Assembly (NCBI GenBank): GCA_963922205.1
Contig: CAWUHX010000007.1
Location: 2,766,877 to 2,830,876, forward strand
Length of the DNA: 64,000 nucleotides
Direction of reading: 5' to 3'
Source of the DNA: Romanomermis culicivorax
Lineage: Eukaryota > Nematoda > Enoplea > Mermithida > Mermithidae
The position numbers were made by a program, and so were the translations under genes. Numbering within the stretch: the first letter of the stretch is position 1; every line of letters begins with the position of its first letter. Below, one piece after another: positions 1-64,000 of this stretch. Under the pieces are notes generated by a model. It saw only the letters and a list, made by a program, of their open reading frames with translations. It had not been told where the DNA came from and ran no database searches.

Positions 1-920
1 TTTATTACTATCGCAAACAAATGCATTCTATACTACTCGTTATGGATTTCTGGTCTGTAAAATATTCAATACAAAAGTTTTGATGCAAAAAGCAATTGCC
101 TCTTCTGAAAACTATAGTCCATTCATCCAAATGAGCCTTAGAAGAAAAAAATATGCTTATGATGCAATAATGAACAATTTCAGCGTATGCGACCAAATGT
201 CTCTCAGATTGAATGTAGTATTTATACCAGAAAAAATAAAAAGTTGGCTTACGGTGCATGGAAATTACCAGTCTGCAGATTTCTTTAGATTTTTTATATT
301 CCGAGGATCATTTAAAAATGAATGAGCCATAGCATCCGTTCTGGGTTCAGAATATCGAACATCTATTTAAATGCACAAATCCGAAAGGCAATCAGTGATT
401 CAAATCAAAAACGCTTGATCATCGTCTTCAATTCTCGCTTCAGCATTTCTGATCATGAGATCGAAGTATTTCAGATATTCCACAATATGCTATATAAAAA
501 GCGTTTTATAGGCTTCCATCATTGCACATGTTGGGCACCCTGTTGCTGTCCATTTCGAGATCGGGAAGTCGACATGCAAATCAACGACCTGGTGGTGCAG
601 ACAAATTAGCATGGCAATGGAGCGCCAAAGAAAGAAACGGTACATGAAGGGCTTCAGGCCCAGGCGTCGTCTCTTGCAGATGTCATACGGGAGACAGACC
701 TTTACAGGGCATGGACAATACCATATCATTCCTTCCAGGGGTATTCATTTTTCTCTGGGAGTCTACGAGGTCTGCTCTGCGAGGGTCCATTATTTAGTAG
801 TTAGTGTTTGTTGCTGCCAGGTCTGGGCGAGAACTGTTGCACTATATCCGAGCCTAGCCAAGGAGAATTTCTAACTAGTTCCCAAATAACTATCTCTCTT
901 AACTTCAAGGAAAGACCTGC
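1..920. other. unassigned intergenic sequence with exon-like minus-strand ORF
   Basis: No gene is recognised. Between about 392 and 729 the minus strand reads as a GC-richer, protein-like stretch. It is interrupted once, at a spot (TATATAG) that could be a stop or a splice acceptor. The part after it carries residues EYLKYFDLMIRNAEARIE, which look coding but match no family I know. The plus strand is open over the same bases, so the direction is uncertain. It could be a decayed transposase or host exon. Confidence 0.25.
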
Positions 921-1856
921 ACAACACAGAGCTGTGTTATACCAAAGATTTTTTTTGGTCCTACAGTAAAATGATCTGTACCAAAGTTGTTCCATGGGCG
1001 ATGTGCATCAACATTATCATATAAACTTATGCTTTAGAATCAACCATTTGTTTATAATTTCAAAAAATATGCATTTTGAGATATGCTGATCCGTTCCAGA
1101 AATTTCAGCAACTGTAGTCATTGGAGAGACTCAATTTTATTGTTAACCAGCTTGATCAATCAAATACAGCGACGAATTTAAAATCATATGTGCTACATCT
1201 TACTGTAGATGACAAAGCAGTAGTGAAAAGTAGCTTCTTAAGTTTTTTATACTATAAGCTGAATGGAAAAAATGAAAATACACAATGTAGACTGGCAAAC
1301 ACATTATAGCCTAAATGAAACCATGTAATGCTTGCTTATGTTTATTGTAGGACATGTTTGAAGTGAAGTTTTATTCAGTCGCTGTTGTAAAAATTTGCAT
1401 CTTTGAGTCGTCACAGCTTCTAAAGTTCAATTCGTACCAGAACTCGATTGCTTGAAACAGAATAACTATTGTGAAGCCTACATTTTGTTTTTTCTTCAAT
1501 TTTTCCATTTCAGCTAATTTAGAGCTACAATTTAACAAACTTAAAAAGCTACTTTACATCACTGTTGTGTCAGCTACAGTAAGATCTGGAACATATGATT
1601 TTGAATCTGTCGATCAATTTGATCCAGCCGCTTCACAATAAAATTGAGAGTCTCTAATTACTTTAGTTGCCGAATTCTTTTTTGGAAGATTATCATATCC
1701 CAAACTGCACATTTCCTGAAATTGTAAAGAAATGGTTGATTCTCAAGCATAAGTTGATATGCTATAATACTGACGCACATCCCTAAGGCACAACCATGGT
1801 ACCGATCATTTTGCTGTGAGACCAAAAAATTTTTTTGTATAACACAGCTCTGCATG
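921..1856. repeat. imperfect palindrome (inverted duplication) with exon-like arms
   Basis: The left arm, about 921-1310, is matched in reverse complement by about 1455-1856. Landmarks are ACACAGAGCTGTGTTATA at about 927 against TATAACACAGCTCTG at about 1838, and GAGACTCAATTTTATTG at 1126 against CAATAAAATTGAGAGTCTC at 1643. The spacer is about 145 bp. The right arm on the minus strand (about 1990 to 1658) has an open frame with the segment GCALGMCVSIIAYQLMLENQ. The left arm is a decayed copy of the same frame. It may be a foldback element or an inverted gene-fragment duplication. Confidence 0.6.
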
Positions 1857-2028
1857 TATGGTTTCCATTCATTCCTATTTAAGTCGACTATGTTTGCGAG
1901 CTTGTCAAAATATGCTCCACAAACATTAAGTAGTACTTGATGCTGAAATCTTGCGCGCTCGAAACGATGAGCGCTGCAAACACTGTACAAAGAAATCCTC
2001 AGAGTAAAAAATCCATAGGTATTTGATC

Positions 2029-3015
2029 CACTGTTTTTTTTTCTCCACACCGGAAAAAATAGAATGTGGAAAAAATTTTTGAGGTCTTTTCACAAATGTG
2101 GGAGAAAAATTTGGGGTTTTCATATTGAAAAGATGCATTTTAGGATGTCCAATCCAAATCTCAAAATTTTCCGGCGCTTCGCGTCGGTTATAACCTTAAT
2201 AATCATTATTATTTATTATCAAGCTCAGGCGCTGTCTACCTCATACTTGTACTTGGGGGGGTTGGGGGGGACCCCCCCTAACTTGGCCAACCCAGTACCC
2301 AAAATGATTTCCCCCCCCCCAACCCCCCCCCCCCAGTTGGGAAAAAATTGAAAAAATTTGCCAAAAAGTGTATATGTTTTTTGGCCTTTTTTGGGAAAAA
2401 TTTCGACTTTTTCCTACCCCCCCCCCAAAATTTCGGATTTACCCCCCCCCCCCCCAACTGGTCGGAGGTCTTACAGGTATGTCTACCTTAACTTACCATT
2501 TAATCTTTAATAGTTTTCACCATCTTAAACGTATTATTTCATGTTTAATTTGCAATCTTGAGTATTATATCTTTATATTTAATGACGATATCCGCATTTT
2601 TTCCTTCATAGATTTTTTGAGAAAGATCAACACCTCAACTTTCTCAACTTTTTGGAGCGTTTGTTCTTTTTTTAATGTAAATTCAATTCAAAAGCTTCAG
2701 GGAAGTATTTTTGGAAAAGTTCTACGCTTCTGACTCATTGCTTTTCAGTCAAATTTATGAAAGGTTACGAACAAATAAATGGTTTAAAGTTTTTCGAATG
2801 ATAAATTTATAGAAATTACGATTTATGAACACAAAATTTGAATCTAATTTTTGAGATAAATGATCAGAATGATTATCAGAATGCTTTAAAAAGCTCAAAA
2901 ATACTTAAATAATGTGTTTATGACTGAGCGTTTTCAAGCGAAAAAACGAGGATTTTAAGACGAAAAAAAATTTTTCCTAGGGAAGAAAAATTTGACCCCT
3001 TTCCACATTTGTAGA
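2029..3015 (+). mobile_element. CACTG-family MITE copy A (right end lost)
   Basis: It starts with CACTGTTTTTTTT and shows the family core in order: a run of short CCACATTTGTGG-like palindromes, the GC hairpin CCGGCGCTTCGCGTCGG at 2171, a TTATAACC/TAATAATCATTATTA segment, and a long AT-rich middle shared with the copies at 4640, 13440, 34589 and 61451. The expected right end AAAACAGTG is missing. The sequence runs into another repeat near 3015. It is interrupted by a second MITE at 2242-2480. Confidence 0.65.
2242..2480 (+). mobile_element. CATACCTGTA MITE nested in copy A
   Basis: The TIRs are CATACTTGTACTTGG and CTTACAGGTATG. The body contains long G and C homopolymer runs and the segment TTTTGGCCTTTTTTGGGAAA shared with the copies at 14585, 59300, 59564 and 60818. 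The 8-bp duplication GTCTACCT lies on both sides (2234-2241 and 2481-2488), counting the terminal G as target. The 8-bp length points to hAT-type transposition. There is no coding capacity; proline-rich translations come from the C runs. Confidence 0.8.
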
Positions 3016-3019
3016 AAAA

Positions 3020-3160
3020 AGTTCTTTTGTGCACGGACATTTGTGCCAATTGGCTCAAAGGGCCAGAAAAATGTGTGCCAATGGCATAAAGGGCCAAAAA
3101 AATTTGTGCCAATGGCACAAAAAATTTTTTTTCTAAGAATACACTGAAAACCTTTAAAAA
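3020..3160. repeat. GTGCCAATTGGCAC-type short repeat, copy 1
   Basis: It contains repeated near-palindromes (TGTGCCAATTGG, GTGCCAATGGCA) followed by TTTTTTTTCTAAGAATACACTGAAA. The same order recurs at 4390-4600 in the same orientation. This is a small interspersed repeat of unknown class. Confidence 0.5.
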
Positions 3161-3820
3161 GTTTTAATATGCTAAAAGTTTGATAAAAACATAACTAAAG
3201 ATACTCTCGCCGCGCTAATTTGAATAAAAATCTTGCCAATTCTATTTTATCTAAGCACGTCAGATCGATAAGAAAAACTGATCAAAAAAGCATTCTATAC
3301 GATTCAAAAAGAAATCGGATGCTGCTGCGAAAATTCGCATATTTTTATATATAATTTTTCAGGCATTTCATATTTTTCTTTGATTTTAGGCTACGAATTT
3401 CTTCTTAACACCGATGTAATTAATTTAAGAGTGTCCATAATTGCTTTCTCGTGAAAAAACTAAGCCGAAAGTCGCGTCGCGTAAATTTCTGGTTGAAAAA
3501 TTGCGCCAACAATGTCAATTTTTCTGTTCGAATCAAACACCAAAAATATAAATTTCGGTTTCCAATCACACTGAATGAACAGTGGAAGTTAACCATTTCT
3601 ATTCATTTTTCAGTCATTGACAATCTCATAGTTTGTTGCGATCATACAAATATCCTATTCGAATACAATTCTCTCAGGTTCTATCTGAACAAATAAAAGT
3701 AGACCAACTTAAACAACCCCTGCTGTGAGGTTGTCTACACAGCAAAAATTACCTGCTGATCTCAAATAGCTATCAAATGCCATACTCTGATCAAAGTCGC
3801 CCGTGATCAAAGTCACCCCA

Positions 3821-4295
3821 GGAATTTTTGGCGAATATGTCCCTAGAGCCAAAATTTTTAAAAACCATGTTTTCTAGAACAACTTTTCATTCTGCATCCA
3901 ACGAAATAAAAACTAGCTTGCGATCACAAGTAGTTCAAAAGATATAGACAAAACAACTTAAAAATTGTCAACATTTTATTCGCAAAAACATATATATCAA
4001 AAAAAGCCTAAGCCTAAGTAGTAGATCCTAAGCCTAAGCCCTAAGCCTAAGCCTCCTAAGCCTAAGCCTAACCCTCACACACGTAACATTCGAATTAACT
4101 CATCGTCATCTTTTGTAATGTTATAAATCCTGATTAAATTTAGAGCCATTTTGTCTGAAAACTCTAAAATATAAATCGCGAAATATTAGAGACCGCAAGT
4201 TTATTTTCGTTTCATTAGATTCAGCATGATGAACTCTATCAGAAAATATGTTGTTTGTAAAATTTTGCTCTAGGGACATATTCGCCATATTACGC
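3821..4295. mobile_element. TIR element carrying a TTAGGC telomere-repeat array
   Basis: The two ends are inverted (left GGCGAATATGTCCCTAGAGC, matched in reverse complement at about 4265-4286), with similarity over about 120 bp. They are flanked by an exact 9-bp duplication GTCACCCCA (3812-3820 and 4296-4304). Nine base pairs is typical of Mutator-like elements; this assignment is inferred. Near the centre, 4005-4072, lies a run of GCCTAA units, the complement of the nematode telomere repeat TTAGGC. Confidence 0.7.
4005..4072. repeat. interstitial TTAGGC (nematode telomere-type) array
   Basis: About ten GCCTAA or near-GCCTAA units are interrupted by short spacers. Because the array sits inside a TIR element with its own target duplication, it is not a chromosome end. 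Related degenerate arrays occur at 7918-8026 and 8237-8275. Confidence 0.85.
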
Positions 4296-4389
4296 GTCAC
4301 CCCACTTTACCATATTTATTGACTCGGCGCTCCTTTGCGTTTTCATCCCCTAAAATGACTAAAAATCAAGGAAATTCAGCCGTCGACCA

Positions 4390-4600
4390 GTCAACAAATT
4401 TGTGCCCATTGGCACAAACGCCCGAAATTTTTTGTGCCATTCCAAATTTTTTTGTGCTAAAAACCATGTTTTGGCACACAAAAAAAACACTGATTCCGTT
4501 TTTTTTGTGCACGGAGTGCCAATTGGCACAGGTCAAAAAAATTAGTGTCAATGGCACAAATAATTTTTTTCTACCAGAAACATACTGAAAGCTGCGGAAA
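4390..4600. repeat. GTGCCAATTGGCAC-type short repeat, copy 2
   Basis: This is the second copy of the repeat at 3020-3160, with TGTGCCCATTGGCAC and GTGCCAATTGGCAC near-palindromes and the same 3' tail (TTTTTTTCTACCAGAAACATACTG). Confidence 0.5.
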
Positions 4601-4639
4601 GATTTTAGGCCAAAATTTTGATAAAAATGTGTACCTAAT

Positions 4640-5643
4640 CACTGTTTTTCCCCCCGGGCCTTTTCTCCAAAATGGCGAAAGGTGTCAAAATTTTTTCCCC
4701 CATTTTCCCGAAGTCGTTTTTTTCGCCCAGCTTTATTTAAGTGTTTGTGAGCTTTTTCAAGCCTTCTGGTGTTTTTAGAGCCGTTAATTCATTGAAATCG
4801 AGGAAAAAATTGAAATTTTCAAGTTTGAAGTGTAACGTACAAGCATTGTAGAACAAATTTTTTCAGCAATTTATCCGAGAGCATAATGACTTTGAATTAC
4901 ACGAGAAATCGGCGATTAATTCCTTTATGATGACAAATGAGAACCCAAAAAAGATGTTAATCTTTCCGGCGCGAAGCACCGGAAATTTTTTTGGGGTATT
5001 GTCATTCTGCGACGCTGGAAAATCAATTTTGCGAACACTTATTTCAAGAATAAGATTCGAATTTTGTGTTCAAAAGTCGTAATTTCTAGAATTTTATTCG
5101 AAAAGTTTTAACACCAGTATAATGTATTTGTAAACTCTCACGAACTTGGCCGAAAAGATACGAGTAAAAAGAATAGAAATTTCCGAAAACTACTTCTATG
5201 AAGCTTTTGAATTGATTTAACGTTTGGAAAGAAATAATCGCTTCAAAAAACTTAGAGACCACGTGATCTTTTTCCAAAACTGTGTCACGGAAAAAATGCG
5301 AATCTTCATTAAATATCATGATAAAAAATTGAAGATTACAAGCTAAAACATGATATAATACGTTAAAGATGATGAAAACTATTATAGATTAAGTGATAAA
5401 TGAAGGTAGACATGCTAAAAGCCGCACCTGAGCCAGGTAATGCATAATAACGATAATTAAAATTATAACCGGCGCGAAGCGCCGGAAAAATTTGAGATTA
5501 TGACCTTCTAAAATGCACCAAAATGCATCTTTTCTGTATCTGATCCCCAAAAATTTCGTCCTAAAATGGGAAAAGAGCCCAAAATTTTTTTCCCTTTTCC
5601 GAATTTTTTTCCCGAAAAAGTACGATTTGGGGGAAAAACAGTG
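4640..5643 (-). mobile_element. CACTG-family MITE copy B, intact
   Basis: It begins CACTGTTTTT and ends AAAAACAGTG, flanked by the exact 8-bp duplication TACCTAAT (4632-4639 and 5644-5651). The length is 1,004 bp, in reverse orientation relative to copies A, C and D. It contains two GC hairpins (CCGGCGCGAAGCACCGG near 4968, CCGGCGCGAAGCGCCGG near 5469). The 8-bp duplication and CACTG/CAGTG ends indicate a non-autonomous hAT-like element. There is no transposase. Confidence 0.85.
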
Positions 5644-6155
5644 TACCTAATTAAGTTACTTTTAACGCATTAATTTTTTGTAAGAATCGTGCCCAACATA
5701 TTTTTCATTCCTGATGATACAATTGCGGAACAGACTATAGGAAATTCCATAAGAATAACTTACGGTTTGCCAGATATTAATGAATTATAATGAATATCAT
5801 GAATCTCTTTTTATTTTGACCGTGGCTTCACAAACAATTTTCAGTAGTTAGAAAAAGGGACCTAAATATTGGAGGAAATAATTAAGCTGTCCTACATTAT
5901 ATATTCAGTTGGGAGAAATTAGAAGTCGTCATTGGGAAAAAGGAAAAAAGAGCAAAAAGGATATTCTGGTGTGTTTAGAACGCGGAAATGCTGAAATTCT
6001 ACGGTGTTCTGGGCTGGTAGCCAAGTTCACCAAACCTGTTCAGAGTCCAAATTTCGATCAAAATACTTCAATATTTCTTATTTCCGTTCGGTCTAACGGT
6101 TTTCAGCCTTGTGTTATATTTTTTCACCGTAATACTTACATATATTTAGTATCTA

Positions 6156-7126
6156 CAGGGCCGTGCACAAGGGGGTGGGGGGGCGGCCGCCCCCCCCCCC
6201 CCATTGAGGCAGTAACTCTAAACCGAAAAGATGCGTTTTGGTGGACTTTAAAAGGTCAAAATCTCAAAATTTTCCGGCGCGAACGCCGGTCATGGGTATA
6301 ATTATAACTATATTCTATCAGGCGCGGCCGTTAGCATATCTACTTCGATTTACTAATTAATGCTCAACAGTTTCTATCAATCAAGTTAGCTCGTTTCATT
6401 TTCTAATCGTTTACAGTCAATTTTGTCGCCGAAAATAGAGATTTTTCATCAAGTCTCTCAATTTTTTCTCTCGATGATTGGAATTTTTTAAACGTTTGCA
6501 ATCTGAACTTTTGCGTTTATTGAAGGTGGAAATTGAAGACATTACTGTAGAACGCGATTTCAAAACATTTGTTCACGAATTATCTGTTGGAGAGATTTGT
6601 TTTCCAGCGTTTTAGAATACAAAAACCCGAAAATTTTTCCGGCGCTTCGCGCCGGAATGGGAGGCAAATTACGCTTTATTAGTCTGATTTTAATTTATTT
6701 CCCAACGTTATGAAGGTTCATTTTCCAGCGTTTTAGAAAGTGAAAATCAAAATCCGCGCCGGACCATTCTATAGAACACCAATATATTCTTCATGACCTC
6801 ATTTTGACTAACATAACCATAATTTTCTCAATTTTTTCCTCATTTTTGCAGGTTTCTGACTACAAATACAACAAAATGCTTGAGTATGCTCCTAAAATGC
6901 ATAAAAAACATCCGTGGCCACATTATAAGCGTTTTTAAAAATGTGGAAAATTTTTGGAAAATGAGGAAAAAAATTTTGGATCCGGTTCTCATGTGGAAAA
7001 AATCTTCGAGGAAAAAAAACGGTGATGCACACAGTATATCCGCGTAAGATCAAAATTTTCTGGGGCTATTCAGTGAAAAAATCTAGTCCGCCCCCCCCCC
7101 ATGAAAAAATCCTGCGCACGGCCCTG
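6156..7126. mobile_element. hAT-like element with CAGGGCCGTGC ends
   Basis: The left end CAGGGCCGTGCACA and right end TGCGCACGGCCCTG are inverted. The exact 8-bp duplication AGTATCTA flanks it (6148-6155, 7127-7134). Length is 971 bp, with no coding capacity. Two CCGGCGC-type hairpins are inside (6274, 6638). The interior is the reverse complement of much of 59,782-60,811, although that copy has different (CACCGTTTTT) ends. Confidence 0.85.
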
Positions 7127-7400
7127 AGTATCTACATCTACTTTCATTTTCGGCTAGCAAATTGAAGCAATTAATTTTGAAGATGTCAAAAAGACAAAAT
7201 TTTCCGGTATTCCAATTTTCCTGAATCATTGACATGGTTCGCTCAATTTTTAGCAACCGGCTCGAGAAAAGGGTATTAGATGATAGTCTTGTCAAAACAA
7301 GCTCAGAAGTACAGTTTTCAGTAGAGATGTACTGGTAGCATAGTTTGAAAATATCAGGTCGTCCAAGCATGCCTTAGATAATGGGTTTTTTCATTTCCAC

Positions 7401-8762
7401 TAGTGATGCGTTCGGTACCGGCACCGGTACCAAGGTAGTACCGGTGCCGGTACCTAAAATTGTACAACAATATTAATATAATCATTGAGACTCATAATCG
7501 TGACTAAACTTTATTATCAAACTGATGTTTTCTAATTTGTAATTAAAATCAAGCTAATGTATTCTAAATTTCTCATTCCGGCGCGAACCGGAAAAAATTT
7601 TGAATTTTATACTCTAAAACGCTAGAAAATGAATCTTCGCTACAGCTATTCATGAGCCTTTATCGTTTTTCTATGCACAAGTTCATGTTCGAAGCGTTTG
7701 AAAAACTCAAACCCAGCAAGAGAAAAAATGGGCGGAATATTTTTTGGGTGCTAATTTCAAAAACTCAAGCGGACACGTATTTTTCGGCAGCTCCTGAAAT
7801 GATTAATAGACACGACAAGAAAGTGCGGAAACCAACTAGAGGCTAGATTATGCCAAGCTTGTAGTAAGGGAAAATGTATTTTTTCGCATTTTCACCAAAA
7901 TCATCTCCTCTTGCTCTTAAAGCAACCTAAGCTTAAACTTGAAACTAAGTGTCAACCTGAACCAAAGCCCAAGCCTGAGTGTGTACGCCTAAACCTGTGT
8001 TTCAGCCTAAGCCTAAACTTAAGCACAGTGCATATAAATCTTGTCGATTCCTTTTCTACATCAAATTCCCTGAAAATTTCGTCAAAATTATCTAATTTCC
8101 GCCAGCATCGCGTGCCTTGAGGAATCGGTACCGCTCACTGCACAACTAAGCGTTGCCGAGCGAGAGCTGTCATTAAGTTGATTGATTGGAAAAAATTTCA
8201 TCAATTTGATTGGTTGGAAAAATATAGTTGCTTCCTAACCGTAAGTCTAAGCCTAAACCTAAGCCTTAGTTCAAGACTATGACTAAAAACTGCAAAAATC
8301 GATAAATTTTCTTATCGTTTGTACTAGTACAAATGGGTCGAGTACAAAAAAACAATGATTGGAAGCTAATTTTAAAAATAAAAGCACAACTTTTAAAATT
8401 TAAAAACGTTATTTTTTAAAACCAAGAAGTATACAGTATTTTTTAATAATTAAAATAATAATATATTTTATTCGTGTTGTTTACGTATGCAAAATTTTTT
8501 TTATTTTGTTGTTTACGTATGGAAAATTGTTAAAATAATCATCTTTTGAATCTTTCCGAATAATTTGAATTTATTACTTTTCAAAAGGTTGTTGATATAA
8601 ACTCAATCTCTAATGGCTTTTTGAGTTTCGATGTAAAATATACAGATTCGTTTTTCAATACTAGTGTTATGTATAGGTGTAAAGTACATGTTTATTTAGT
8701 CTTTATTACATGTTATATAAAGTACCGGTACCGGCTGGAAAAGCGGTACCGGAACATCACTA
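7401..8762. mobile_element. hAT-like element with TAGTGATG/GGTACCGG ends, carrying telomere-like repeats
   Basis: The left end TAGTGATGCGTTCGGTACC and right end GGTACCGGAACATCACTA are inverted. The exact 8-bp duplication ATTTCCAC flanks it (7393-7400, 8763-8770). The subterminal region is a cluster of GGTACCGG motifs. The interior has degenerate GCCTAA arrays at 7918-8026 and 8237-8275. A segment at about 8150-8250 recurs at 63,230-63,340. No transposase is seen. Confidence 0.85.
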
Positions 8763-8770
8763 ATTTCCAC

Positions 8771-10128
8771 CAATTCACGGGTTATTCATGTCCTTGGACG
8801 AAATTCAATCAAAGCAAAAGTTAAAAATACAAAACTAGGGTGTAAAACTGTAAAATGGTATGCTTCTAAAGCTTTAGGAACCACTAAAATTTTTCTAAAA
8901 GTTCATGAGAAAAGAGAATCTCATTCTTACAGAATCTAATGCTACTGCTGTGCTGAAAACAAATGGTATTGTCGTAACTATTTAAAATATCTGAGGAAGG
9001 TGGCTTTTAAACTGTATGATTAAGAGTCTTTTTTGACATGTGCATGTAAATCATAGTTGCGAAGCAGAGGTCCCCAAGGTCAGATTTTTCAGGTAGGGGT
9101 GAAGTTGAAAATTTGCGGGGATAATGTAGCTAAATGTTCACTAAACACTTCATTTTGTCTCAAAATTAGGCACCCAGTGATCAATTTTAAGAACTTTAGG
9201 CAGGGGTAATAACCCCCTCATAACCCTCCCTATGGGGTAGTATATCGTTTCATCACTTTCGAGTATTGTTTCATCACTTTCCAGTAGGTCATAGTATTCA
9301 TTGCTCGGGCTGGTTCATGAATGACTCCTTACGATACGAACTTTCTATTGTAAACTACTATTGTGGTCGCATAGCTAATGCAGTTTCAGCTCAGTTCGAG
9401 ATAAATACTTTACAAATATGATATAATGACATCACATTATCTTCATCTAAATTCTACTTATACGAGTTTATTGTTAGAAGCTAGAATTTTAATCTACCGC
9501 ACTAACAATGTAATTTGAAGATCTGACGTTTTTGCTGGACAAGACAAAAAAAATATTAGTTTCTTGCTGTATTTCACCTTGCGGGAGACGTTCTGACTGA
9601 ATAAACGTAGCTATCGCTACTATGGCACTAAAAATCTCCGACCCCCGGTGAATCTGGATTTGCCGGACCCGGAGTCGGAGCCGTGGTCGATCTCTGGTTC
9701 TATATGAATTCCTGAAACAACTGCATAAAATCAATTTTTAGATTTTCTGGGCTGAAAGTGACGTTCTAAATTTTTAAATTAGTATTTTTTTGTTTTCAAC
9801 GTTATGAAAAGCTTCTATAATGTTAAATGTTGAAAATTCGAATTGCGTTAAACTTCCTCATGTGTACCAAAATTATTCTACAAGTATACTATGAATCAAA
9901 ACTATAGTTTAGGTATGTACTCTGTTATATAGAAACACGATTTTTCATTTTGTGGAAGATTTCGTTAAAAATAACTGCATGATGGAGAATGTTTATCATT
10001 TTGATCCTTTGCAGCGGAAGTATACATATATCGCCGATTCGCTATGGTATCAATATCGAACTTGAGATTTGCCCATGTAGAAGGCCTCATTTCAATTTGC
10101 TCCGACAAGAATGATAAGTAAATGACAG
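8771..10128. other. no recognised gene or element
   Basis: AT-rich sequence with no convincing coding frame, splice-flanked exon or bounded repeat. A short GC-richer patch at about 9640-9690 (GACCCGGAGTCGGAG) resembles the low-complexity GACCCGGA repeat at 37.0-37.3 kb. Confidence 0.4.
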
Positions 10129-10136
10129 GCTACAAT

Positions 10137-11155
10137 CAGGGTTTTTTGTGCACTGACTGAGCATAGTTTTTGGAGCTCGTGCACACATTTGTTAGGGTGT
10201 TTTGTGCACGGTGCAGAAGTCGACTTTCATATAATGTGAGTTTTCAAGTTGCACGTTTTCAATATGATTTTTACACTTTGTTGGTGTATGAAAAATGATT
10301 TAATTGACAACGAAATTAGACTGCTTATCCATCAAGGGAATAAATGTTGACAACATTCATTTTTCAGCTTTCTAATATCAAAATCCATAGAAATTTTAGA
10401 CGCTCTTGAGTCATGGAATAAGTCTTGGAAACATTCATTTACCATCGTTTTAGAGTATAAAACTGCAACAAATTTTCCAGTTCTTCGCGCATGAAGGAAG
10501 AATGGGGTAAGACCCTCTCAACTTTAAACACTTTCTTAACTTCGAACACATATGTGTTGTAACGTTGAAATCACAGTTTTTTACTTTGGCTGATCACAGA
10601 GGTGTCGCCAGTGGTATTTCTAGGAAATCAAAGATTTTTGCTTCAGTTTTTTGTTGCTTTTTTATTAATTTTTATATATTCTTACGATCTGACCTAAAAC
10701 TCAAAAATGTTGGCTTTTTCATAATTTTTTGTAAATTAGCGACTGTAGAAGCATGATGACGTTTCAATAAGCTCGAAAAAACATGAATAAGAACCGTGTG
10801 AAGATTTTTGAACGGAAAAAATAATTTGATGAAAATGGTGAAAAAATGTTTTGCCTCTTTCGCCAAATGGCTAAAAAATCTGTGCGGAAAAAACCGTGTC
10901 TCCACTTCATTTGAATTTAATACAACGGTTTTTTGTTAGTATGAAATTTCCATACATATTTCGTAATCTGAAAAGTTAAAAACTGTTTGATTATTTCAAA
11001 ACTGCATACGTTAGCACCTCTCACTCAGATGTCAGCGACAGTATTGTAGCATCCCATGATTTTATACTACTATGGAAGTGCATTTTTTCTAACAGTACAC
11101 AAACTTCTTGATCCTATTTGTGCACCGTGCACACCACGCAGTGCACAAAAACCTA
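10137..11155. mobile_element. hAT-like element with CAGGGTTTTTTGTGCAC ends
   Basis: The left end CAGGGTTTTTTGTGCACTG and right end CAGTGCACAAAAACCTA are inverted. The flanks GCTACAAT (10129-10136) and GCTAGAAT (11156-11163) match at 7 of 8 bases. An inner repeat at about 10600-10915 (with TTCGCCAAATGGC) is shared with 20,960-21,245. Confidence 0.7.
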
Positions 11156-11374
11156 GCTAGAATACAAACTTCATATATGACTATAGGTTGATGGTGTGGC
11201 ATAACTAAACAGATTAAAATAGCTTCAAATGAACTAATCAAATTTTCTCGGGTTTACTCGGGATTTTAGTCCGAGAACAGACTGGATTCACAACTTTGGA
11301 TCTTTTCCGAAAGATCCCTGCTGGTGAATCGTTAATAAAGTCGCTTGCATCTGTATTGTTTCCATTTTATGCAG

Positions 11375-12143
11375 AATTTTCACCTGCGGGTCCGATGGCG
11401 ATGCTCGGGTCTGGTCGGATTTCGAAAATGATGACCCTACGTCTTACAGAGTTGGAGAAATAGCAACTGCTGTCTGTGTTCACGTAAGATAATTATGTCT
11501 GACTTTTAATCTGATAAAACTGTTCTGGGTTGAATCGGTTATTCGAAAAATAAGGCAATTACTGTATGTATTTATCTTAGCGTCCTAGAGCTTTTGTTTG
11601 AAAGTGCACATTGTAAAGAACTATCCAGAATAAGAAGAGAAATATTCTTCACTAAAGTTCCTTTTTATGTCATACAATTTAGTACTATACATTAGTCCTC
11701 ATTTTCATAGGAAAACACCATGTTCGTTTCTGACGAAAACGGGTTCATCAATTCATTCGAATTACCCACTGGTGTTAAAATCGAGTCTGTTTGCAAATTT
11801 ACCCTACCTGTTAACCATATGGAAATCAGCGTGAATGGTCGTTATCTTTTGGCTTGTTCAAGGTTAGTTGTCACTGAACTGTGTTGAGGTTAGGGTTACG
11901 CACAATTTTTTTATTCCGTAGCGATTTTAAACTGAAGCTAATCGACCTGGACGATGGTAACACGCAAATACTTTTCGGTTTGGATGACAATTTGACTCAT
12001 CCATTCTGCTCAGTTGCCATCGATCCAAAAATAAGACACATTGCCGCGTCATCATGCGACGGTTCTGTCAAGGTTTGGGTGATTTCAAAGCCTGCCAAAG
12101 CCGTTGCGGCGTTGAAGATTTTACCGAAATTTAACGATATCAG
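11375..12143 (+). CDS. WDHD1: WDHD1 exons 2-4: first WD40 repeats
   Basis: Three exons (11375-11483, 11711-11862, 11922-12143) code for the start of the N-terminal WD40 propeller. The first opens with TFTCGSDGD-like sequence (IFTCGSDGDARVWSDFE) after the acceptor TTTATGCAG. The second has the MFVSDENGFINSFELP strand set. The third contains SDFKLKLIDLDDG and the WD unit IAASSCDGSVKVWVISK. Phases are 0, 2 and 2. The upstream exon, expected to supply roughly 30 residues and the start codon, was not found between 1 and 11374. Confidence 0.92.
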
Positions 12144-15100
12144 GTATGCTTTTTAAATTTCTCCATCAGGGTTCATAGCGACCGGGAGAACCGGGAAAAG
12201 ACCGGAAATTTTTAGTTGAACCGGGAAAAAACCGGGAATTTCTTGCAGGAAAACTGGGAAAGTCACGGGGTTTTTGGACGATGTCAAGTGTATGAAAAAT
12301 ATGTCGGAAAGTTGCGTTCCGGTGCATTTTAGAAAGTCGGAACCTAAAAATTTTCCGGCGCTTTGCGCTGGTAAGGATTATTTTGATCCTTGCTTGCTAT
12401 AATCCAGCTCAAGGGCGACCATAAGCATGTCTATTTTATTTACTAGTTAGCATTCAATAGTTTTTATTACATGTCTCACCTCGTGGTTTGCGCGTTAGTA
12501 TTTCTGAGTTGAATGAAGATTTTTTTTCGATTTTTTTCACGAAATTTTCCTGCAGTTTTCACAAATTTTTGAACTTTGGGAACATAATTTTTTTTAACTT
12601 TTGGCGAATAATTGGAACGAAATCAGTTTGGGAAAGTGAGCGATACTGCTGTCGAATAATCTAAATTTTTGATTGCTTTTTCTATTTTACAAATTTAATT
12701 GGCATTCTTTCAATATGATATGTTGCATTTTGTCCGACAATGAAAAATGATTGAATTGAATGAAAAATTAGACCGCTTTTCAAGGAAATGACCGTCGAAA
12801 AGATTCATTTTCCAGTGTTCTAGTATCAAAACTGCAAAAAAATTAGGCGTTTCGCGTTTTCGTAAACTATTTACGAATTTTGTTGTTTCCCCAACTTTAT
12901 GAAACATCGTTGACTTCAAGCTAATTTTTTAGCTGGTTAGCATGTTCAAAACATCTGCAAATTTTTCATGCATGAACATCATTTGGCCGGAAGAATCAAA
13001 TTTTAAATCACGAAATCGTTTTGAAAAGATTCATCATCCAGGGTTCCAAACTATCGTAATCAGAAAAAGAATGATTCATATGTAGTCTATGATTCTTCAT
13101 TTTAGTCGAGTATTGATATGTCAGCCGTCGAATTTTTATGCAATTAAGGTTCTCCTCGCTTTGGTTTTATGATAACCCTTTACTATGAATTTTGATAAAG
13201 CCTTACCATAATCTGACGCAAAAATGAAACATTTTTGATAAATTATGAACTCTAGAAGCATGAATTTGTTCAGAAAAGCTCAAAAATGCATAAATAAAGC
13301 ATACTGTGGCATTTTCAGGTGGAAAATGAAATTTGTCGAAATTAGCGAAAAAAAATTTTGACTTCTTTCGCCAAATAACGATAGGGTCTCTGCGAAAAAA
13401 ACAATGCTAGCGACCCTATCCTACCTTTAAAGTATAGTATGATAGTTAGAATTGGTAAATCTTGGGCTCTTTCCCCATTTGGGGAAGAAAATTTTGGGGA
13501 TCGGATACAAAAAAGATGCATTTTAGTGAATTTTAGAAGATCATAATCTGAAAATTTTAATAACTTTAATAATCATTGTCATGTACTACCTAGCTCAGGC
13601 GCGGCTTTTAGCATGCCTAGCTCCACTTATCACTTAATCTATAATGGTTTTCATCATGTTGAACGTATTATCGCATGTTTTCATAGGTAATCTTCAATGT
13701 TTATCTTGATATTTAATGATGATTGACATTTTTCCGTGACACATTTTTTGAGAAAGATCAATACGTCAATTCTCTAAACTTTTTGAAGCGATTGTACCTT
13801 TCTTAATGTAAAATCAATTCAAAAGCTTCATGGAAGTAGTTTTTGGAAATTTATTCTTCTCTTACTCATATCTTTTCGCTCAAGTTTATGAGAGTTTGGG
13901 AATAAATTACTGGTTTTAAAATTTTTCAAATGATAAAGTTCTAGAAATTACGACTTTTGAACACGAAATTCGAATCTAATTCTTGAAATAAATTTTCGGA
14001 AAATTGAATTTCCAGCATCGCAGAACGTCAATACCCAAAACATTAATATTTTTTGGACTCACACTTGTCTCATCATGGAGGACATAACCGTCGATTTTTC
14101 CTGCATTTCAAAGTCATTATGTTCTTGGATAGTTTGCTGGAAAATTTGTTCCACAATGCTTGTAGATTAAACTTCGATCAAACTCGAAAATTTCAATTTT
14201 TCAATGAATTAACTTCCCTAAAAAACAGGAGTAGGGTTGAAAAAACTCAAAAATGCATAAATAAAGCGTCTATGAGCATTTTTAAGCGAAAAACGACTTC
14301 GGGAAAATTAGGAAACAAATTTTGACCCCTTTTCTCATTTGGGGAGAAGGCCCGTGAAAAGACACTGGTAAAACAGTGTTTTTTGGCTTTTCTGCACTGT
14401 GCAGAAAGTCGGATGCAGAAAAAACACTGATTCGATATCTAAATTATGAAGACGTATAAAAGCGACTTCAAATTCGCTTACATACATACTACATACGTAT
14501 TATGTTCATTATTGGGACATTTTCATAAAATACCTGGGAAACCTGGAAAAGTCAGGGGATTTTTTTGCCCAAGTCTGTATGAGCCATACCTGTACTTGGG
14601 GGGACCCCCCCCCCAACTTGGCCAACCCTGTACCCAAAATCATTTACCCCCCCGACCCCCCCCCCCAGTTTGGAAAAAATTGAAAAAATTTGCAAAAAAG
14701 TGTATGTTTTTTGGCCTTTTTTGGGAAAAATTTCGACTTTTTCCTACCCCCCCCCCCAAAAAAATTTCGGATTTACCCCCCCCCCCCCAACTGGTCGGAG
14801 GTCTTACAGGTATGGTATGAACCCTGCCTTGATAAATCCAAAATTTAATGAACTTTTTATCGTATTTTCACAATTAATTTGACTGCATCTATGAATTTTT
14901 GGTTAAACCCTCTAACTTCGAACACATTTGGCTTTGACTTAATCCAACGACTTCAAAAATATAGAAAATTGGATGAATTTTTTTTCAACAGACAGAAAAT
15001 ATTCTATTAGTGTAAGTGCGAAAAAGTAGACTGTAATCACAAACGGTTAACTTTCCAGATGGATTATTGAATGATTTAGGCGCCACGACTCGAATGTGTT

Positions 15101-18100
15101 CGAAGTTGGTTTTACCCTATATGATTTACCTGGATTTGTTGTCGTTAATTTCATTTTGTGATTTCAAGCACCTTGTTTTTAGCTTTCAATGGCCATTTTT
15201 TACTGTTTGAATTTTTAGGAATCTGGAAAGTCTAAAAGCTTCCCGTTTCTAAGATGCTTTCATTGATTGATTGAAGGCAACGACTATTACGAGACCCAAA
15301 ATCTTTAGACTAGGCTTTTTGCAAGCTTCTATCTGCACCGTGTAGGAATGATTGATTTCATTTTTCTTTTGCGATTTTTTTCGTTTTTTCATTTTTTTCG
15401 CATTTTTTGTATTTTATATTTGTCGAGACGAGCAATACTCATTTTTTGACAATAGCAAAATCCAAAAGTAAAGGCCCTGTCATACTTCGCCGCGAGGTAC
15501 CGCGCGGCGCCGGTTGTCCTATTCATACTAACAAGCGGCGCCATACGGCGCCGCTTTTTTACTTTTGAGTTTTGCTCTTGTCAAAAAATGCGTATTGCTC
15601 GTTTCGACAAATGCGAAATACAAAAAATGCGAAAGAGATGGAAAAAACGAAAAAAATCGAAAAATATAAAGCGCAAAAGAAAAATTAAATCAATCATTCC
15701 TGCACGGTGCAGATAGAAGCTAGCAAAAAGCCTAGTTTAAAGATTTTGGGCTCTTGTTTCAATTTGCTTCTCATTCCAACGATTAGTAGCTCTTGAACTG
15801 CAAGGAAACATCAATTTATATAAATTGATTTCGAAAAATTGAATATATATACACGATTATTCATTCACATATGTGCTATATACATGATCCAGATCTGATC
15901 TGGGTCCGGTCGGACCTGCTGTTCAGGACCCAGATTCAAAGTGGATCCATCCTTTAGCTAGTATTCGGGAAATCGGGACGTTCAGGGAAAAGGGACCAAT
16001 GCATTTTTCGGGGAAATAGGAAATTTATTCGTTATTCGGGGAATCGGGACCTACGGGGAATATGGACTTTCTGTCAATCGGGATATTTGCGGAAAAGGGA
16101 CGTTGAGGGAATAAAGACACAATCAAAATGTGCGAGTACACTTGCTGTAGGAACATGTTTACCCCTACTTTGCATATTCATAATTTTTACACATTAATGT
16201 CTTCATTGCAAATTACATGATCAACTTCGTAGTAAATCTTCATGGAAAATTAAGTAATCAATTTGGTAAAATAATTTGACAAGCGTCAGAATTCACTATT
16301 CAAGTGAAAAATATGATTCAACTACATGCATAGATGTCACAGTATGCAACAATATGTTACAACAACAGTATGCTGCAACTTTACAACACATAGCTTGTTC
16401 GAAACTTTCGTTCCAGTTGAAACTTGATGGCGGCGCCGCGTGGCGCCGCAAAAATTACAAAAACCTATTCATACTTCAAAGGTGGTACCGCGCGGCGCCA
16501 GCCGGCGCCGCTTTTTAGTATGGATAGAACAACCGGCGCAATGATCAGGTATGACAGGGCCTTGAAAAAGCGGCGCCGAAAGGCGCCGCGCGGTACCTCG
16601 CGACGAAGTATGACAGGGCCTTTAGAGTTCAACAAAATGTTTACTATGGGTTGAAATTTCCGTATTATTTATGTATACGAAGAAGACTGCCATAAAATTT
16701 AATACACAAGTCTAATAATACGTGAACATACTATAACAACAAAATTAGAACTTGTCAGATGAATAGAATATAGAACTGAATATATAATAATAGATAGAAC
16801 TTATGAATGAACATGAATATGAATGGAACTTATGTCAGAGAATGTGCAAATTTTAAGACAGAATATGCTAGTACGTTTAATCGCATCATACAAGTAACGG
16901 AGATTCGAGATCTGGTGAGTCATCGATTGTCAAAAACGATTCTCAAGTCCGAAAGATAGTTCAAAAAATATTAACTGTTGTCTAAAAAACATATTAGGCG
17001 TGAAGCGCCAAAATAATTGACATTTTTGACCATTTGTTCAGAGAGGACCTTTTTCTGCCAAAAATTAATAATTTTCACTTTATTCATCCTAAAGATGGGA
17101 TTTTTATGATAACCATATGGCTTGCAATGTAATTGGCATATATGGTAATTATATGTGACAGAATAGCGTAGGCTGAATATTTAGAAAGGATTGAAATGTT
17201 CTAATGTCTGTCATCTCTGTGGATAATAGAGGAAATCTAGAGGTAGTTTTGAACGCATCTCAGTCAGCCTAACCAGATGGAGTAAAAAGTACACACAATT
17301 TGGACAAAAAATTTTGATCATCGTGACAGACATTTAAACCAAAAAGCATAAGTTACCATAATTTCCATTGAAATAGCATTTATAACAATATTTGCTTCAT
17401 TTCATCCTACCAAAGCTAAATGAGAAATGTGGATCCGGTTCACCAGATTCTTTCATCACTCGAAAGTTAAACTTTTAAAATAGTTGAAAAATCTAAAACT
17501 TCAAAAGCCTTTTATATAAATAAGGCACCTACATGCAACGGGGCGTCGAGGTCTGGGGTCGGGCGATTTTTTTTGGGGCGGGGTCAGTAATTCCCTAAAT
17601 TTTGGGGGAAGGGGTCTTTTAAGAAAAAAATGGTTTTTTTTAACGAAAAAACTCCGAAAAACAGTTCAAAAAATAATAATTTTTTTCTGAAAAGACCGAA
17701 AAAGATGTATTCATGGCGCGAATCGCCGAGAAAATTCGAAAATTTCAGTATTTTTCCGACCAAAAGTATGGGGGTCCCAACGGCTAGCCATAGGATTGGA
17801 AAATCCTGGGTGGGAGGGGCGACCGCCAGCCATATGGTCGACGATTTCTTGGGGGGGTTCCCATAGCACTCCCCCTAATTACATGTATGCCTAAGTTGTA
17901 TTGCATCTTCAAGTGATTTCCCAACCCAATGCCCAATGTCTAACGGATATTTTTGAATTAAAACAGCACTGGGCGCCGTGTCTTGTAGAATATGAGAATT
18001 GGGAACACTCACTACATAAAAACATGTACGTATTATTTGTTGGTCCAGGGACAATATTAGACATCTGCATCGTTTGACAGGGTATCGGCAGGCACAGGGT

Positions 18101-21100
18101 ATAAATTTTCTGACAACAGAAAATACATTAATGTAATTCAACAATTGAGAATTTCATCAACTGAATTATTATTGACTAAATTTATTTTAATTTACGTGAA
18201 CAGAACTCTCGTTAAGATGCGCTTTCAAATGATTTTGCTCATTTTTCAACAAATGAATGTTTACGTAATCCATATTTTGATTTTCATCGGGCAGATGGTG
18301 GACATCAGTATCTGCTTCTTTTTCACCCTTTTTTATCCTTTTTTCGACATGAACAACAATTTCGGATTTTGTTGCCCCGCTCGGCATTTTTCGAGCGTGG
18401 TAGAACATTTTAGAATGGACAGTGACGAAACTATTATCTCTCGACGGCGAAAAATTAGACTCTTTTTTTTCGCAATCGATCGTTGATAAGTGCCGTTGTT
18501 TTTGATCATCTAATCGTTAAAAAAGTGTAAAAATGATGCATCGTACCACATAGATAAAGCAGAACAACTAAAATATTCGATAAATTATCTAACGAAGCTT
18601 GTGGCTAGGTGATTTTTTTAGTCAAGGTGTTGTGATGAAACATCGATTTTCTTAGTTGCTATCATAATAAATTTACTTTGAAATTCTTTGTCTTCGGTCA
18701 AATTTTCGCTCGTCTTGCATAATGATCCGACTTGACAGATAGTTGCTGACTGAACATTTCCTTTTTTCCTTGCGGAAATTATCAAACTTAACCAATAAAC
18801 TTGCCATTCGTTTGGATTATCACCGAGTGCAAACTCTTTTTTAACAAGGTCAATAATTTTCTCTTCGTCGCCCCTTTTTAAGCCTAAAAGCGGCGGTTTG
18901 GTGTGATAAGACACGCTTTCGGCTACATTTTTTATCCATAACATAAGGTCGGAATTAGTGGGCGCAAAAAGCCAATGGATCGTTTGTCGATCTTTGTCCT
19001 TCGGAATAGCGATCAGGTTTGGTGTACTGAAAATGAGAAAGCATATTCGCCCTTGGTCTGATACTGAGATAGGAATGGTTCCGAAAATTTCAGGAGATTG
19101 AATGCCACTTCTTTCAAAGTCGCTTGAACCGAATCGATGTTTTTTTTTGCGAAAAAGAAACAGAAAATGCGAAAAAAATTTGGGCTCTTTCGCCAAATGA
19201 CGAAAAAAAGTTTGGGGATTCGAAGTCGAAGAGGTGCATTGTAGAGGTCAACACCTCAAAATTTTCCGGTGCATGATTATGGTAATCATTGTTTCTAGGC
19301 GCGATCGTTAGCATGCCTACTTCAGCTACTTAACATTCTATAGTTGTCACCATACATGGACGTAGGGGAGTGCCATCATTTACGAAAGATTAATTATGAT
19401 CCTATAACAAAGTGCACTGTACCAGAGATGTAATGTACAATGAAGCGAGCAATATAGGTATACAAGCCCGGGCCTTAAAATCAACAGAGTTTCTGCAAAT
19501 TTTAAAAAACATGCAAAAATGGGCAATGACACCCCCCTAGAATATCAAAAACTATTGGACCCAAAATCTAGATATTTTGTGGGTGTGCATGGGGCCGAAT
19601 TCCATCGGTAAATTTTCAGTGATATGAGGTACCACTCAATGCACTGTAGAAGGCATTGCATCAAACCTTTGCCTTAGGATTTTGCAAATCATGTTGTTGC
19701 CACTCAGTGTGCATCAAAATGAGAATATACACTATTTCACTAATATGTTACTGTAAAAATTTGAAAGCTTTAAGTTATTAGCTGCACGAGATATGGTTCA
19801 GAAAACCTGAGTGACAGGACTCGAGTGGAGGAGGAAATTTCACCTGTTTGAGAGTTCTGTATTTTGGCTGGTGGATTCTGCACTATCTTTTTTGGCAGAT
19901 GGGTAGTACTCATGACGAGCAATATTTTGTATATCTTCATTTTAAAATTTAACTATCTACGAGTGTGGTACAGAGGAAAATTTTTACTCAAAGTTTGGGT
20001 TACTATCATCTCATGCAGAGCAACCTGATTCAAATTTCCTCATAAATCTACCGATGAAACTCGGCCCCATGCACACCTACAAACCATTTAGGTTTTAGGC
20101 CCAACAGTTTTTGAGATTCCAGGGGGGTGTTTTTACCTATTTTTACATGTTTTTCCAAATTCGCAGAGACCCTGTTGATTTTAAGGCCCGGGTTTTTATA
20201 CTTATGTTGCTCCTTTCAGGGTACTCTACATCTTTGGTGCAGTAAACTTTGCTCTAGGATCAAAAAAATTTTTTCCTTATATCATGGCCGTACACCTATG
20301 GTTGTCACCACCTACAGTGTCTCATCTAATTGTTTAATCTATGATCTTTGATATTGCGATTTTTCCGATTATTTTCACAAAATCATTTTGTGATCCTTGG
20401 AAGTTTTTTAAGTTTGTACATGTAACCTTTTTGCTTTTGATAAATGATTAAAACATCATCAGTTTGGGACAGTAACAGAAGTTCCTGCTGGTTGAAAAAT
20501 CTAGATTTTTGGGTGCTACATTGATTTTTGAATTTCTGTTGCATACTTTCAAATTTGATTTTTTGCATTTTGTTCAAGTGTGAAAAATGATTAAATTGAC
20601 TGCAAAATTTGTCCGATAATCCAGGAGAATTTTGAAAAGGTTTATTTTCCAGCGCTCTACACTCTGCTGATAACCTCAGTTCATAGCTCAAGTCCGAACA
20701 TCACGTATGGACAGAATAATTAAATCTTGAATCATGGAAAAAAGTCGTGAAAAGATTCATTTTTCAGCATGCTAGAGGAAAGAAGATTAAATCAAATGCG
20801 GTCTATATTATACCTGGACAGTTGAACTGAATGTATCTCAGTACCGGATGGAGCGACATCGGTATCAGATGACTTGATTCTCAGCACCAGCTCATGTTTT
20901 GTGTGTGAACCGATTTTAACCGTGAAAACGGGATCGGGATGTCAGCATTGTAATTTGTAGGCAATTCAGGATGTTTTGCTTTAGTTTTTTTGCTAAATTT
21001 TTCCTTTTATTGATTTTGCCATATTTTTATCGTTATCTGACCTGAACTCAAAAATTTTGCGGTTCTTTATTTTTGGCAAATTGGTGACTGCAGAAACATG

Positions 21101-24100
21101 AAAATGTTTCAAAAAAGTATAAATAAAGAACGTGTGAGAAGTTTTAAGCGGCAAAAACGATTTGGCGAAAATGGCGATAAAAATGCTGTCCTTTTTTCGC
21201 CAAATAGCGAAAAAATGTTTGACAATTTTTTTCGCAGAGCGCGACACCCTGGAGTACAGAATCTAGCAAAATCTGCTAGTAATGATCATTTTGGAATGTG
21301 ATAGAAGTGTAAGTTGAGATAGATAAAAATTCAGCCGGAATATCAAGTCATCCAAAGCATCAGCGTTAACTTTGCTTCAAATCAATGTTTTTGAAAATTA
21401 TGGGAGCAGAAAACTGAATTACTATCACGTCAATCTAAATACAAAGTTGGAAGGCCTGATAAGCTGGCTAGGGATTTTATATGCAAAATCAATGAGTTGT
21501 TAGTGTAATAAAGCAAGTACTCGCGTTTTTCTGATCTAAAATTGACTTGATCAGTGCCCCAGGGTTTTAATGTATAAGATTGCAAATTTGAAGTTGATGA
21601 TCGAAATTTTATTCGAAGTATGATTTTTGTTTTCCTTTGCATTATTATTCTTAATCAAGACATGTCGTAGGTATTTGCATAGATGCACAAGACAAAAAAT
21701 TTGCCCGGGATCAGAGAACACAATTTTTCGAATATATCGAAGAAATTTCGAATTTTTTCAAAAAAAGACGTCTTTTGCCGGGGGATAGGCCAAATCTGCT
21801 GAGAGTAAAGGATAATTTGCGGGGGCCTAGACCCTCAGGAAACCTGCGTGCGCGTGCATTGGTGTTTGTAGGGATAGCAAAATTACCTGCGCCATATACC
21901 ACGGCAACGGTACTGGTGCCTAGAACACCTCTATCAAAAGTCACAGCTCTAATTTCAATATTCATTATAAATCAACAATGAACTTTGAATTCGACTGTGA
22001 AGTTTTGATCGTTTCAAAAAATAGTAAAATCCCCTAGTCGATGTTTCGAAAATTTCAGGCTTTATCTTGATTCTTGTTTTCGTGACTCCATCATGTGAAA
22101 AGACTGCTGTAACACAACCTATCTTTTTTTGCGGCTTGTTTCACTTACTCGTGAAAGCTTTCATCCCTAATTTTTGGAGGGTTTAATTTACGAGCGTCGT
22201 CGCCAAAAGCCAAATATAAAACCAACTGTTTCAGGTCTAATTCCAAGGCTGCCTTTTGTTTATCATCAACGTCGTTTTTGTCTTTATAAATTTTCAACAA
22301 TCCGTCCGATTGTAAAACTGCCCAACAATCTTTCCAATACGCTTTCTTGAAGAATGTTTCTGTTATATGTCGATACAAAAGTCCTTCGTGCAGAATATTG
22401 AAAGATTCTTCGTTGTCCATGACGATTTCAAGAAAAATACTTCAAGCAAGCAATCTGAAACACGTCCAAGTTGAAGATGAATATGTAATGATCAAATTCT
22501 TGTGAATGATTCATAGAAAAATTTATTCATACTCACGCGCGTAACTATAGTTGGTTGGTTATTTACCAATCGCATAAAACTTAGAACCTTGTAAAAAACT
22601 TGTTTGGTAGGTATTTTTCCCGTCAAAAATTTCCAAGGCAAAAGTCATCTAATGTTTTAGCCAATTCAGCCTATGCGGGAAACATCAACCATAAAACCAT
22701 GCTGCTCAATTGAAAACTGCGTTTTTATATAAGTTTTAACAGCTGTACGAATATGCATTGCGTTCGAAATTCCAGAATATATAATGTTCTCTCTACAGTC
22801 CGTTCCATAAAATTTTTGTGTATTTAAAAAGTAAATTACGCTCGCACGAAACTTTTACTTTAGAATTTTTTTCGCAAAAATAGAGTTTTCACAGCAGCTT
22901 TACATGACCTCGTATGTGATTCAAGGAGTGTCAAGTGCTTTATTAACCCTCAGAAATCCCCGTTCATATGGCTTGACCATATGATGACCCCAAGGTTTGT
23001 ATGACTAATATGCGCCAGTCATCTGTTTTAACCATACCTGTAAGAGGTCCGACCAGTTGGGGGGGGTCCCGAAATTTCCAAAATTTAAAAAGTCGAAAAA
23101 ATTTCGAAAATTTTCCCAAAAAAGGCCAGAAAAAGCAACTTCTTTACCAATTTTTTCCAATCTTTCCTAGTTTGAGGGGGGTTGGGTTTATGGTTGACCA
23201 AGTTGGGAGTGGGGGTTCGACCAAGTTGGGGGTGGGGGTCCCCCCAACCCCCCCCCCCCAATTACAGGTATGGTTTTAACCAACATATGTTATTTTTTCC
23301 ATTTGTTTTTTTTTTAATTTTTGCGGGTACACTTCCCCATTTTCTTGTAGCCAGAAAGGCAGAGTTTACAGGACTATACGGATAAGGCCTACCTTATATG
23401 GGAGGCGCTCTTCGGGGGATTTTTACCGCCTAGTTGAGGCCACATTTCACAAGCTGGCGTTTGCCTGACAAATGGCATTTGTTCGATAACCTACCTCATA
23501 ATGGAATAGGCCCACTTTTTCATTCGCCGCACTATCGCCAACTTGCTAACTGGGCTGAGTAAACCCCGGCAAGCAGCGTCCCAAGCTCGCCTACACAATT
23601 TATCAACCCCGAGAGGATGAAAGGCTGTGTCTGCCTGGACCAGCTACCAGAAATTCAATTTCGGGTTTCACTCGAAATCGATCCTGGTTCTTGAGATTAG
23701 CAGCCAGAGGCGATAACCACCAGACCAAGACGGCCATAAACATTAGACCAAAAGGGCCAGATGTCATTTTTTCGGCGCTTCGCGCCATAAATACATATTT
23801 TAATTATTTTTAGATAAAAATTCTAATGTTTTTAAATATTTTTCTGAATTTTTAGGCGAAAAATAAAAAAAAATTCTTAAATGACCTCTCAAAATTTTGT
23901 GCAATCTATGACCAATTCGATGGTTGCCTGACTCTCAGACCTTCGAGCTTTGTTTGGATTGACGTGCGGTACAGCAGAAAATTAAAAAAATGAAATAGTA
24001 CTTTCTTCCGGTTTCATTCTTTGGAAGCATCAGTTAACAAATTATAGTTACACAAGCAAGCGAAAAAGTACAAATATATATAGCCTGTTTTTTACAAAAT

Positions 24101-27100
24101 GTTTGTAAATTTAAGAATGACGAAAAATAAGTACAACAGCATTCGAAGTCGTTTACACCACGTTTTTACCGTAGGATTTTTTATCCCAACCAATAGTAAG
24201 AGTAGTCTATTAGGCTCAGCAGGAAATCGTTAAAATATGAAATAGTGCACGATTTCCACAATTTCAAGAAAAGCAAGCTGTATGTGATCTTTCGTATGAC
24301 TAAAAGTTAACAAGACATGGGCGCTGGATGCAACGCCGTACCAGATATCTAAACTTTAGTTGTTAGCAGATAGTTTGATGTTCAGCATTAGATCATACTA
24401 ACTAGGCAGCTGAATACTCCATCGCCGTTCAAAAAATCAGCGAATCAACGAAAAATCCAATAAAAAGTAGTAGAATCAATCAAGCAACTATCACTCAACT
24501 AATCATGACATCAAAAGATGAAGGAACCAACTGACTAGCCAAAGCGCTATCCTAAGAATAAACTAATCAAAGTACAGTCAACTGAACTCCTTGACCGTCA
24601 TTTGGTACCAGATAAACCAATGCAGCTTTCTCAGCTATGGAACCGCGAAACGCGTATAGCGTTGAAGTGTTTAATCTTTCTTGATTTTAAAAAATTTTTC
24701 AGTCTCACAAGACCATTGTCGAGATTGCAGTTCGAGCCTAATGATGGACAGGTTAGAAGTCTTAATTTCATTTTCCACAAGCAATAACTAAATCCTGTCG
24801 TTATTTTTCAAAAGATACTTGCAGTGCCAGTCGGAAACAGCGTCAATTTGTATAGCAGCGATTCATGGGGTTTGAAAAAAGAGCTGAAAGTTGTATCATC
24901 GATTAACGAAGTACAATCTGCCATTGTGTTTGTTTAAAATCAGCAACTAAATTCTCAGAAATGCTTCTGCAGTTATTCTCAGTTTGCGCCTTTTCAAATT
25001 GTGGGAAATATATTGCTGGAGCTACAATGACTGGACGGATGGTCGTCTGGTTCCTAGAAAATGGCGAAATTATGCATGAGTAAGCAATTAAAAGATTCAA
25101 TCTAATTCAGATTTAAATTTGAAAGGACGATTTTCTTCCGAAAATGCGGTATATAGAACGAAAGAAGCTAGACATACTTCCAGTCGGAATTCGTAAACCT
25201 ACGGCATTGCATTTTATTCATTTCAATGTTACATTATATTCAACCAGATTTCTGATCAAGAAGTTATAGATTGAGCTCTTTCTTTAAAATTTCTGCGGAA
25301 TGCGTATTTTCGGGATTTAAATTAATTTGATTTGGCACAAAATTCTTTATGGACACAAAAGATGAATTCGAGAAGTTATATCTTTTGAAAATATAATTTC
25401 TCTTTCTTTGCAGAAGATTTTCAAATATTATAATCACTCGTTGCTAATTGAGTCGCGCGCTTTGTAGCCATATGCGCCAATTTCAATTGCGCTTTCCCAT
25501 TCGCGCCCTCGCCAATTGCGCCGATTTTCAAGTGCGCCATTTTTATATGCGCCCTATGCATTTGCGCCACTGCATGATGCGCCAACTGCAATTGCGCTTT
25601 TTGCAAATGCGCCGCCTTTGTGTTTTCATTCATCATAGAAAGACAATGGATGCACCGGTAATAAAAAAAGTGACCAAGATGACTATTGTCTCCAGAAATT
25701 GTTTAGGGCCCAAATTACAGAAAGTGGGCTAAAAGTGGGTAAGAGTAAAATGGCGGGTAAAGTCGTAGGTAAATAAATGTCGAGTAAAATCTCGGGTAAA
25801 ATCGTAGGTAAATAAAAGTCGAGTAAAATCTCGGGTAGAATCGTAGGTTAAGGCTGGGTAAAAATCGGGTAGAATCGCGGATAAAATCATGGGTTAAAGA
25901 CGGGTAAAATCGTCGGTAGAAAAAAATAACCCATGATTTTACCCATATCGAGATTACAGAAGGTGGGTAAGGTAAAAGTTGGGTAAAAAGTTGGTGAAAA
26001 AGACATAAAAATAACCTGCGATTTTATCCTGATATTAGCAGGGTTATATTGACAAGAAGTTAATATTTTTCACGTAAGGCTCGGATTTGATTGGTTCTTT
26101 GCATGCCGTCGAAGTGTTGCAGGTTAAACTGAATCTGATGTTAGTGATGGCAATGACCAGGAGCCCGAAAATTCAGATTTTCCGGAAATGCATTGATCAT
26201 CATTGTACATATTTCAGTACAACGGCATCAGCATAAATTTGTGATGCCAGTGGGTCATTGTCGAAGAGCACTTTTTCGAGCTACACTATTAGTCGATAGT
26301 GCAACAATTTTGAAACATGTCTTTTGCTTTTCAAACTCCGTTGAGATGAATCAACAGGTTTTTTTCATCAAGATTTTGATATGTGAATCTGATGAAAATT
26401 GTGGCTTTTGATGAAAACGTTTAAAGCTTGAATAATCTTCCAGAAAATTCTCCTTAGGCTCAAAAAAACAATGACTCCTACGGTATTTGAGTTGATAAAC
26501 AAATACCATCTATGCTATAACAACTGAAATGCACCATAGTCTGTTTTTATTGAATGCTCGTAAATCGAAAAATTAACACTGTCTTTGAAATCGTTTGCAC
26601 TAAGTCTTTGTTGAAGAATTTTTTACTCAAAAATTCTTGTCAAGTTTTACAAATTTTCACTCTTAAATGACATATTGCTTAGCAGAAAATCTTAAAAGTA
26701 TAAAATATGGCTTGTCTTATAGTATTAGAAGTTGCAATCAAAAAACACAGTGATTTCACCACTCGGGCGCATGGCGAATTCTAAATAGTGATTATTAAGC
26801 AAACCAATACCCTTTACTCTCACAGTAATCCTGTCATAAAATTCCCTTGCGTGAATTTTGTTCATGCACACAATACAGTAAAGCATAATAATAGCTGCAG
26901 TTACAGGAACATGAGCGGATGGCTCACATAATTGGGGAAGTAGCGCATAGTCATGAGAGCTATTGCTTTGAACCGAAGGAAATGTTTCGTTGTGAGATAT
27001 CGGCATTTTAGTTTTGGGATACCCTGTTCATATGACTAAAAACAAGCTCACCATGAAAAACATGTATAAAGATGATGGGTTGGGTAACCCGCCACTTACC

Positions 27101-30100
27101 TACGTTCTGTAATACGAAAACTAAAAAAGTCGGGTAAATTTCCGAGTTAAAAATGGGTAGAATCGTTGGTAAAAGATGGGTAAAATCGCAGGTAAAACTT
27201 TGGGTTAGAGATGGGTAGAATCACGGGTAAAATAGTAGGTAAAAGGCGGGTAAAATAACGGGTTAAACATGGGTTACATTACCCGAGATTTTACTTTTAC
27301 CTTACTTTTATTTTACCCGCGTTCTGTAATTTGGGCCGAGGAAGCATTTTTTGTACAAAATTTTTCCAATCCGAAAATTTTTGCTGTATGTTTATTTTTC
27401 TCAGACTTATGTAGTTAATCTATATCACAGTTTAGCTACTCCAAATGATTCTATGATCTGATCATGATTTCATGATCTGATCATGATTCAATGATCTGAT
27501 CATGATTCAATGATCTGATCATGATTCAATAATCTGATCATGATTCAATGATCTGATCATGATTCTATGATCAGATATCCTGTGCCCAGTACCTTCATAC
27601 TTCGAATTTGTTCAGGAGCAGCAAAGCTAAACATTTACTCCAGATCTTACCACTTGAGTTCGAAAGTCAAACTAAGCAAGACATAAATGTATAGAGTTAC
27701 AGTATTTAATACGCCACAGGATCAGCCAAATTATAAGCTATGCCGGTCATAAAATCAATAGCATTAATTTCACCCTGATCATACTGTAGCTTGAGTGTAA
27801 AAAATTCTAGAGTTCCAAGTGCGACATAATTTCATTTTGATAATTTTCAACTCTGGCTATGTGACTATCTCTGTGGTCCTGTATGACTGTATGATAATTT
27901 ACAATGTTGTTTTTGCCTAGTTTGTGTGGTCTTCAAGAATAACTACATTTCTCATTTAATACTATGTTTTCAGTGTACAATAAGAATTATGGCCCAAATG
28001 AACAATGCACATTTGCAAATGGCGCATTTAACACACAGCGCATTTGCTAATAGCGCATATGACATGTGGCCATTTGGATCGGCACAATTGGCAAAAGCGC
28101 ATATGAAAAGGGCGCAATTGCGCAACGCCCCAGTCGCACAGCTATAGTTACCGATTCAGCGGCAGATTTTTTCAAACATCGTCTCAACTTTTTCTTCATC
28201 TATCGTCGTCTAGTCTTCTCCAATGATTTACATTTTTAAGCCAAAAACACCCAAAAAACCGTACCATATGCGCTCTACTGTGGCATCCCGTGTATGAGGA
28301 TCGATTGATTTTCGGAGATATTGACGGTTCAGTTGGTGTTCTCAAAAATTTGCTACCCGTCAATAGTATGAATGGAAAATATAGTCCAGAACTTTATAAA
28401 AGTGGAATTTTGATGGACGACGAAGTTTCTTGCGGTGAGAAAAATGTGAAGTTATAAAGAATATTTGAAAAATTAAGAATTGTATTCTTTTCCTGGTTGT
28501 CAATCATGTACTACTGAGACTCACACTGATCATATTTTTTATTATTCTGCCTCATTAAAACACTGCTCCAAATGGTGTTCCGTAATCCTATTCAGAATGT
28601 ATCAGTTTTTCCAGATTCTAATATCGGCGCTTTGAAAGCACGGTACAGTCGTCAGTTTAACGACATCGACAATGACGACAACGTCACCGAAGATATTGAC
28701 GATTTTCTATCTAAAAAAGAAAAATTTGAACCTAACGCTTTATCCACTGAAAAAGTTATCAACGGTCCAGTTTGGACTACCAAAGCTGTTCAAAAACAAT
28801 TTGTTGTCAATTCTACGCCGAGTACTTTAGATTCTAGATACATGGTGATACTTGAATAAGATCTGGGAAAATACATTTTAAAGATATTTTTTCTTATGTT
28901 CTGAAGAAATGGAACGATGTAGCAGTTATTCGACAATATAATAATGATGGCGAATCTACCATTGAAGTTGAGTTCCATGATGTTACGTTACATCACGCGA
29001 TTCAGCTGAATAACGTTGGAACTAGATTCACCATGGCTGATGTTTCAGCGCAATTTGTTGCATTTTGCTCTCAGTGTGACGATGGGCCTGCGTAAGTTTT
29101 AGGGCGTTCAATTTTCAAAACGATTTCATATCCTAGATTGTTATCGTATTCCACTCGATTCATCAGAAACAGTAATCCAAGCCAGTACGGATTAGATTCC
29201 GAATTTGAAATTTCAGATTTTTCTTTGAAAGTTTTATTTAAAAATCTATATGTAGCCTAAAAATTTTACATTAGTCGCTGAAATTTAAGCCGTTTACACG
29301 TTATCCACTTCGGCGCTTGGGATCTGTCGAAAGAGTGGACTATTGATTTGCCTGCTGCTGAAAATCTTTCGGTAAGAAAATAAATACACAGTGGCGCAAA
29401 AAATGATGTACTTGTAATTGGTAAGTTTGTGTAGATACCATACATGCACTTAGGAGGGTAGGCATACATGTAACGGAGCCCCGAGGTCTGGGGGGGGGGT
29501 GTCGGACGATTTTTTTGGCCGGGGGTCAGTAATTCCCAAAATTTTTGGGGGAGGGGTCTCCCAAGGGAAAAAACCGATTTTTCACGAAAAAACTCCCAAA
29601 AATAGTTCAAAAAATAATAATTTTTTTCTAAAAAGACCGAAAAAGATGTATTCATGGCGCGAACCGCCGAGAAAATTCACATTTTTGACCATTTTTTTGT
29701 TCAAAAATTGAATTTTTTATCAAAAAATTACATTTTTCGGTATTTTTCCGACCAAAAGTATGCATGGTGCTTCCTACGGCTGCCATATGGCTAGCCATAG
29801 GATTGGAAAATCCTGGGGGCGGCTGCCCAATGGCTAGCCATATGGTCGACGATTTCTGGGGGGGTTCCTATAGCACTTCCCCTCCAATTACATGTATGGG
29901 GGTAGGGGGGTAAACCCCCATAGCTGAGACCCTGGTCACCCCCCCCTTGCCGAAAAAAATCGTCTAACACCCTCACCTGAACTTTTTCCAAGACGATTTT
30001 TTTGATGTTTTTTGTGCATATTTTGTATGAAAAACAGGCTTGCAGAACTTTTTTCTACTCACCCACCCCCTACCCCCTGGAAAAATGTCCATAGACCCTC

Positions 30101-33100
30101 CCCCCTGGAAAATTCTTGCCGTGCATGTCTGGTAGATACTGGAAAAGGTATTGTGTCAAGTTTTTTGCAGAACCCAAAAGCTCTGTATTACATATGTAAA
30201 TTTTCATATTCTGAACTCCACCAATTGAGTTTCTCGTCGAAATTCGCCTAAAGCGGTTGTTAAACAATTGAAAAAATGAAAGTATCAACATTAGGTTTTA
30301 TGGACTCCTGACAGACATATTTCCAGAAACCGGCTATTAGCGACGAAGCTTGCCATCGATTCCATGCTTAATTCGTTTAACGCTTTTCTTACTATAGTTT
30401 TCTCCAGAGAACAAAAATTTTACAGTAAATTTCAAAGTAAAAGAAAACGACTGATTTTGATTACCATACTAAGCACAAATGTAACGGGGCCCCGAGGTCT
30501 GGGGGAGAGGGGTCGAGCGACTTTTTTGAGATTTTGGGGTCAGCGTGGGGTCGCTGATTTTCCAAGATTTGGTAATTTTTGTCTAAAAAATGATATTTTT
30601 CGTCTTAAAAATAGAAAATATATTCATGGCCCGGCCCGTAGAAAATATATTCATGGCCCGGAGCGCCCAGAAAATGGTTGTTTTTGACAATTTTTTGTTA
30701 AAAAATGACATTTTTCGTCAAAAATTTGACATTTTTCAGTATTTTTTCGATCAAAAGTGTAGGGTTCCATATGACTACCATATGGTTAGCTATAGGATCG
30801 GAAAATCTTGGGAGATCGTCCAATGGCTAGCCATATGGCTGACGATACTGCACTTCCCCTCCCCCAATTACATGTATGATACTAAGCAGGCCTGTTGCCA
30901 GGAATTTTTTCGGGGGGGGGGGCACACATTTTTTTCACTTAATTTACTTTAGAATTGGTCTTTCTGACTTGATTTTTTCTTAAAGAAAAAAATTGAAGGT
31001 CCCACCTTTGCCTTTTTCAACACTTGAAACATTTCGGGGGGCCATGACCCCCCAACACCCCCTTGCCTGCAGGCCTAATACTAAGTAAGGAACAGTCTGA
31101 TAGAGCTTTCAAAACGAATCTAGAAAGGTCATTTTAATTAATAATTTTCTTTATCGTACTTTTTAAGCAGACAACGACGTAGCGGTGGGTATGGGGTTTA
31201 CCCCTTGAAGAATGGTGCACTAGGTGGTCAAATTTCCTGAAAAATGGTGTGCGGAACCTTGATTTAGGTTCAGTGTACTTCAACCAATAGTGTAGTTTTC
31301 ATTGTAATTAGACAGTTATTATAAAAAAACACATTGGGACGAAAGAATTCTGCGTAGTACAAAACCACAGCAGATTAAGTAAAAGTAACAAAATTAGACC
31401 ACGGTTGGTTGTTTTCTGTAGCTATGAAATCAGTTTGCCTGCTCCTCAGCTTGAAATCCGCATAATTTGTGCTGTTTTGTGCGAATTTATGGAGAACGGC
31501 TAATTTATTGAAAATCAAGGTTTTTTTAACTGGTTAACTGCACTTTAGCCGACCCTAGCGAATAAGAGGACAAGTTTGATAGCCATAGTGTCCCTGGACA
31601 TCCCTAGCTGGCGCATTTGACCAAAAAAAGTACATCCGTGCCAAAATCATCGATTTATCTCAATCAGAAACACGAACCCTGTTAATGTGTGATTTTAAGT
31701 TATATTTGTAGCATTATCTCACGTTAACTTTGTGCATAATTAGCTAGTCGGACAAGCAAGGCTTTGAACAAAATGAGTCCAATAATTCAGTTTATGCGGA
31801 AGGTTGAACGCCTAATTTAGTTGGATGTTCTAGTGAATTATCTTACTAAAGAAAATGTTATCCTTTAATTTTTCAAAAAATCTATATTTATTCCGTCGAT
31901 TTTGGCAAATAGGTGTTACGTTTTTGCACCTCCTTGTATCTCGAGTGACTTCTGTGACAAAATCTCTACGCTAAAGGCTTACTGCTGCATATAGAAACAA
32001 TTGATAATTTGAGTTCAATGACTAGATTTCTGGTGATTGTACCGAATCTTAATTTTCATTTGACAGAAATGGACTTGTTATACACATCCAAAGTTTTGGG
32101 AACAAATCAATCTTAAAACGTGCTGCATATTTTTAGTGTTTGGCCGTCACCGACGAATGGCTCGCAGTTGCGTCGTTAAAGTATGTGTGGCTCTTTACGT
32201 CTGCTGGATTACAGTTCAACATGTTTGCGTTACTGTCCGAACCTGTTACGATGGCGGCATGTTCGAATAAACTTTCGGTCGTCTATAATGAATCGGTCGG
32301 TAAGTTTTGCGAATTCAATATTTTGTCTGAGTGAGTCAAAATTTCTTTATGTATTTTCATTTTCTCTTTTGAACGGTGAACCACGTTTACAAGTACATAA
32401 ATTTTCATGTATAGACACCGACGGCAGTCCATTATATTCCTGTTTACTTATCGAAAATCCCGCGAAAGTCTGTGCTACACAAGCTGTCTCATTGAGGATA
32501 CCACTTTCTTCGGAAAGTCAACTGGCTTGGCTTGGGTAAGACTGTAATTTAAGGGAAAGGTTCAGTTGAATTGTACGTCTTTATTAACGATATTCAATGG
32601 TTCCAATTTTTTCTCAAATCTAGGAAAGCCTCGCGTTTTTGTCTTCATTGCATCATGAATATGTGTATATTCTTACACGTCAAGATGACTGGAAATATTC
32701 ATGTCGTTATCTCGTTGTAAAAGTGTTATTATAATATTTTTCTCATTACTTTTAGCTTCACGGACGAAAATACTCTATGCGCCTGCGATTCGGCTGGTTT
32801 AGTTTTAGCATACAAGCATGGCTTGTGGATACCAATATTTAATGCTCAGGTGAGATTTTCTGTGTCAGAGAACACATCTACTTTGACAAAATTGTCGAAA
32901 TTTACATATAAATTCGTATACATATCAAAAAATTAAAGCGTTTTGGCGCAGAATATTTTCACTCGAGCGATATAGTCTTGTGGCTAGAGAGATAGCGTTA
33001 TAAAATGAAAGTTTTCATCCAGAAGCGTTTGCTCGATGTCGTCTTCACCATACATGTAATTGGGGGGGAGTGCTATGGGAACCACCCCAGAAATCGTCGA

Positions 33101-36100
33101 CCATATGGCTAGCCATTAGGCGACCGCTCCCTCCCCCAGGATTTTCCAATCCTATGGCTAACCATATGGTAGCCCTAGGGACCCCCATACTTCTGGTGGG
33201 AAAAATACTGAAAAATGTCAATTTTTTATGTAAGATGCCAATGTTTGAACAAAAAATGGTCAAAAACGTCAATTTTTTCGGCGCTTCGCGCCATAAATAC
33301 ATTTTTTATACAAAAATTTTTGTTTTTTGAACCATATTTCAGACTTTTTTCGTGAAAAAATCCATTTTTTTCCTTCAGAGACCCCTACCCCCCAAAAATT
33401 TGGGAATTACTGACCCCCTGCCCAAAAAAAGTGGCCCGACCCCCCCCCCCCCCAGACCTCGGGGCCCCGTTACATGTATGATCTTCACTCGTGATGACTC
33501 ATTTTAATATTAATCATCAACGATTTTGAAATAATAGTTATTCATTACATCTGCACAACTGTATATTAGATGATCAACGGCGATTTTTTCTGGATCATAT
33601 CAATACAAGAAAGGATTCGACACATACGCGGCATAAGATGTGCGAAATCTTCGAACCACAAATATCCGGCTGTTTTTCCACGACCGGTTGTTTCGACTTG
33701 CGAATTTAAAATTCCACTTTGCGATTCGGATACAGAAAAATCGACCTGGGAAGAAAATCTGTTATTAGCAAATTCTCGTTCCGTTCCCAAGGGAAGTTTT
33801 AGCGAAGATGATTTAGAAACGATTCAAAATGAATTGGAGAAAACAAAACTTCAAGCTGTTTTGAAATTATTTCTTGTAAGATGCATTTCGTATTTTTTCC
33901 AACTTTTTCATTAATTAGCTTTTCCTTAGATTGCTTGCAACAACGATAGAGATTGTAGAGCTTACGATATCGCTCGTTTGTGTGACAAAGCGACAACGCT
34001 TAATGCTTTAGTGAAGTACATAATTTGTCTGCAGAATACTAATGTCCAAAAATTAAGGATGCTTTTGTATTTTCTTTAATCTTCTACATGTACCAACAAA
34101 AACATGAACTATGTTATAACATGGATACTGTATGTTACTCTGCATGCAAAAAATATCGAAAAGGCAAACATTAGTTGAGTAAGTAGTATAAAAATTACCG
34201 AAAAATCAAAGGAAAAATGTAGATGGATCGAAGCAGTTGTCTCGTAGGCGGAGCAGACATACTCTATACTGAGCATATAGATCGACGAGTCATCCATAAA
34301 ATATTAAAAAATTGCTTCCAGCAGTGTTTTTTCTGCACCGTGCTGACTTTTTAGGCTTCGTGCAGAATTTTTTTTGTGATTTCTGCACTGGTGCAGAATT
34401 TTTTGAGTCATGTGTTTGATCACATATATTCTTCTATAATGTGTCAGTCATTGATTCTGAACTTCTAAAATCAATTATTTTTCTTATTTTAAAACTTTAA
34501 AATGTCTAGTCATAAACTCGTTCAAAAATAGCATTGAATTATACATTTAGCTTTTTTCCTATATTCACTATTGTTGTATTGTAATAGGCACTGTTTTTCC
34601 CCCAAATCGTGCTTCTTGAGGAAAAAATTTGGAAAAGGGGAAAAAATTTGGGCTTTTTCCCCACTTGGGAAAGAAAATTTTGGGGATCGGATACAGAAAA
34701 GATGCATTTTAGAAAGGCATTATCTCAATATTTTCGGCACTTCGCGTCGGTTATAACTTTAATATTCATTATTATGTGTTACCCAGCTCAGGCGCGGCTT
34801 TCAGCATGTCTGTCTTCACTTATCACCTTAATCTATAATAGTTTTCATCATCTTAAACGTATCATCTGATGTTTTGATTAGTAATCTTCAATATTTTGTC
34901 TTGATATTAAATGAAGACTCACATTCTTTCCTTGACACATTTTTTGAGGAAGATCCATTCATCAAGTCTCTAAACCTTTTGAAGTGATTATTCCATTCTT
35001 AATGTAAAACCAATTCAAAAGCTTCATGGAAGCAGTTTTTAGAAATTTCTACTCTTCTTACTCATATGTCTTTTCGGCCAAGTTCATGAGAGTTAACGAA
35101 TAAATTACTGGTTTTAATGTTTTTCAATTGATAAAATTCTAGAAATTACGACTTTTGAACACAAAATTGGAATTTAATTCTTGAAATGAATGTTCGTAAA
35201 GTTGATTTTCCAGCTTCGCAGAATGTCAAAACCCAAAAAATTTTCCGGCGCTTAGCGCCCTAAAGTTTAATGTAATTTTTTGGGTTTCCCACTTGTCATC
35301 ATAGTGGAATTAACCGTCGATTTCTCATGTAGTTCAAAGTCATTATGCTTTCGGATGGTTTGCTGGAAAATTTGTTCCACAATGCTTGTAGATTAGACTT
35401 CGATCAAACTCAAAAATTTCATTTTTTTCACAATTTTAATGAATTAACGGCTCTAAAAACACCAGAAGGTTTGAAAAAGCTCAAAAACACATAAATAACG
35501 CGTCTATGAGCATTTTTAAGCAAAAAAAATGACTTCGAGAAAATTAGAAAAAATTTTTGATCCTTTTCCCCATTTGTGGAAAAGGCTCAGGGGGGAAAAC
35601 AGTGGTAACAGGAGAAAATCGCATTGCAGAAATTTTTTTGGCTTATCTGCTCTGTGCAGAAAGCCGGGTGCAGAAAAAAACATTGGCTTCCACATATCTT
35701 CAAATTTAAAAATAAAATTTTCAATACTTCGACAATATAGTGTTCGAGTGGTGCAAAATTCATAATAGGTATCATCTCAAACGTAGGCTACACGCTGATG
35801 TTCGAAGTCGATTAGATAGTGTCATTGATCAACTAGAAAACAAAACAACTATAGATGAATTATTCTGAGTGTATCTTAATGAAAAGGCAATAATATTGTC
35901 AGTTCAGTTGCAAAACGTACAGTAAGAAAGGAATCACGCAACCAAGCGAAAATTTTAATCTTTAAACCAGCAAGAACTTCTGTCATTCGTCAGCACTCCG
36001 TCAGACAAATTATTAAAAAGCTGCATATGTATATTGCAAACCTAGTGATTCGATATAGTTCTATGATTAGGGGTACCGTCCGCTTGCTTTTAATGCGCGA

Positions 36101-37747
36101 TTTTAAAGAGTCCCACGTCATTTGAGATTGAACTTGAAATACATGAAATGCAGCTTCCGGTTAGCAACGCACGACCGTTGGACGAGTTTTATTTTTCAAT
36201 GACAAATTATTATAGTCAGTGTTTTTTAGCCAAATGACCTATTTTGGCTAAAAAATTTTGGATTGACTAAAAATTTTCTAGGCATTTTAAACAATTGGTT
36301 AAAAAATCTAAGTACTTTTACGTGTTTTGAGTACAAATTTTAGCCATTGTATTAATTTTTTTTTGTACATTTAGCTATTTGGCCAAAAGCCTCGTGGTAA
36401 AAAACAGTGATTATTGTCTTCAAATCTTAATTATTATTATTATTAAATCATTCTTTACCCAAATACTTGATCAATATAGAAATTTTCTGCGATTTTTTGC
36501 GTGCATATAAGTCAAGTGTTCTGCAAATGTTTCAGTGTTGCTCACAAAAAAGGACGTAGAATCTTAGCGGAAAAGATATCGTTATTGATATCAAATTTTG
36601 TCGACGAAAGTGAACCTAAAATGCCGATTGAGAGTGATAACGCTAAAAGGCATCCAAATTTGTTAAATCCAAAGCCGTCAACTCCTTGTCATAGTCAACC
36701 ATTGTTTTCCTCGGAAGAGGGGCCCTTTAATATAGAATCGCAGATTGCTTCGTCGGTAAATTCTACGGAACAAGACCATTTTTCACGTGAAGATTTTTTT
36801 TCGACTAATAATAATCAACAATCGATCGCTAATCCGTTTAAGGTAATCTATTTAAAAATTCTTTTGCTGGTCTACCCACTAGACGTGTAAAAAATATTTT
36901 ATACTGAGCGACAAAACAGACGGCACATGTGACAGTTTTCTACACAAAAAGTGAAACAATTAAATAGATTGAACCAGATTCGAGACTCAAAAAGCAGGTT
37001 ACGTACGCCCTCGTAATCAAAAAATACGTAAACAAAATTAGAGATGTATCGGGGACTCAGACCCGAAATGAGACCCGGCCATTTTGTTGGACTTGGACCC
37101 GGACCTGATATTCTTAAAATATTGGGCCCGGACCCGATACATTTGTACTTTTTATTACGTGAAGTATAATGGACCCAGACCCAAAATACCCGACTATTTT
37201 GCTGGATCTGGACCCGAAAATATTAAAATTTTGGACCCGGAACCGGACCCGATATTCTTGAAATTTTGAACCCGGACTTTTTTATTTCCAAAATTTTGGA
37301 CCCGATACATCTCTAAAGCATAATTAAATCTGGACTATCCCTGAGGTTGCTATTTTTTAATCGTATAGTTTGTAGTTTCCACAATATTTAAATGTCAAAA
37401 TATTATAAATTTTCTGTTCAAGAAACTAATTGAAGAGATTTTTGCATTTTTATTCAGCGAAATTTTCCTAAATCAGCGGATGATACAGATCCTTCATCAA
37501 CTAGATCCATTTTCGACAACGTGGATCTAATTTCGTCGAAAAAGCGATCATCCATCAGCGGGAAACATGAGGGTGGTGATATGTCATTTGATGTCGAGCC
37601 GAAAAGACAAAAAACAGTAATACTTTTTTGTGTCGTTGAACTTTTTTCTTTCTAGAAACTTCATTTACGTATGTTTAGCTTATGCTCAAGAAACAGGCCA
37701 AATTGACCTTTGCGAAAAAATTGGACGAATTTAAAATGGATCCATGA
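11375..37747 (+). CDS. WDHD1: WDHD1/AND-1/Ctf4-like replisome adaptor (18 exons found; first exon missing)
   Basis: Ctf4/AND-1 is a chromatin-bound replisome hub that tethers DNA polymerase alpha-primase and other factors to the CMG helicase. Exons: 11375-11483, 11711-11862, 11922-12143, 24703-24751, 24815-24910, 24973-25079, 28241-28434, 28615-28844, 28907-29091, 29290-29371, 32137-32299, 32415-32535, 32756-32849, 33570-33875, 33930-34015, 36536-36842, 37458-37616, 37679-37747. All phases fit, giving about 909 residues plus an unlocated first exon. N-terminal WD repeats (CGSDGDARVW, SCDGSVKVW), an acidic linker, then a SepB-like second propeller (EVEFHDVTLHHA, LSKEWTIDLP) and helical region follow vertebrate WDHD1 in order. 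The HMG box of vertebrate WDHD1 is absent. Introns are loaded with MITEs, and one holds a minus-strand PH-domain gene. An AATAAA lies at about 37783. Confidence 0.93.
12176..13415. mobile_element. repeat block bounded by TAGCGACC direct repeats
   Basis: TAGCGACC occurs at 12176-12183 and 13408-13415. Between them lies a repeat with degraded GGGAGAACCGGG motifs, the hairpin CCGGCGCTTTGCGCTGG (12355) and TTCGCCAAATAACG near the end. The two ends are not clearly inverted repeats, so this may be a hAT-like insertion with one altered end or a composite. It is in the WDHD1 intron. Confidence 0.4.
13440..14370 (+). mobile_element. CACTG-family MITE copy C (left end lost)
   Basis: The internal order is that of the CACTG family: CCCCATTTGGGG, GGATCGGATACAAAAAAGATG, a TAATAATCATT segment, the shared AT-rich middle, then GACCCCTTTTCTCATTTGGG and AAAACAGTG at the right edge. 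The left terminus and the GC hairpins are degraded. It lies inside the large WDHD1 intron. Confidence 0.65.
14367..14430. mobile_element. tiny CAGTG-ended foldback element
   Basis: About 60 bp from CAGTGTTTTTTGGC to GCAGAAAAAACACTG, with TCTGCACTGTGCAGA at the centre, so almost the whole unit can fold. A close relative is at about 35,628-35,690, and similar CTGCAC motifs occur at 34,325-34,405. It abuts the right end of MITE copy C. No clear duplication is seen. Confidence 0.5.
14585..14814 (+). mobile_element. CATACCTGTA MITE
   Basis: Left end CATACCTGTACTTGGGGGG, right end GGTCTTACAGGTATG, with flanks GTATGAGC (14577-14584) and GTATGAAC (14815-14822), 7 of 8 identical. 230 bp long, with C-runs and TTTTGGCCTTTTTTGGG as in the other copies. 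Confidence 0.8.
15291..15757. repeat. foldback repeat with GC-rich hairpin at its centre
   Basis: The left arm 15291-15470 (AAAATCTTTAGACTAGGC; TTGTCGAGACGAGCAATAC) is matched in reverse by 15555-15757 (GTATTGCTCGTTTCGACAA; CCTAGTTTAAAGATTTTGG). The 82-bp middle is strongly GC-rich and itself palindromic: GAGGTACCGCGCGGCGCC and GCGGCGCCATACGGCGCCGC. The whole unit can form a long cruciform. Confidence 0.75.
16424..16622. repeat. GGCGCC-rich hairpin cluster related to 15,471-15,552
   Basis: It contains GGCGGCGCCGCGTGGCGCC, GGTACCGCGCGGCGCC, GCGGCGCCGAAAGGCGCCGC and CGCGGTACCTCGCGACG, and ends in AGTATGACAGGGCCTTT. That end is the reverse complement of AAAGGCCCTGTCATACT at 15,470. The pair could be the inverted termini of one 1.15-kb element or two copies of a small GC hairpin element. 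Confidence 0.6.
16640..17527. other. WDHD1 intron, no feature seen
   Basis: AT-rich sequence without exon-like frames. A single degraded AGGCGTGAAGCGCC hairpin at about 16,995 suggests an eroded MITE. Confidence 0.35.
17528..17889 (+). mobile_element. CATACATGTAA MITE copy 1
   Basis: The right end CTAATTACATGTATG and a mutated left end CCTACATGCAACGGGG bound a body identical in plan to the copies at 29,463, 30,474 and 33,049 (GAGGTCTGGGG, CAGTAATTCCC, AAAAGATGTATTCATGGCGCG, GGTCGACGATTTCT). No target duplication is visible for this copy. It lies about 300 bp downstream of the PH-domain gene. Confidence 0.7.
17890..18120 (-). other. exon-like stretch downstream of the PH gene
   Basis: On the minus strand a splice-acceptor-like CTGTTGTCAG is followed by two overlapping open frames, one cysteine-rich (SECSQFSYSTRHGAQCC) and one with KYPLDIGHWVGKSLEDA. 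The stretch ends abruptly at the MITE border 17889. It could be 3' untranslated sequence of the PH gene or a fragment of another exon cut by the MITE. I cannot choose. Confidence 0.25.
18187..22420 (-). CDS. PH-domain protein gene nested antisense in a WDHD1 intron (3 exons)
   Basis: Exons 22420-22149, 19026-18677 and 18509-18187 join in phase (GA|T, then A|AT) to give 314 residues. A pleckstrin-homology domain spans roughly residues 10-140 and is split by intron 1. It begins EGLLYRHITETFFKKAYW, with KDCWAVLQSDGLLKIYKDK strands, and ends with the C-terminal helix containing the conserved Trp (TNSDLMLWIKNVAES). PH domains usually bind phosphoinositides or protein partners at membranes; the basic residues near the first strands would suit lipid binding (inference). 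After the PH domain come an unassigned alpha-helical stretch (KIIDLVKKEFALGDN) and a charged tail. Intron 1 (3.1 kb) is full of hAT-like elements; intron 2 is 167 bp. The start is the first ATG of the exon, 10 codons before the PH fold. I cannot name an orthologue. Confidence 0.85.
19120..19320 (-). repeat. TTCGCCAAATGGCG-type repeat piece
   Basis: It contains GGGCTCTTTCGCCAAATGACG, GGTGCATTGTAGAGG and TAGGCGCGATCGTTAGCATGCC, shared in part with 12,300-12,440 and 63,345-63,560. This is a degraded member of the family with GCGAAAA/TTTTCGC internal motifs. Confidence 0.45.
19351..20300. mobile_element. hAT-like element with about 270-bp TIRs
   Basis: Left end CATACATGGACGTAGGGG and right end GGCCGTACACCTATG are inverted. 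Similarity runs inward for about 270 bp, including AAGCCCGGGCCTTAAAATC at about 19,469 and GATTTTAAGGCCCGGGTTT at 20,176. The exact 8-bp duplication GTTGTCAC flanks it (19343-19350, 20301-20308). There is no coding frame. It lies in intron 1 of the minus-strand PH gene. Confidence 0.88.
20309..22148. other. rest of PH-gene intron 1: decayed repeats
   Basis: At 20,960-21,245 lies a copy of the repeat seen at 10,600-10,915 (ATCTGACCTGAACTCAAAAA; CGAAAATGGCGATAAAAATG). Elsewhere I see only fragments such as AAAGATTCATTTTCCAGC. No exon is apparent. Confidence 0.4.
23033..23272 (+). mobile_element. CATACCTGTAA MITE, variant body
   Basis: Ends CATACCTGTAAGAGGTCC and CCCCAATTACAGGTATG, exact 8-bp duplication GTTTTAAC on both sides (23025-23032, 23273-23280), 240 bp. 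Its body (CGAAATTTCCAAAATTT, GTTTGAGGGGGGTTGGGTTT) is the intact version of the element that hosts the nested cluster at 59,268-63,226. Confidence 0.88.
23281..24702. other. WDHD1 intron, no gene
   Basis: There is a GC-richer patch at 23,390-23,790 ending in GGCGCTTCGCGCC (23,771), resembling the hairpins of the CATACATGTAA MITEs. Otherwise AT-rich intron up to the acceptor at 24702. Confidence 0.35.
24703..25079 (+). CDS. WDHD1: WDHD1 exons 5-7: middle WD40 repeats
   Basis: The exons are 24703-24751 (only 49 bp, LTRPLSRLQFEPNDGQ), 24815-24910 (ILAVPVGNSVNLYSSDSWG) and 24973-25079 (FSVCAFSNCGKYIAGATMTG then VVWFLENGEI). The order and motifs match the WDHD1 propeller blades for AIPVEKSV-type and SPCGQYLAAG-type strands. 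They lie after a 12.6-kb intron that contains the minus-strand PH gene and several MITEs. Confidence 0.9.
25439..25625. repeat. array of about 12-bp TGCGCCAATTGC-type units, left
   Basis: At least twelve degenerate units such as TGCGCCAATTTCAATTGCGC and AAATGCGCC recur every 10-14 bp. The reverse-complement array is at 27,985-28,147. On either strand they translate into repeats like AHLQMAHL, which is a by-product of the period, not a protein. Confidence 0.7.
25707..27337. mobile_element. TIR element with GGGTAAAATCG subterminal repeats
   Basis: Ends GGCCCAAATTACAGAA (left) and TTCTGTAATTTGGGCC (right) are inverted. Both are followed inward by 200-280 bp of degenerate GGGTAAAATCG units (25,735-25,990 and 27,120-27,300). 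A second inverted pair of ATTACAGAAGGTGGGTAAGG (25,953) and CTTACCTACGTTCTGTAAT (about 27,097) lies inside. It has no clear target duplication and no transposase; the 1-kb centre (26,050-27,060) is unremarkable. Confidence 0.7.
27446..27577. repeat. 19-bp tandem repeat, about 7 copies
   Basis: Unit ATGATCTGATCATGATTCA repeats head to tail with few changes (TTTCA, TTCAATA variants). Each unit contains the palindromes TGATCA and ATCATGAT. It lies between the TIR element and the right TGCGCC array in a WDHD1 intron. Confidence 0.9.
27985..28147. repeat. array of about 12-bp GCGCATTTGC-type units, right
   Basis: This is the reverse-complement partner of the 25,439-25,625 array: GCAAATGGCGCATTTA, GCGCATATGACATG, GGCGCAATTGCGC. 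It ends about 95 bp before WDHD1 exon 8. Confidence 0.7.
28241..29371 (+). CDS. WDHD1: WDHD1 exons 8-11: end of propeller, acidic linker, start of SepB domain
   Basis: Exon 28241-28434 has the WHPVYEDRLIFGDIDGSVG blade. Exon 28615-28844 codes the acidic linker (NDIDNDDNVTEDIDDFL) and ends at ATG|GTGATA. A 62-bp intron follows. Exon 28907-29091 opens the SepB region (KWNDVAVIRQYNNDG, VEFHDVTLHHAIQLN). Exon 29290-29371 has HFGAWDLSKEWTIDLP. The phases link without gaps. I placed the 28615 start at the acceptor TTTTCCAG because the upstream TATTCAG gives a stop in frame. Confidence 0.92.
29463..29898 (+). mobile_element. CATACATGTAA MITE copy 2
   Basis: Ends CATACATGTAACGGAG and CCAATTACATGTATG, flanks AGGGTAGG (29455-29462) and GGGGTAGG (29899-29906), 7 of 8 identical. 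Body has AGGTCTGGGGGG, ATGTATTCATGGCGCG and TATGGTCGACGATTTC. In a WDHD1 intron. Confidence 0.85.
30474..30878 (+). mobile_element. CATACATGTAA MITE copy 3
   Basis: Ends CACAAATGTAACGGGG (mutated) and CCAATTACATGTATG, exact 8-bp duplication ATACTAAG (30466-30473, 30879-30886), 405 bp. The ATTCATGGCCCGG motif is duplicated inside (30,622-30,665). Confidence 0.87.
30887..31077. mobile_element. short hAT-like element with AGGCCTG ends, sharing the neighbour's target site
   Basis: Ends CAGGCCTGTTGCCAGG and CCTTGCCTGCAGGCCTA are inverted. The 8-bp ATACTAAG precedes it (30879-30886, also the right duplication of the neighbour) and follows it (31078-31085). 191 bp, G/C runs inside. Confidence 0.75.
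31086..32136. other. WDHD1 intron, no feature seen
   Basis: AT-rich intron with no exon-like frame and no bounded repeat that I can identify, ending at the acceptor TTTTTAG (32136). Confidence 0.4.
32137..32849 (+). CDS. WDHD1: WDHD1 exons 12-14: SepB propeller
   Basis: The exons are 32137-32299, 32415-32535 and 32756-32849. They encode VTDEWLAVASLKYVWLFTS, LSSESQLAWLGFTDENTL and YKHGLWIPIFNAQ, matching SepB-domain strands of WDHD1. At 32299 the donor G|GTAAGT (phase 1) was chosen over reading through. Only this joins in phase to the acceptor ATGTATAG at 32414, and it restores the expected alignment. Confidence 0.9.
33049..33480 (-). mobile_element. CATACATGTAA MITE copy 4
   Basis: Ends CATACATGTAATTGGG and CCCCGTTACATGTATG, flanks GTCTTCAC (33041-33048) and ATCTTCAC (33481-33488), 7 of 8 identical. 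Reverse orientation. The hairpin-like CGGCGCTTCGCGCC is near 33,280. Confidence 0.85.
33570..34015 (+). CDS. WDHD1: WDHD1 exons 15-16: end of SepB, helical bundle
   Basis: Exon 33570-33875 includes VFPRPVVSTCEFKIPLC, the counterpart of the conserved LPRPAVAILSFKLPYC region, and a charged helix. Exon 33930-34015 (DCRAYDIARLCD) continues the helical segment that in yeast Ctf4 docks client peptides (known for the family, inferred here). The donor AA|GTACAT leaves phase 2. Confidence 0.9.
34589..35604 (+). mobile_element. CACTG-family MITE copy D
   Basis: Ends CACTGTTTTTCCCCC and GGGGGAAAACAGTG, flanks GTAATAGG (34581-34588) and GTAACAGG (35605-35612), 7 of 8 identical. Length 1,016 bp. One GC hairpin (CCGGCGCTTAGCGCC, 35,245) is still recognisable. 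In the last large WDHD1 intron. Confidence 0.85.
36217..36409. mobile_element. short CAGTG-ended element
   Basis: Ends CAGTGTTTTTTAGCC and GGTAAAAAACAGTG, flanks ATTATAGT (36209-36216) and ATTATTGT (36410-36417), 7 of 8 identical. 193 bp, with TTTGGCTAAAA and TAGCTATTTGGCC inside. Confidence 0.65.
36536..37747 (+). CDS. WDHD1: WDHD1 exons 17-19: C-terminal tail without HMG box
   Basis: Exon 36536-36842 starts NVAHKKGRRILAEKISLL and ends at the conserved NPFK. Exon 37458-37616 is a Ser/Asp/Lys-rich disordered tail ending KRQKT. Exon 37679-37747 closes with KKQAKLTFAKKLDEF and stop TGA. The tail is short, and no HMG box is encoded between NPFK and the stop. The 2.5-kb intron before this block contains a complete CACTG MITE (34589-35604) and a 193-bp element (36217-36409). 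Confidence 0.88.
37040..37310. repeat. low-complexity GACCCGGAC repeat
   Basis: Degenerate repeats of GGACCCGGACCCGATA and AATTTTGGACCCG in a WDHD1 intron. They translate to DPDPD-like runs but have stops and no splice context, so I treat them as non-coding. Confidence 0.6.
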
Positions 37748-38318
37748 AACCGTAGAAAGTTTCTCTTGCAAGAAATCAAACTGTAATAAAAAATTGTATC
37801 AAATAATACAGGAGTAGTTTTTATTTGTTTACTGCCTCTTCATAATATTTTTTACAAGAGGCGTGAAAGATATGAATATGCGCATTTGTCATTTAACATT
37901 TTTCCTATGATTTATACCAATAATTTACATCTGCCGTACTCGAAATATCGAATCAGGTTGAATGTTTTTTATGTCATGGATTTTGTCCATAGTTTGATTT
38001 GAAACTTTTTTTGACTAGATCATGCTAGATTTTTAATTTATTGTCATGTTTTCCGTGGATCTCATTCCGTGATTTCTTTGAGCGAGAAAATAGTTTATCT
38101 TGAACTAAAACAATGTGTCCTTCAAAACTTCTTCCTTATTTGGGTCGTTTTTTGGGGCAGGTCCTAATTTTCAGTCATTTGCATCGAAATCTTTTTTTAT
38201 CGTACGTGACCTTGGTCTAGTTAGATTTGTTTTTACTCTTAATAAAGAAGCGTTTTGAATCGAATTCTTTTCAAAATAGCTCTCCTGAATTTTTTTCACG
38301 CTTCGCATTTTCGTCAAA

Positions 38319-40785
38319 ATGCGCTTTCGAATTTTGTTTCCTTTCATGACTGTTTGTTTCTTGGATTCCGTCCAAGATATTTCGACTCATGACAAAATAC
38401 AAGGGAAGGTTGACGACAGTGACCGGTTTTGGATTTTTATCGAAAACGTCAACGTCATGGAGTGTGAGGGACGTAAGCAAAAATTGATTTTTCTCTGTTT
38501 TTTATTGAAAGTGGAACTTTTAACCAAATAAGTAATCGTTAGTCTCAGAACGATTTTAATTCTGACGTGCAGACGCGACAGACAGTTTCGATTGTAGAAA
38601 TTGTTACTTGATCCTTGACTTCCAAAAAGTCGTTTCGCATAATTTTTTCAAACTGGTTCCGTTTCACTGAAAATCAGCTTTAGATAAAGAGCTTTTCTAG
38701 TCAAATCGACATGTACTTCTTCTAAAACGTCTCTAAAATATTTCATTTCTGTTCAGCATCAAATCAATTCCAACTTTCGCCCAACCATATCAGTGTCCGA
38801 AATAGAAAAGGCCAAAGCGTCGAATATATCGAGGTGCCAGGCGAATACGCCCTAGCGTTCGATAATATTCGAGTGGAAAATTACTTGCCGAATTTAAGCG
38901 GCGATCTGGCGATTACGCTCCAAATGCCCTTGATCCAATCAAATTTGGCTTATTTCAACGTGCCATACCAAATTGTACCTCAGAAGAAAGTCTTCTTCAA
39001 CGGACATTATTGCGACGACGAATCGGGAGTTGTGACAGATCCAATTGATGGTATTCCTTCATGGTAAATTGCATATATTTTCCTCGAAGGCGCCCTTACG
39101 AAATCTGATGCTTCGACGGCATCAAAAAAAAATTATTCTATAAAGAATTTAAATTTTTATTTGAGATTAACCAAAAATTTGCTTAGTGCGAAATGATTTT
39201 GATATATTTTAAACAGATTCGGTATGTATGTAAACAGCCTAATTTTTAAAATATATTGTCTCCACATCATTTGTATATTACGTAATAAATTGCTTGTAGT
39301 CGCTACTGTGATTTGTGTCGGACGTCATCAAAAGTTGAACACGAACTCAGTTCAAAATTACGACTGGATAGAGGAGAAAGTTTCGATAAAGTTTGTCACA
39401 AAATCGGCCCCGACACCTATTCTATTTGGCGAACGATTTCATTACCTGGTAGGAAGGATCTCGAGAAAGAAATTCAAGAAAAATATCGAACGAAAATTGG
39501 CGCTGACACATTACAACGCTTAAAAACAGGCGTAAGTGTGTATTTAATGTAAAAATCGTTCGTAGGTTATTGCATGACAGTTTTTGGTTGTAATATCGTT
39601 TTTATCTGGACGATTGAACTAAAATGTGATGAGTTCCATGAAAAACAAATTCATGTTTTATTCCTGAGCATCTTAAGATACTAAGGTCGTCGTAAAATGC
39701 ATTTTCATCAGCTTTTTCAAAGGAAATAATTACTACAAAATTACACGGCTTTTAAAAAAATTCATCCAGAAATAACGTCGTGTAGCGTAAAGATTGTTTT
39801 TTTGCGGACGGATTGTTGAATTATTTGTTCATTCCAAAATCGGACTAATGGAGTATCTCGAACTGTTTCGCTTATTATTACAAAGGTTAGTCAGTGTAAT
39901 CATTGAGTGCAGTCAGGTTAGATTTGGTTTATTAGTTTGGTTAGCTTGGATCAAATTTTGGAGAATGAGGACCCCTCAATTGCAGGGGATTTATAGTATT
40001 AGAAAGTCAGCCAATATTGTCAGAAATGTTATCTTTCGAACGGGTGGTGATAAATAATATCCTAATGGTTCGCTCGCTATAAATATTCATCGAAACATGC
40101 AAATATTGAAAGTTCCGTTTACTGTAAAAAATACAGTTCATCAAAAATTACTCCAACTGGTCCGAGTATGAAAATTTTTATAGTCTTGTAATTGTTCTAG
40201 CGCGGTAAGTTCGTTGTCAAACTGAGCGCCTACACAAATCCTGTCAAAGCTTTCTCCGTTGATGCGTTCTTCGAATTGACGCCCGGTTGTGAATGTTGCT
40301 CCAAACGGCTGAGAAATTCCTGTATAATCAATGTTTTCAACTTGGAAGAACTGACTCGCGGTCAAACGGCTCGTTGTGAACGTTGCATGAACGACTACGC
40401 TCGGCAATGCGTCCCAGGCGCCGATTCACACTACCGCGCTGCCTGTTACGTCATCGAATTCAATTTTCGAATGACTGACAAGCGTTCTGATTTGGACGAA
40501 TTTGTCCGACAATTGGAAGCCAATCGTCATTTTTATAATAACCGTACTATGACCTATTACAGTGCTAATCACGGTAATGTCCAATCGGATTACGGTAAAT
40601 ATTTGAGGCAATTTGAAATAACGACGACTACATCGTCATACGATCAACCGGCGGCCGATTGCGATAATTTGGACGAAAGATGTTTGGCGAAAATGAGCGA
40701 TAGCTCGCGAATCTTTTGCAGCAGATACCTAAAATCGAAAGGACCGGCAAAGAAATTTTGCTGTAAGCTGTGTAACGCAAAATGA
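38319..40785 (+). CDS. secreted cysteine-rich protein with ShKT-like C-terminus (4 exons)
   Basis: Exons 38319-38472, 38757-39063, 39300-39531 and 40201-40785 join in phase (C|CA, TG|T, then 0) to give about 425 residues. The N-terminus (MRFRILFPFMTVCFL) looks like a signal peptide, so secretion is likely. The middle has pairs of cysteines (CRYCDLC, CECCSKRL, CERCMNDYARQC) suggesting disulphide-bonded domains. The last 40 residues carry six cysteines (C-x6-C-x11-C-x13-CC-x2-C), close to, but not exactly, the ShKT pattern common in nematode secreted proteins. I do not recognise the central domain and assign no function. The gene starts 570 bp after WDHD1 on the same strand. The start is the first ATG before the hydrophobic segment. 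Confidence 0.82.
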
Positions 40786-41340
40786 ATCCTAAAATTAATA
40801 ATTGTTATTGAAAATCGAACCCATAACAATCGCTGGTTCACAGTCAAAAATCAATGAGCACACATACAGTCGTAATTTGTGGTCGTGAAAATGTTTTGTA
40901 GCAAGGAAAGTTTTGTTATCCGTTTCTCATCTCCAGGGAAGTATTCTAATATTCAGTTCATTCAAAGTCCGCTAGTCGAAAATACTCTTGCTCGATTTTC
41001 CACCAGTTTTTTTGCAACCTTTGTATTTATTTACATTATTTCTGCTGCTATTTTCACGAAAAATATAGATTATAATTTTACAATGAGCTTCGATTCAATG
41101 CATGTACGTTTTCGTTTGAAGCATATATATATATATATATATTTATCATTGTGTTTTCGATCCGGTTTTTTAGCACGGCGCTAATGATGTTGAGCCTACA
41201 TGACAATTTTTGTCGCGCTAAGAAAAAGTAATTCAACTTTGTGCTAAAAAACTGGTTTTCGTGCGAATTTGTCGATTTTTTATGTTATATTTCGATATTC
41301 ACGCCGACAATATCATCCCCCTAATAAAGATAACTGTGTG
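40786..41340. other. 3' flank of the secreted-protein gene
   Basis: No gene. A short (TA)n microsatellite lies at 41,124-41,141. The rest is AT-rich sequence. Confidence 0.4.
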
Positions 41341-42450
41341 AGATGCTTCTAAATAATTAAAGTGGAAAGCAGGTAGCATTTCGTATTTAATTTATTTTTT
41401 CATGGAAAACTTTAGGCCCGTCTTACTATAGCCACCAACAATTTTACGGGTGTTTATATATGTCATAGGATCATGGATTGACCACCAGTAGATGTGGCCA
41501 TGATATCCCGTAGGCACGTCGGCAAAATTTTAAAGGAAGTCTCCATTTTGATTCTGAAATGAAGAAGAATCATAAGAACGTTCAAAAAGCGCTATCTCAG
41601 AGCAATAGTCTATTTTTTTCAAATGAGCCTCAACGCGCAGAAAGATGGCCATGCTAATCATGAACAACCTGCATAAGCGGACGCCTTTTGTTCTCGAGTT
41701 TTCTGTAGCAAGTAGGGAAGCAAATCGGGAAAGAAAATTTCAACTCACGGCGCAGATAATTTTCTATTCGCCCTAATTTTATGGATTTATTTTGTTTGGA
41801 GGATTTGAAAATAAAAGTATATTTCCTGACTGCAGAGTCGTTTTACACACCCTTATCCTAATACCTTCGGATTTCTGGAGTTTCCTGTCTCTTCATTACC
41901 ACTCTTTGTACCGCTAACAACTTAGTGATTTTTGTGAGATTTTTTCCTAGATCTACCAAGAACGTGGGTGATTAAGAAAGATGCATATCAATTAAGTAAA
42001 ATCCTAGAGGAATATGTGAGAAATTCTTGAATACTGTTATATATTTGGGTGCCTGTATTTGTAGTTTTTAATAGAAACTAACACAAAAGTTGGGGATTTC
42101 AACAAAAGTGTGATCTAGAAACTTGTACACATGTCAAATTCTTTTTATCGATAACAACGACAAAGAAGAAAATGATCATTAAATATTCTTCAATATTACC
42201 AATAAATAGTCCCAGTTAGCAAATTAGCATTGAAAACCCAAATAGTCCTTCATTTTTGGAATAATTTTGGTGGCTGTAGTGTGAAAGGTGGGGCAGTCAG
42301 ACGTTGTTTGATTGGTGGCTATAGTGAGATGCCTATAGTCTGTTTTTCTTGAAATGCTTCCAAATAATGAAAGTGAAAGCAAGTAGTATTTCAGCAGATT
42401 TTTGCGATTTTCTGATGAACAAAATATCATGTAGGGCTGGAAACTTGTGA
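41341..42450. repeat. diverged repeat with CTATAGCCACCAA inverted motifs
   Basis: CTATAGCCACCAACAATTTT (41,430) is inverted at AAAATTGGTGG-like sequence near 42,260 and again at TTGGTGGCTATAG (42,310). A 60-bp segment (GCTTCTAAATAATTAAAGTG, 41,345) repeats directly at 42,357. Probably remnants of one or two TIR elements. Boundaries are uncertain. Confidence 0.4.
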
Positions 42451-42616
42451 GCATACTGGTCTGATCTTTAGCGATTTTTCGAGTGAAAAATTTTACAGTA
42501 AGAACTTTATGTAAACAATTTCGACGACAGTACTGATTTGTGTCACATTTGTATCTGGAAGCATTTTATAAAAAACACGCTATAGTCATACTTTGATGGC
42601 TATAGTGGGAAGGTGG

Positions 42617-42780
42617 TCAGCCTTGAGACTCATTTATACTTGCCTTTTCCGACGGAACTGCAGCGAACGGACATTTCCTTTCAGTTCGCTTCGATTGGAG
42701 GCTACCGTCGGTCGTTTTCCCCTAAATTGCAGTTATTCTTTCCGACCCAAAGTGGCGCGCATCTTTAAATTTCATTTGAG
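42617..42780 (+). mobile_element. truncated TCATTTATAC MITE
   Basis: CTCATTTATACTTGCC is followed by CCGACGGAAC, TACCGTCGGTCGTTTTCC and AAATTGCAGTTATTC, as in the two full copies at 58,616 and 58,869. The right end is missing. Confidence 0.6.
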
Positions 42781-42849
42781 ATGGATATCGACAGCCTCGC
42801 AAAACAAATTAGATTTCATTTTCAGGTGCGACTAAAACACAAATCCGTA

Positions 42850-44274
42850 TAACCAAAATTAGGTTCAACTTGGTTTTGCAACGCCTTAAACGCATATCCC
42901 ACGGATCCCGATCTGGCGATCTGAACCTGTGGTCAAAACGACTTTTTCCTGATCACAGATCGCCTTGATATGATCATTTTTGATCCAAATCTAAATTTTT
43001 TGATCTATTATAGATCAAAAGTTTCCGGATTTTTTCTCCTGATGTGTATACTTTCATGCTGCGCAAATTTTCGGTCCAGATAAAAATTTTTGATCTTGAA
43101 CCATAATTTTTATACTTTCGCCTGGAAATACTAAAATTGTATAAATTGGATGTGTTCCTTGTGAATCTGATCCATTGTATCCTTTTTTATTATTTATATT
43201 TAATTTTATATTCGTATGGAGTCAATAAGTATTTATAATATGTAGTTTTTTATATGCAGTTTTATTTCATATTTATGTATTCAATGAATGTTTTAGATTT
43301 TTTTGCAGTTCACTCGAATTATGTACAACAAAGTAGAATGTACAAAACAAAATAAAAACAAAACCTTGGAAGATCGGTAAAACTAGTAAACGTCTACATA
43401 TGTACAAAAAATACAACAAATTAATGAAAAACATCAGGCGGCACAGATGAAGATCGACGACGTGCCCCTTATCTGTGTTTATCTCTTTATATCTTGAACG
43501 AACTTCTTAAAAATTACTACATATTACATTTTAAAGTATTATAAACATGATTAGAAAGTATAATATGGTAATAAAGTTGGCATATTTTTCGCAGGTTACA
43601 AATTTCGCAAACAAAAGTTGACATTGACACAAACAATTAGGATTTTTTTCTTGTACATGTTTGTCACTGTTTTCAAATGGTCTCTAAGATGCCATGCCCC
43701 TCTAGGATGCTGAAAAAAATGAAGCACAAGTTACCTGATCGTTAAAAATTTTAGACCGAGGCACACCATTATTGAATTTGAATGAAGCTCCACCTGAGCT
43801 GCGGCTTAAGCTGTACTTAACTCTATATGTTATAACATTGTCTTTAAGGTGCAGCTCAGCTGCAGCTTAACTTTCTCGATATGTTTTGTATGTACAACTT
43901 GAGCTGCAGCTGAGTTGCGCCTTAGTTAAACTGCAGCTCAAGTTAAAACTCAGCTGCAGCTTAAGTCTCTTTGATGAAACAGGCCCCTGTTTCAGTCTTT
44001 GCTCCAGTTTTTCAGACGGATTTGGTTTTTAGCAAACAGTACTCTCTAAAATTTCATAGCTGCTCTATGCTGAGATTGCATTGGAATAATGTGATCAAGA
44101 GTTGCTCTTCAGGGCCAACCTATTATCTCAATCATATAAAAAGGAAAAGTAACAATTGAAACAAAATTAATGATAATTTCATGATAACGTCTAACATTAA
44201 TTTAATCGTTTTTTTAAACTTAATTTTAAAATTTTTTCGTACATTCAAAGAATTCAAATTATATAAATATATAT

Positions 44275-44305
<31 letters not shown>

Positions 44306-45085
44306 GATTCTGATAAGTAACGCGGACATTGGGAAGAACCTGATCAGTCATGGTGTTGGAACGCTTACTACACAATTACTGATCAAATTATCTCTGATGT
44401 CGTTAGACCCTCGGATGATAAACCATTTTACATCTTCCTATGATTAATTTCTCCTAACCCGTACATTTGATGCTTCTTTGGAATGCACCTGATACATAAG
44501 GAGCTCGAACATAATTCAATTAGAATCGTTCTGCTTTCCGAACATTTTTTGATTTGGAAAAAAATCTAAATTGATCAGATTCACAATAAATATATTCGAT
44601 TTGTTTAAATTTCGCATTTCCAGGCGGAAGTAGGAAAAATATTAATCAGGATAAAAATTTTTGATCCGGATCAAAAATTTTGGTTCCACTCAGGATCAGA
44701 TTCACATAGAACATATCTGATTTGTCTAAATTTATTATTTCTAGGCGAAAGTAGAAAAAATTTGGTACAGGGTCAAAAATTTTGATTTAGATCAAAAATT
44801 TTGATTTGGATCAAAAATTTGATGCGTTGCATGAAAGTTTACGCCAGGAGAAAAAGATTCGAAAAATTTTGATCCGTACCAAAAAAATTTTTATTTGGAT
44901 CAAAAATACATCATATTGAGGTGATCCGTGATCCGGATCAGGAAAAAAATCCGTGTTAAGTCGTTTTGGCCACGGATCTGGATCGTAATCCGGGGGCATC
45001 CGGATATAAGTCGTTGCAAAACCAACTTCAGAAAACTTACTTTGGTCATGCCGATCCGGATCTGGATCCGCGTAAGACACGCTTT
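42850..45085. mobile_element. TIR element with GATCAAAAATTTT subterminal repeats
   Basis: Left sequence (GGTTTTGCAACGCC; GTGGTCAAAACGACTTTTTCC) is matched in reverse near 44,945-45,025 (GTCGTTTTGGCCAC; CGTTGCAAAACCAAC). Both are followed inward by many GGATCAAAAATTTT motifs. The centre holds a GAGCTGCAGCTGAGTTG-type palindromic block (43,780-43,980) and a (TA)n run (44,277-44,305). No coding frame is convincing. Confidence 0.55.
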
Positions 45086-46500
45086 CTGAGAGGATTCAAC
45101 TTAGTTGTGATAAGTAAAAAAGTAACCCTATTTAAAAATCACATATTTGGTGTAACTTGATGTGCTAGGGACGAAAATGATATTCATTTCGTCTGAAAAT
45201 CAAAACTCGCATAGGTACAGTTAGACAAAAGTTGCAATTTACGATTTTTTCGATTTTTGACATACACTTCTTTCAACTTTTGCAAGTTTAGGTACGCCAC
45301 ACATCGTGTTCTAAAAATTTACCCAATATTAGGCCAATGAATGGGCCACAATTTAATGTAGGATTTATTAGTGTAAAGTACGTATTAAGAATACAATAGT
45401 GCTCGACACATCAAATTTTGAGAACAAAAATTATCATTTTTTAAACAAAAATCACCATATATACCGCTAATGCTCATAAGCACCAAAAAATTCCTTATAC
45501 AATAGATTGTTTAGGATGTCTTACCAGCCGACAAAAAATTACGGAAATTCATGTACTGCTAGAGGGTCGCGGAACTTGGAGTATGAATACCATATCTTAT
45601 AATTTTATTTTCTGATAATTGCGACCTCTGTTGTGGGAGAATTAAAACTCGATACATTTCAAAAATGAGACATTAGAACAAGTTTCGTATGCTAAATATT
45701 AATGTAATGCTCACTTTGCATAAAAAATAAGATTTGCATAGCTACAGAACCAAAAAGTTGGAAATTTTCGCATTTTTTTGCATTTTTATATCTAGACTTA
45801 AGATGTACTGACCACCTAGCTTTAGGGTTGAACATTCATTAAATGCAGGGATTACAAGTGGTATAAAATTTTTTTTCCATTTTGCTTTTTAAACTTTAAA
45901 AGATTTTAAATGTTGAAAATGAGACAATAAAAATAGTTAAAAAGCTGATCGTTTCCTCAAAAATAACCGTTTGTACTGCTAAAGCTTTTAAAGAACCAAA
46001 ACTTCATCATGCAGTGGATATGTCCTCCTAGTTGTTAATGAAAAAGGACAAAACTTCATACGCTACTGCTATGGAGTTAAATATACAAAAAACAACACAC
46101 TATTTTGGTCGAGTAATTTTGATCTTCAATTCTTGATTAACAAAAGTTTGCCTTTCTCGAAATTTTATATTTCAGATTATATGATCTTGAAATATTAGGA
46201 GTGGACATAAACAAAGAAACAAAGCATCAGACTTGAAGCATTCGCTTTGGAATAAATCACTTCCCATATTCAAGTTCGGGTCATAGTCCTCCCGAAGATG
46301 ACTTGCTTCGAACAACGAGGAACCTGCAACTTGTTGCGCATGTTAGGTCATCTTTGGAAAAAGTCCTTTTTTGTGCATCAGTCTGAACATCATTTCATGT
46401 CAAAATCTTGATTGAGACATATTCCTTCATCAAACCTTCTTGGCAGAAACTTCTTTTGCTGCGGCAAGAGCGTTTTACATGTTCTTTGACTTTTGAGTTC

Positions 46501-46760
46501 TCATCTATATCCTACAATATTGGTGCCCTCTGTAGTGTAGAATTCTTGCAATGCTTCTTGAAGGTGTGGAATTAATAGCATCAAACGGACTGCTTCATTA
46601 TAAATGCACCAACTCAAAAAAGTTAATTCCATGTACAATGGCTCTTGGTGGAGTGAAAAGTACGATCTTAATCCAGAGTTGACACGGATATCCTGCATTA
46701 GAAGGGGTTGGCACTCAAAAGTCAAATAACATGTAAAATGTTCATACAAAGCAGAAGCAG
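46501..46760 (-). other. exon-like frame at the palindrome centre
   Basis: After an acceptor-like TTTTTTTCAG the minus strand stays open to 46,501 with protein-like sequence (EPLYMELTFLSWCIYNEAV). The equivalent piece of the left arm also follows a CAG but contains stops. It could be a terminal exon of a decayed transposase or host gene. No family recognised. Confidence 0.3.
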
Positions 46761-47749
46761 TTCCTGCTGAAAAAAATTTGATGAACGGATTCATGTAAAT
46801 GAAAAGTTTGATGCTGAAATTATATCAAGACTGATGCAAAAATGGACAGTTTTCCAAAGAAGAATTTCTATCAGTGCAAAAAGTTGCAAGTTTCTGGTAA
46901 TAGAAAAAAAAGTTCAGCCGCCTTCCTGAACACAGAGGAACCTACTACTATCCTACTGAAACGGACGATTTAGGTGAGGAATATCAAACAGAAGATTTGA
47001 ATGGCCCGATAATGATCTGAAGTAATTTCTTCGGAGCCTATTTGCCTCAAAGCTTGTAATGCAACGCTCTTCTACTCATGTCCAACCCCAATGCTTTGCT
47101 ATCCTTTAATCTGAAACATACATTTTCAAGAAAAGTCAATTTTTGTTGATGGATAATCGACTAAAATAGTTACAAGTTTTTTGTAGATTTTACCCATGTG
47201 AAGTTTTATCATGTTTGCGGGCATTTAGGAGATATCGTGAACTATATACTGCACAGTTAGACTATCGGTCCTTTTGAGCTTCAGTAGTGGGTAGCCATTT
47301 TTGTAGAAAAAACCAGCTTTTTAAACATTTTTGTGGTCTCATTTTCAACACTTCAAAACTTGCTGAAAGTTTAAAATGCAAAATTGGGAAAAAAATTCAT
47401 ATTACTTATAAAGCATTGTATTTCACGTTCGATGAATGTTTAACCAAAAAAGCTAGGTCGTGCCTAGGTTAATACATCTTAAATCTCGTAAATGGACAGA
47501 AAAATTAAAAAAATGTGAAAATTCCCAACTTTGGGGTACTGTAGTTGTGCGAATCTTATTTTTCATGTAAAGTGAGTATTACATCAATATTTAGCATACT
47601 GTCAGGTCAGGCCGATGTGACGTCGATATGCGAAGAGAAGGGCTTTCGGATATTTTTAATATTTAAGAAAATAACAAATAACAATATTTACATGAAATTA
47701 TGTTCGAGTTAAAAAAGCCCATCGTTCCGATAGTTGAGAGAAAAGCTGT

Positions 47750-47916
47750 ATGCGATTAAATGGGTATACTGCATGTGATGCAAAGCCCCAAAGGTGGGCA
47801 ATGAAAGACGATCCGATCATTGTTGGCTGTGGGACAGGTTCCCTGGCGCTTGAAAAACTGACCATTACAATATGTTGTAGGGACGACCCTATGCTCGAAA
47901 AATGGCTCCAAAAAAC
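47750..47916 (+). other. possible coding exon with splice donor beside the LTR insertion
   Basis: An ATG at 47,750 opens a 55-codon frame (KPQRWAMKDDPIIVGCGTGS, then EKLTITICCRDDPMLEKWL) that ends at AC|GTAAGTG. The composition and the conserved-looking DPIIVGCGTGS segment suggest a real exon, but no matching downstream exon was found. The retroelement begins 14 bp after the donor, so if the exon is real the insertion sits just inside its intron, in antisense. It lies in sequence absent from the left palindrome arm. Confidence 0.35.
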
Positions 47917-47930
47917 GTAAGTGTGAAAAC

Positions 47931-48837
47931 TGTAACGACCAGATTTGTGTGAGGTACTTTACTTCTAACCAATTAACCAATCGGTCGATACGGCGGGGAC
48001 AAATAACGGGGCGGGGGCGCTGGCGTACGGTTACAAATACGGGGCGATAATATACGAACAATCGACGGTCGCTTGAACGTCGAATACAAAACGGGGGCGG
48101 CGCGGTTGCTTGCAAATAAAAATACACGACACGGTTTAATTGCTTTCGAAGACGGTTGCTTGCAAATAAGGGAACGGCCGCAGATCAAAATAAAACGATT
48201 ACCACAGTCTAACAACTAACTAAATCACGCTTTGCTTCTGCTTTTATACGGCGATTTTGGCCACTCCCTGGGCGTCGCGGGAGGTCGAGCTTCTGTCCAT
48301 CTTCTTCCGCCAATCGTCGTTTCCTGCTACGCTTTTTATGCTTTCTTAATTACGCCTCTCTAATGCTTTTCTGGTACCGTATGCTTTCTGTGCTTCACTT
48401 GCTTTCTACGGTGGGCTTGGCCACACCTCTGTGCTTCTGTGCATGCTTCCTGTATCGGTTTCTCTGTATACACATGTTTTGTGGGGCCGCCGCTACTGTT
48501 ACACTTGAGACTACTGTACGGCGGGGCTTCTACGTATTTTACTGTGTGCAGGTGTTGTTTACGATTTTTACGGGGAATTACGGTAGCTGTGGAATGTGTA
48601 GTTTAGTGTAGGTTCTAGGGGAACAGCTGCCGTTTGTGCAAATTAATTGGGGCGTCTTAATTGGGCTACCGGGGTGTGAACGGATCAAAATAAAGTACTT
48701 CACGTAATTTTGTAGGAATGTTTGGGTGTGAATCCCAGACATCCTTGAGACGATTAAAAATAAAATAATATCTAATAAATGTCTATCACATACAGTATGC
48801 TACATATTTACAGTACTGCTTTAGCAGGTACGTTACA
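47931..48837 (-). repeat. 3' LTR of the retroelement
   Basis: 907 bp, matching the 5' LTR at nearly every position. TATAAAAG lies at 48,248-48,241. Directly preceded, in element orientation, by the polypurine tract. Confidence 0.92.
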
Positions 48838-48850
48838 TTTCCCTCCTTCC
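48838..48850 (-). promoter_or_regulatory. polypurine tract
   Basis: GGAAGGAGGGAAA in element orientation, immediately before the TGTAAC start of the 3' LTR, where plus-strand DNA synthesis is primed in LTR elements. Confidence 0.88.
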
Positions 48851-48868
48851 GGAGTTGAACATCCTCAT

Positions 48869-51800
48869 TCAAGGCTTTCGAGGTTGAGGAGGGGCGGTGG
48901 TAGATTCAATAGTTGCTTTCCGAGGGTAGAAAGTGGTTGTTTCGTTTACATGCACTGTAAATGCGATATTCTTATGAGGGTGTTTAAGTGTAACGTTGGG
49001 GTACATGAAATTCGTAACTGTATAGGGTCCGTTTTGGCGAGGGAGGAATTTGGGAGTCAGCCCTTGTTTACACAAATGATTTTTGTAGAGAATAAGATCA
49101 CCTGCCTTGTAATGTATGTTCTGAGCATGCTTGTTATACTGACGGGTATAGTGGGCTTGGGCTTTTTGCAAACTTTTCTGCACGGTTGAGAGTGCTTCTG
49201 TGAAATGCGATTTTACACAAAGAGGGTAATCGTCCAAATCAACCATGTAGGACGTGGGGAAAAAATTTAAAGCTGCATCTGATGGCAGATTAGCTTGCCT
49301 ACCGTGGAGTAATTCAAATGGGGGATACGAAGTGCTATCATTTTTATGAATGTTGATCGAAAAAACGGCATACGGGAGATAAGTATCCCAATTAGTGTGA
49401 TTTGAATTGATGTACATGCGGATACGGGTGGCTAGGGTTTGGTTGCAACGCTCAACTTCTCCATTGGCAATGGGATGGTATGGGGTAGTGTGAATTTTCT
49501 GAGTATTACATAAACTGGTGATCCGTGAGAAGAGATCGGATACAAAATCGGAGCCACGATCACAATGGATGAGTTTCTGGGACCCATGACGGCAAACAAT
49601 TTTGGTTACGAATAGCTTGGCAATAGTGGCTGCAGTGATGTCAGGGGTGGGGAATGCCTCCACGTACTTTGTGAAATAATTGATGAAAACGACAATGAAT
49701 CGGTTGCCGTCTTCAGTGAGGGGTAACGGTCCCATGCAATCAACACCAACTCGATCAAAGGGACCAGTCGGCTGAATTGGTACCAAGTTTGCATGTACTT
49801 TGTGCCTAAGAGCTTTCTGTGTCTGGCATGGGTGGCAAGTTTTGCAGTAACGTTTGATATCACGGCTCATTTGGGGCCAAAAATATTTCTGTCTGAGCAA
49901 GTGTAAAGTTTTCCGGGCCGCAAAATGACCTGTGAACTTGCTGTCATGATGTGAGGCGATGAGATGCTGGACTTGCGACTTGGGAATGTATAGTTTTGCC
50001 TGTTTGTCGACTATACGGAAGAGAATATTTTGATGCACTGCGAATTTGATAAGGGTAAGGGGGTGTTTTTGGGCGATTTTCGCTAAAATACTCTTGACAG
50101 TTGGGTCAGTGCGTTGGAGTTCGGCGAAGTTTTTCTGTTGCTCTTCTTCTTCAGTTGCTTCGGCTTCCAAAACTGAATTGATAGATGATATTTCGGGGCG
50201 GGTTTCTAATTGGTCGATGTCAAAGGATTGTTTTGCTGTCTGTGAGGGGAATCGAGAAACTGCATCTGCGTTGCGGTTAGCAGTGCCTTTCTTAGGGCGA
50301 ATGTCTAGCTGAATACCGGAGAGGGCTAATCCCCAACGGGCAATGCGAGGGGACGGGTTTTCCTTTTGTAAGACTGCCTGAACTGCTGTGTGGTCAGTGT
50401 GTACAATAACATGTTGCTGGAAAAGATAAGGGCGGAAATACTTGACAAATTCGACTACTGCAAGGGTTTCCAACTCAGTGATTGGGTAGTTGCGTTCTGC
50501 GGGTTTTAGTGTGCGGCTCCCAAAAGCAATGGGGCGATCCTGACCTTTACTATCTAGCTGACTGAGAATGGCGCCGATTCCGAGTTTTGAGGCGTCAGTT
50601 TGCAGAATAAACGGTTTTGTGAAGTCGGGGTGCTGCAGTATTGGGGCATGAATGAGTAATTCTTTTAGCTTAGTGAATGCATTTTGCTGTTCAGGGCCCC
50701 AGGAAAATTCTGAGTTCTTTTTGAGTAGCGATGTGAGTGGGCTAGAAACTTGAGAGCAATTCGGGATGAATCTGCGATAATACGAGGGTAGGCCAAGGAA
50801 TGACTTAACTTCTCTTGAGCTTTTGGGTGTGGGTATGTCATAGATGGCCTGTACCTTATGGGGATCTGGTGAAATGCCTTGCTGAGAAATGACGTGGCCT
50901 AAGTATTGGACCTGGGGTTGGCAGAATTTGCATTTTTGTATATTGAGTTTAAGGCCTGCTTGTGAGAATCGGGCAAGAATAGTGTCTAAACGTTCCAGCA
51001 TTTGGGCATGGGAGTCTGCGAATACCAAAACATCGTCGAGATATACAAGGCATGTGTTCCATTGCAGACCCGAAAGAATAACATCCATTAACCTTTGGAA
51101 GGTGGCTGGGGCATTGGTGAGTCCAAAGGGGAGGTAATTGAATTGATACTGGCCAGCTGAGCAATTAAAGGCCGTTTTTTCTCTGTCTGCTTGTGCTATG
51201 GGAATGGAATAGTATGCGTTGGATTGGTCAAGGGACGTAAAATATTTCATTCCACGGAGGGTGTCTAGAATTTCGTCTATATGGGGTAAGGGGTAGGTAT
51301 CTTTTTTGGTGACTTTGTTGAGGCCTCTAAAATCAATGCATAAACGATGGCCTCCATCTTTTTTGGGGACTAGAACTGTATTGGTACACCATGGAGAATT
51401 GCTTTGGCTTATGACACCTGCTGCTGCGAGTTGCTCAACTTCTGCTTGTATGATTTGCTTTTCTTTTGGGGAAGTCCGATAAAGTTGTCTACGTACGGGT
51501 TGGGAGCCATTGGTGTCAATTGTATGAGAAACTAGGGTGGTTCTGCCTACGTCCATTTTGGATTTAGCATATAATGTAGGGTACTTCGATAGGGCGCGTA
51601 GGAGTTGCATTTTCTCGGTTTCTGTGAGGTCACTGGAGGTTAAATTGACATTTTCTTTTAACCATGTGAATGTATCAAAACGGTTGGGCTGGTTTTGCGT
51701 TGAAGGGGTTAGATTAGTGGGAGCATTTTGTTTTGGGATGTAACATGAGACTGTACCAATGCATGTTCCAGGATAAAGAATTTGAGCTGTTTGCTGTGTG

Positions 51801-52339
51801 TTTAGGACCGATATGCGTATGCGACTGTTTTGGTTTTCAGAGATACAAGCTGCGAAATGGACTTTGGGATTCTGTTTGGGTTTTGGGGTGAATTCAAGCT
51901 GTTTGACCTGTAAGTACGATTTGGGCAAGGGGACAGTAAATTCGGTTACTGTACGGGGTGGTAATTCTAATTTCTCATCCAAATAAGTTCCACCACGAGT
52001 TGAAAGAGGGCTATATTCTAGGCCATCACAAGGTAGTATAACATTGCCAAATTTGACCTGTGATTTTTGATTGTTGATAGTGTATTCCAAAAATGGACTG
52101 AGAAAGTTTTTGCCTAGAAGGATGTCTGCTGTGCAATCTTTTTGGACATGGACCATGATTGTTTCCTGGATTGTTTGGGCTGTCACTGTGACGAAAGTGG
52201 TCCCTACAAAGTGAATTGGAAGATTATTTGCTGCTTTTGCTTGGACTAGCGGGGGTTTCATGTCTAACTGTAAAAGTTGAGCGATCCGGGAATCAATGAG
52301 TGAGTAAACTGCACCAGTGTCAATCATGCCTTTTGTCAT
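48869..52339 (-). CDS. pol: Pol polyprotein: protease, reverse transcriptase, RNase H, integrase
   Basis: 1,156 residues from the first ATG. The same frame is open 38 codons farther upstream, to the env stop, and that stretch looks like the first protease strand. Protease DTG is at residues 7-9. RT has LPFGLTNAPATFQ at about 405 and the YLDD active site at about 433. RNase H has LQTDAS at about 578 and a later HTDHTA. Integrase has an HHCC zinc finger (HHDSKFTGHF to CKTCHPC, about 798-840), the D-D-E triad (VGVDCMG, HCDRGSD, GEVERC) and a C-terminal GPY motif (NGPYTV). RT-RNaseH-IN order is Ty3/gypsy-like. No frame breaks. Being last in the element, it cannot be made by the usual gag-pol frameshift, so its expression is an open question. 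Confidence 0.95.
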   Translation of the reverse strand: MTKGMIDTGAVYSLIDSRIAQLLQLDMKPPLVQAKAANNLPIHFVGTTFVTVTAQTIQETIMVHVQKDCTADILLGKNFLSPFLEYTINNQKSQVKFGNVILPCDGLEYSPLSTRGGTYLDEKLELPPRTVTEFTVPLPKSYLQVKQLEFTPKPKQNPKVHFAACISENQNSRIRISVLNTQQTAQILYPGTCIGTVSCYIPKQNAPTNLTPSTQNQPNRFDTFTWLKENVNLTSSDLTETEKMQLLRALSKYPTLYAKSKMDVGRTTLVSHTIDTNGSQPVRRQLYRTSPKEKQIIQAEVEQLAAAGVISQSNSPWCTNTVLVPKKDGGHRLCIDFRGLNKVTKKDTYPLPHIDEILDTLRGMKYFTSLDQSNAYYSIPIAQADREKTAFNCSAGQYQFNYLPFGLTNAPATFQRLMDVILSGLQWNTCLVYLDDVLVFADSHAQMLERLDTILARFSQAGLKLNIQKCKFCQPQVQYLGHVISQQGISPDPHKVQAIYDIPTPKSSREVKSFLGLPSYYRRFIPNCSQVSSPLTSLLKKNSEFSWGPEQQNAFTKLKELLIHAPILQHPDFTKPFILQTDASKLGIGAILSQLDSKGQDRPIAFGSRTLKPAERNYPITELETLAVVEFVKYFRPYLFQQHVIVHTDHTAVQAVLQKENPSPRIARWGLALSGIQLDIRPKKGTANRNADAVSRFPSQTAKQSFDIDQLETRPEISSINSVLEAEATEEEEQQKNFAELQRTDPTVKSILAKIAQKHPLTLIKFAVHQNILFRIVDKQAKLYIPKSQVQHLIASHHDSKFTGHFAARKTLHLLRQKYFWPQMSRDIKRYCKTCHPCQTQKALRHKVHANLVPIQPTGPFDRVGVDCMGPLPLTEDGNRFIVVFINYFTKYVEAFPTPDITAATIAKLFVTKIVCRHGSQKLIHCDRGSDFVSDLFSRITSLCNTQKIHTTPYHPIANGEVERCNQTLATRIRMYINSNHTNWDTYLPYAVFSINIHKNDSTSYPPFELLHGRQANLPSDAALNFFPTSYMVDLDDYPLCVKSHFTEALSTVQKSLQKAQAHYTRQYNKHAQNIHYKAGDLILYKNHLCKQGLTPKFLPRQNGPYTVTNFMYPNVTLKHPHKNIAFTVHVNETTTFYPRKATIESTTAPPQPRKP

Positions 52340-52453
52340 TAATTTGCCGTTAAGTGTGATTGGAATATGAGGGGTATGTTTTTCAGGTACATTTTGGGGT
52401 GGCTTATTTGATGCAGATTGGTGAATTTGATTAATGAGTTCGATTGCAGGAGT

Positions 52454-52456
52454 TCA
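52454..52456 (-). other. single in-frame UGA between env and pol
   Basis: Env ends at a UGA (52,456-52,454), followed by ACTCCTGCA, and the same reading frame continues without another stop into protease. Suppression of this one codon would fuse Env to Pol. Alternatively splicing or internal initiation makes Pol. Confidence 0.85.
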
Positions 52457-54337
52457 GGGGGTATCAATATCGACAAGGACGTATTTCTGCTGCGTTTGTG
52501 CCCCACGACGATTAGCTAATTCTAAGAGAGCATGGCCGAATGATGGGGGAATGGTCTCATGTAAATGTCTGTTGTTTGATGGTATTTCGTATGCATGTTC
52601 GTTTGTGGCATGATGCTTTGGAGAGGGGAAATATTTTCGAAGAACGAGAAACGAATAAAAGACGCCTGCAATAACTACAGTAATAATGGCGAGATTGATA
52701 ATGATTTGCAGGGGTCCTTTGAGTAAATTGTTTAATCCATCCGTGAGACTTTGGGTAGTACCAGTTATTACATGTTCTATGCCTTGACTGGCGCCAGAGA
52801 GTGTATTTCCGAGTGCTTGGCCAGTGCCTGAGATCATGTTGTAAACTGTATCGGAATTGAGAGACATTTGGGCGGTGTAATTGACGAGTTTTTTGACAAT
52901 GTTTTCGAGTGTGTGAGTTTTGTAAATGTATTGTTTCAAAAAGAGTAAGTTGGTTGAAATAGTTGCAAGTTGATCATGAAAAATGGCGGGTGTATTAAAA
53001 TGAAAAAGGGAGAAATTTTGGTTCCAGACGATTTCTAAAGGTAAATTTGTGACATGCGGGGATCCTGTTTCACTTACCCATGTATTATTCTGTTTGTAAA
53101 GGGCTACATGCATGTGATGGCAGTCAACGGTTTGTGGGAAAGGGGTCAAATCGTTGCCACCTGGATTTGAAAACATGAGTTCAGTTCCTACGAGAATGGG
53201 CAAAAGTTTGTAGCATGTTTGGTTGATTTTATGGTTGTAAAAGACTTTGGATGCGTTTACCTGCTTGCAGGGCCAGACTGTGAGGGCTTCTCCTGTAAAT
53301 TCTGCTATGATGTCGGTTCTCTGTAGGAATGCACGCGCTCCAAGGGTTGCATCAAGACGTAAAATTTGCCATATGAGATCAAGGTGACGCTGTGCCTGTC
53401 TGCATAATTCATTCCATACATTTTTGAAATTTTGAATTTCGAATTCCTGTATTTTGTCTGCTAGATAGTTTAGTTTTGCATTGATGGGTTCAAAATCATC
53501 AAAATCGTATAGTGCAGTATGAGTTTCGTTGTTTTTTGGGGTTAAAAATGCGTTACGATGTGGGGTGCTTTTGTCTAATTGTACAATAATGCCTTGTTCG
53601 GTTAGAATGCTATCTTGGATTTCTGGGCAATTGGGGTTCGAAAAAACTGTATTTTTAACCGAGAATGCACCTTGTAGTTCTTCTATTATCATGTGAGTTT
53701 GTGTGAGTTTGATGGGATGTGTGTTTTTGTATTCGAAGGGGCATAAGTTTTCAAATGCTGTTTCATTCCAGATAATGGATCCGTCCGCTGTGACACAATG
53801 ACCTGATGTCGGTTTGCATGACCCTAGGTCACCTAATGTACCTGTCATAGATTTTCCATTCCAAGATGCTATTTGTCCTATTTCTATGATGACGTTAGTG
53901 ACCGAGGTACAATGGTCTGTACAACACCATGTGTATTCTACGCTTAGGGAGTTATTTGTTGACCAAAATCCTGGTTGGGTTTCGTATAATTTTTGACCGT
54001 TGTGTTCTTTGTCTATAACGATTGCCTTACAAACATGTGGGGTTAGATTTTGCATTTCGGTTTGGTCGAAGACAATACCTTTTGATCCAAAAAATCCTGT
54101 ATTAGTACAAATTTTGCGTTTGCGAACACTGCATTTGTATGCGTCTGTAATGTGGGGCTTAGTGGAGGGGATATAGATTTTTCCGAATGTTTGTACGGGT
54201 TTGTCTACTGTGGAAGGGGGCATGCATGATACAAGTTTCGGTATGCTGATTGAGTGACCGCTCAATGAAGTTCCACACATCTGAAATTGGGCACTACACG
54301 ATGTGGGGATTATTATACAAAGAAAAATACAAAACAT
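52454..54337 (-). CDS. env: envelope-like class I membrane glycoprotein
   Basis: 627 residues. The start shows a signal peptide (MFCIFLCIIIPTSCSA), then a cysteine-rich ectodomain with about a dozen N-glycosylation sequons, a Ser/Gly/Thr-rich amphipathic stretch (LSGASQGIEHVITGTTQSL), one transmembrane segment at about 544-566 (IIINLAIITVVIAGVFYSFL) and a 61-residue cytoplasmic tail. This is the layout of a viral fusion glycoprotein. The family is uncertain: the cysteine pattern reminds me of glycoproteins of negative-strand RNA viruses (class III), but this is a guess. It starts inside the gag end (-1 frame) and its stop UGA is in frame with pol. No frameshift or premature stop is present. 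Confidence 0.82.
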   Translation of the reverse strand: MFCIFLCIIIPTSCSAQFQMCGTSLSGHSISIPKLVSCMPPSTVDKPVQTFGKIYIPSTKPHITDAYKCSVRKRKICTNTGFFGSKGIVFDQTEMQNLTPHVCKAIVIDKEHNGQKLYETQPGFWSTNNSLSVEYTWCCTDHCTSVTNVIIEIGQIASWNGKSMTGTLGDLGSCKPTSGHCVTADGSIIWNETAFENLCPFEYKNTHPIKLTQTHMIIEELQGAFSVKNTVFSNPNCPEIQDSILTEQGIIVQLDKSTPHRNAFLTPKNNETHTALYDFDDFEPINAKLNYLADKIQEFEIQNFKNVWNELCRQAQRHLDLIWQILRLDATLGARAFLQRTDIIAEFTGEALTVWPCKQVNASKVFYNHKINQTCYKLLPILVGTELMFSNPGGNDLTPFPQTVDCHHMHVALYKQNNTWVSETGSPHVTNLPLEIVWNQNFSLFHFNTPAIFHDQLATISTNLLFLKQYIYKTHTLENIVKKLVNYTAQMSLNSDTVYNMISGTGQALGNTLSGASQGIEHVITGTTQSLTDGLNNLLKGPLQIIINLAIITVVIAGVFYSFLVLRKYFPSPKHHATNEHAYEIPSNNRHLHETIPPSFGHALLELANRRGAQTQQKYVLVDIDTP

Positions 54338-56097
54338 CGGCCAATAGAATGTTTTAGTGGAGGCGGCGGGGCACTGTATGTTTTCGTTGTGGCCGGTTTG
54401 GTGTTAGGGCTTTTGGTGTTGTCGTTTTGTGGTTTTGCGCTGGGGGGGTGGCCAGTTTGCAATCTGAACTTCTGTAAAACTTTAGAAGTTGAGTTATGGG
54501 ATGGGGTTTGGACTTGCTTACTTGCGGGGGTTGGTAGTAGTGTTTGGCGGGGGCGAAATTGGTAGGGTTCGGGGGTCAGGCCATGGAGAAGGGATAACAA
54601 GTTGCGGCCTGTTTTCGACGGGGTTTCGGGGGCGGTGGGCGGCGTTGTGTCTTGCTTTCGGGGGATCTTGTAGCCTACGGGGATGGTGGGCGGCAATTTT
54701 TCGATTTTTGCAGCTTCAGGCGTGGGGGATGGCGACATGGCGCACCAATCGGGTACGTCCAGATCAAGGACGTATTCGTCACTGCGGCGGTGGGTGTTGG
54801 GCATGATAGTTCCTAAAGTAGTCTGAGGGCCGTTAGTTATGGCGGGTAATTTTGAGTAGAATGCGGGGTCATCAATGTCCATGAGGGGTTGGGGTTGCCT
54901 GTACTCAATGCAATTTTGAATATTACGACTCTGCTGATTTGGACAATACCTGCTTGTATGACCTCTCTGCTTGCATATGAAACATTGAAAATTGGAGTAG
55001 GGTTTTGAAAGGCAGTTATCTGATCTATGTCCTGTTTGGGAACAGTGGATGCATCGGCTTTTACAATCACGTGTACTGTGATTGTTTCGGAAACAGATTT
55101 CACATGATTTTCGGGTGCCTACTGATTTACAATTACGAGCTACGTGTCCGATTTGTCCACACTGGAAGCATGTGGGTTGCCTAGGGGTGGTATTGTTCCT
55201 GTAAGCATTATTCCTACTGTAAGTGTTGTTACTGAAATTGTTGTAGCTACTCTGTTGTGGGGGTTGAGGTTTTTGTTTGATCTGCAACTGTAAATCTTTT
55301 ACTTGTTGTTCTAACTGATGCAAAAGATCCTGTTGGTCTGTATTTTTGGTTAGGGAAAAGATGGGTTCGGGTTTTGGGGGTATGAAGGGAAGGACGTTAG
55401 ATTTTAACTCATTTCTAAGAATTTGCTGTTCAATGTAAGCTGCTTCGTCTGACATTTCTTTTAAAGTTGCGAATCTTCTATACTTAATTGCTTCTCTGAT
55501 TTCGCTTTGCATGCCTTCTACAAAGAGGGGTTTTATGATCATTTCTCGTGCCTCTGTGTTAAAGTTAGGGTAGGCGAGGGTTGGGAGATGTTCTAGATCA
55601 AATAAGAATTCCGTTACTGTTTCTGAACGCTTTTGTTTTCTTTCGCGTAAGAATTGTTGATGTAGCTCATTATCTCTATTGTTTGGGAAAAATGCCTGTA
55701 ATGCGACTTTATACTGCTCGTATGTGTGGGGAGGGTTTTCGGAATTGGCTAAGCTTTTGAATTTTGCTAACGCGGCTCCTCCTAAATGAATTTCTAAACA
55801 TGCCAACTTTAACTGTACGTCTGTATCTTTCATGCCTTGGAGTGCCATGAATTGTTCTAATCTTTTGTTCCATTCACCAAAATGTTGGGTCACGCCGACC
55901 GTGAATACTGTAGGTTTCGCGTAGAAATTGTTTGCCATGTTATTACGAATGTTTGCTGTTCTTAGATCGTCTATTAGGGTAGGGTTTACTGTATTCTGAT
56001 TCAATTGTGTGCGTAGGGTACGAAAATGTTCTGAAAACAAATCGTTTATCTGTTCTCTAACGATTTCTCCTAAATGATCTTGCGTTTGGTGGGTCAT
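54313..56097 (-). CDS. gag: Gag polyprotein with four CCHC zinc knuckles
   Basis: Gag forms the particle and packages the RNA. From the ATG at 56,097 it has about 594 residues. The frame is open farther upstream to 56,382, but that passes through the primer-binding site into the LTR, so I chose the first ATG followed by Gag-like sequence (MTHQTQDHLGEIV). A retrotransposon-Gag core lies in the first third (FGEWNKRLEQFMALQG, FLRERKQKRSETVTEFLFDL). Four knuckles follow: CFQCGQIGHVARNC, CEICFRNNHSTRDC, CIHCSQTGHRSDNC, CFICKQRGHTSRYC; most gypsy Gags have one or two. The C-terminal third is Pro/Thr-rich. Its end overlaps the start of env by 25 nt in another frame. There is no protease at its C-terminus. 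Confidence 0.93.
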   Translation of the reverse strand: MTHQTQDHLGEIVREQINDLFSEHFRTLRTQLNQNTVNPTLIDDLRTANIRNNMANNFYAKPTVFTVGVTQHFGEWNKRLEQFMALQGMKDTDVQLKLACLEIHLGGAALAKFKSLANSENPPHTYEQYKVALQAFFPNNRDNELHQQFLRERKQKRSETVTEFLFDLEHLPTLAYPNFNTEAREMIIKPLFVEGMQSEIREAIKYRRFATLKEMSDEAAYIEQQILRNELKSNVLPFIPPKPEPIFSLTKNTDQQDLLHQLEQQVKDLQLQIKQKPQPPQQSSYNNFSNNTYSRNNAYRNNTTPRQPTCFQCGQIGHVARNCKSVGTRKSCEICFRNNHSTRDCKSRCIHCSQTGHRSDNCLSKPYSNFQCFICKQRGHTSRYCPNQQSRNIQNCIEYRQPQPLMDIDDPAFYSKLPAITNGPQTTLGTIMPNTHRRSDEYVLDLDVPDWCAMSPSPTPEAAKIEKLPPTIPVGYKIPRKQDTTPPTAPETPSKTGRNLLSLLHGLTPEPYQFRPRQTLLPTPASKQVQTPSHNSTSKVLQKFRLQTGHPPSAKPQNDNTKSPNTKPATTKTYSAPPPPLKHSIGRCFVFFFV

Positions 56098-56320
56098 TCT
56101 TGGTTTACGATGGGATTTCTGCTTAAATGCTTCAATTTTTGCTTCACGCTGTATTCGTTTAAATGTATTGCTTAATGTCTCGTTGGAGGGGATTTCCAGT
56201 TTGCTTTCTACGAATACTGTCTTACTGTAGGAAATGATTACTACTGTATTATCTAATGCTTCTAAATGCCCGGATAAGAGTACACCTAATTGGGGGCAGG
56301 GAGTTCCAGTGGTTAACGTA

Positions 56321-56335
56321 ACGGTACGGTCACCA
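56321..56335 (-). promoter_or_regulatory. candidate primer-binding site
   Basis: Five bases inside the 5' LTR the element reads TGGTGACCGTACCGT. TGG at this place is the usual start of a tRNA-3'-end complement. I could not assign the tRNA from memory. Confidence 0.55.
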
Positions 56336-56340
56336 AAATA

Positions 56341-57253
56341 TGTAACGACCAGATTTGTGTGAGGTACTTTACTTCTAACCAATTAACCAATCGGTCGATA
56401 CGGCGGGGACAAATAACGGGGCGGGGGCGCTGGCGTACGGTTACAAATACGGGGCGATAATATACGAACAATCGACGGTCGCTTGAACGTCGAATACAAA
56501 ACGGGGGCGGCGCGGTTGCTTGCAAATAAAAATACACGACACGGTTTAATTGCTTTCGAAGACGGTTGCTTGCAAATAAGGGAACGGCCGCAGATCAAAA
56601 TAAAACGATTACCACAGTCTAACAACTAACTAAATCACGCTTTGCTTCTGCTTTTATACGGCGATTTTGGCCACTCCCTGGGCGTCGCGGGAGGTCGAGC
56701 TTCTGTCCATCTTCTTCCGCCAATCGTCGTTTCCTGCTACGCTTTTTATGCTTTCTTAATTACGCCTCTCTAATGCTTTTCTGGTACCGTATGCTTTCTG
56801 TGCTTCACTTGCTTTCTACGGTGGGCTTGGCCACACCTTTGTGCTTCTGTGCATGCTTCCTGTATCGGTTTCTCTGTATACACATGTTTTGTGGGGCCGC
56901 CGCTACTGTTACACTTGAGACTACTGTACGGCGGGGCTTCTACGTATTTTACTGTGTGCAGGTGTTGTTTACGATTTTTACGGGGAATTACGGTAGCTGT
57001 GGAATGTGTAGTTTAGTGTAGGTTCTAGGGGAACAGCTGCCGTTTGTGCAAATTAATTAGGGCGTCTTAATTGGGCTACCGGGGTGTGAACGGATCAAAA
57101 TAAAGTACTTCACGTAATTTTGTAGGAATGTTTGGGTGTGAATCCCAGACATCCTTGAGACGATAAAATGTGAAAATAAAATAATATCTAATAAATGTCT
57201 ATCACATACAGTATGCTACATATTTACAGTACTGCTTTAGCAGGTACGTTACA
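56341..57253 (-). repeat. 5' LTR of the retroelement
   Basis: 913 bp. In element orientation it contains TATAAAAG (56,658-56,651), a likely TATA box, about 300 nt before the LTR's inner edge, and an ATTAAA (about 56,550-56,545) that could serve for polyadenylation. It differs from the 3' LTR at 56,839 and 57,059 and by an indel near 57,164-57,172. Confidence 0.92.
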
Positions 57254-58271
57254 AAACTAAAAAGTCGTCGAAGAATGAAAATCTCCTCGATTCTCACGTT
57301 GACTATCCATATGGATGTTGTCATGGAACCAATCAAAATTGGGCAGTCTTTTGAACCGCCCATTCCAGTCCACAGGTGCCATACTGTGCGGTTTACTGTA
57401 AATTGTCGGCATGGGCAGCTTATGTTTTGCATACGTTTGGGCTTTTTCATAATTTTATGTGGATTATCGAAAAGGGCCCTGCTGCTTGCACAGGCCCATT
57501 GTTGGATATTTTTGTAATTGTATGTGTGTGTAGATTTTTGGTGTTTCTCCAAATGACGGTTAAACAATAGAAAAAGATGAAAACAAAGTACTAAATGAAG
57601 GTAACTGAAAAATAAAGTACGTTACATTTCAGAAAAGACGAAGAACCCAAAATAGAGGTCGCAGTTATCAGAAAATGTAGTTATAAGGTGGTTTTCATAC
57701 TCTAAGTCCTGCAACTCCCTAGCAGTACATGAATTTCAGTAATTTTTTTCGGCAGGTAGAAGACACCGTAAACTATCTACTGTATAGGGAATTTTTTGAT
57801 GCTTCTGTGCTTATTGCGATATATATGATGATTTTTGTAAAAAAATGATGTCTCTCAAAATTTGATGTTTCGAGCACTACTGTATTCTCAATACATACTT
57901 TACAATAATAAATCCTACGGTACATTGTGGCCAATTTGTTGGCCTAATATTGTGTAAATTTTCAGAACACGATGTGTGACGTACCTAAACTTGCAAAAGC
58001 TGAAAAAGTGTATGTCAAAAATCAAATAAAATCGAAAATTGTCATTTTTTGTCTTACTGTAGCTATGCGAGTTTTGATTTTCAGACGAAATGAATATCCT
58101 TTTCGTTCCTAGCGCATCAAATTACACCACCAAATGTGTGACTTTCAGGTGGGGTTAATTTTTCACTTATCACAACTCTCTGTTATGAGAAGCTGAATTT
58201 TCTCAGATACTGTGTCGCCGGGTCCAGATCCACGGGTGGATCCATGTTTTAGTCATACCCTTCATTTTCAG

Positions 58272-58472
58272 TCTGGTTTTTTCTCAATTCCGACCATTCT
58301 TTTTTCCCGGAAAATTGTGTTGCAAGAAAAAGAGCTTCAGCTCGTGTTAAATTTGCTTAAAAGTTACGGCATCAAAAAACATGCGAAATTCACTCAAATC
58401 TTGAAAATAACAAGTGCATTTTTCTGCGGGAATTCGGATTGCGACGAACGATTCCCAACGGAAATTTTTTGA
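58272..58472 (+). CDS. terminal exon of an unrecognised gene
   Basis: After the acceptor CATTTTCAG (58,271) a frame of 66 codons runs to TGA, with protein-like composition: KELQLVLNLLKSYGIKKHA, KITSAFFCGNSDCDERF. It lies immediately outside the right end of the palindrome. Upstream exons were not identified; the exon-like frame at 47,750-47,916 has a donor phase (2) that does not join directly to this phase-0 exon. No family recognised. Confidence 0.5.
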   Translation, partial: SGFFSIPTILFSRKIVLQEKELQLVLNLLKSYGIKKHAKFTQILKITSAFFCGNSDCDERFPTEIF

Positions 58473-58615
58473 ATGACACAATTCAAATTTTTTGGTTCGG
58501 TCGTTTTCCGTTGACTACAGCTATACTTTCTGTCGTATGTCTGCTCATTTATCAGAAAAACGCCTCTGCTCTGTTTTTCTTGGAAAAGCTATTATAAATA
58601 ACCCTTTAGACTTAA

Positions 58616-58840
58616 GGACCATTTATACCTGCCTTTTCCGACGGAATGGAATGCAATCGACGGAACGTAACCGAACGAAAGGGAAACTTTCGTTCCGTTC
58701 GGTTCAGTTGGATGTTGCTGTCGGTCGTTCTCTGCAAAATTGCAGTAATCTTTCCCGACCGAAAGCGGATTCTCAGGCTGAACGTTTCAAGCTGTTGACG
58801 ATCCGTTCCGTTCCGTTGGAAGAGGCAGGTATAAATGACC
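58616..58840 (+). mobile_element. TCATTTATAC MITE copy 1
   Basis: Ends GGACCATTTATACCTGCC and GGCAGGTATAAATGACC are inverted, and the body has inner inverted GACGGAAC/GTTCCGTTCC-type motifs. Preceded by TTAA. No duplication is identified with certainty. Confidence 0.75.
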
Positions 58841-58868
58841 CGTGAAGCTCTTCCACTTTTTCACCTTA

Positions 58869-59104
58869 AGGGTCATTTATACTCGCCTTTTTTGGCGGAA
58901 CGGAACGGAAAGAAATCGGCACAACGTTTTTGAACGAAAGGGAAACTTTCGTTCCGTCCGGTTCGATTGAGGGTTACCGTCGGTCATTTTCTAGAAAATT
59001 GCAGTTATCCTTTCCGATCGGGAGTAGATTTTCAGGCTGAACGTTTCAAACTGTTGGCGATCAGTTCCGTTCCGTTCTGCCGAAAAAGGCAAGTATAAAT
59101 GACC
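58869..59104 (+). mobile_element. TCATTTATAC MITE copy 2
   Basis: Second copy in the same orientation, 30 bp after the first: AGGGTCATTTATACTCGCC to GGCAAGTATAAATGACC. Also preceded by TTAA. Similar to copy 1 throughout (CGAAAGGGAAACTTTCGTTC). Confidence 0.75.
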
Positions 59105-59299
59105 TTTTATTGTTGGTTACTTCAAGCAGTTTGAAAATTCATATAAAAAATTCATAGAAAAATTCATAACTTCTCACAGATGAAAATGAAGGTTTACTTT
59201 TGGCTATGTTGTTTATAGTCTTTACTGTACTTTACTATCCGCGATTTTTCAACGAAGTGTTTCCGAGCATACCTGTAAGAGGTCTGAGCCTGTTGGGGG

Positions 59300-59540
59300 C
59301 ATACCTGTACTTGGGGGGGGTTGGGGGGGGGGGACCCCCCCCCCAACTCGGCCAACCCTATACCCAAAATCATTTTCCCCCCCCCAACCCCCCCCCCAGT
59401 TGGGAAAAAATTAAAAAAATTTGTCAAAAAGTGTATGTTTTTTGGCCTTTTTTGGGAAAAATTTCGACTTTTTCCTACCCCCCCCCCCAAAATTTCGGAT
59501 TTACCCCCCCCCCCAACTGGTCGGAGGTCTTACAGGTATG
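59300..59540 (+). mobile_element. nested CATACCTGTA MITE (level 2)
   Basis: Ends CATACCTGTACTTGGGG and GGTCTTACAGGTATG, exact 8-bp duplication GTTGGGGG (59,292-59,299, 59,541-59,548). 241 bp. Confidence 0.85.
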
Positions 59541-59563
59541 GTTGGGGGGGGGGGAGGGTAAAC

Positions 59564-59750
59564 CATACCTGTACTTGGGGGGGCGTTGGGGGGGGAACTG
59601 TACCCAAAATCATTTCCCCCCCCAACCCCCCAGTTTGGAAAAAATTAAAAAAATTTTCGAAAAAGTGTATGTTTTTTGGCCTTTTTTGGGAAAAATTTCG
59701 ACTTTTTTCTACCCCCCCCCCCCCAACTGGTCGGAGGTCTTACAGGTATG
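59564..59750 (+). mobile_element. nested CATACCTGTA MITE, short form (level 2)
   Basis: Same ends, exact 8-bp duplication GGGTAAAC (59,556-59,563, 59,751-59,758). 187 bp, lacking part of the C-run body of the 241-bp copy. Confidence 0.87.
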
Positions 59751-59780
59751 GGGTAAACCCAAAGTTTTGGGAGTGGGGCA

Positions 59781-60811
59781 ACACCGTTTTTCTTCCTCGA
59801 AGATTTTTTCCACATGAGAACCGGACCCAAAATTTTTTTCCTCATTTTCCAAAAATTTTCCACATTTTTAAAAACGCTTATAATGTGGCTACGGATGCTT
59901 TTTTATGCATTTTAGGAGCATACCCATGCATTTTGTTGTATTTGGAGTCAGAAACCTTCAAAAATGAGAAAAAAAATTGAGAAAATCCTAGTTATATTAG
60001 CCAAAATGAGCTCATGAAGAATACATTGGTGTTCTACAGGAGCGGGTGAAGCATTAACGTATAACGATAGAGTTTTCAGGAATTTATTCGCTATTAACAT
60101 TTCTATGGCTCTCATTAGAATCATCTAATTTTATTTAGTCCTTCGTCCGGCGCGGAGCGCCGGAAAAATTTTTGGATTTCCACTTTCTACAACGCTGGAA
60201 ATTGAACCTTCACAACGTTGGGAAATAAATTAAAATCCGACTGATGAAGTATAATCTGCTTCCCATTCCGGCGCGAAGCGCCGGGAAAATTTTTCAGTTT
60301 TTATATTCTAAAACGCTGGAAAATAAATCTCTCCAACAGATATTCATAAACAGAAGTTCGAAAATCGCAGTCTAGAATGATGTCTTCAATTTCTATCTTC
60401 AATAAACGCAAAAGTTCAGGTTGCAGGACGTTTAAAAAATTCCAAACATCGAGAGGAAAAATTGAGAAAATTGATGAAAAATCTCAATATTGGCCGACAT
60501 AATTGACTGTTAACGATTAGAAAATGAAACGAGCCAACTTGATTGATAGAAACTGTTGAGCATTAATTAGTAAGTCGAAGTAGATATGCTAATGGCCGCG
60601 CCTGATAGAAAATAGTCAAGATTGTACCCGTGACCGGCGCGAAGCGCCGGAAAAATTTTGGATTTTGACCCTTTTAAGTCCACCAAAACGCATCTTTTCG
60701 GTTTGGAATTCCCCAAAATTTTTTCCTCAATGAGAACCATACCCAAAATTTTTTTCCTCATTTCGAAATTTTTTTCCTCAAAAGACCCCATTTGAGGAAA
60801 AAAAACGGTGG
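59781..60811 (-). mobile_element. nested CACCG-ended element (level 2)
   Basis: Ends ACACCGTTTTTCTTCC and GGAAAAAAAACGGTG, flanks GTGGGGCA (59,773-59,780 and 60,812-60,819, the latter overlapping the next insertion). It contains three CCGGCGC hairpins (60,148; 60,268; 60,634). The interior is the reverse complement of the element at 6,156-7,126 but the termini differ. Confidence 0.7.
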
Positions 60812-60817
60812 TGGGGC

Positions 60818-61066
60818 ATTACCTGTACTTGGTGGGGGGGGGGGGGGGTTGGGGCCTCCCCCCAACTTGGCCAACCCTGTACCCAAAATCATTCAACCCC
60901 CCCCAACCCCCCTCCCAGTTTGGCAAAAATTAAAAAAATTTGCAAAAAAGTGTATGTTTTTTGGTTTTTTTTTGGGAAAAATTTCAACTTTTTTCTACCC
61001 CCCCCCCCCCCCAAAATTTCGGATTTACCCCCCCCCCCCCAACTGGTCGGAGGTCTTACAGGTATG
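60818..61066 (+). mobile_element. nested CATACCTGTA MITE (level 2)
   Basis: Ends CATTACCTGTACTTGG and GGTCTTACAGGTATG, flanks TGGTGGGG (60,810-60,817) and GGGTGGGG (61,067-61,074), 7 of 8 identical. It inserted at the junction of the preceding element and the host. Confidence 0.78.
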
Positions 61067-61261
61067 GGGTGGGGGTCCCAACATTTCCAAAATTTTGGGG
61101 AGAGGGTCGAAAAAACTCCAGAAAAGTCGGAAAAATTTCGAAAATTTTCCCAATAACGGCCAAAAAAAAGCCACTTTTTTCCTATTTTTTTCCTATTTTT
61201 TCCAAGTTTGAGAGGGGGGGTTGGGTATGGGGTTGACGAAGTTGGGGATGGGGGTCCCAAC

Positions 61262-63150
61262 CACTGTTTTTTTTTGTACAACATCCCTTTGTACTTGTAC
61301 AAAGATTGGAGTCAAAAGTCCTTGTACATTTTAATTTTTCTTTGTACAAAAAAATTTTCGTTTTGTAAATACTTTTTAGTAATCCTGAACCCCGTGATAA
61401 TGTTGGTTTGAAATTTTTGAGCACTGAAAGGACAGGGAGGAAATCAAAACCACTGTTTTTTTCCACGAACTTTTTTCCACAAATGTGGAAAGGAGTCAAA
61501 TTTTTTTTCCACATGTGGAAAAAAATTTTTTTCGTCTTAAAATCCTCGTTTTTTGGCTTAAAAATGCTCCCAGAACGCTTTATCGCACTGTTTTTGAGCT
61601 TTTTCAAGCCTTCCGGTGTTTTTAGAGAAGTTAATTCATTAAAATTGAAGAAAAAATTGAAATGTTCGCCCTTAATGCCTAATCTACAAGCATTGTGAAA
61701 CAAATTTTCTAGCAAACTATCCAAGAGCATAATTGACTTTGAAATACATGAGAAATCGATGGTCGAGTCTCATATGATGACAAGTGAAAGCCCAAAAAAG
61801 ATGGTAATGTTTCCGGCGCAAAGCGCCGGAAATTTTTTGGGTATATTGACATTCTGGGATGCTGGAAAATCAATTGTCCGAACATTTATTTCAAGAATTA
61901 GATTCCAATTTTGTGTTCAAGAGTCGTAATTTCTAGAATTTTACTTGAAAAATTTTAAAATCTGTAATTTATTTGTAAACTCTCATGAACTTGGTCGAAA
62001 ATATATGAGTAAGAGTATAAATTTCTGAAAGATATTTCCATGAAGCTTTTGAATTGATTTTACGTTAGCAAAGAAATAATCGCATCATAAAGCATAGAGA
62101 CTTGACGTATTGATCTTTCTCAAAAGGAAAAAATGTGAATCTTCATTAAATATTATGATAAAATGTTGAAGATGACCAATTAAAACATGAGATAGTTTAA
62201 GATAATGAAAACTATTATAGATTAAGTGGTAATTAAAGGTAGACATGATAAAAGCCGCGCCTCAGCTACTTAATGAATAATGATGATTATTAAAGTTATA
62301 ACCGGCGCGAAGCGCCGGCAAATTTTGAGATTTGGACCTCCTAAAATGCACCAAAATGCATCTTTTCAATATGAAAACCCCAAATTTTTCTTCCACATTT
62401 GTGGAAAGACCTCAAAAATTTTTTCCACATTCCAGATTTTTTTTCCACATTATAGTGCAAATGTGGAAAAAAGACAGTGATCAAAACTACAAGAGAATTT
62501 ATGTTCAAATTTTTTTTATCAGAAGTAAGGTTAGGATCAGGAATATTTTCAGGTTTGGTAGAAATAGGGGAAAAATAATCATTTAGCAAATCAGTTATTT
62601 ATTTATCAATAGGACTGATGGCAATTATGTCTCTATATTTAAGATCAGGAATACCTAGATGCAGAAAGTTTACTATTCACATACTGATAAAATTGGTGTA
62701 ACTCTCCAGCTTCAACAAGATTCATCTCTTTCATTATTTGATGTCTTTTAGTTTCTGATCTCAATTTATTTCTAGGTATGCTTGGATGCGTTCAGGTTTT
62801 TTTGTACAGGCCAGGTTGCCATGTGCAACTTGGGGAAAAATTTTAGTGGCACAGATAGATTTTTGGTCGCTCGCTCTAAAATCAATAAATAAGCTGTCAG
62901 GAGCTAGCTTTCTTAAACCTCATTTGATTCACGTTGGTTTTTAACTTTCAAAACTCAATTTTCTGAATTTTGGAATTTCGAACATCAGGATTCAATTTTG
63001 TATGCAGCTATGACGACAACATTGGCAATAGCTCGAGACTGACGCACATCGTTCCTCCTGGAGAAAAAAATCTTTGTACATGTACAAAGATTGCCAAAAT
63101 TTTTCTTTGTATATGGGAAAAAATCTTTGTAGAGTACAAAAAAAACAGTG
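61262..63150. mobile_element. nested CACTGTTTT...GTAC element (level 2) containing a further MITE
   Basis: Ends CACTGTTTTTTTTTGTAC and GTACAAAAAAAACAGTG, exact 8-bp duplication GTCCCAAC (61,254-61,261, 63,151-63,158). Both subterminal regions have CTTTGTAC...GTACAAAG palindromes. Interrupted by the MITE at 61,451-62,479. Confidence 0.85.
61451..62479 (-). mobile_element. CACTG-family MITE copy E (level 3)
   Basis: Ends CACTGTTTTTTTCC and GGAAAAAAGACAGTG, exact 8-bp duplication ATCAAAAC (61,443-61,450, 62,480-62,487). 1,029 bp, same internal plan as copy B with GC hairpins at 61,813 and 62,301. Confidence 0.88.
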
Positions 63151-63551
63151 GTCCCAACATTTGGGTATAGGATTCGACCAAGTTGGGGGTCCCCCCCCCA
63201 ACCTCCCCCCCCCAATTACAGGTATGTTTCCGAGCGCGAATTGTCATCAATTCGATTGATCGGAGAGAAATTTATCATTAATTTGATTGGTCGAAAAAAT
63301 GTAGTTAACTGCCTCCTCCTAACCGTAAATGTAAGCCTGAGTACATGCCCACCGTTTTTTCGCCAGATCGATTTTTTGGCGAAAGAATCTGGAAATGCGA
63401 AAAAATTCTGTTCTCTTTCGCCAAATGGCGAAAATAATGATGGCATTTTCAAGTCGATCAGAAAGGTGCATTCTGATGCATTTTACATAGTTAAAACCCC
63501 AAAACTATTGTGATCATTGCTTGCTATGCGAGCTCAGGAGCGACCGTAAGC

Positions 63552-64000
63552 ACGCTGTTTCTTTTTTTCCCGTTGGCCTTTTCCTCAAATGGGGAAAGAG
63601 GTCAAAATTTTTTCCCCCATTTTTCCCAAGTTGTTTTTTCGCTTAAAATACTCATAGACGCTTTATGTAAGTGTTTTTTCAGCTTTTTCAAACCTTCTGG
63701 TGTTTTTAGATCCGTTAATTCATTAAAATTGAGGAAAAATAGAAATTTTCGAGTGAGTCTAATTAAGAAGTATTGTGGAACAAACATTCCAGCGAACTAT
63801 CCAAGAGCATAATGAATTTGAATTAAATGAGATGAGAAATCGATGGTCAAGTCTTCTATGATGACAAGTGAGAGCCCAAAAAAGATTACCGGCGCCAAGC
63901 GCCGGAAATTTTTTGGGGATAAGACATTCTGTGACACTGGAAAATCAATTTTCCGAACATTTTTTTCAAGAATTAGATTCGAATTTTCTGTTTAATAGTC
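63552..64000 (-). mobile_element. CACTG-family MITE copy F, cut by the window end
   Basis: It begins near CACGCTGTTTCTTTTTTTCCC and follows copies B and E: CCATTTTTCCCAAG, TTCAAACCTTCTGGTG, TTAATTCATTAAAATTG, then the hairpin CCGGCGCCAAGCGCCGG (63,890). Confidence 0.75.

What the first reader, a model, noticed from the sequence alone, without database searches (positions are those of the whole stretch)
47931..57253. LTR retroelement with a gag-env-pol gene order
Read in its own direction the element is LTR-gag-env-pol-PPT-LTR. The envelope-like gene (signal peptide, glycosylated cysteine-rich ectodomain, transmembrane anchor) lies between Gag and protease. Known envelope-bearing LTR elements and retroviruses that I can recall place env after pol. 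The near-identical LTRs (two substitutions and one small indel in about 910 bp), 4-bp duplication, intact PPT and three unbroken frames argue that this order is functional and recent, not an assembly accident or decayed rearrangement.
Basis: partly seen in the sequence, partly recalled or inferred. Interest (0 to 1): 0.88.

Follow-up and report, generated by a model that had tools for sequence, protein, structure and literature searches.

The report
Retroelement encoding one Gag-Env-Pol polyprotein
A young, many-copy retrovirus-like element carries its virus-entry protein gene in the middle of its genome, and most copies examined read capsid, entry protein and replication enzymes as one long protein, an order that the standard description of this virus family does not include.

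Summary
On the minus strand lies a complete Ty3/Gypsy-type LTR element (LTRs, 4-bp duplication, candidate primer site, polypurine tract) with gag, then a membrane glycoprotein gene, then protease-RT-RNaseH-integrase. It is not an isolated rearrangement: the same genome holds at least 99 places with this env or its junction to pol. In 41 of 50 copies read, Gag zinc knuckles, Env and protease share ONE frame, so the family's coding plan is a Gag-Env-Pol polyprotein of about 2,409 residues. The window copy, with three ORFs, is derived: gag and env are out of frame and a stop parts env from pol. Env matches Pfam PF24664, a Monjiviricetes fusion glycoprotein (E 6.7e-18). Env and the start of pol show equally strong purifying selection (pN/pS 0.052 and 0.059). 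Three independent public proteins carry Env fused to protease-RT, and pol relatives form one clade (SH-aLRT 100). Best reading: the chain crosses the membrane twice, with Gag and Pol in the cytosol and Env outside. RNA, protein and topology evidence is lacking and the host is unidentified. The ICTV profile of Metaviridae places env after integrase, so this is a new variant of a known kind.

The parts
56341..57253 (-). 5' LTR (913 bp, starts TGTAACG, ends GTTACA)
47931..48837 (-). 3' LTR (907 bp)
57254..57257 (-). target-site duplication GTTT, 5' side
47927..47930 (-). target-site duplication GTTT, 3' side
56318..56335 (-). candidate primer-binding site (starts TGG, 5 bases inside the LTR); primer tRNA not identified
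   Evidence: role inferred from position
54313..56097 (-). gag from its first in-frame ATG: capsid-like region and four CCHC zinc knuckles; in this copy it is out of frame with env
   Evidence: the same first ATG in 19 of 20 other copies
54290..54349 (-). hydrophobic stretch in the env frame; in copies where gag and env are one frame it would be an INTERNAL signal peptide (inferred role)
52454..54337 (-). env from its ATG: fusion glycoprotein with signal-like start, ectodomain, TM and cytoplasmic tail, then TGA at 52454-52456
53012..53524 (-). PF24664 Monjiviricetes fusion glycoprotein match in env
   Evidence: E 6.7e-18
52637..52705 (-). transmembrane anchor of env (predicted by hydropathy)
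   Evidence: 2.42 over 19 residues
48869..52453 (-). pol, same frame as env: protease (52097-52363), RT (50888-51370), RNaseH (50318-50701), integrase (49472-49987)
   Evidence: best solved relative Ty3 Gag-Pol, E 6.2e-122
48838..48850 (-). polypurine tract GGAAGGAGGGAAA next to the 3' LTR

Best explanation
A Ty3/Gypsy-type LTR retroelement whose lineage holds a PF24664 fusion glycoprotein (the group to which chuvirus glycoproteins belong; that link is recalled) between Gag and protease, so that the unspliced RNA can be read as one Gag-Env-Pol polyprotein of about 2,409 residues. SHOWN: gene order, single frame in most copies read, a conserved hydrophobic segment at the Gag/Env boundary, one further hydrophobic segment after the ectodomain, a tail running straight into protease, strong purifying selection on env and pol, recent insertions, and the same Env-protease fusion in independent relatives. 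INFERRED: Gag stays in the cytosol; the hydrophobic segment acts as an internal signal peptide; Env is pushed into the ER lumen and cut from Gag by signal peptidase; the TM anchor stops transfer, so Pol is made on the cytosolic side as an extension of the Env tail. The element's aspartic protease then frees RT and integrase inside a budding particle, and Env fuses it with the next cell. Flavivirus and alphavirus polyproteins are laid through a membrane in this way (analogy from general knowledge). It would put Gag, Env and Pol at one site in equal amounts, without splicing or frameshifting. The window copy itself no longer has the single frame.
For: Own-genome env search: 68 scored copies at 97-100% identity over env; 41 of 68 lie in an open frame of at least 2,460 residues and 53 of 68 in one of at least 1,843. 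Of 50 copies read, Gag knuckles and Env share a frame in 42, env is open in 49, Env and protease share a frame in 47, all three in 41. The first in-frame ATG is the same in 19 of 20 copies. LTR pairs: 15 of 20 measurable; 4 of 15 with no difference; 11 of 15 with perfect 4-bp TSDs, all 11 different. NG86 over 231 pairs of 22 copies: pN/pS env 0.052, start of pol 0.059; gag part 0.23 over 222 pairs. P0003, P0008 and P0013 run Env-TM-protease-RT in one ORF; P0009 starts with a TM segment just before protease. RT-RNaseH tree of 119 rows: window + P0007, P0008, P0009, P0010, P0013, P0014 form one clade, SH-aLRT 100. PF24664 is over its cut-off in the window Env and in five of five env-bearing relatives.
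Against: No RNA, ribosome or protein data: an open long frame does not prove that it is translated whole. Retroviruses make far more Gag than Pol (general knowledge), so equal amounts would be odd. The env ATG inside the signal segment could serve separate translation. The 50 copies read come from the 68 scored of 4,266 first-look candidates, ranked by env protein similarity: this favours intact copies and low pN in env. Pol was not ranked and gives nearly the same ratio, but no unbiased sample was read. In P0013 the called ORF starts near mature Env without a signal segment, so gag may be in another frame there; the DNA of P0003, P0008, P0009 and P0013 was not seen, and none of these proteins includes gag. 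P0007 lacks the Env ectodomain. Structure prediction of Env failed (pLDDT 37 and 39), so a class III fold was not shown. The window copy and 8 others of 50 do not pass the one-frame test.
Confidence: 0.7

Rival explanations
1. The order is real, but proteins are made from several RNAs: env is excised by splicing to give Gag-Pol, or a subgenomic RNA starting in the signal segment gives Env-Pol. The long frame is kept open only because the products share it.
For: P0007 is one ORF with Gag, a signal-like and a TM-like segment about 40 residues apart, then protease-RT-integrase; it lacks the Env ectodomain, as a spliced RNA or an env-deleted family would. The env ATG in the signal segment is present in the 30 copies read there.
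Against: 41 of 50 copies keep all three parts in one frame, which splicing would not require at the gag/env boundary. Whether P0007 comes from DNA or RNA is unknown. Splice sites were not analysed.
Confidence: 0.2
2. The window copy's own layout is the functional one: gag, a -1 frameshift into env, then read-through of TGA into pol, as in retroviral Gag-Pol recoding.
For: In the window gag and env overlap in different frames, and env and pol are in frame across one TGA. The LTRs are nearly identical, so the copy is young.
Against: A stop at this site is present in 2 of 30 copies (L009, L038). Copies with identical LTRs and long single frames exist.
Confidence: 0.04
3. Misassembly or an isolated rearrangement moved env into the middle.
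For: None found beyond the rarity of the order.
Against: At least 99 places with this env or its junction to pol; 11 of 15 measured copies have their own perfect 4-bp TSDs; the same Env-protease fusion occurs in three independent public proteins.
Confidence: 0.01
4. Env is a captured passenger with no role in transfer between cells; the element moves as an ordinary retrotransposon and the glycoprotein is used otherwise, for example against related viruses.
For: Fusion and particles were not shown. Solo chuvirus glycoproteins are discussed as possibly counteracting viruses in mosquitoes (PMC7642597, passages).
Against: Env is under as strong purifying selection as pol in copies of the element and is kept inside the coding frame of divergent relatives.
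Confidence: 0.05

Closest known systems
Ty3/Gypsy elements (Metaviridae), incl. Errantivirus
   Same: LTRs, candidate PBS, PPT, TSD of 4 bp, CCHC Gag, PR-RT-RH-IN order; best solved relative of pol is Ty3; some members carry env (PMC7879559)
   Different: Env lies between Gag and protease and, in most copies read, in one frame with both; ICTV's profile puts env downstream of integrase (PMC7879559); Env is PF24664, not the baculovirus type named for Errantivirus in PMC12440569
Anakin (BEL/Pao element with a chuvirus glycoprotein, mosquitoes; PMC7642597, passages)
   Same: Captured glycoprotein of a related viral group inside an LTR element
   Different: Pol here is Ty3-like. [quoted passage not shown] the gene order of Anakin itself I did not establish from the passages read
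Jingchuvirales-derived glycoproteins in arthropod genomes (PMC10084718, passages)
   Same: Related glycoproteins, sometimes beside Gypsy fragments; also found in Nematoda
   Different: That paper reports no clear evidence of capture by Gypsy; here capture is complete and the gene is under selection
Cer1 of C. elegans (PMC10309623, passages)
   Same: No stop between gag and pol
   Different: No env inside that frame in the passages seen
Flavivirus/alphavirus polyproteins (recalled, not searched)
   Same: Capsid, internal signal, envelope, TM and further proteins in one chain threaded through the membrane
   Different: Replication by RNA polymerase; here reverse transcription and integration

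Membership tests
Ty3/Gypsy LTR retroelement (Metaviridae) | LTRs with PBS and PPT, short TSD | tested here: met
   the PBS tRNA was not identified
Ty3/Gypsy LTR retroelement (Metaviridae) | PR-RT-RNaseH-IN order and Ty3-like RT | tested here: met
   (Ty3 Gag-Pol best, E 6.2e-122)
Ty3/Gypsy LTR retroelement (Metaviridae) | env, where present, encoded downstream of integrase (ICTV profile PMC7879559) | tested here: not met
Errantivirus | env after pol, envelope likely from baculovirus | tested here: not met
   order differs; Env matches PF24664 and weakly glycoprotein B, no baculovirus envelope family at E up to 0.1
Anakin (BEL/Pao) | BEL/Pao-type pol | tested here: inconclusive
   Ty3 is the best solved relative, but no BEL/Pao reference was compared
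Monjiviricetes fusion glycoprotein (PF24664) | match over the curated cut-off | tested here: met
   64.4 bits, cut-off 27; residues 294-464 of the 649-residue frame
Monjiviricetes fusion glycoprotein (PF24664) | class III fold | tested here: inconclusive
   AlphaFold models of pLDDT 37 and 39, too poor to search
Infectious retrovirus-like element | enveloped particles that pass between cells | not testable with these tools
   only selection on env

The most novel reading that the evidence does not exclude
A previously undescribed lineage of reverse-transcribing elements that lays its whole proteome through a membrane as one Gag-Env-Pol chain, so that Pol enters the enveloped particle as the tail of the fusion protein rather than as a Gag extension.
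Probability: 0.5. Interest if true: 0.93.

Novelty: new variant of a known kind. Interest (0 to 1): 0.87.

Why it matters
The described place of env in this family is after integrase (PMC7879559), and the retroviral plan regulates Gag, Pol and Env separately by frameshift, read-through or splicing (general knowledge). A many-copy, recently active family with Env in the middle of one frame points to another solution. It raises a testable question: can a reverse-transcribing element build a particle from equal Gag, Env and Pol, and can Pol be packaged through Env? It also documents a complete PF24664 glycoprotein inside a Ty3/Gypsy element, where a survey of arthropod genomes saw no clear capture by Gypsy (PMC10084718).

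Tried and rejected
Misassembly or isolated rearrangement: rejected by many copies with their own TSDs. Programmed frameshift plus TGA read-through as the family mechanism: rejected because the stop is in 2 of 30 copies and the gag/env frames agree in 42 of 50. Viral contigs (IMG/VR): three scans, none with a relative. Structure of Env: two AlphaFold jobs with 4 and 6 sequences, both too poor, so no fold search was made. Searches were weakened by my own alignment, which carried the RT part of P0003; their extra hits P0004-P0006 and the RT structures say nothing about Env. The window Env alone matched no solved structure at E up to 10. Whether P0003 belongs to the same pol clade is open: trees place it outside on a long branch, but holding it inside is not rejected (AU p 0.268), so one or two origins of the order remain possible. 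The RT loci L001-L008 of this genome gave no tblastn match to this pol, rechecked at E up to 10. Four other ORFs of the window gave no Pfam match and the window no Rfam match, so the host was not identified; the nearest named Env is from the nematode Romanomermis culicivorax. My notebook says 14 LTR pairs were measured and gives 25 of 30 for a one-frame count made by eye; the outputs are what I report.

Rows dropped before counts: one search used 22 of 30 fetched copies (left out: frame-shifted copies, one with a one-codon offset, those with a stop in codons 250-1600, one of a tandem pair); stop codons were skipped, and pairs with pS over 0.25 or pN over 0.2 were dropped (9 of 231 gag pairs). 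One search used 60 rows: the seven in question plus every second other row, after 10 long-branch or outlying rows were taken out; 5 of 20 LTR pairs could not be measured; 50 of 68 copies.
Full report
1. The element. On the minus strand of 47931-57253 lies a complete LTR element. LTRs of 913 and 907 bp differ by 3 substitutions and one 6-base gap; GTTT is duplicated on both sides; a polypurine tract abuts the 3' LTR and a TGG-starting candidate primer site lies five bases inside the 5' LTR end. Three ORFs follow. Gag has four CCHC motifs and a Retrotrans_gag match just under its cut-off. Env matches PF24664, the fusion glycoprotein of Monjiviricetes, at E 6.7e-18, and glycoprotein B faintly (0.0059). 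Pol has protease, RT, RNaseH and integrase in that order, and its best solved relative is Ty3 Gag-Pol (E 6.2e-122 over RT to integrase). So the order gag-env-pol is there.

2. Not an accident. Searching the window's own genome (359 Mb, 595 contigs) with Env gave 68 scored copies, 97-100% identical over env, a lower bound since 4,266 places passed the first look. A 611-base DNA probe across the env/pol junction gave 40 scored matches of 965 first-look candidates, all 40 over the full 611 bases. 9 of these fall in the 68, so at least 99 places are known; not all need be complete elements, since two of them lie only 1.9 kb apart on contig C16. Of 20 copies whose LTR ends I fetched, 15 LTR pairs could be measured: 4 show no difference, 10 show two or fewer, and 11 have perfect 4-bp TSDs, all different. 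These are separate, recent insertions.

3. One frame. In the window, env is in a different frame from gag, and a single TGA parts env from pol in the same frame. The other copies showed that this is not the norm. Of the 68 copies, 41 lie in an open frame of at least 2,460 residues and 17 in one of exactly 2,486. In 50 copies read at both junctions, Gag knuckles and Env share a frame in 42, Env is open in 49, Env and protease share a frame in 47, and all three in 41; the full-length test is stricter, since 31 of the first 50 listed copies have a frame of at least 2,460. A stop between env and pol is present in 2 of the first 30 copies. The first in-frame ATG is the same in 19 of 20 copies read, and in the four of these with a 2,486-residue frame it lies 77 codons in, which leaves 2,409 residues. 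At the Gag/Env boundary a hydrophobic stretch is nearly the same in 30 of 30 copies read; that it ends in a signal-peptidase-like site is my reading. Env has two hydropathy maxima, this one and a TM segment about 530 residues on, and the protease active site follows the TM by about 106 residues.

4. Selection. Among 22 copies (231 pairs), pN/pS is 0.052 for env and 0.059 for the start of pol, and 0.23 for the part of gag read (222 pairs). The copies were found by ranking on Env protein similarity, which pushes env's ratio down; pol was not ranked and gives nearly the same value. Env is therefore kept about as strictly as the polymerase, though no unbiased sample was read.

5. Relatives. The Env search found three proteins: P0001 from the nematode Romanomermis culicivorax, and P0002 and P0003 recorded under bacterial MAG names. 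The pol search listed 120 of 2,807 proteins. P0007-P0010, P0013 and P0014, six of its first eight, are 46-54% identical; the other 114 listed are at most 40%. P0008 and P0013 carry Env, TM, protease, RT and RNaseH in one ORF, and P0008 also integrase; P0003 carries Env, TM, protease and the start of RT; P0009 starts with a TM segment directly before protease. P0007 runs Gag, two hydrophobic segments about 40 residues apart, then protease to integrase in one ORF: the Env ectodomain is absent, by deletion or splicing. A tree of 119 RT-RNaseH rows puts the window and these six in one clade (SH-aLRT 100). P0003's shorter RT falls outside, but a tree holding it inside is not rejected (p-AU 0.268).

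6. How it most likely works. The single frame, the hydrophobic segment at the Gag/Env boundary, the TM anchor and the tail running into protease suggest a chain that crosses the membrane twice: Gag in the cytosol, Env outside, Pol in the cytosol. Signal peptidase would free Env's N-terminus and the element's protease would free Pol. This is inference; no cleavage and no topology was tested. Splicing or internal translation could still supply separate products (rival 1).

7. What is known. [quoted passage not shown] Anakin (PMC7642597, passages) is a BEL/Pao element with a chuvirus glycoprotein. A survey of Jingchuvirales glycoproteins (PMC10084718, passages) found no clear evidence of capture by Gypsy. 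Bdelloid elements carry ORF3 genes, some env-like, downstream (PMC5408684, passages). The term 'gag-env-pol' was found in no paper of the library. The listings showed, by title and start of abstract of at most 20 papers each, no element of this order, and one search listed none. Subscription papers and most preprints are not held, so this is not proof of absence. Also seen: PMC12440569 (abstract and passages), and PMC10309623, PMC11952523, PMC13269885 and PMC8556966 (passages).

8. Verdict. New variant of a known kind, interest 0.87.

Noticed in passing
L057, L058, L077 (G000:C122:526073-544044) and G000:C26:1369756-1380093: Two pairs of env copies lie head to tail about 8.4 kb apart; in the C122 pair the 3' LTR place of the first coincides with the 5' LTR place of the second, as in tandem proviruses sharing an LTR. 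The C26 LTRs were not fetched.
   Followed up: partly
P0002, P0003: Env and Env-pol fragments of this kind are filed as Gammaproteobacteria and Desulfobacteraceae MAG proteins; they look like eukaryotic retroelement contamination of bacterial bins.
   Followed up: no
P0007: Relative with Gag, signal-like and TM-like segments and Pol in one ORF but no Env ectodomain; either a family that lost its fusogen while keeping a membrane hairpin, or a spliced RNA.
   Followed up: partly
L009-L038, first third of env: Synonymous difference in the first third of env (pS 0.055) is about half that of the rest (0.14, 0.11) while pN stays low; could be recombination or an overlapping RNA signal.
   Followed up: no
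window 59170-61211 (+): Three plus-strand open frames beside the element repeat a proline-rich unit with NWSEVLQVW or GRRSYRYG; they look like dispersed repeats rather than genes.
   Followed up: no
window 40201-40785 (+): Open frame of 194 residues, cysteine-rich, without Pfam match; possible host exon.
   Followed up: no
window 44573-44906: Cluster of overlapping tandem repeats (periods 19, 21 and 121).
   Followed up: no
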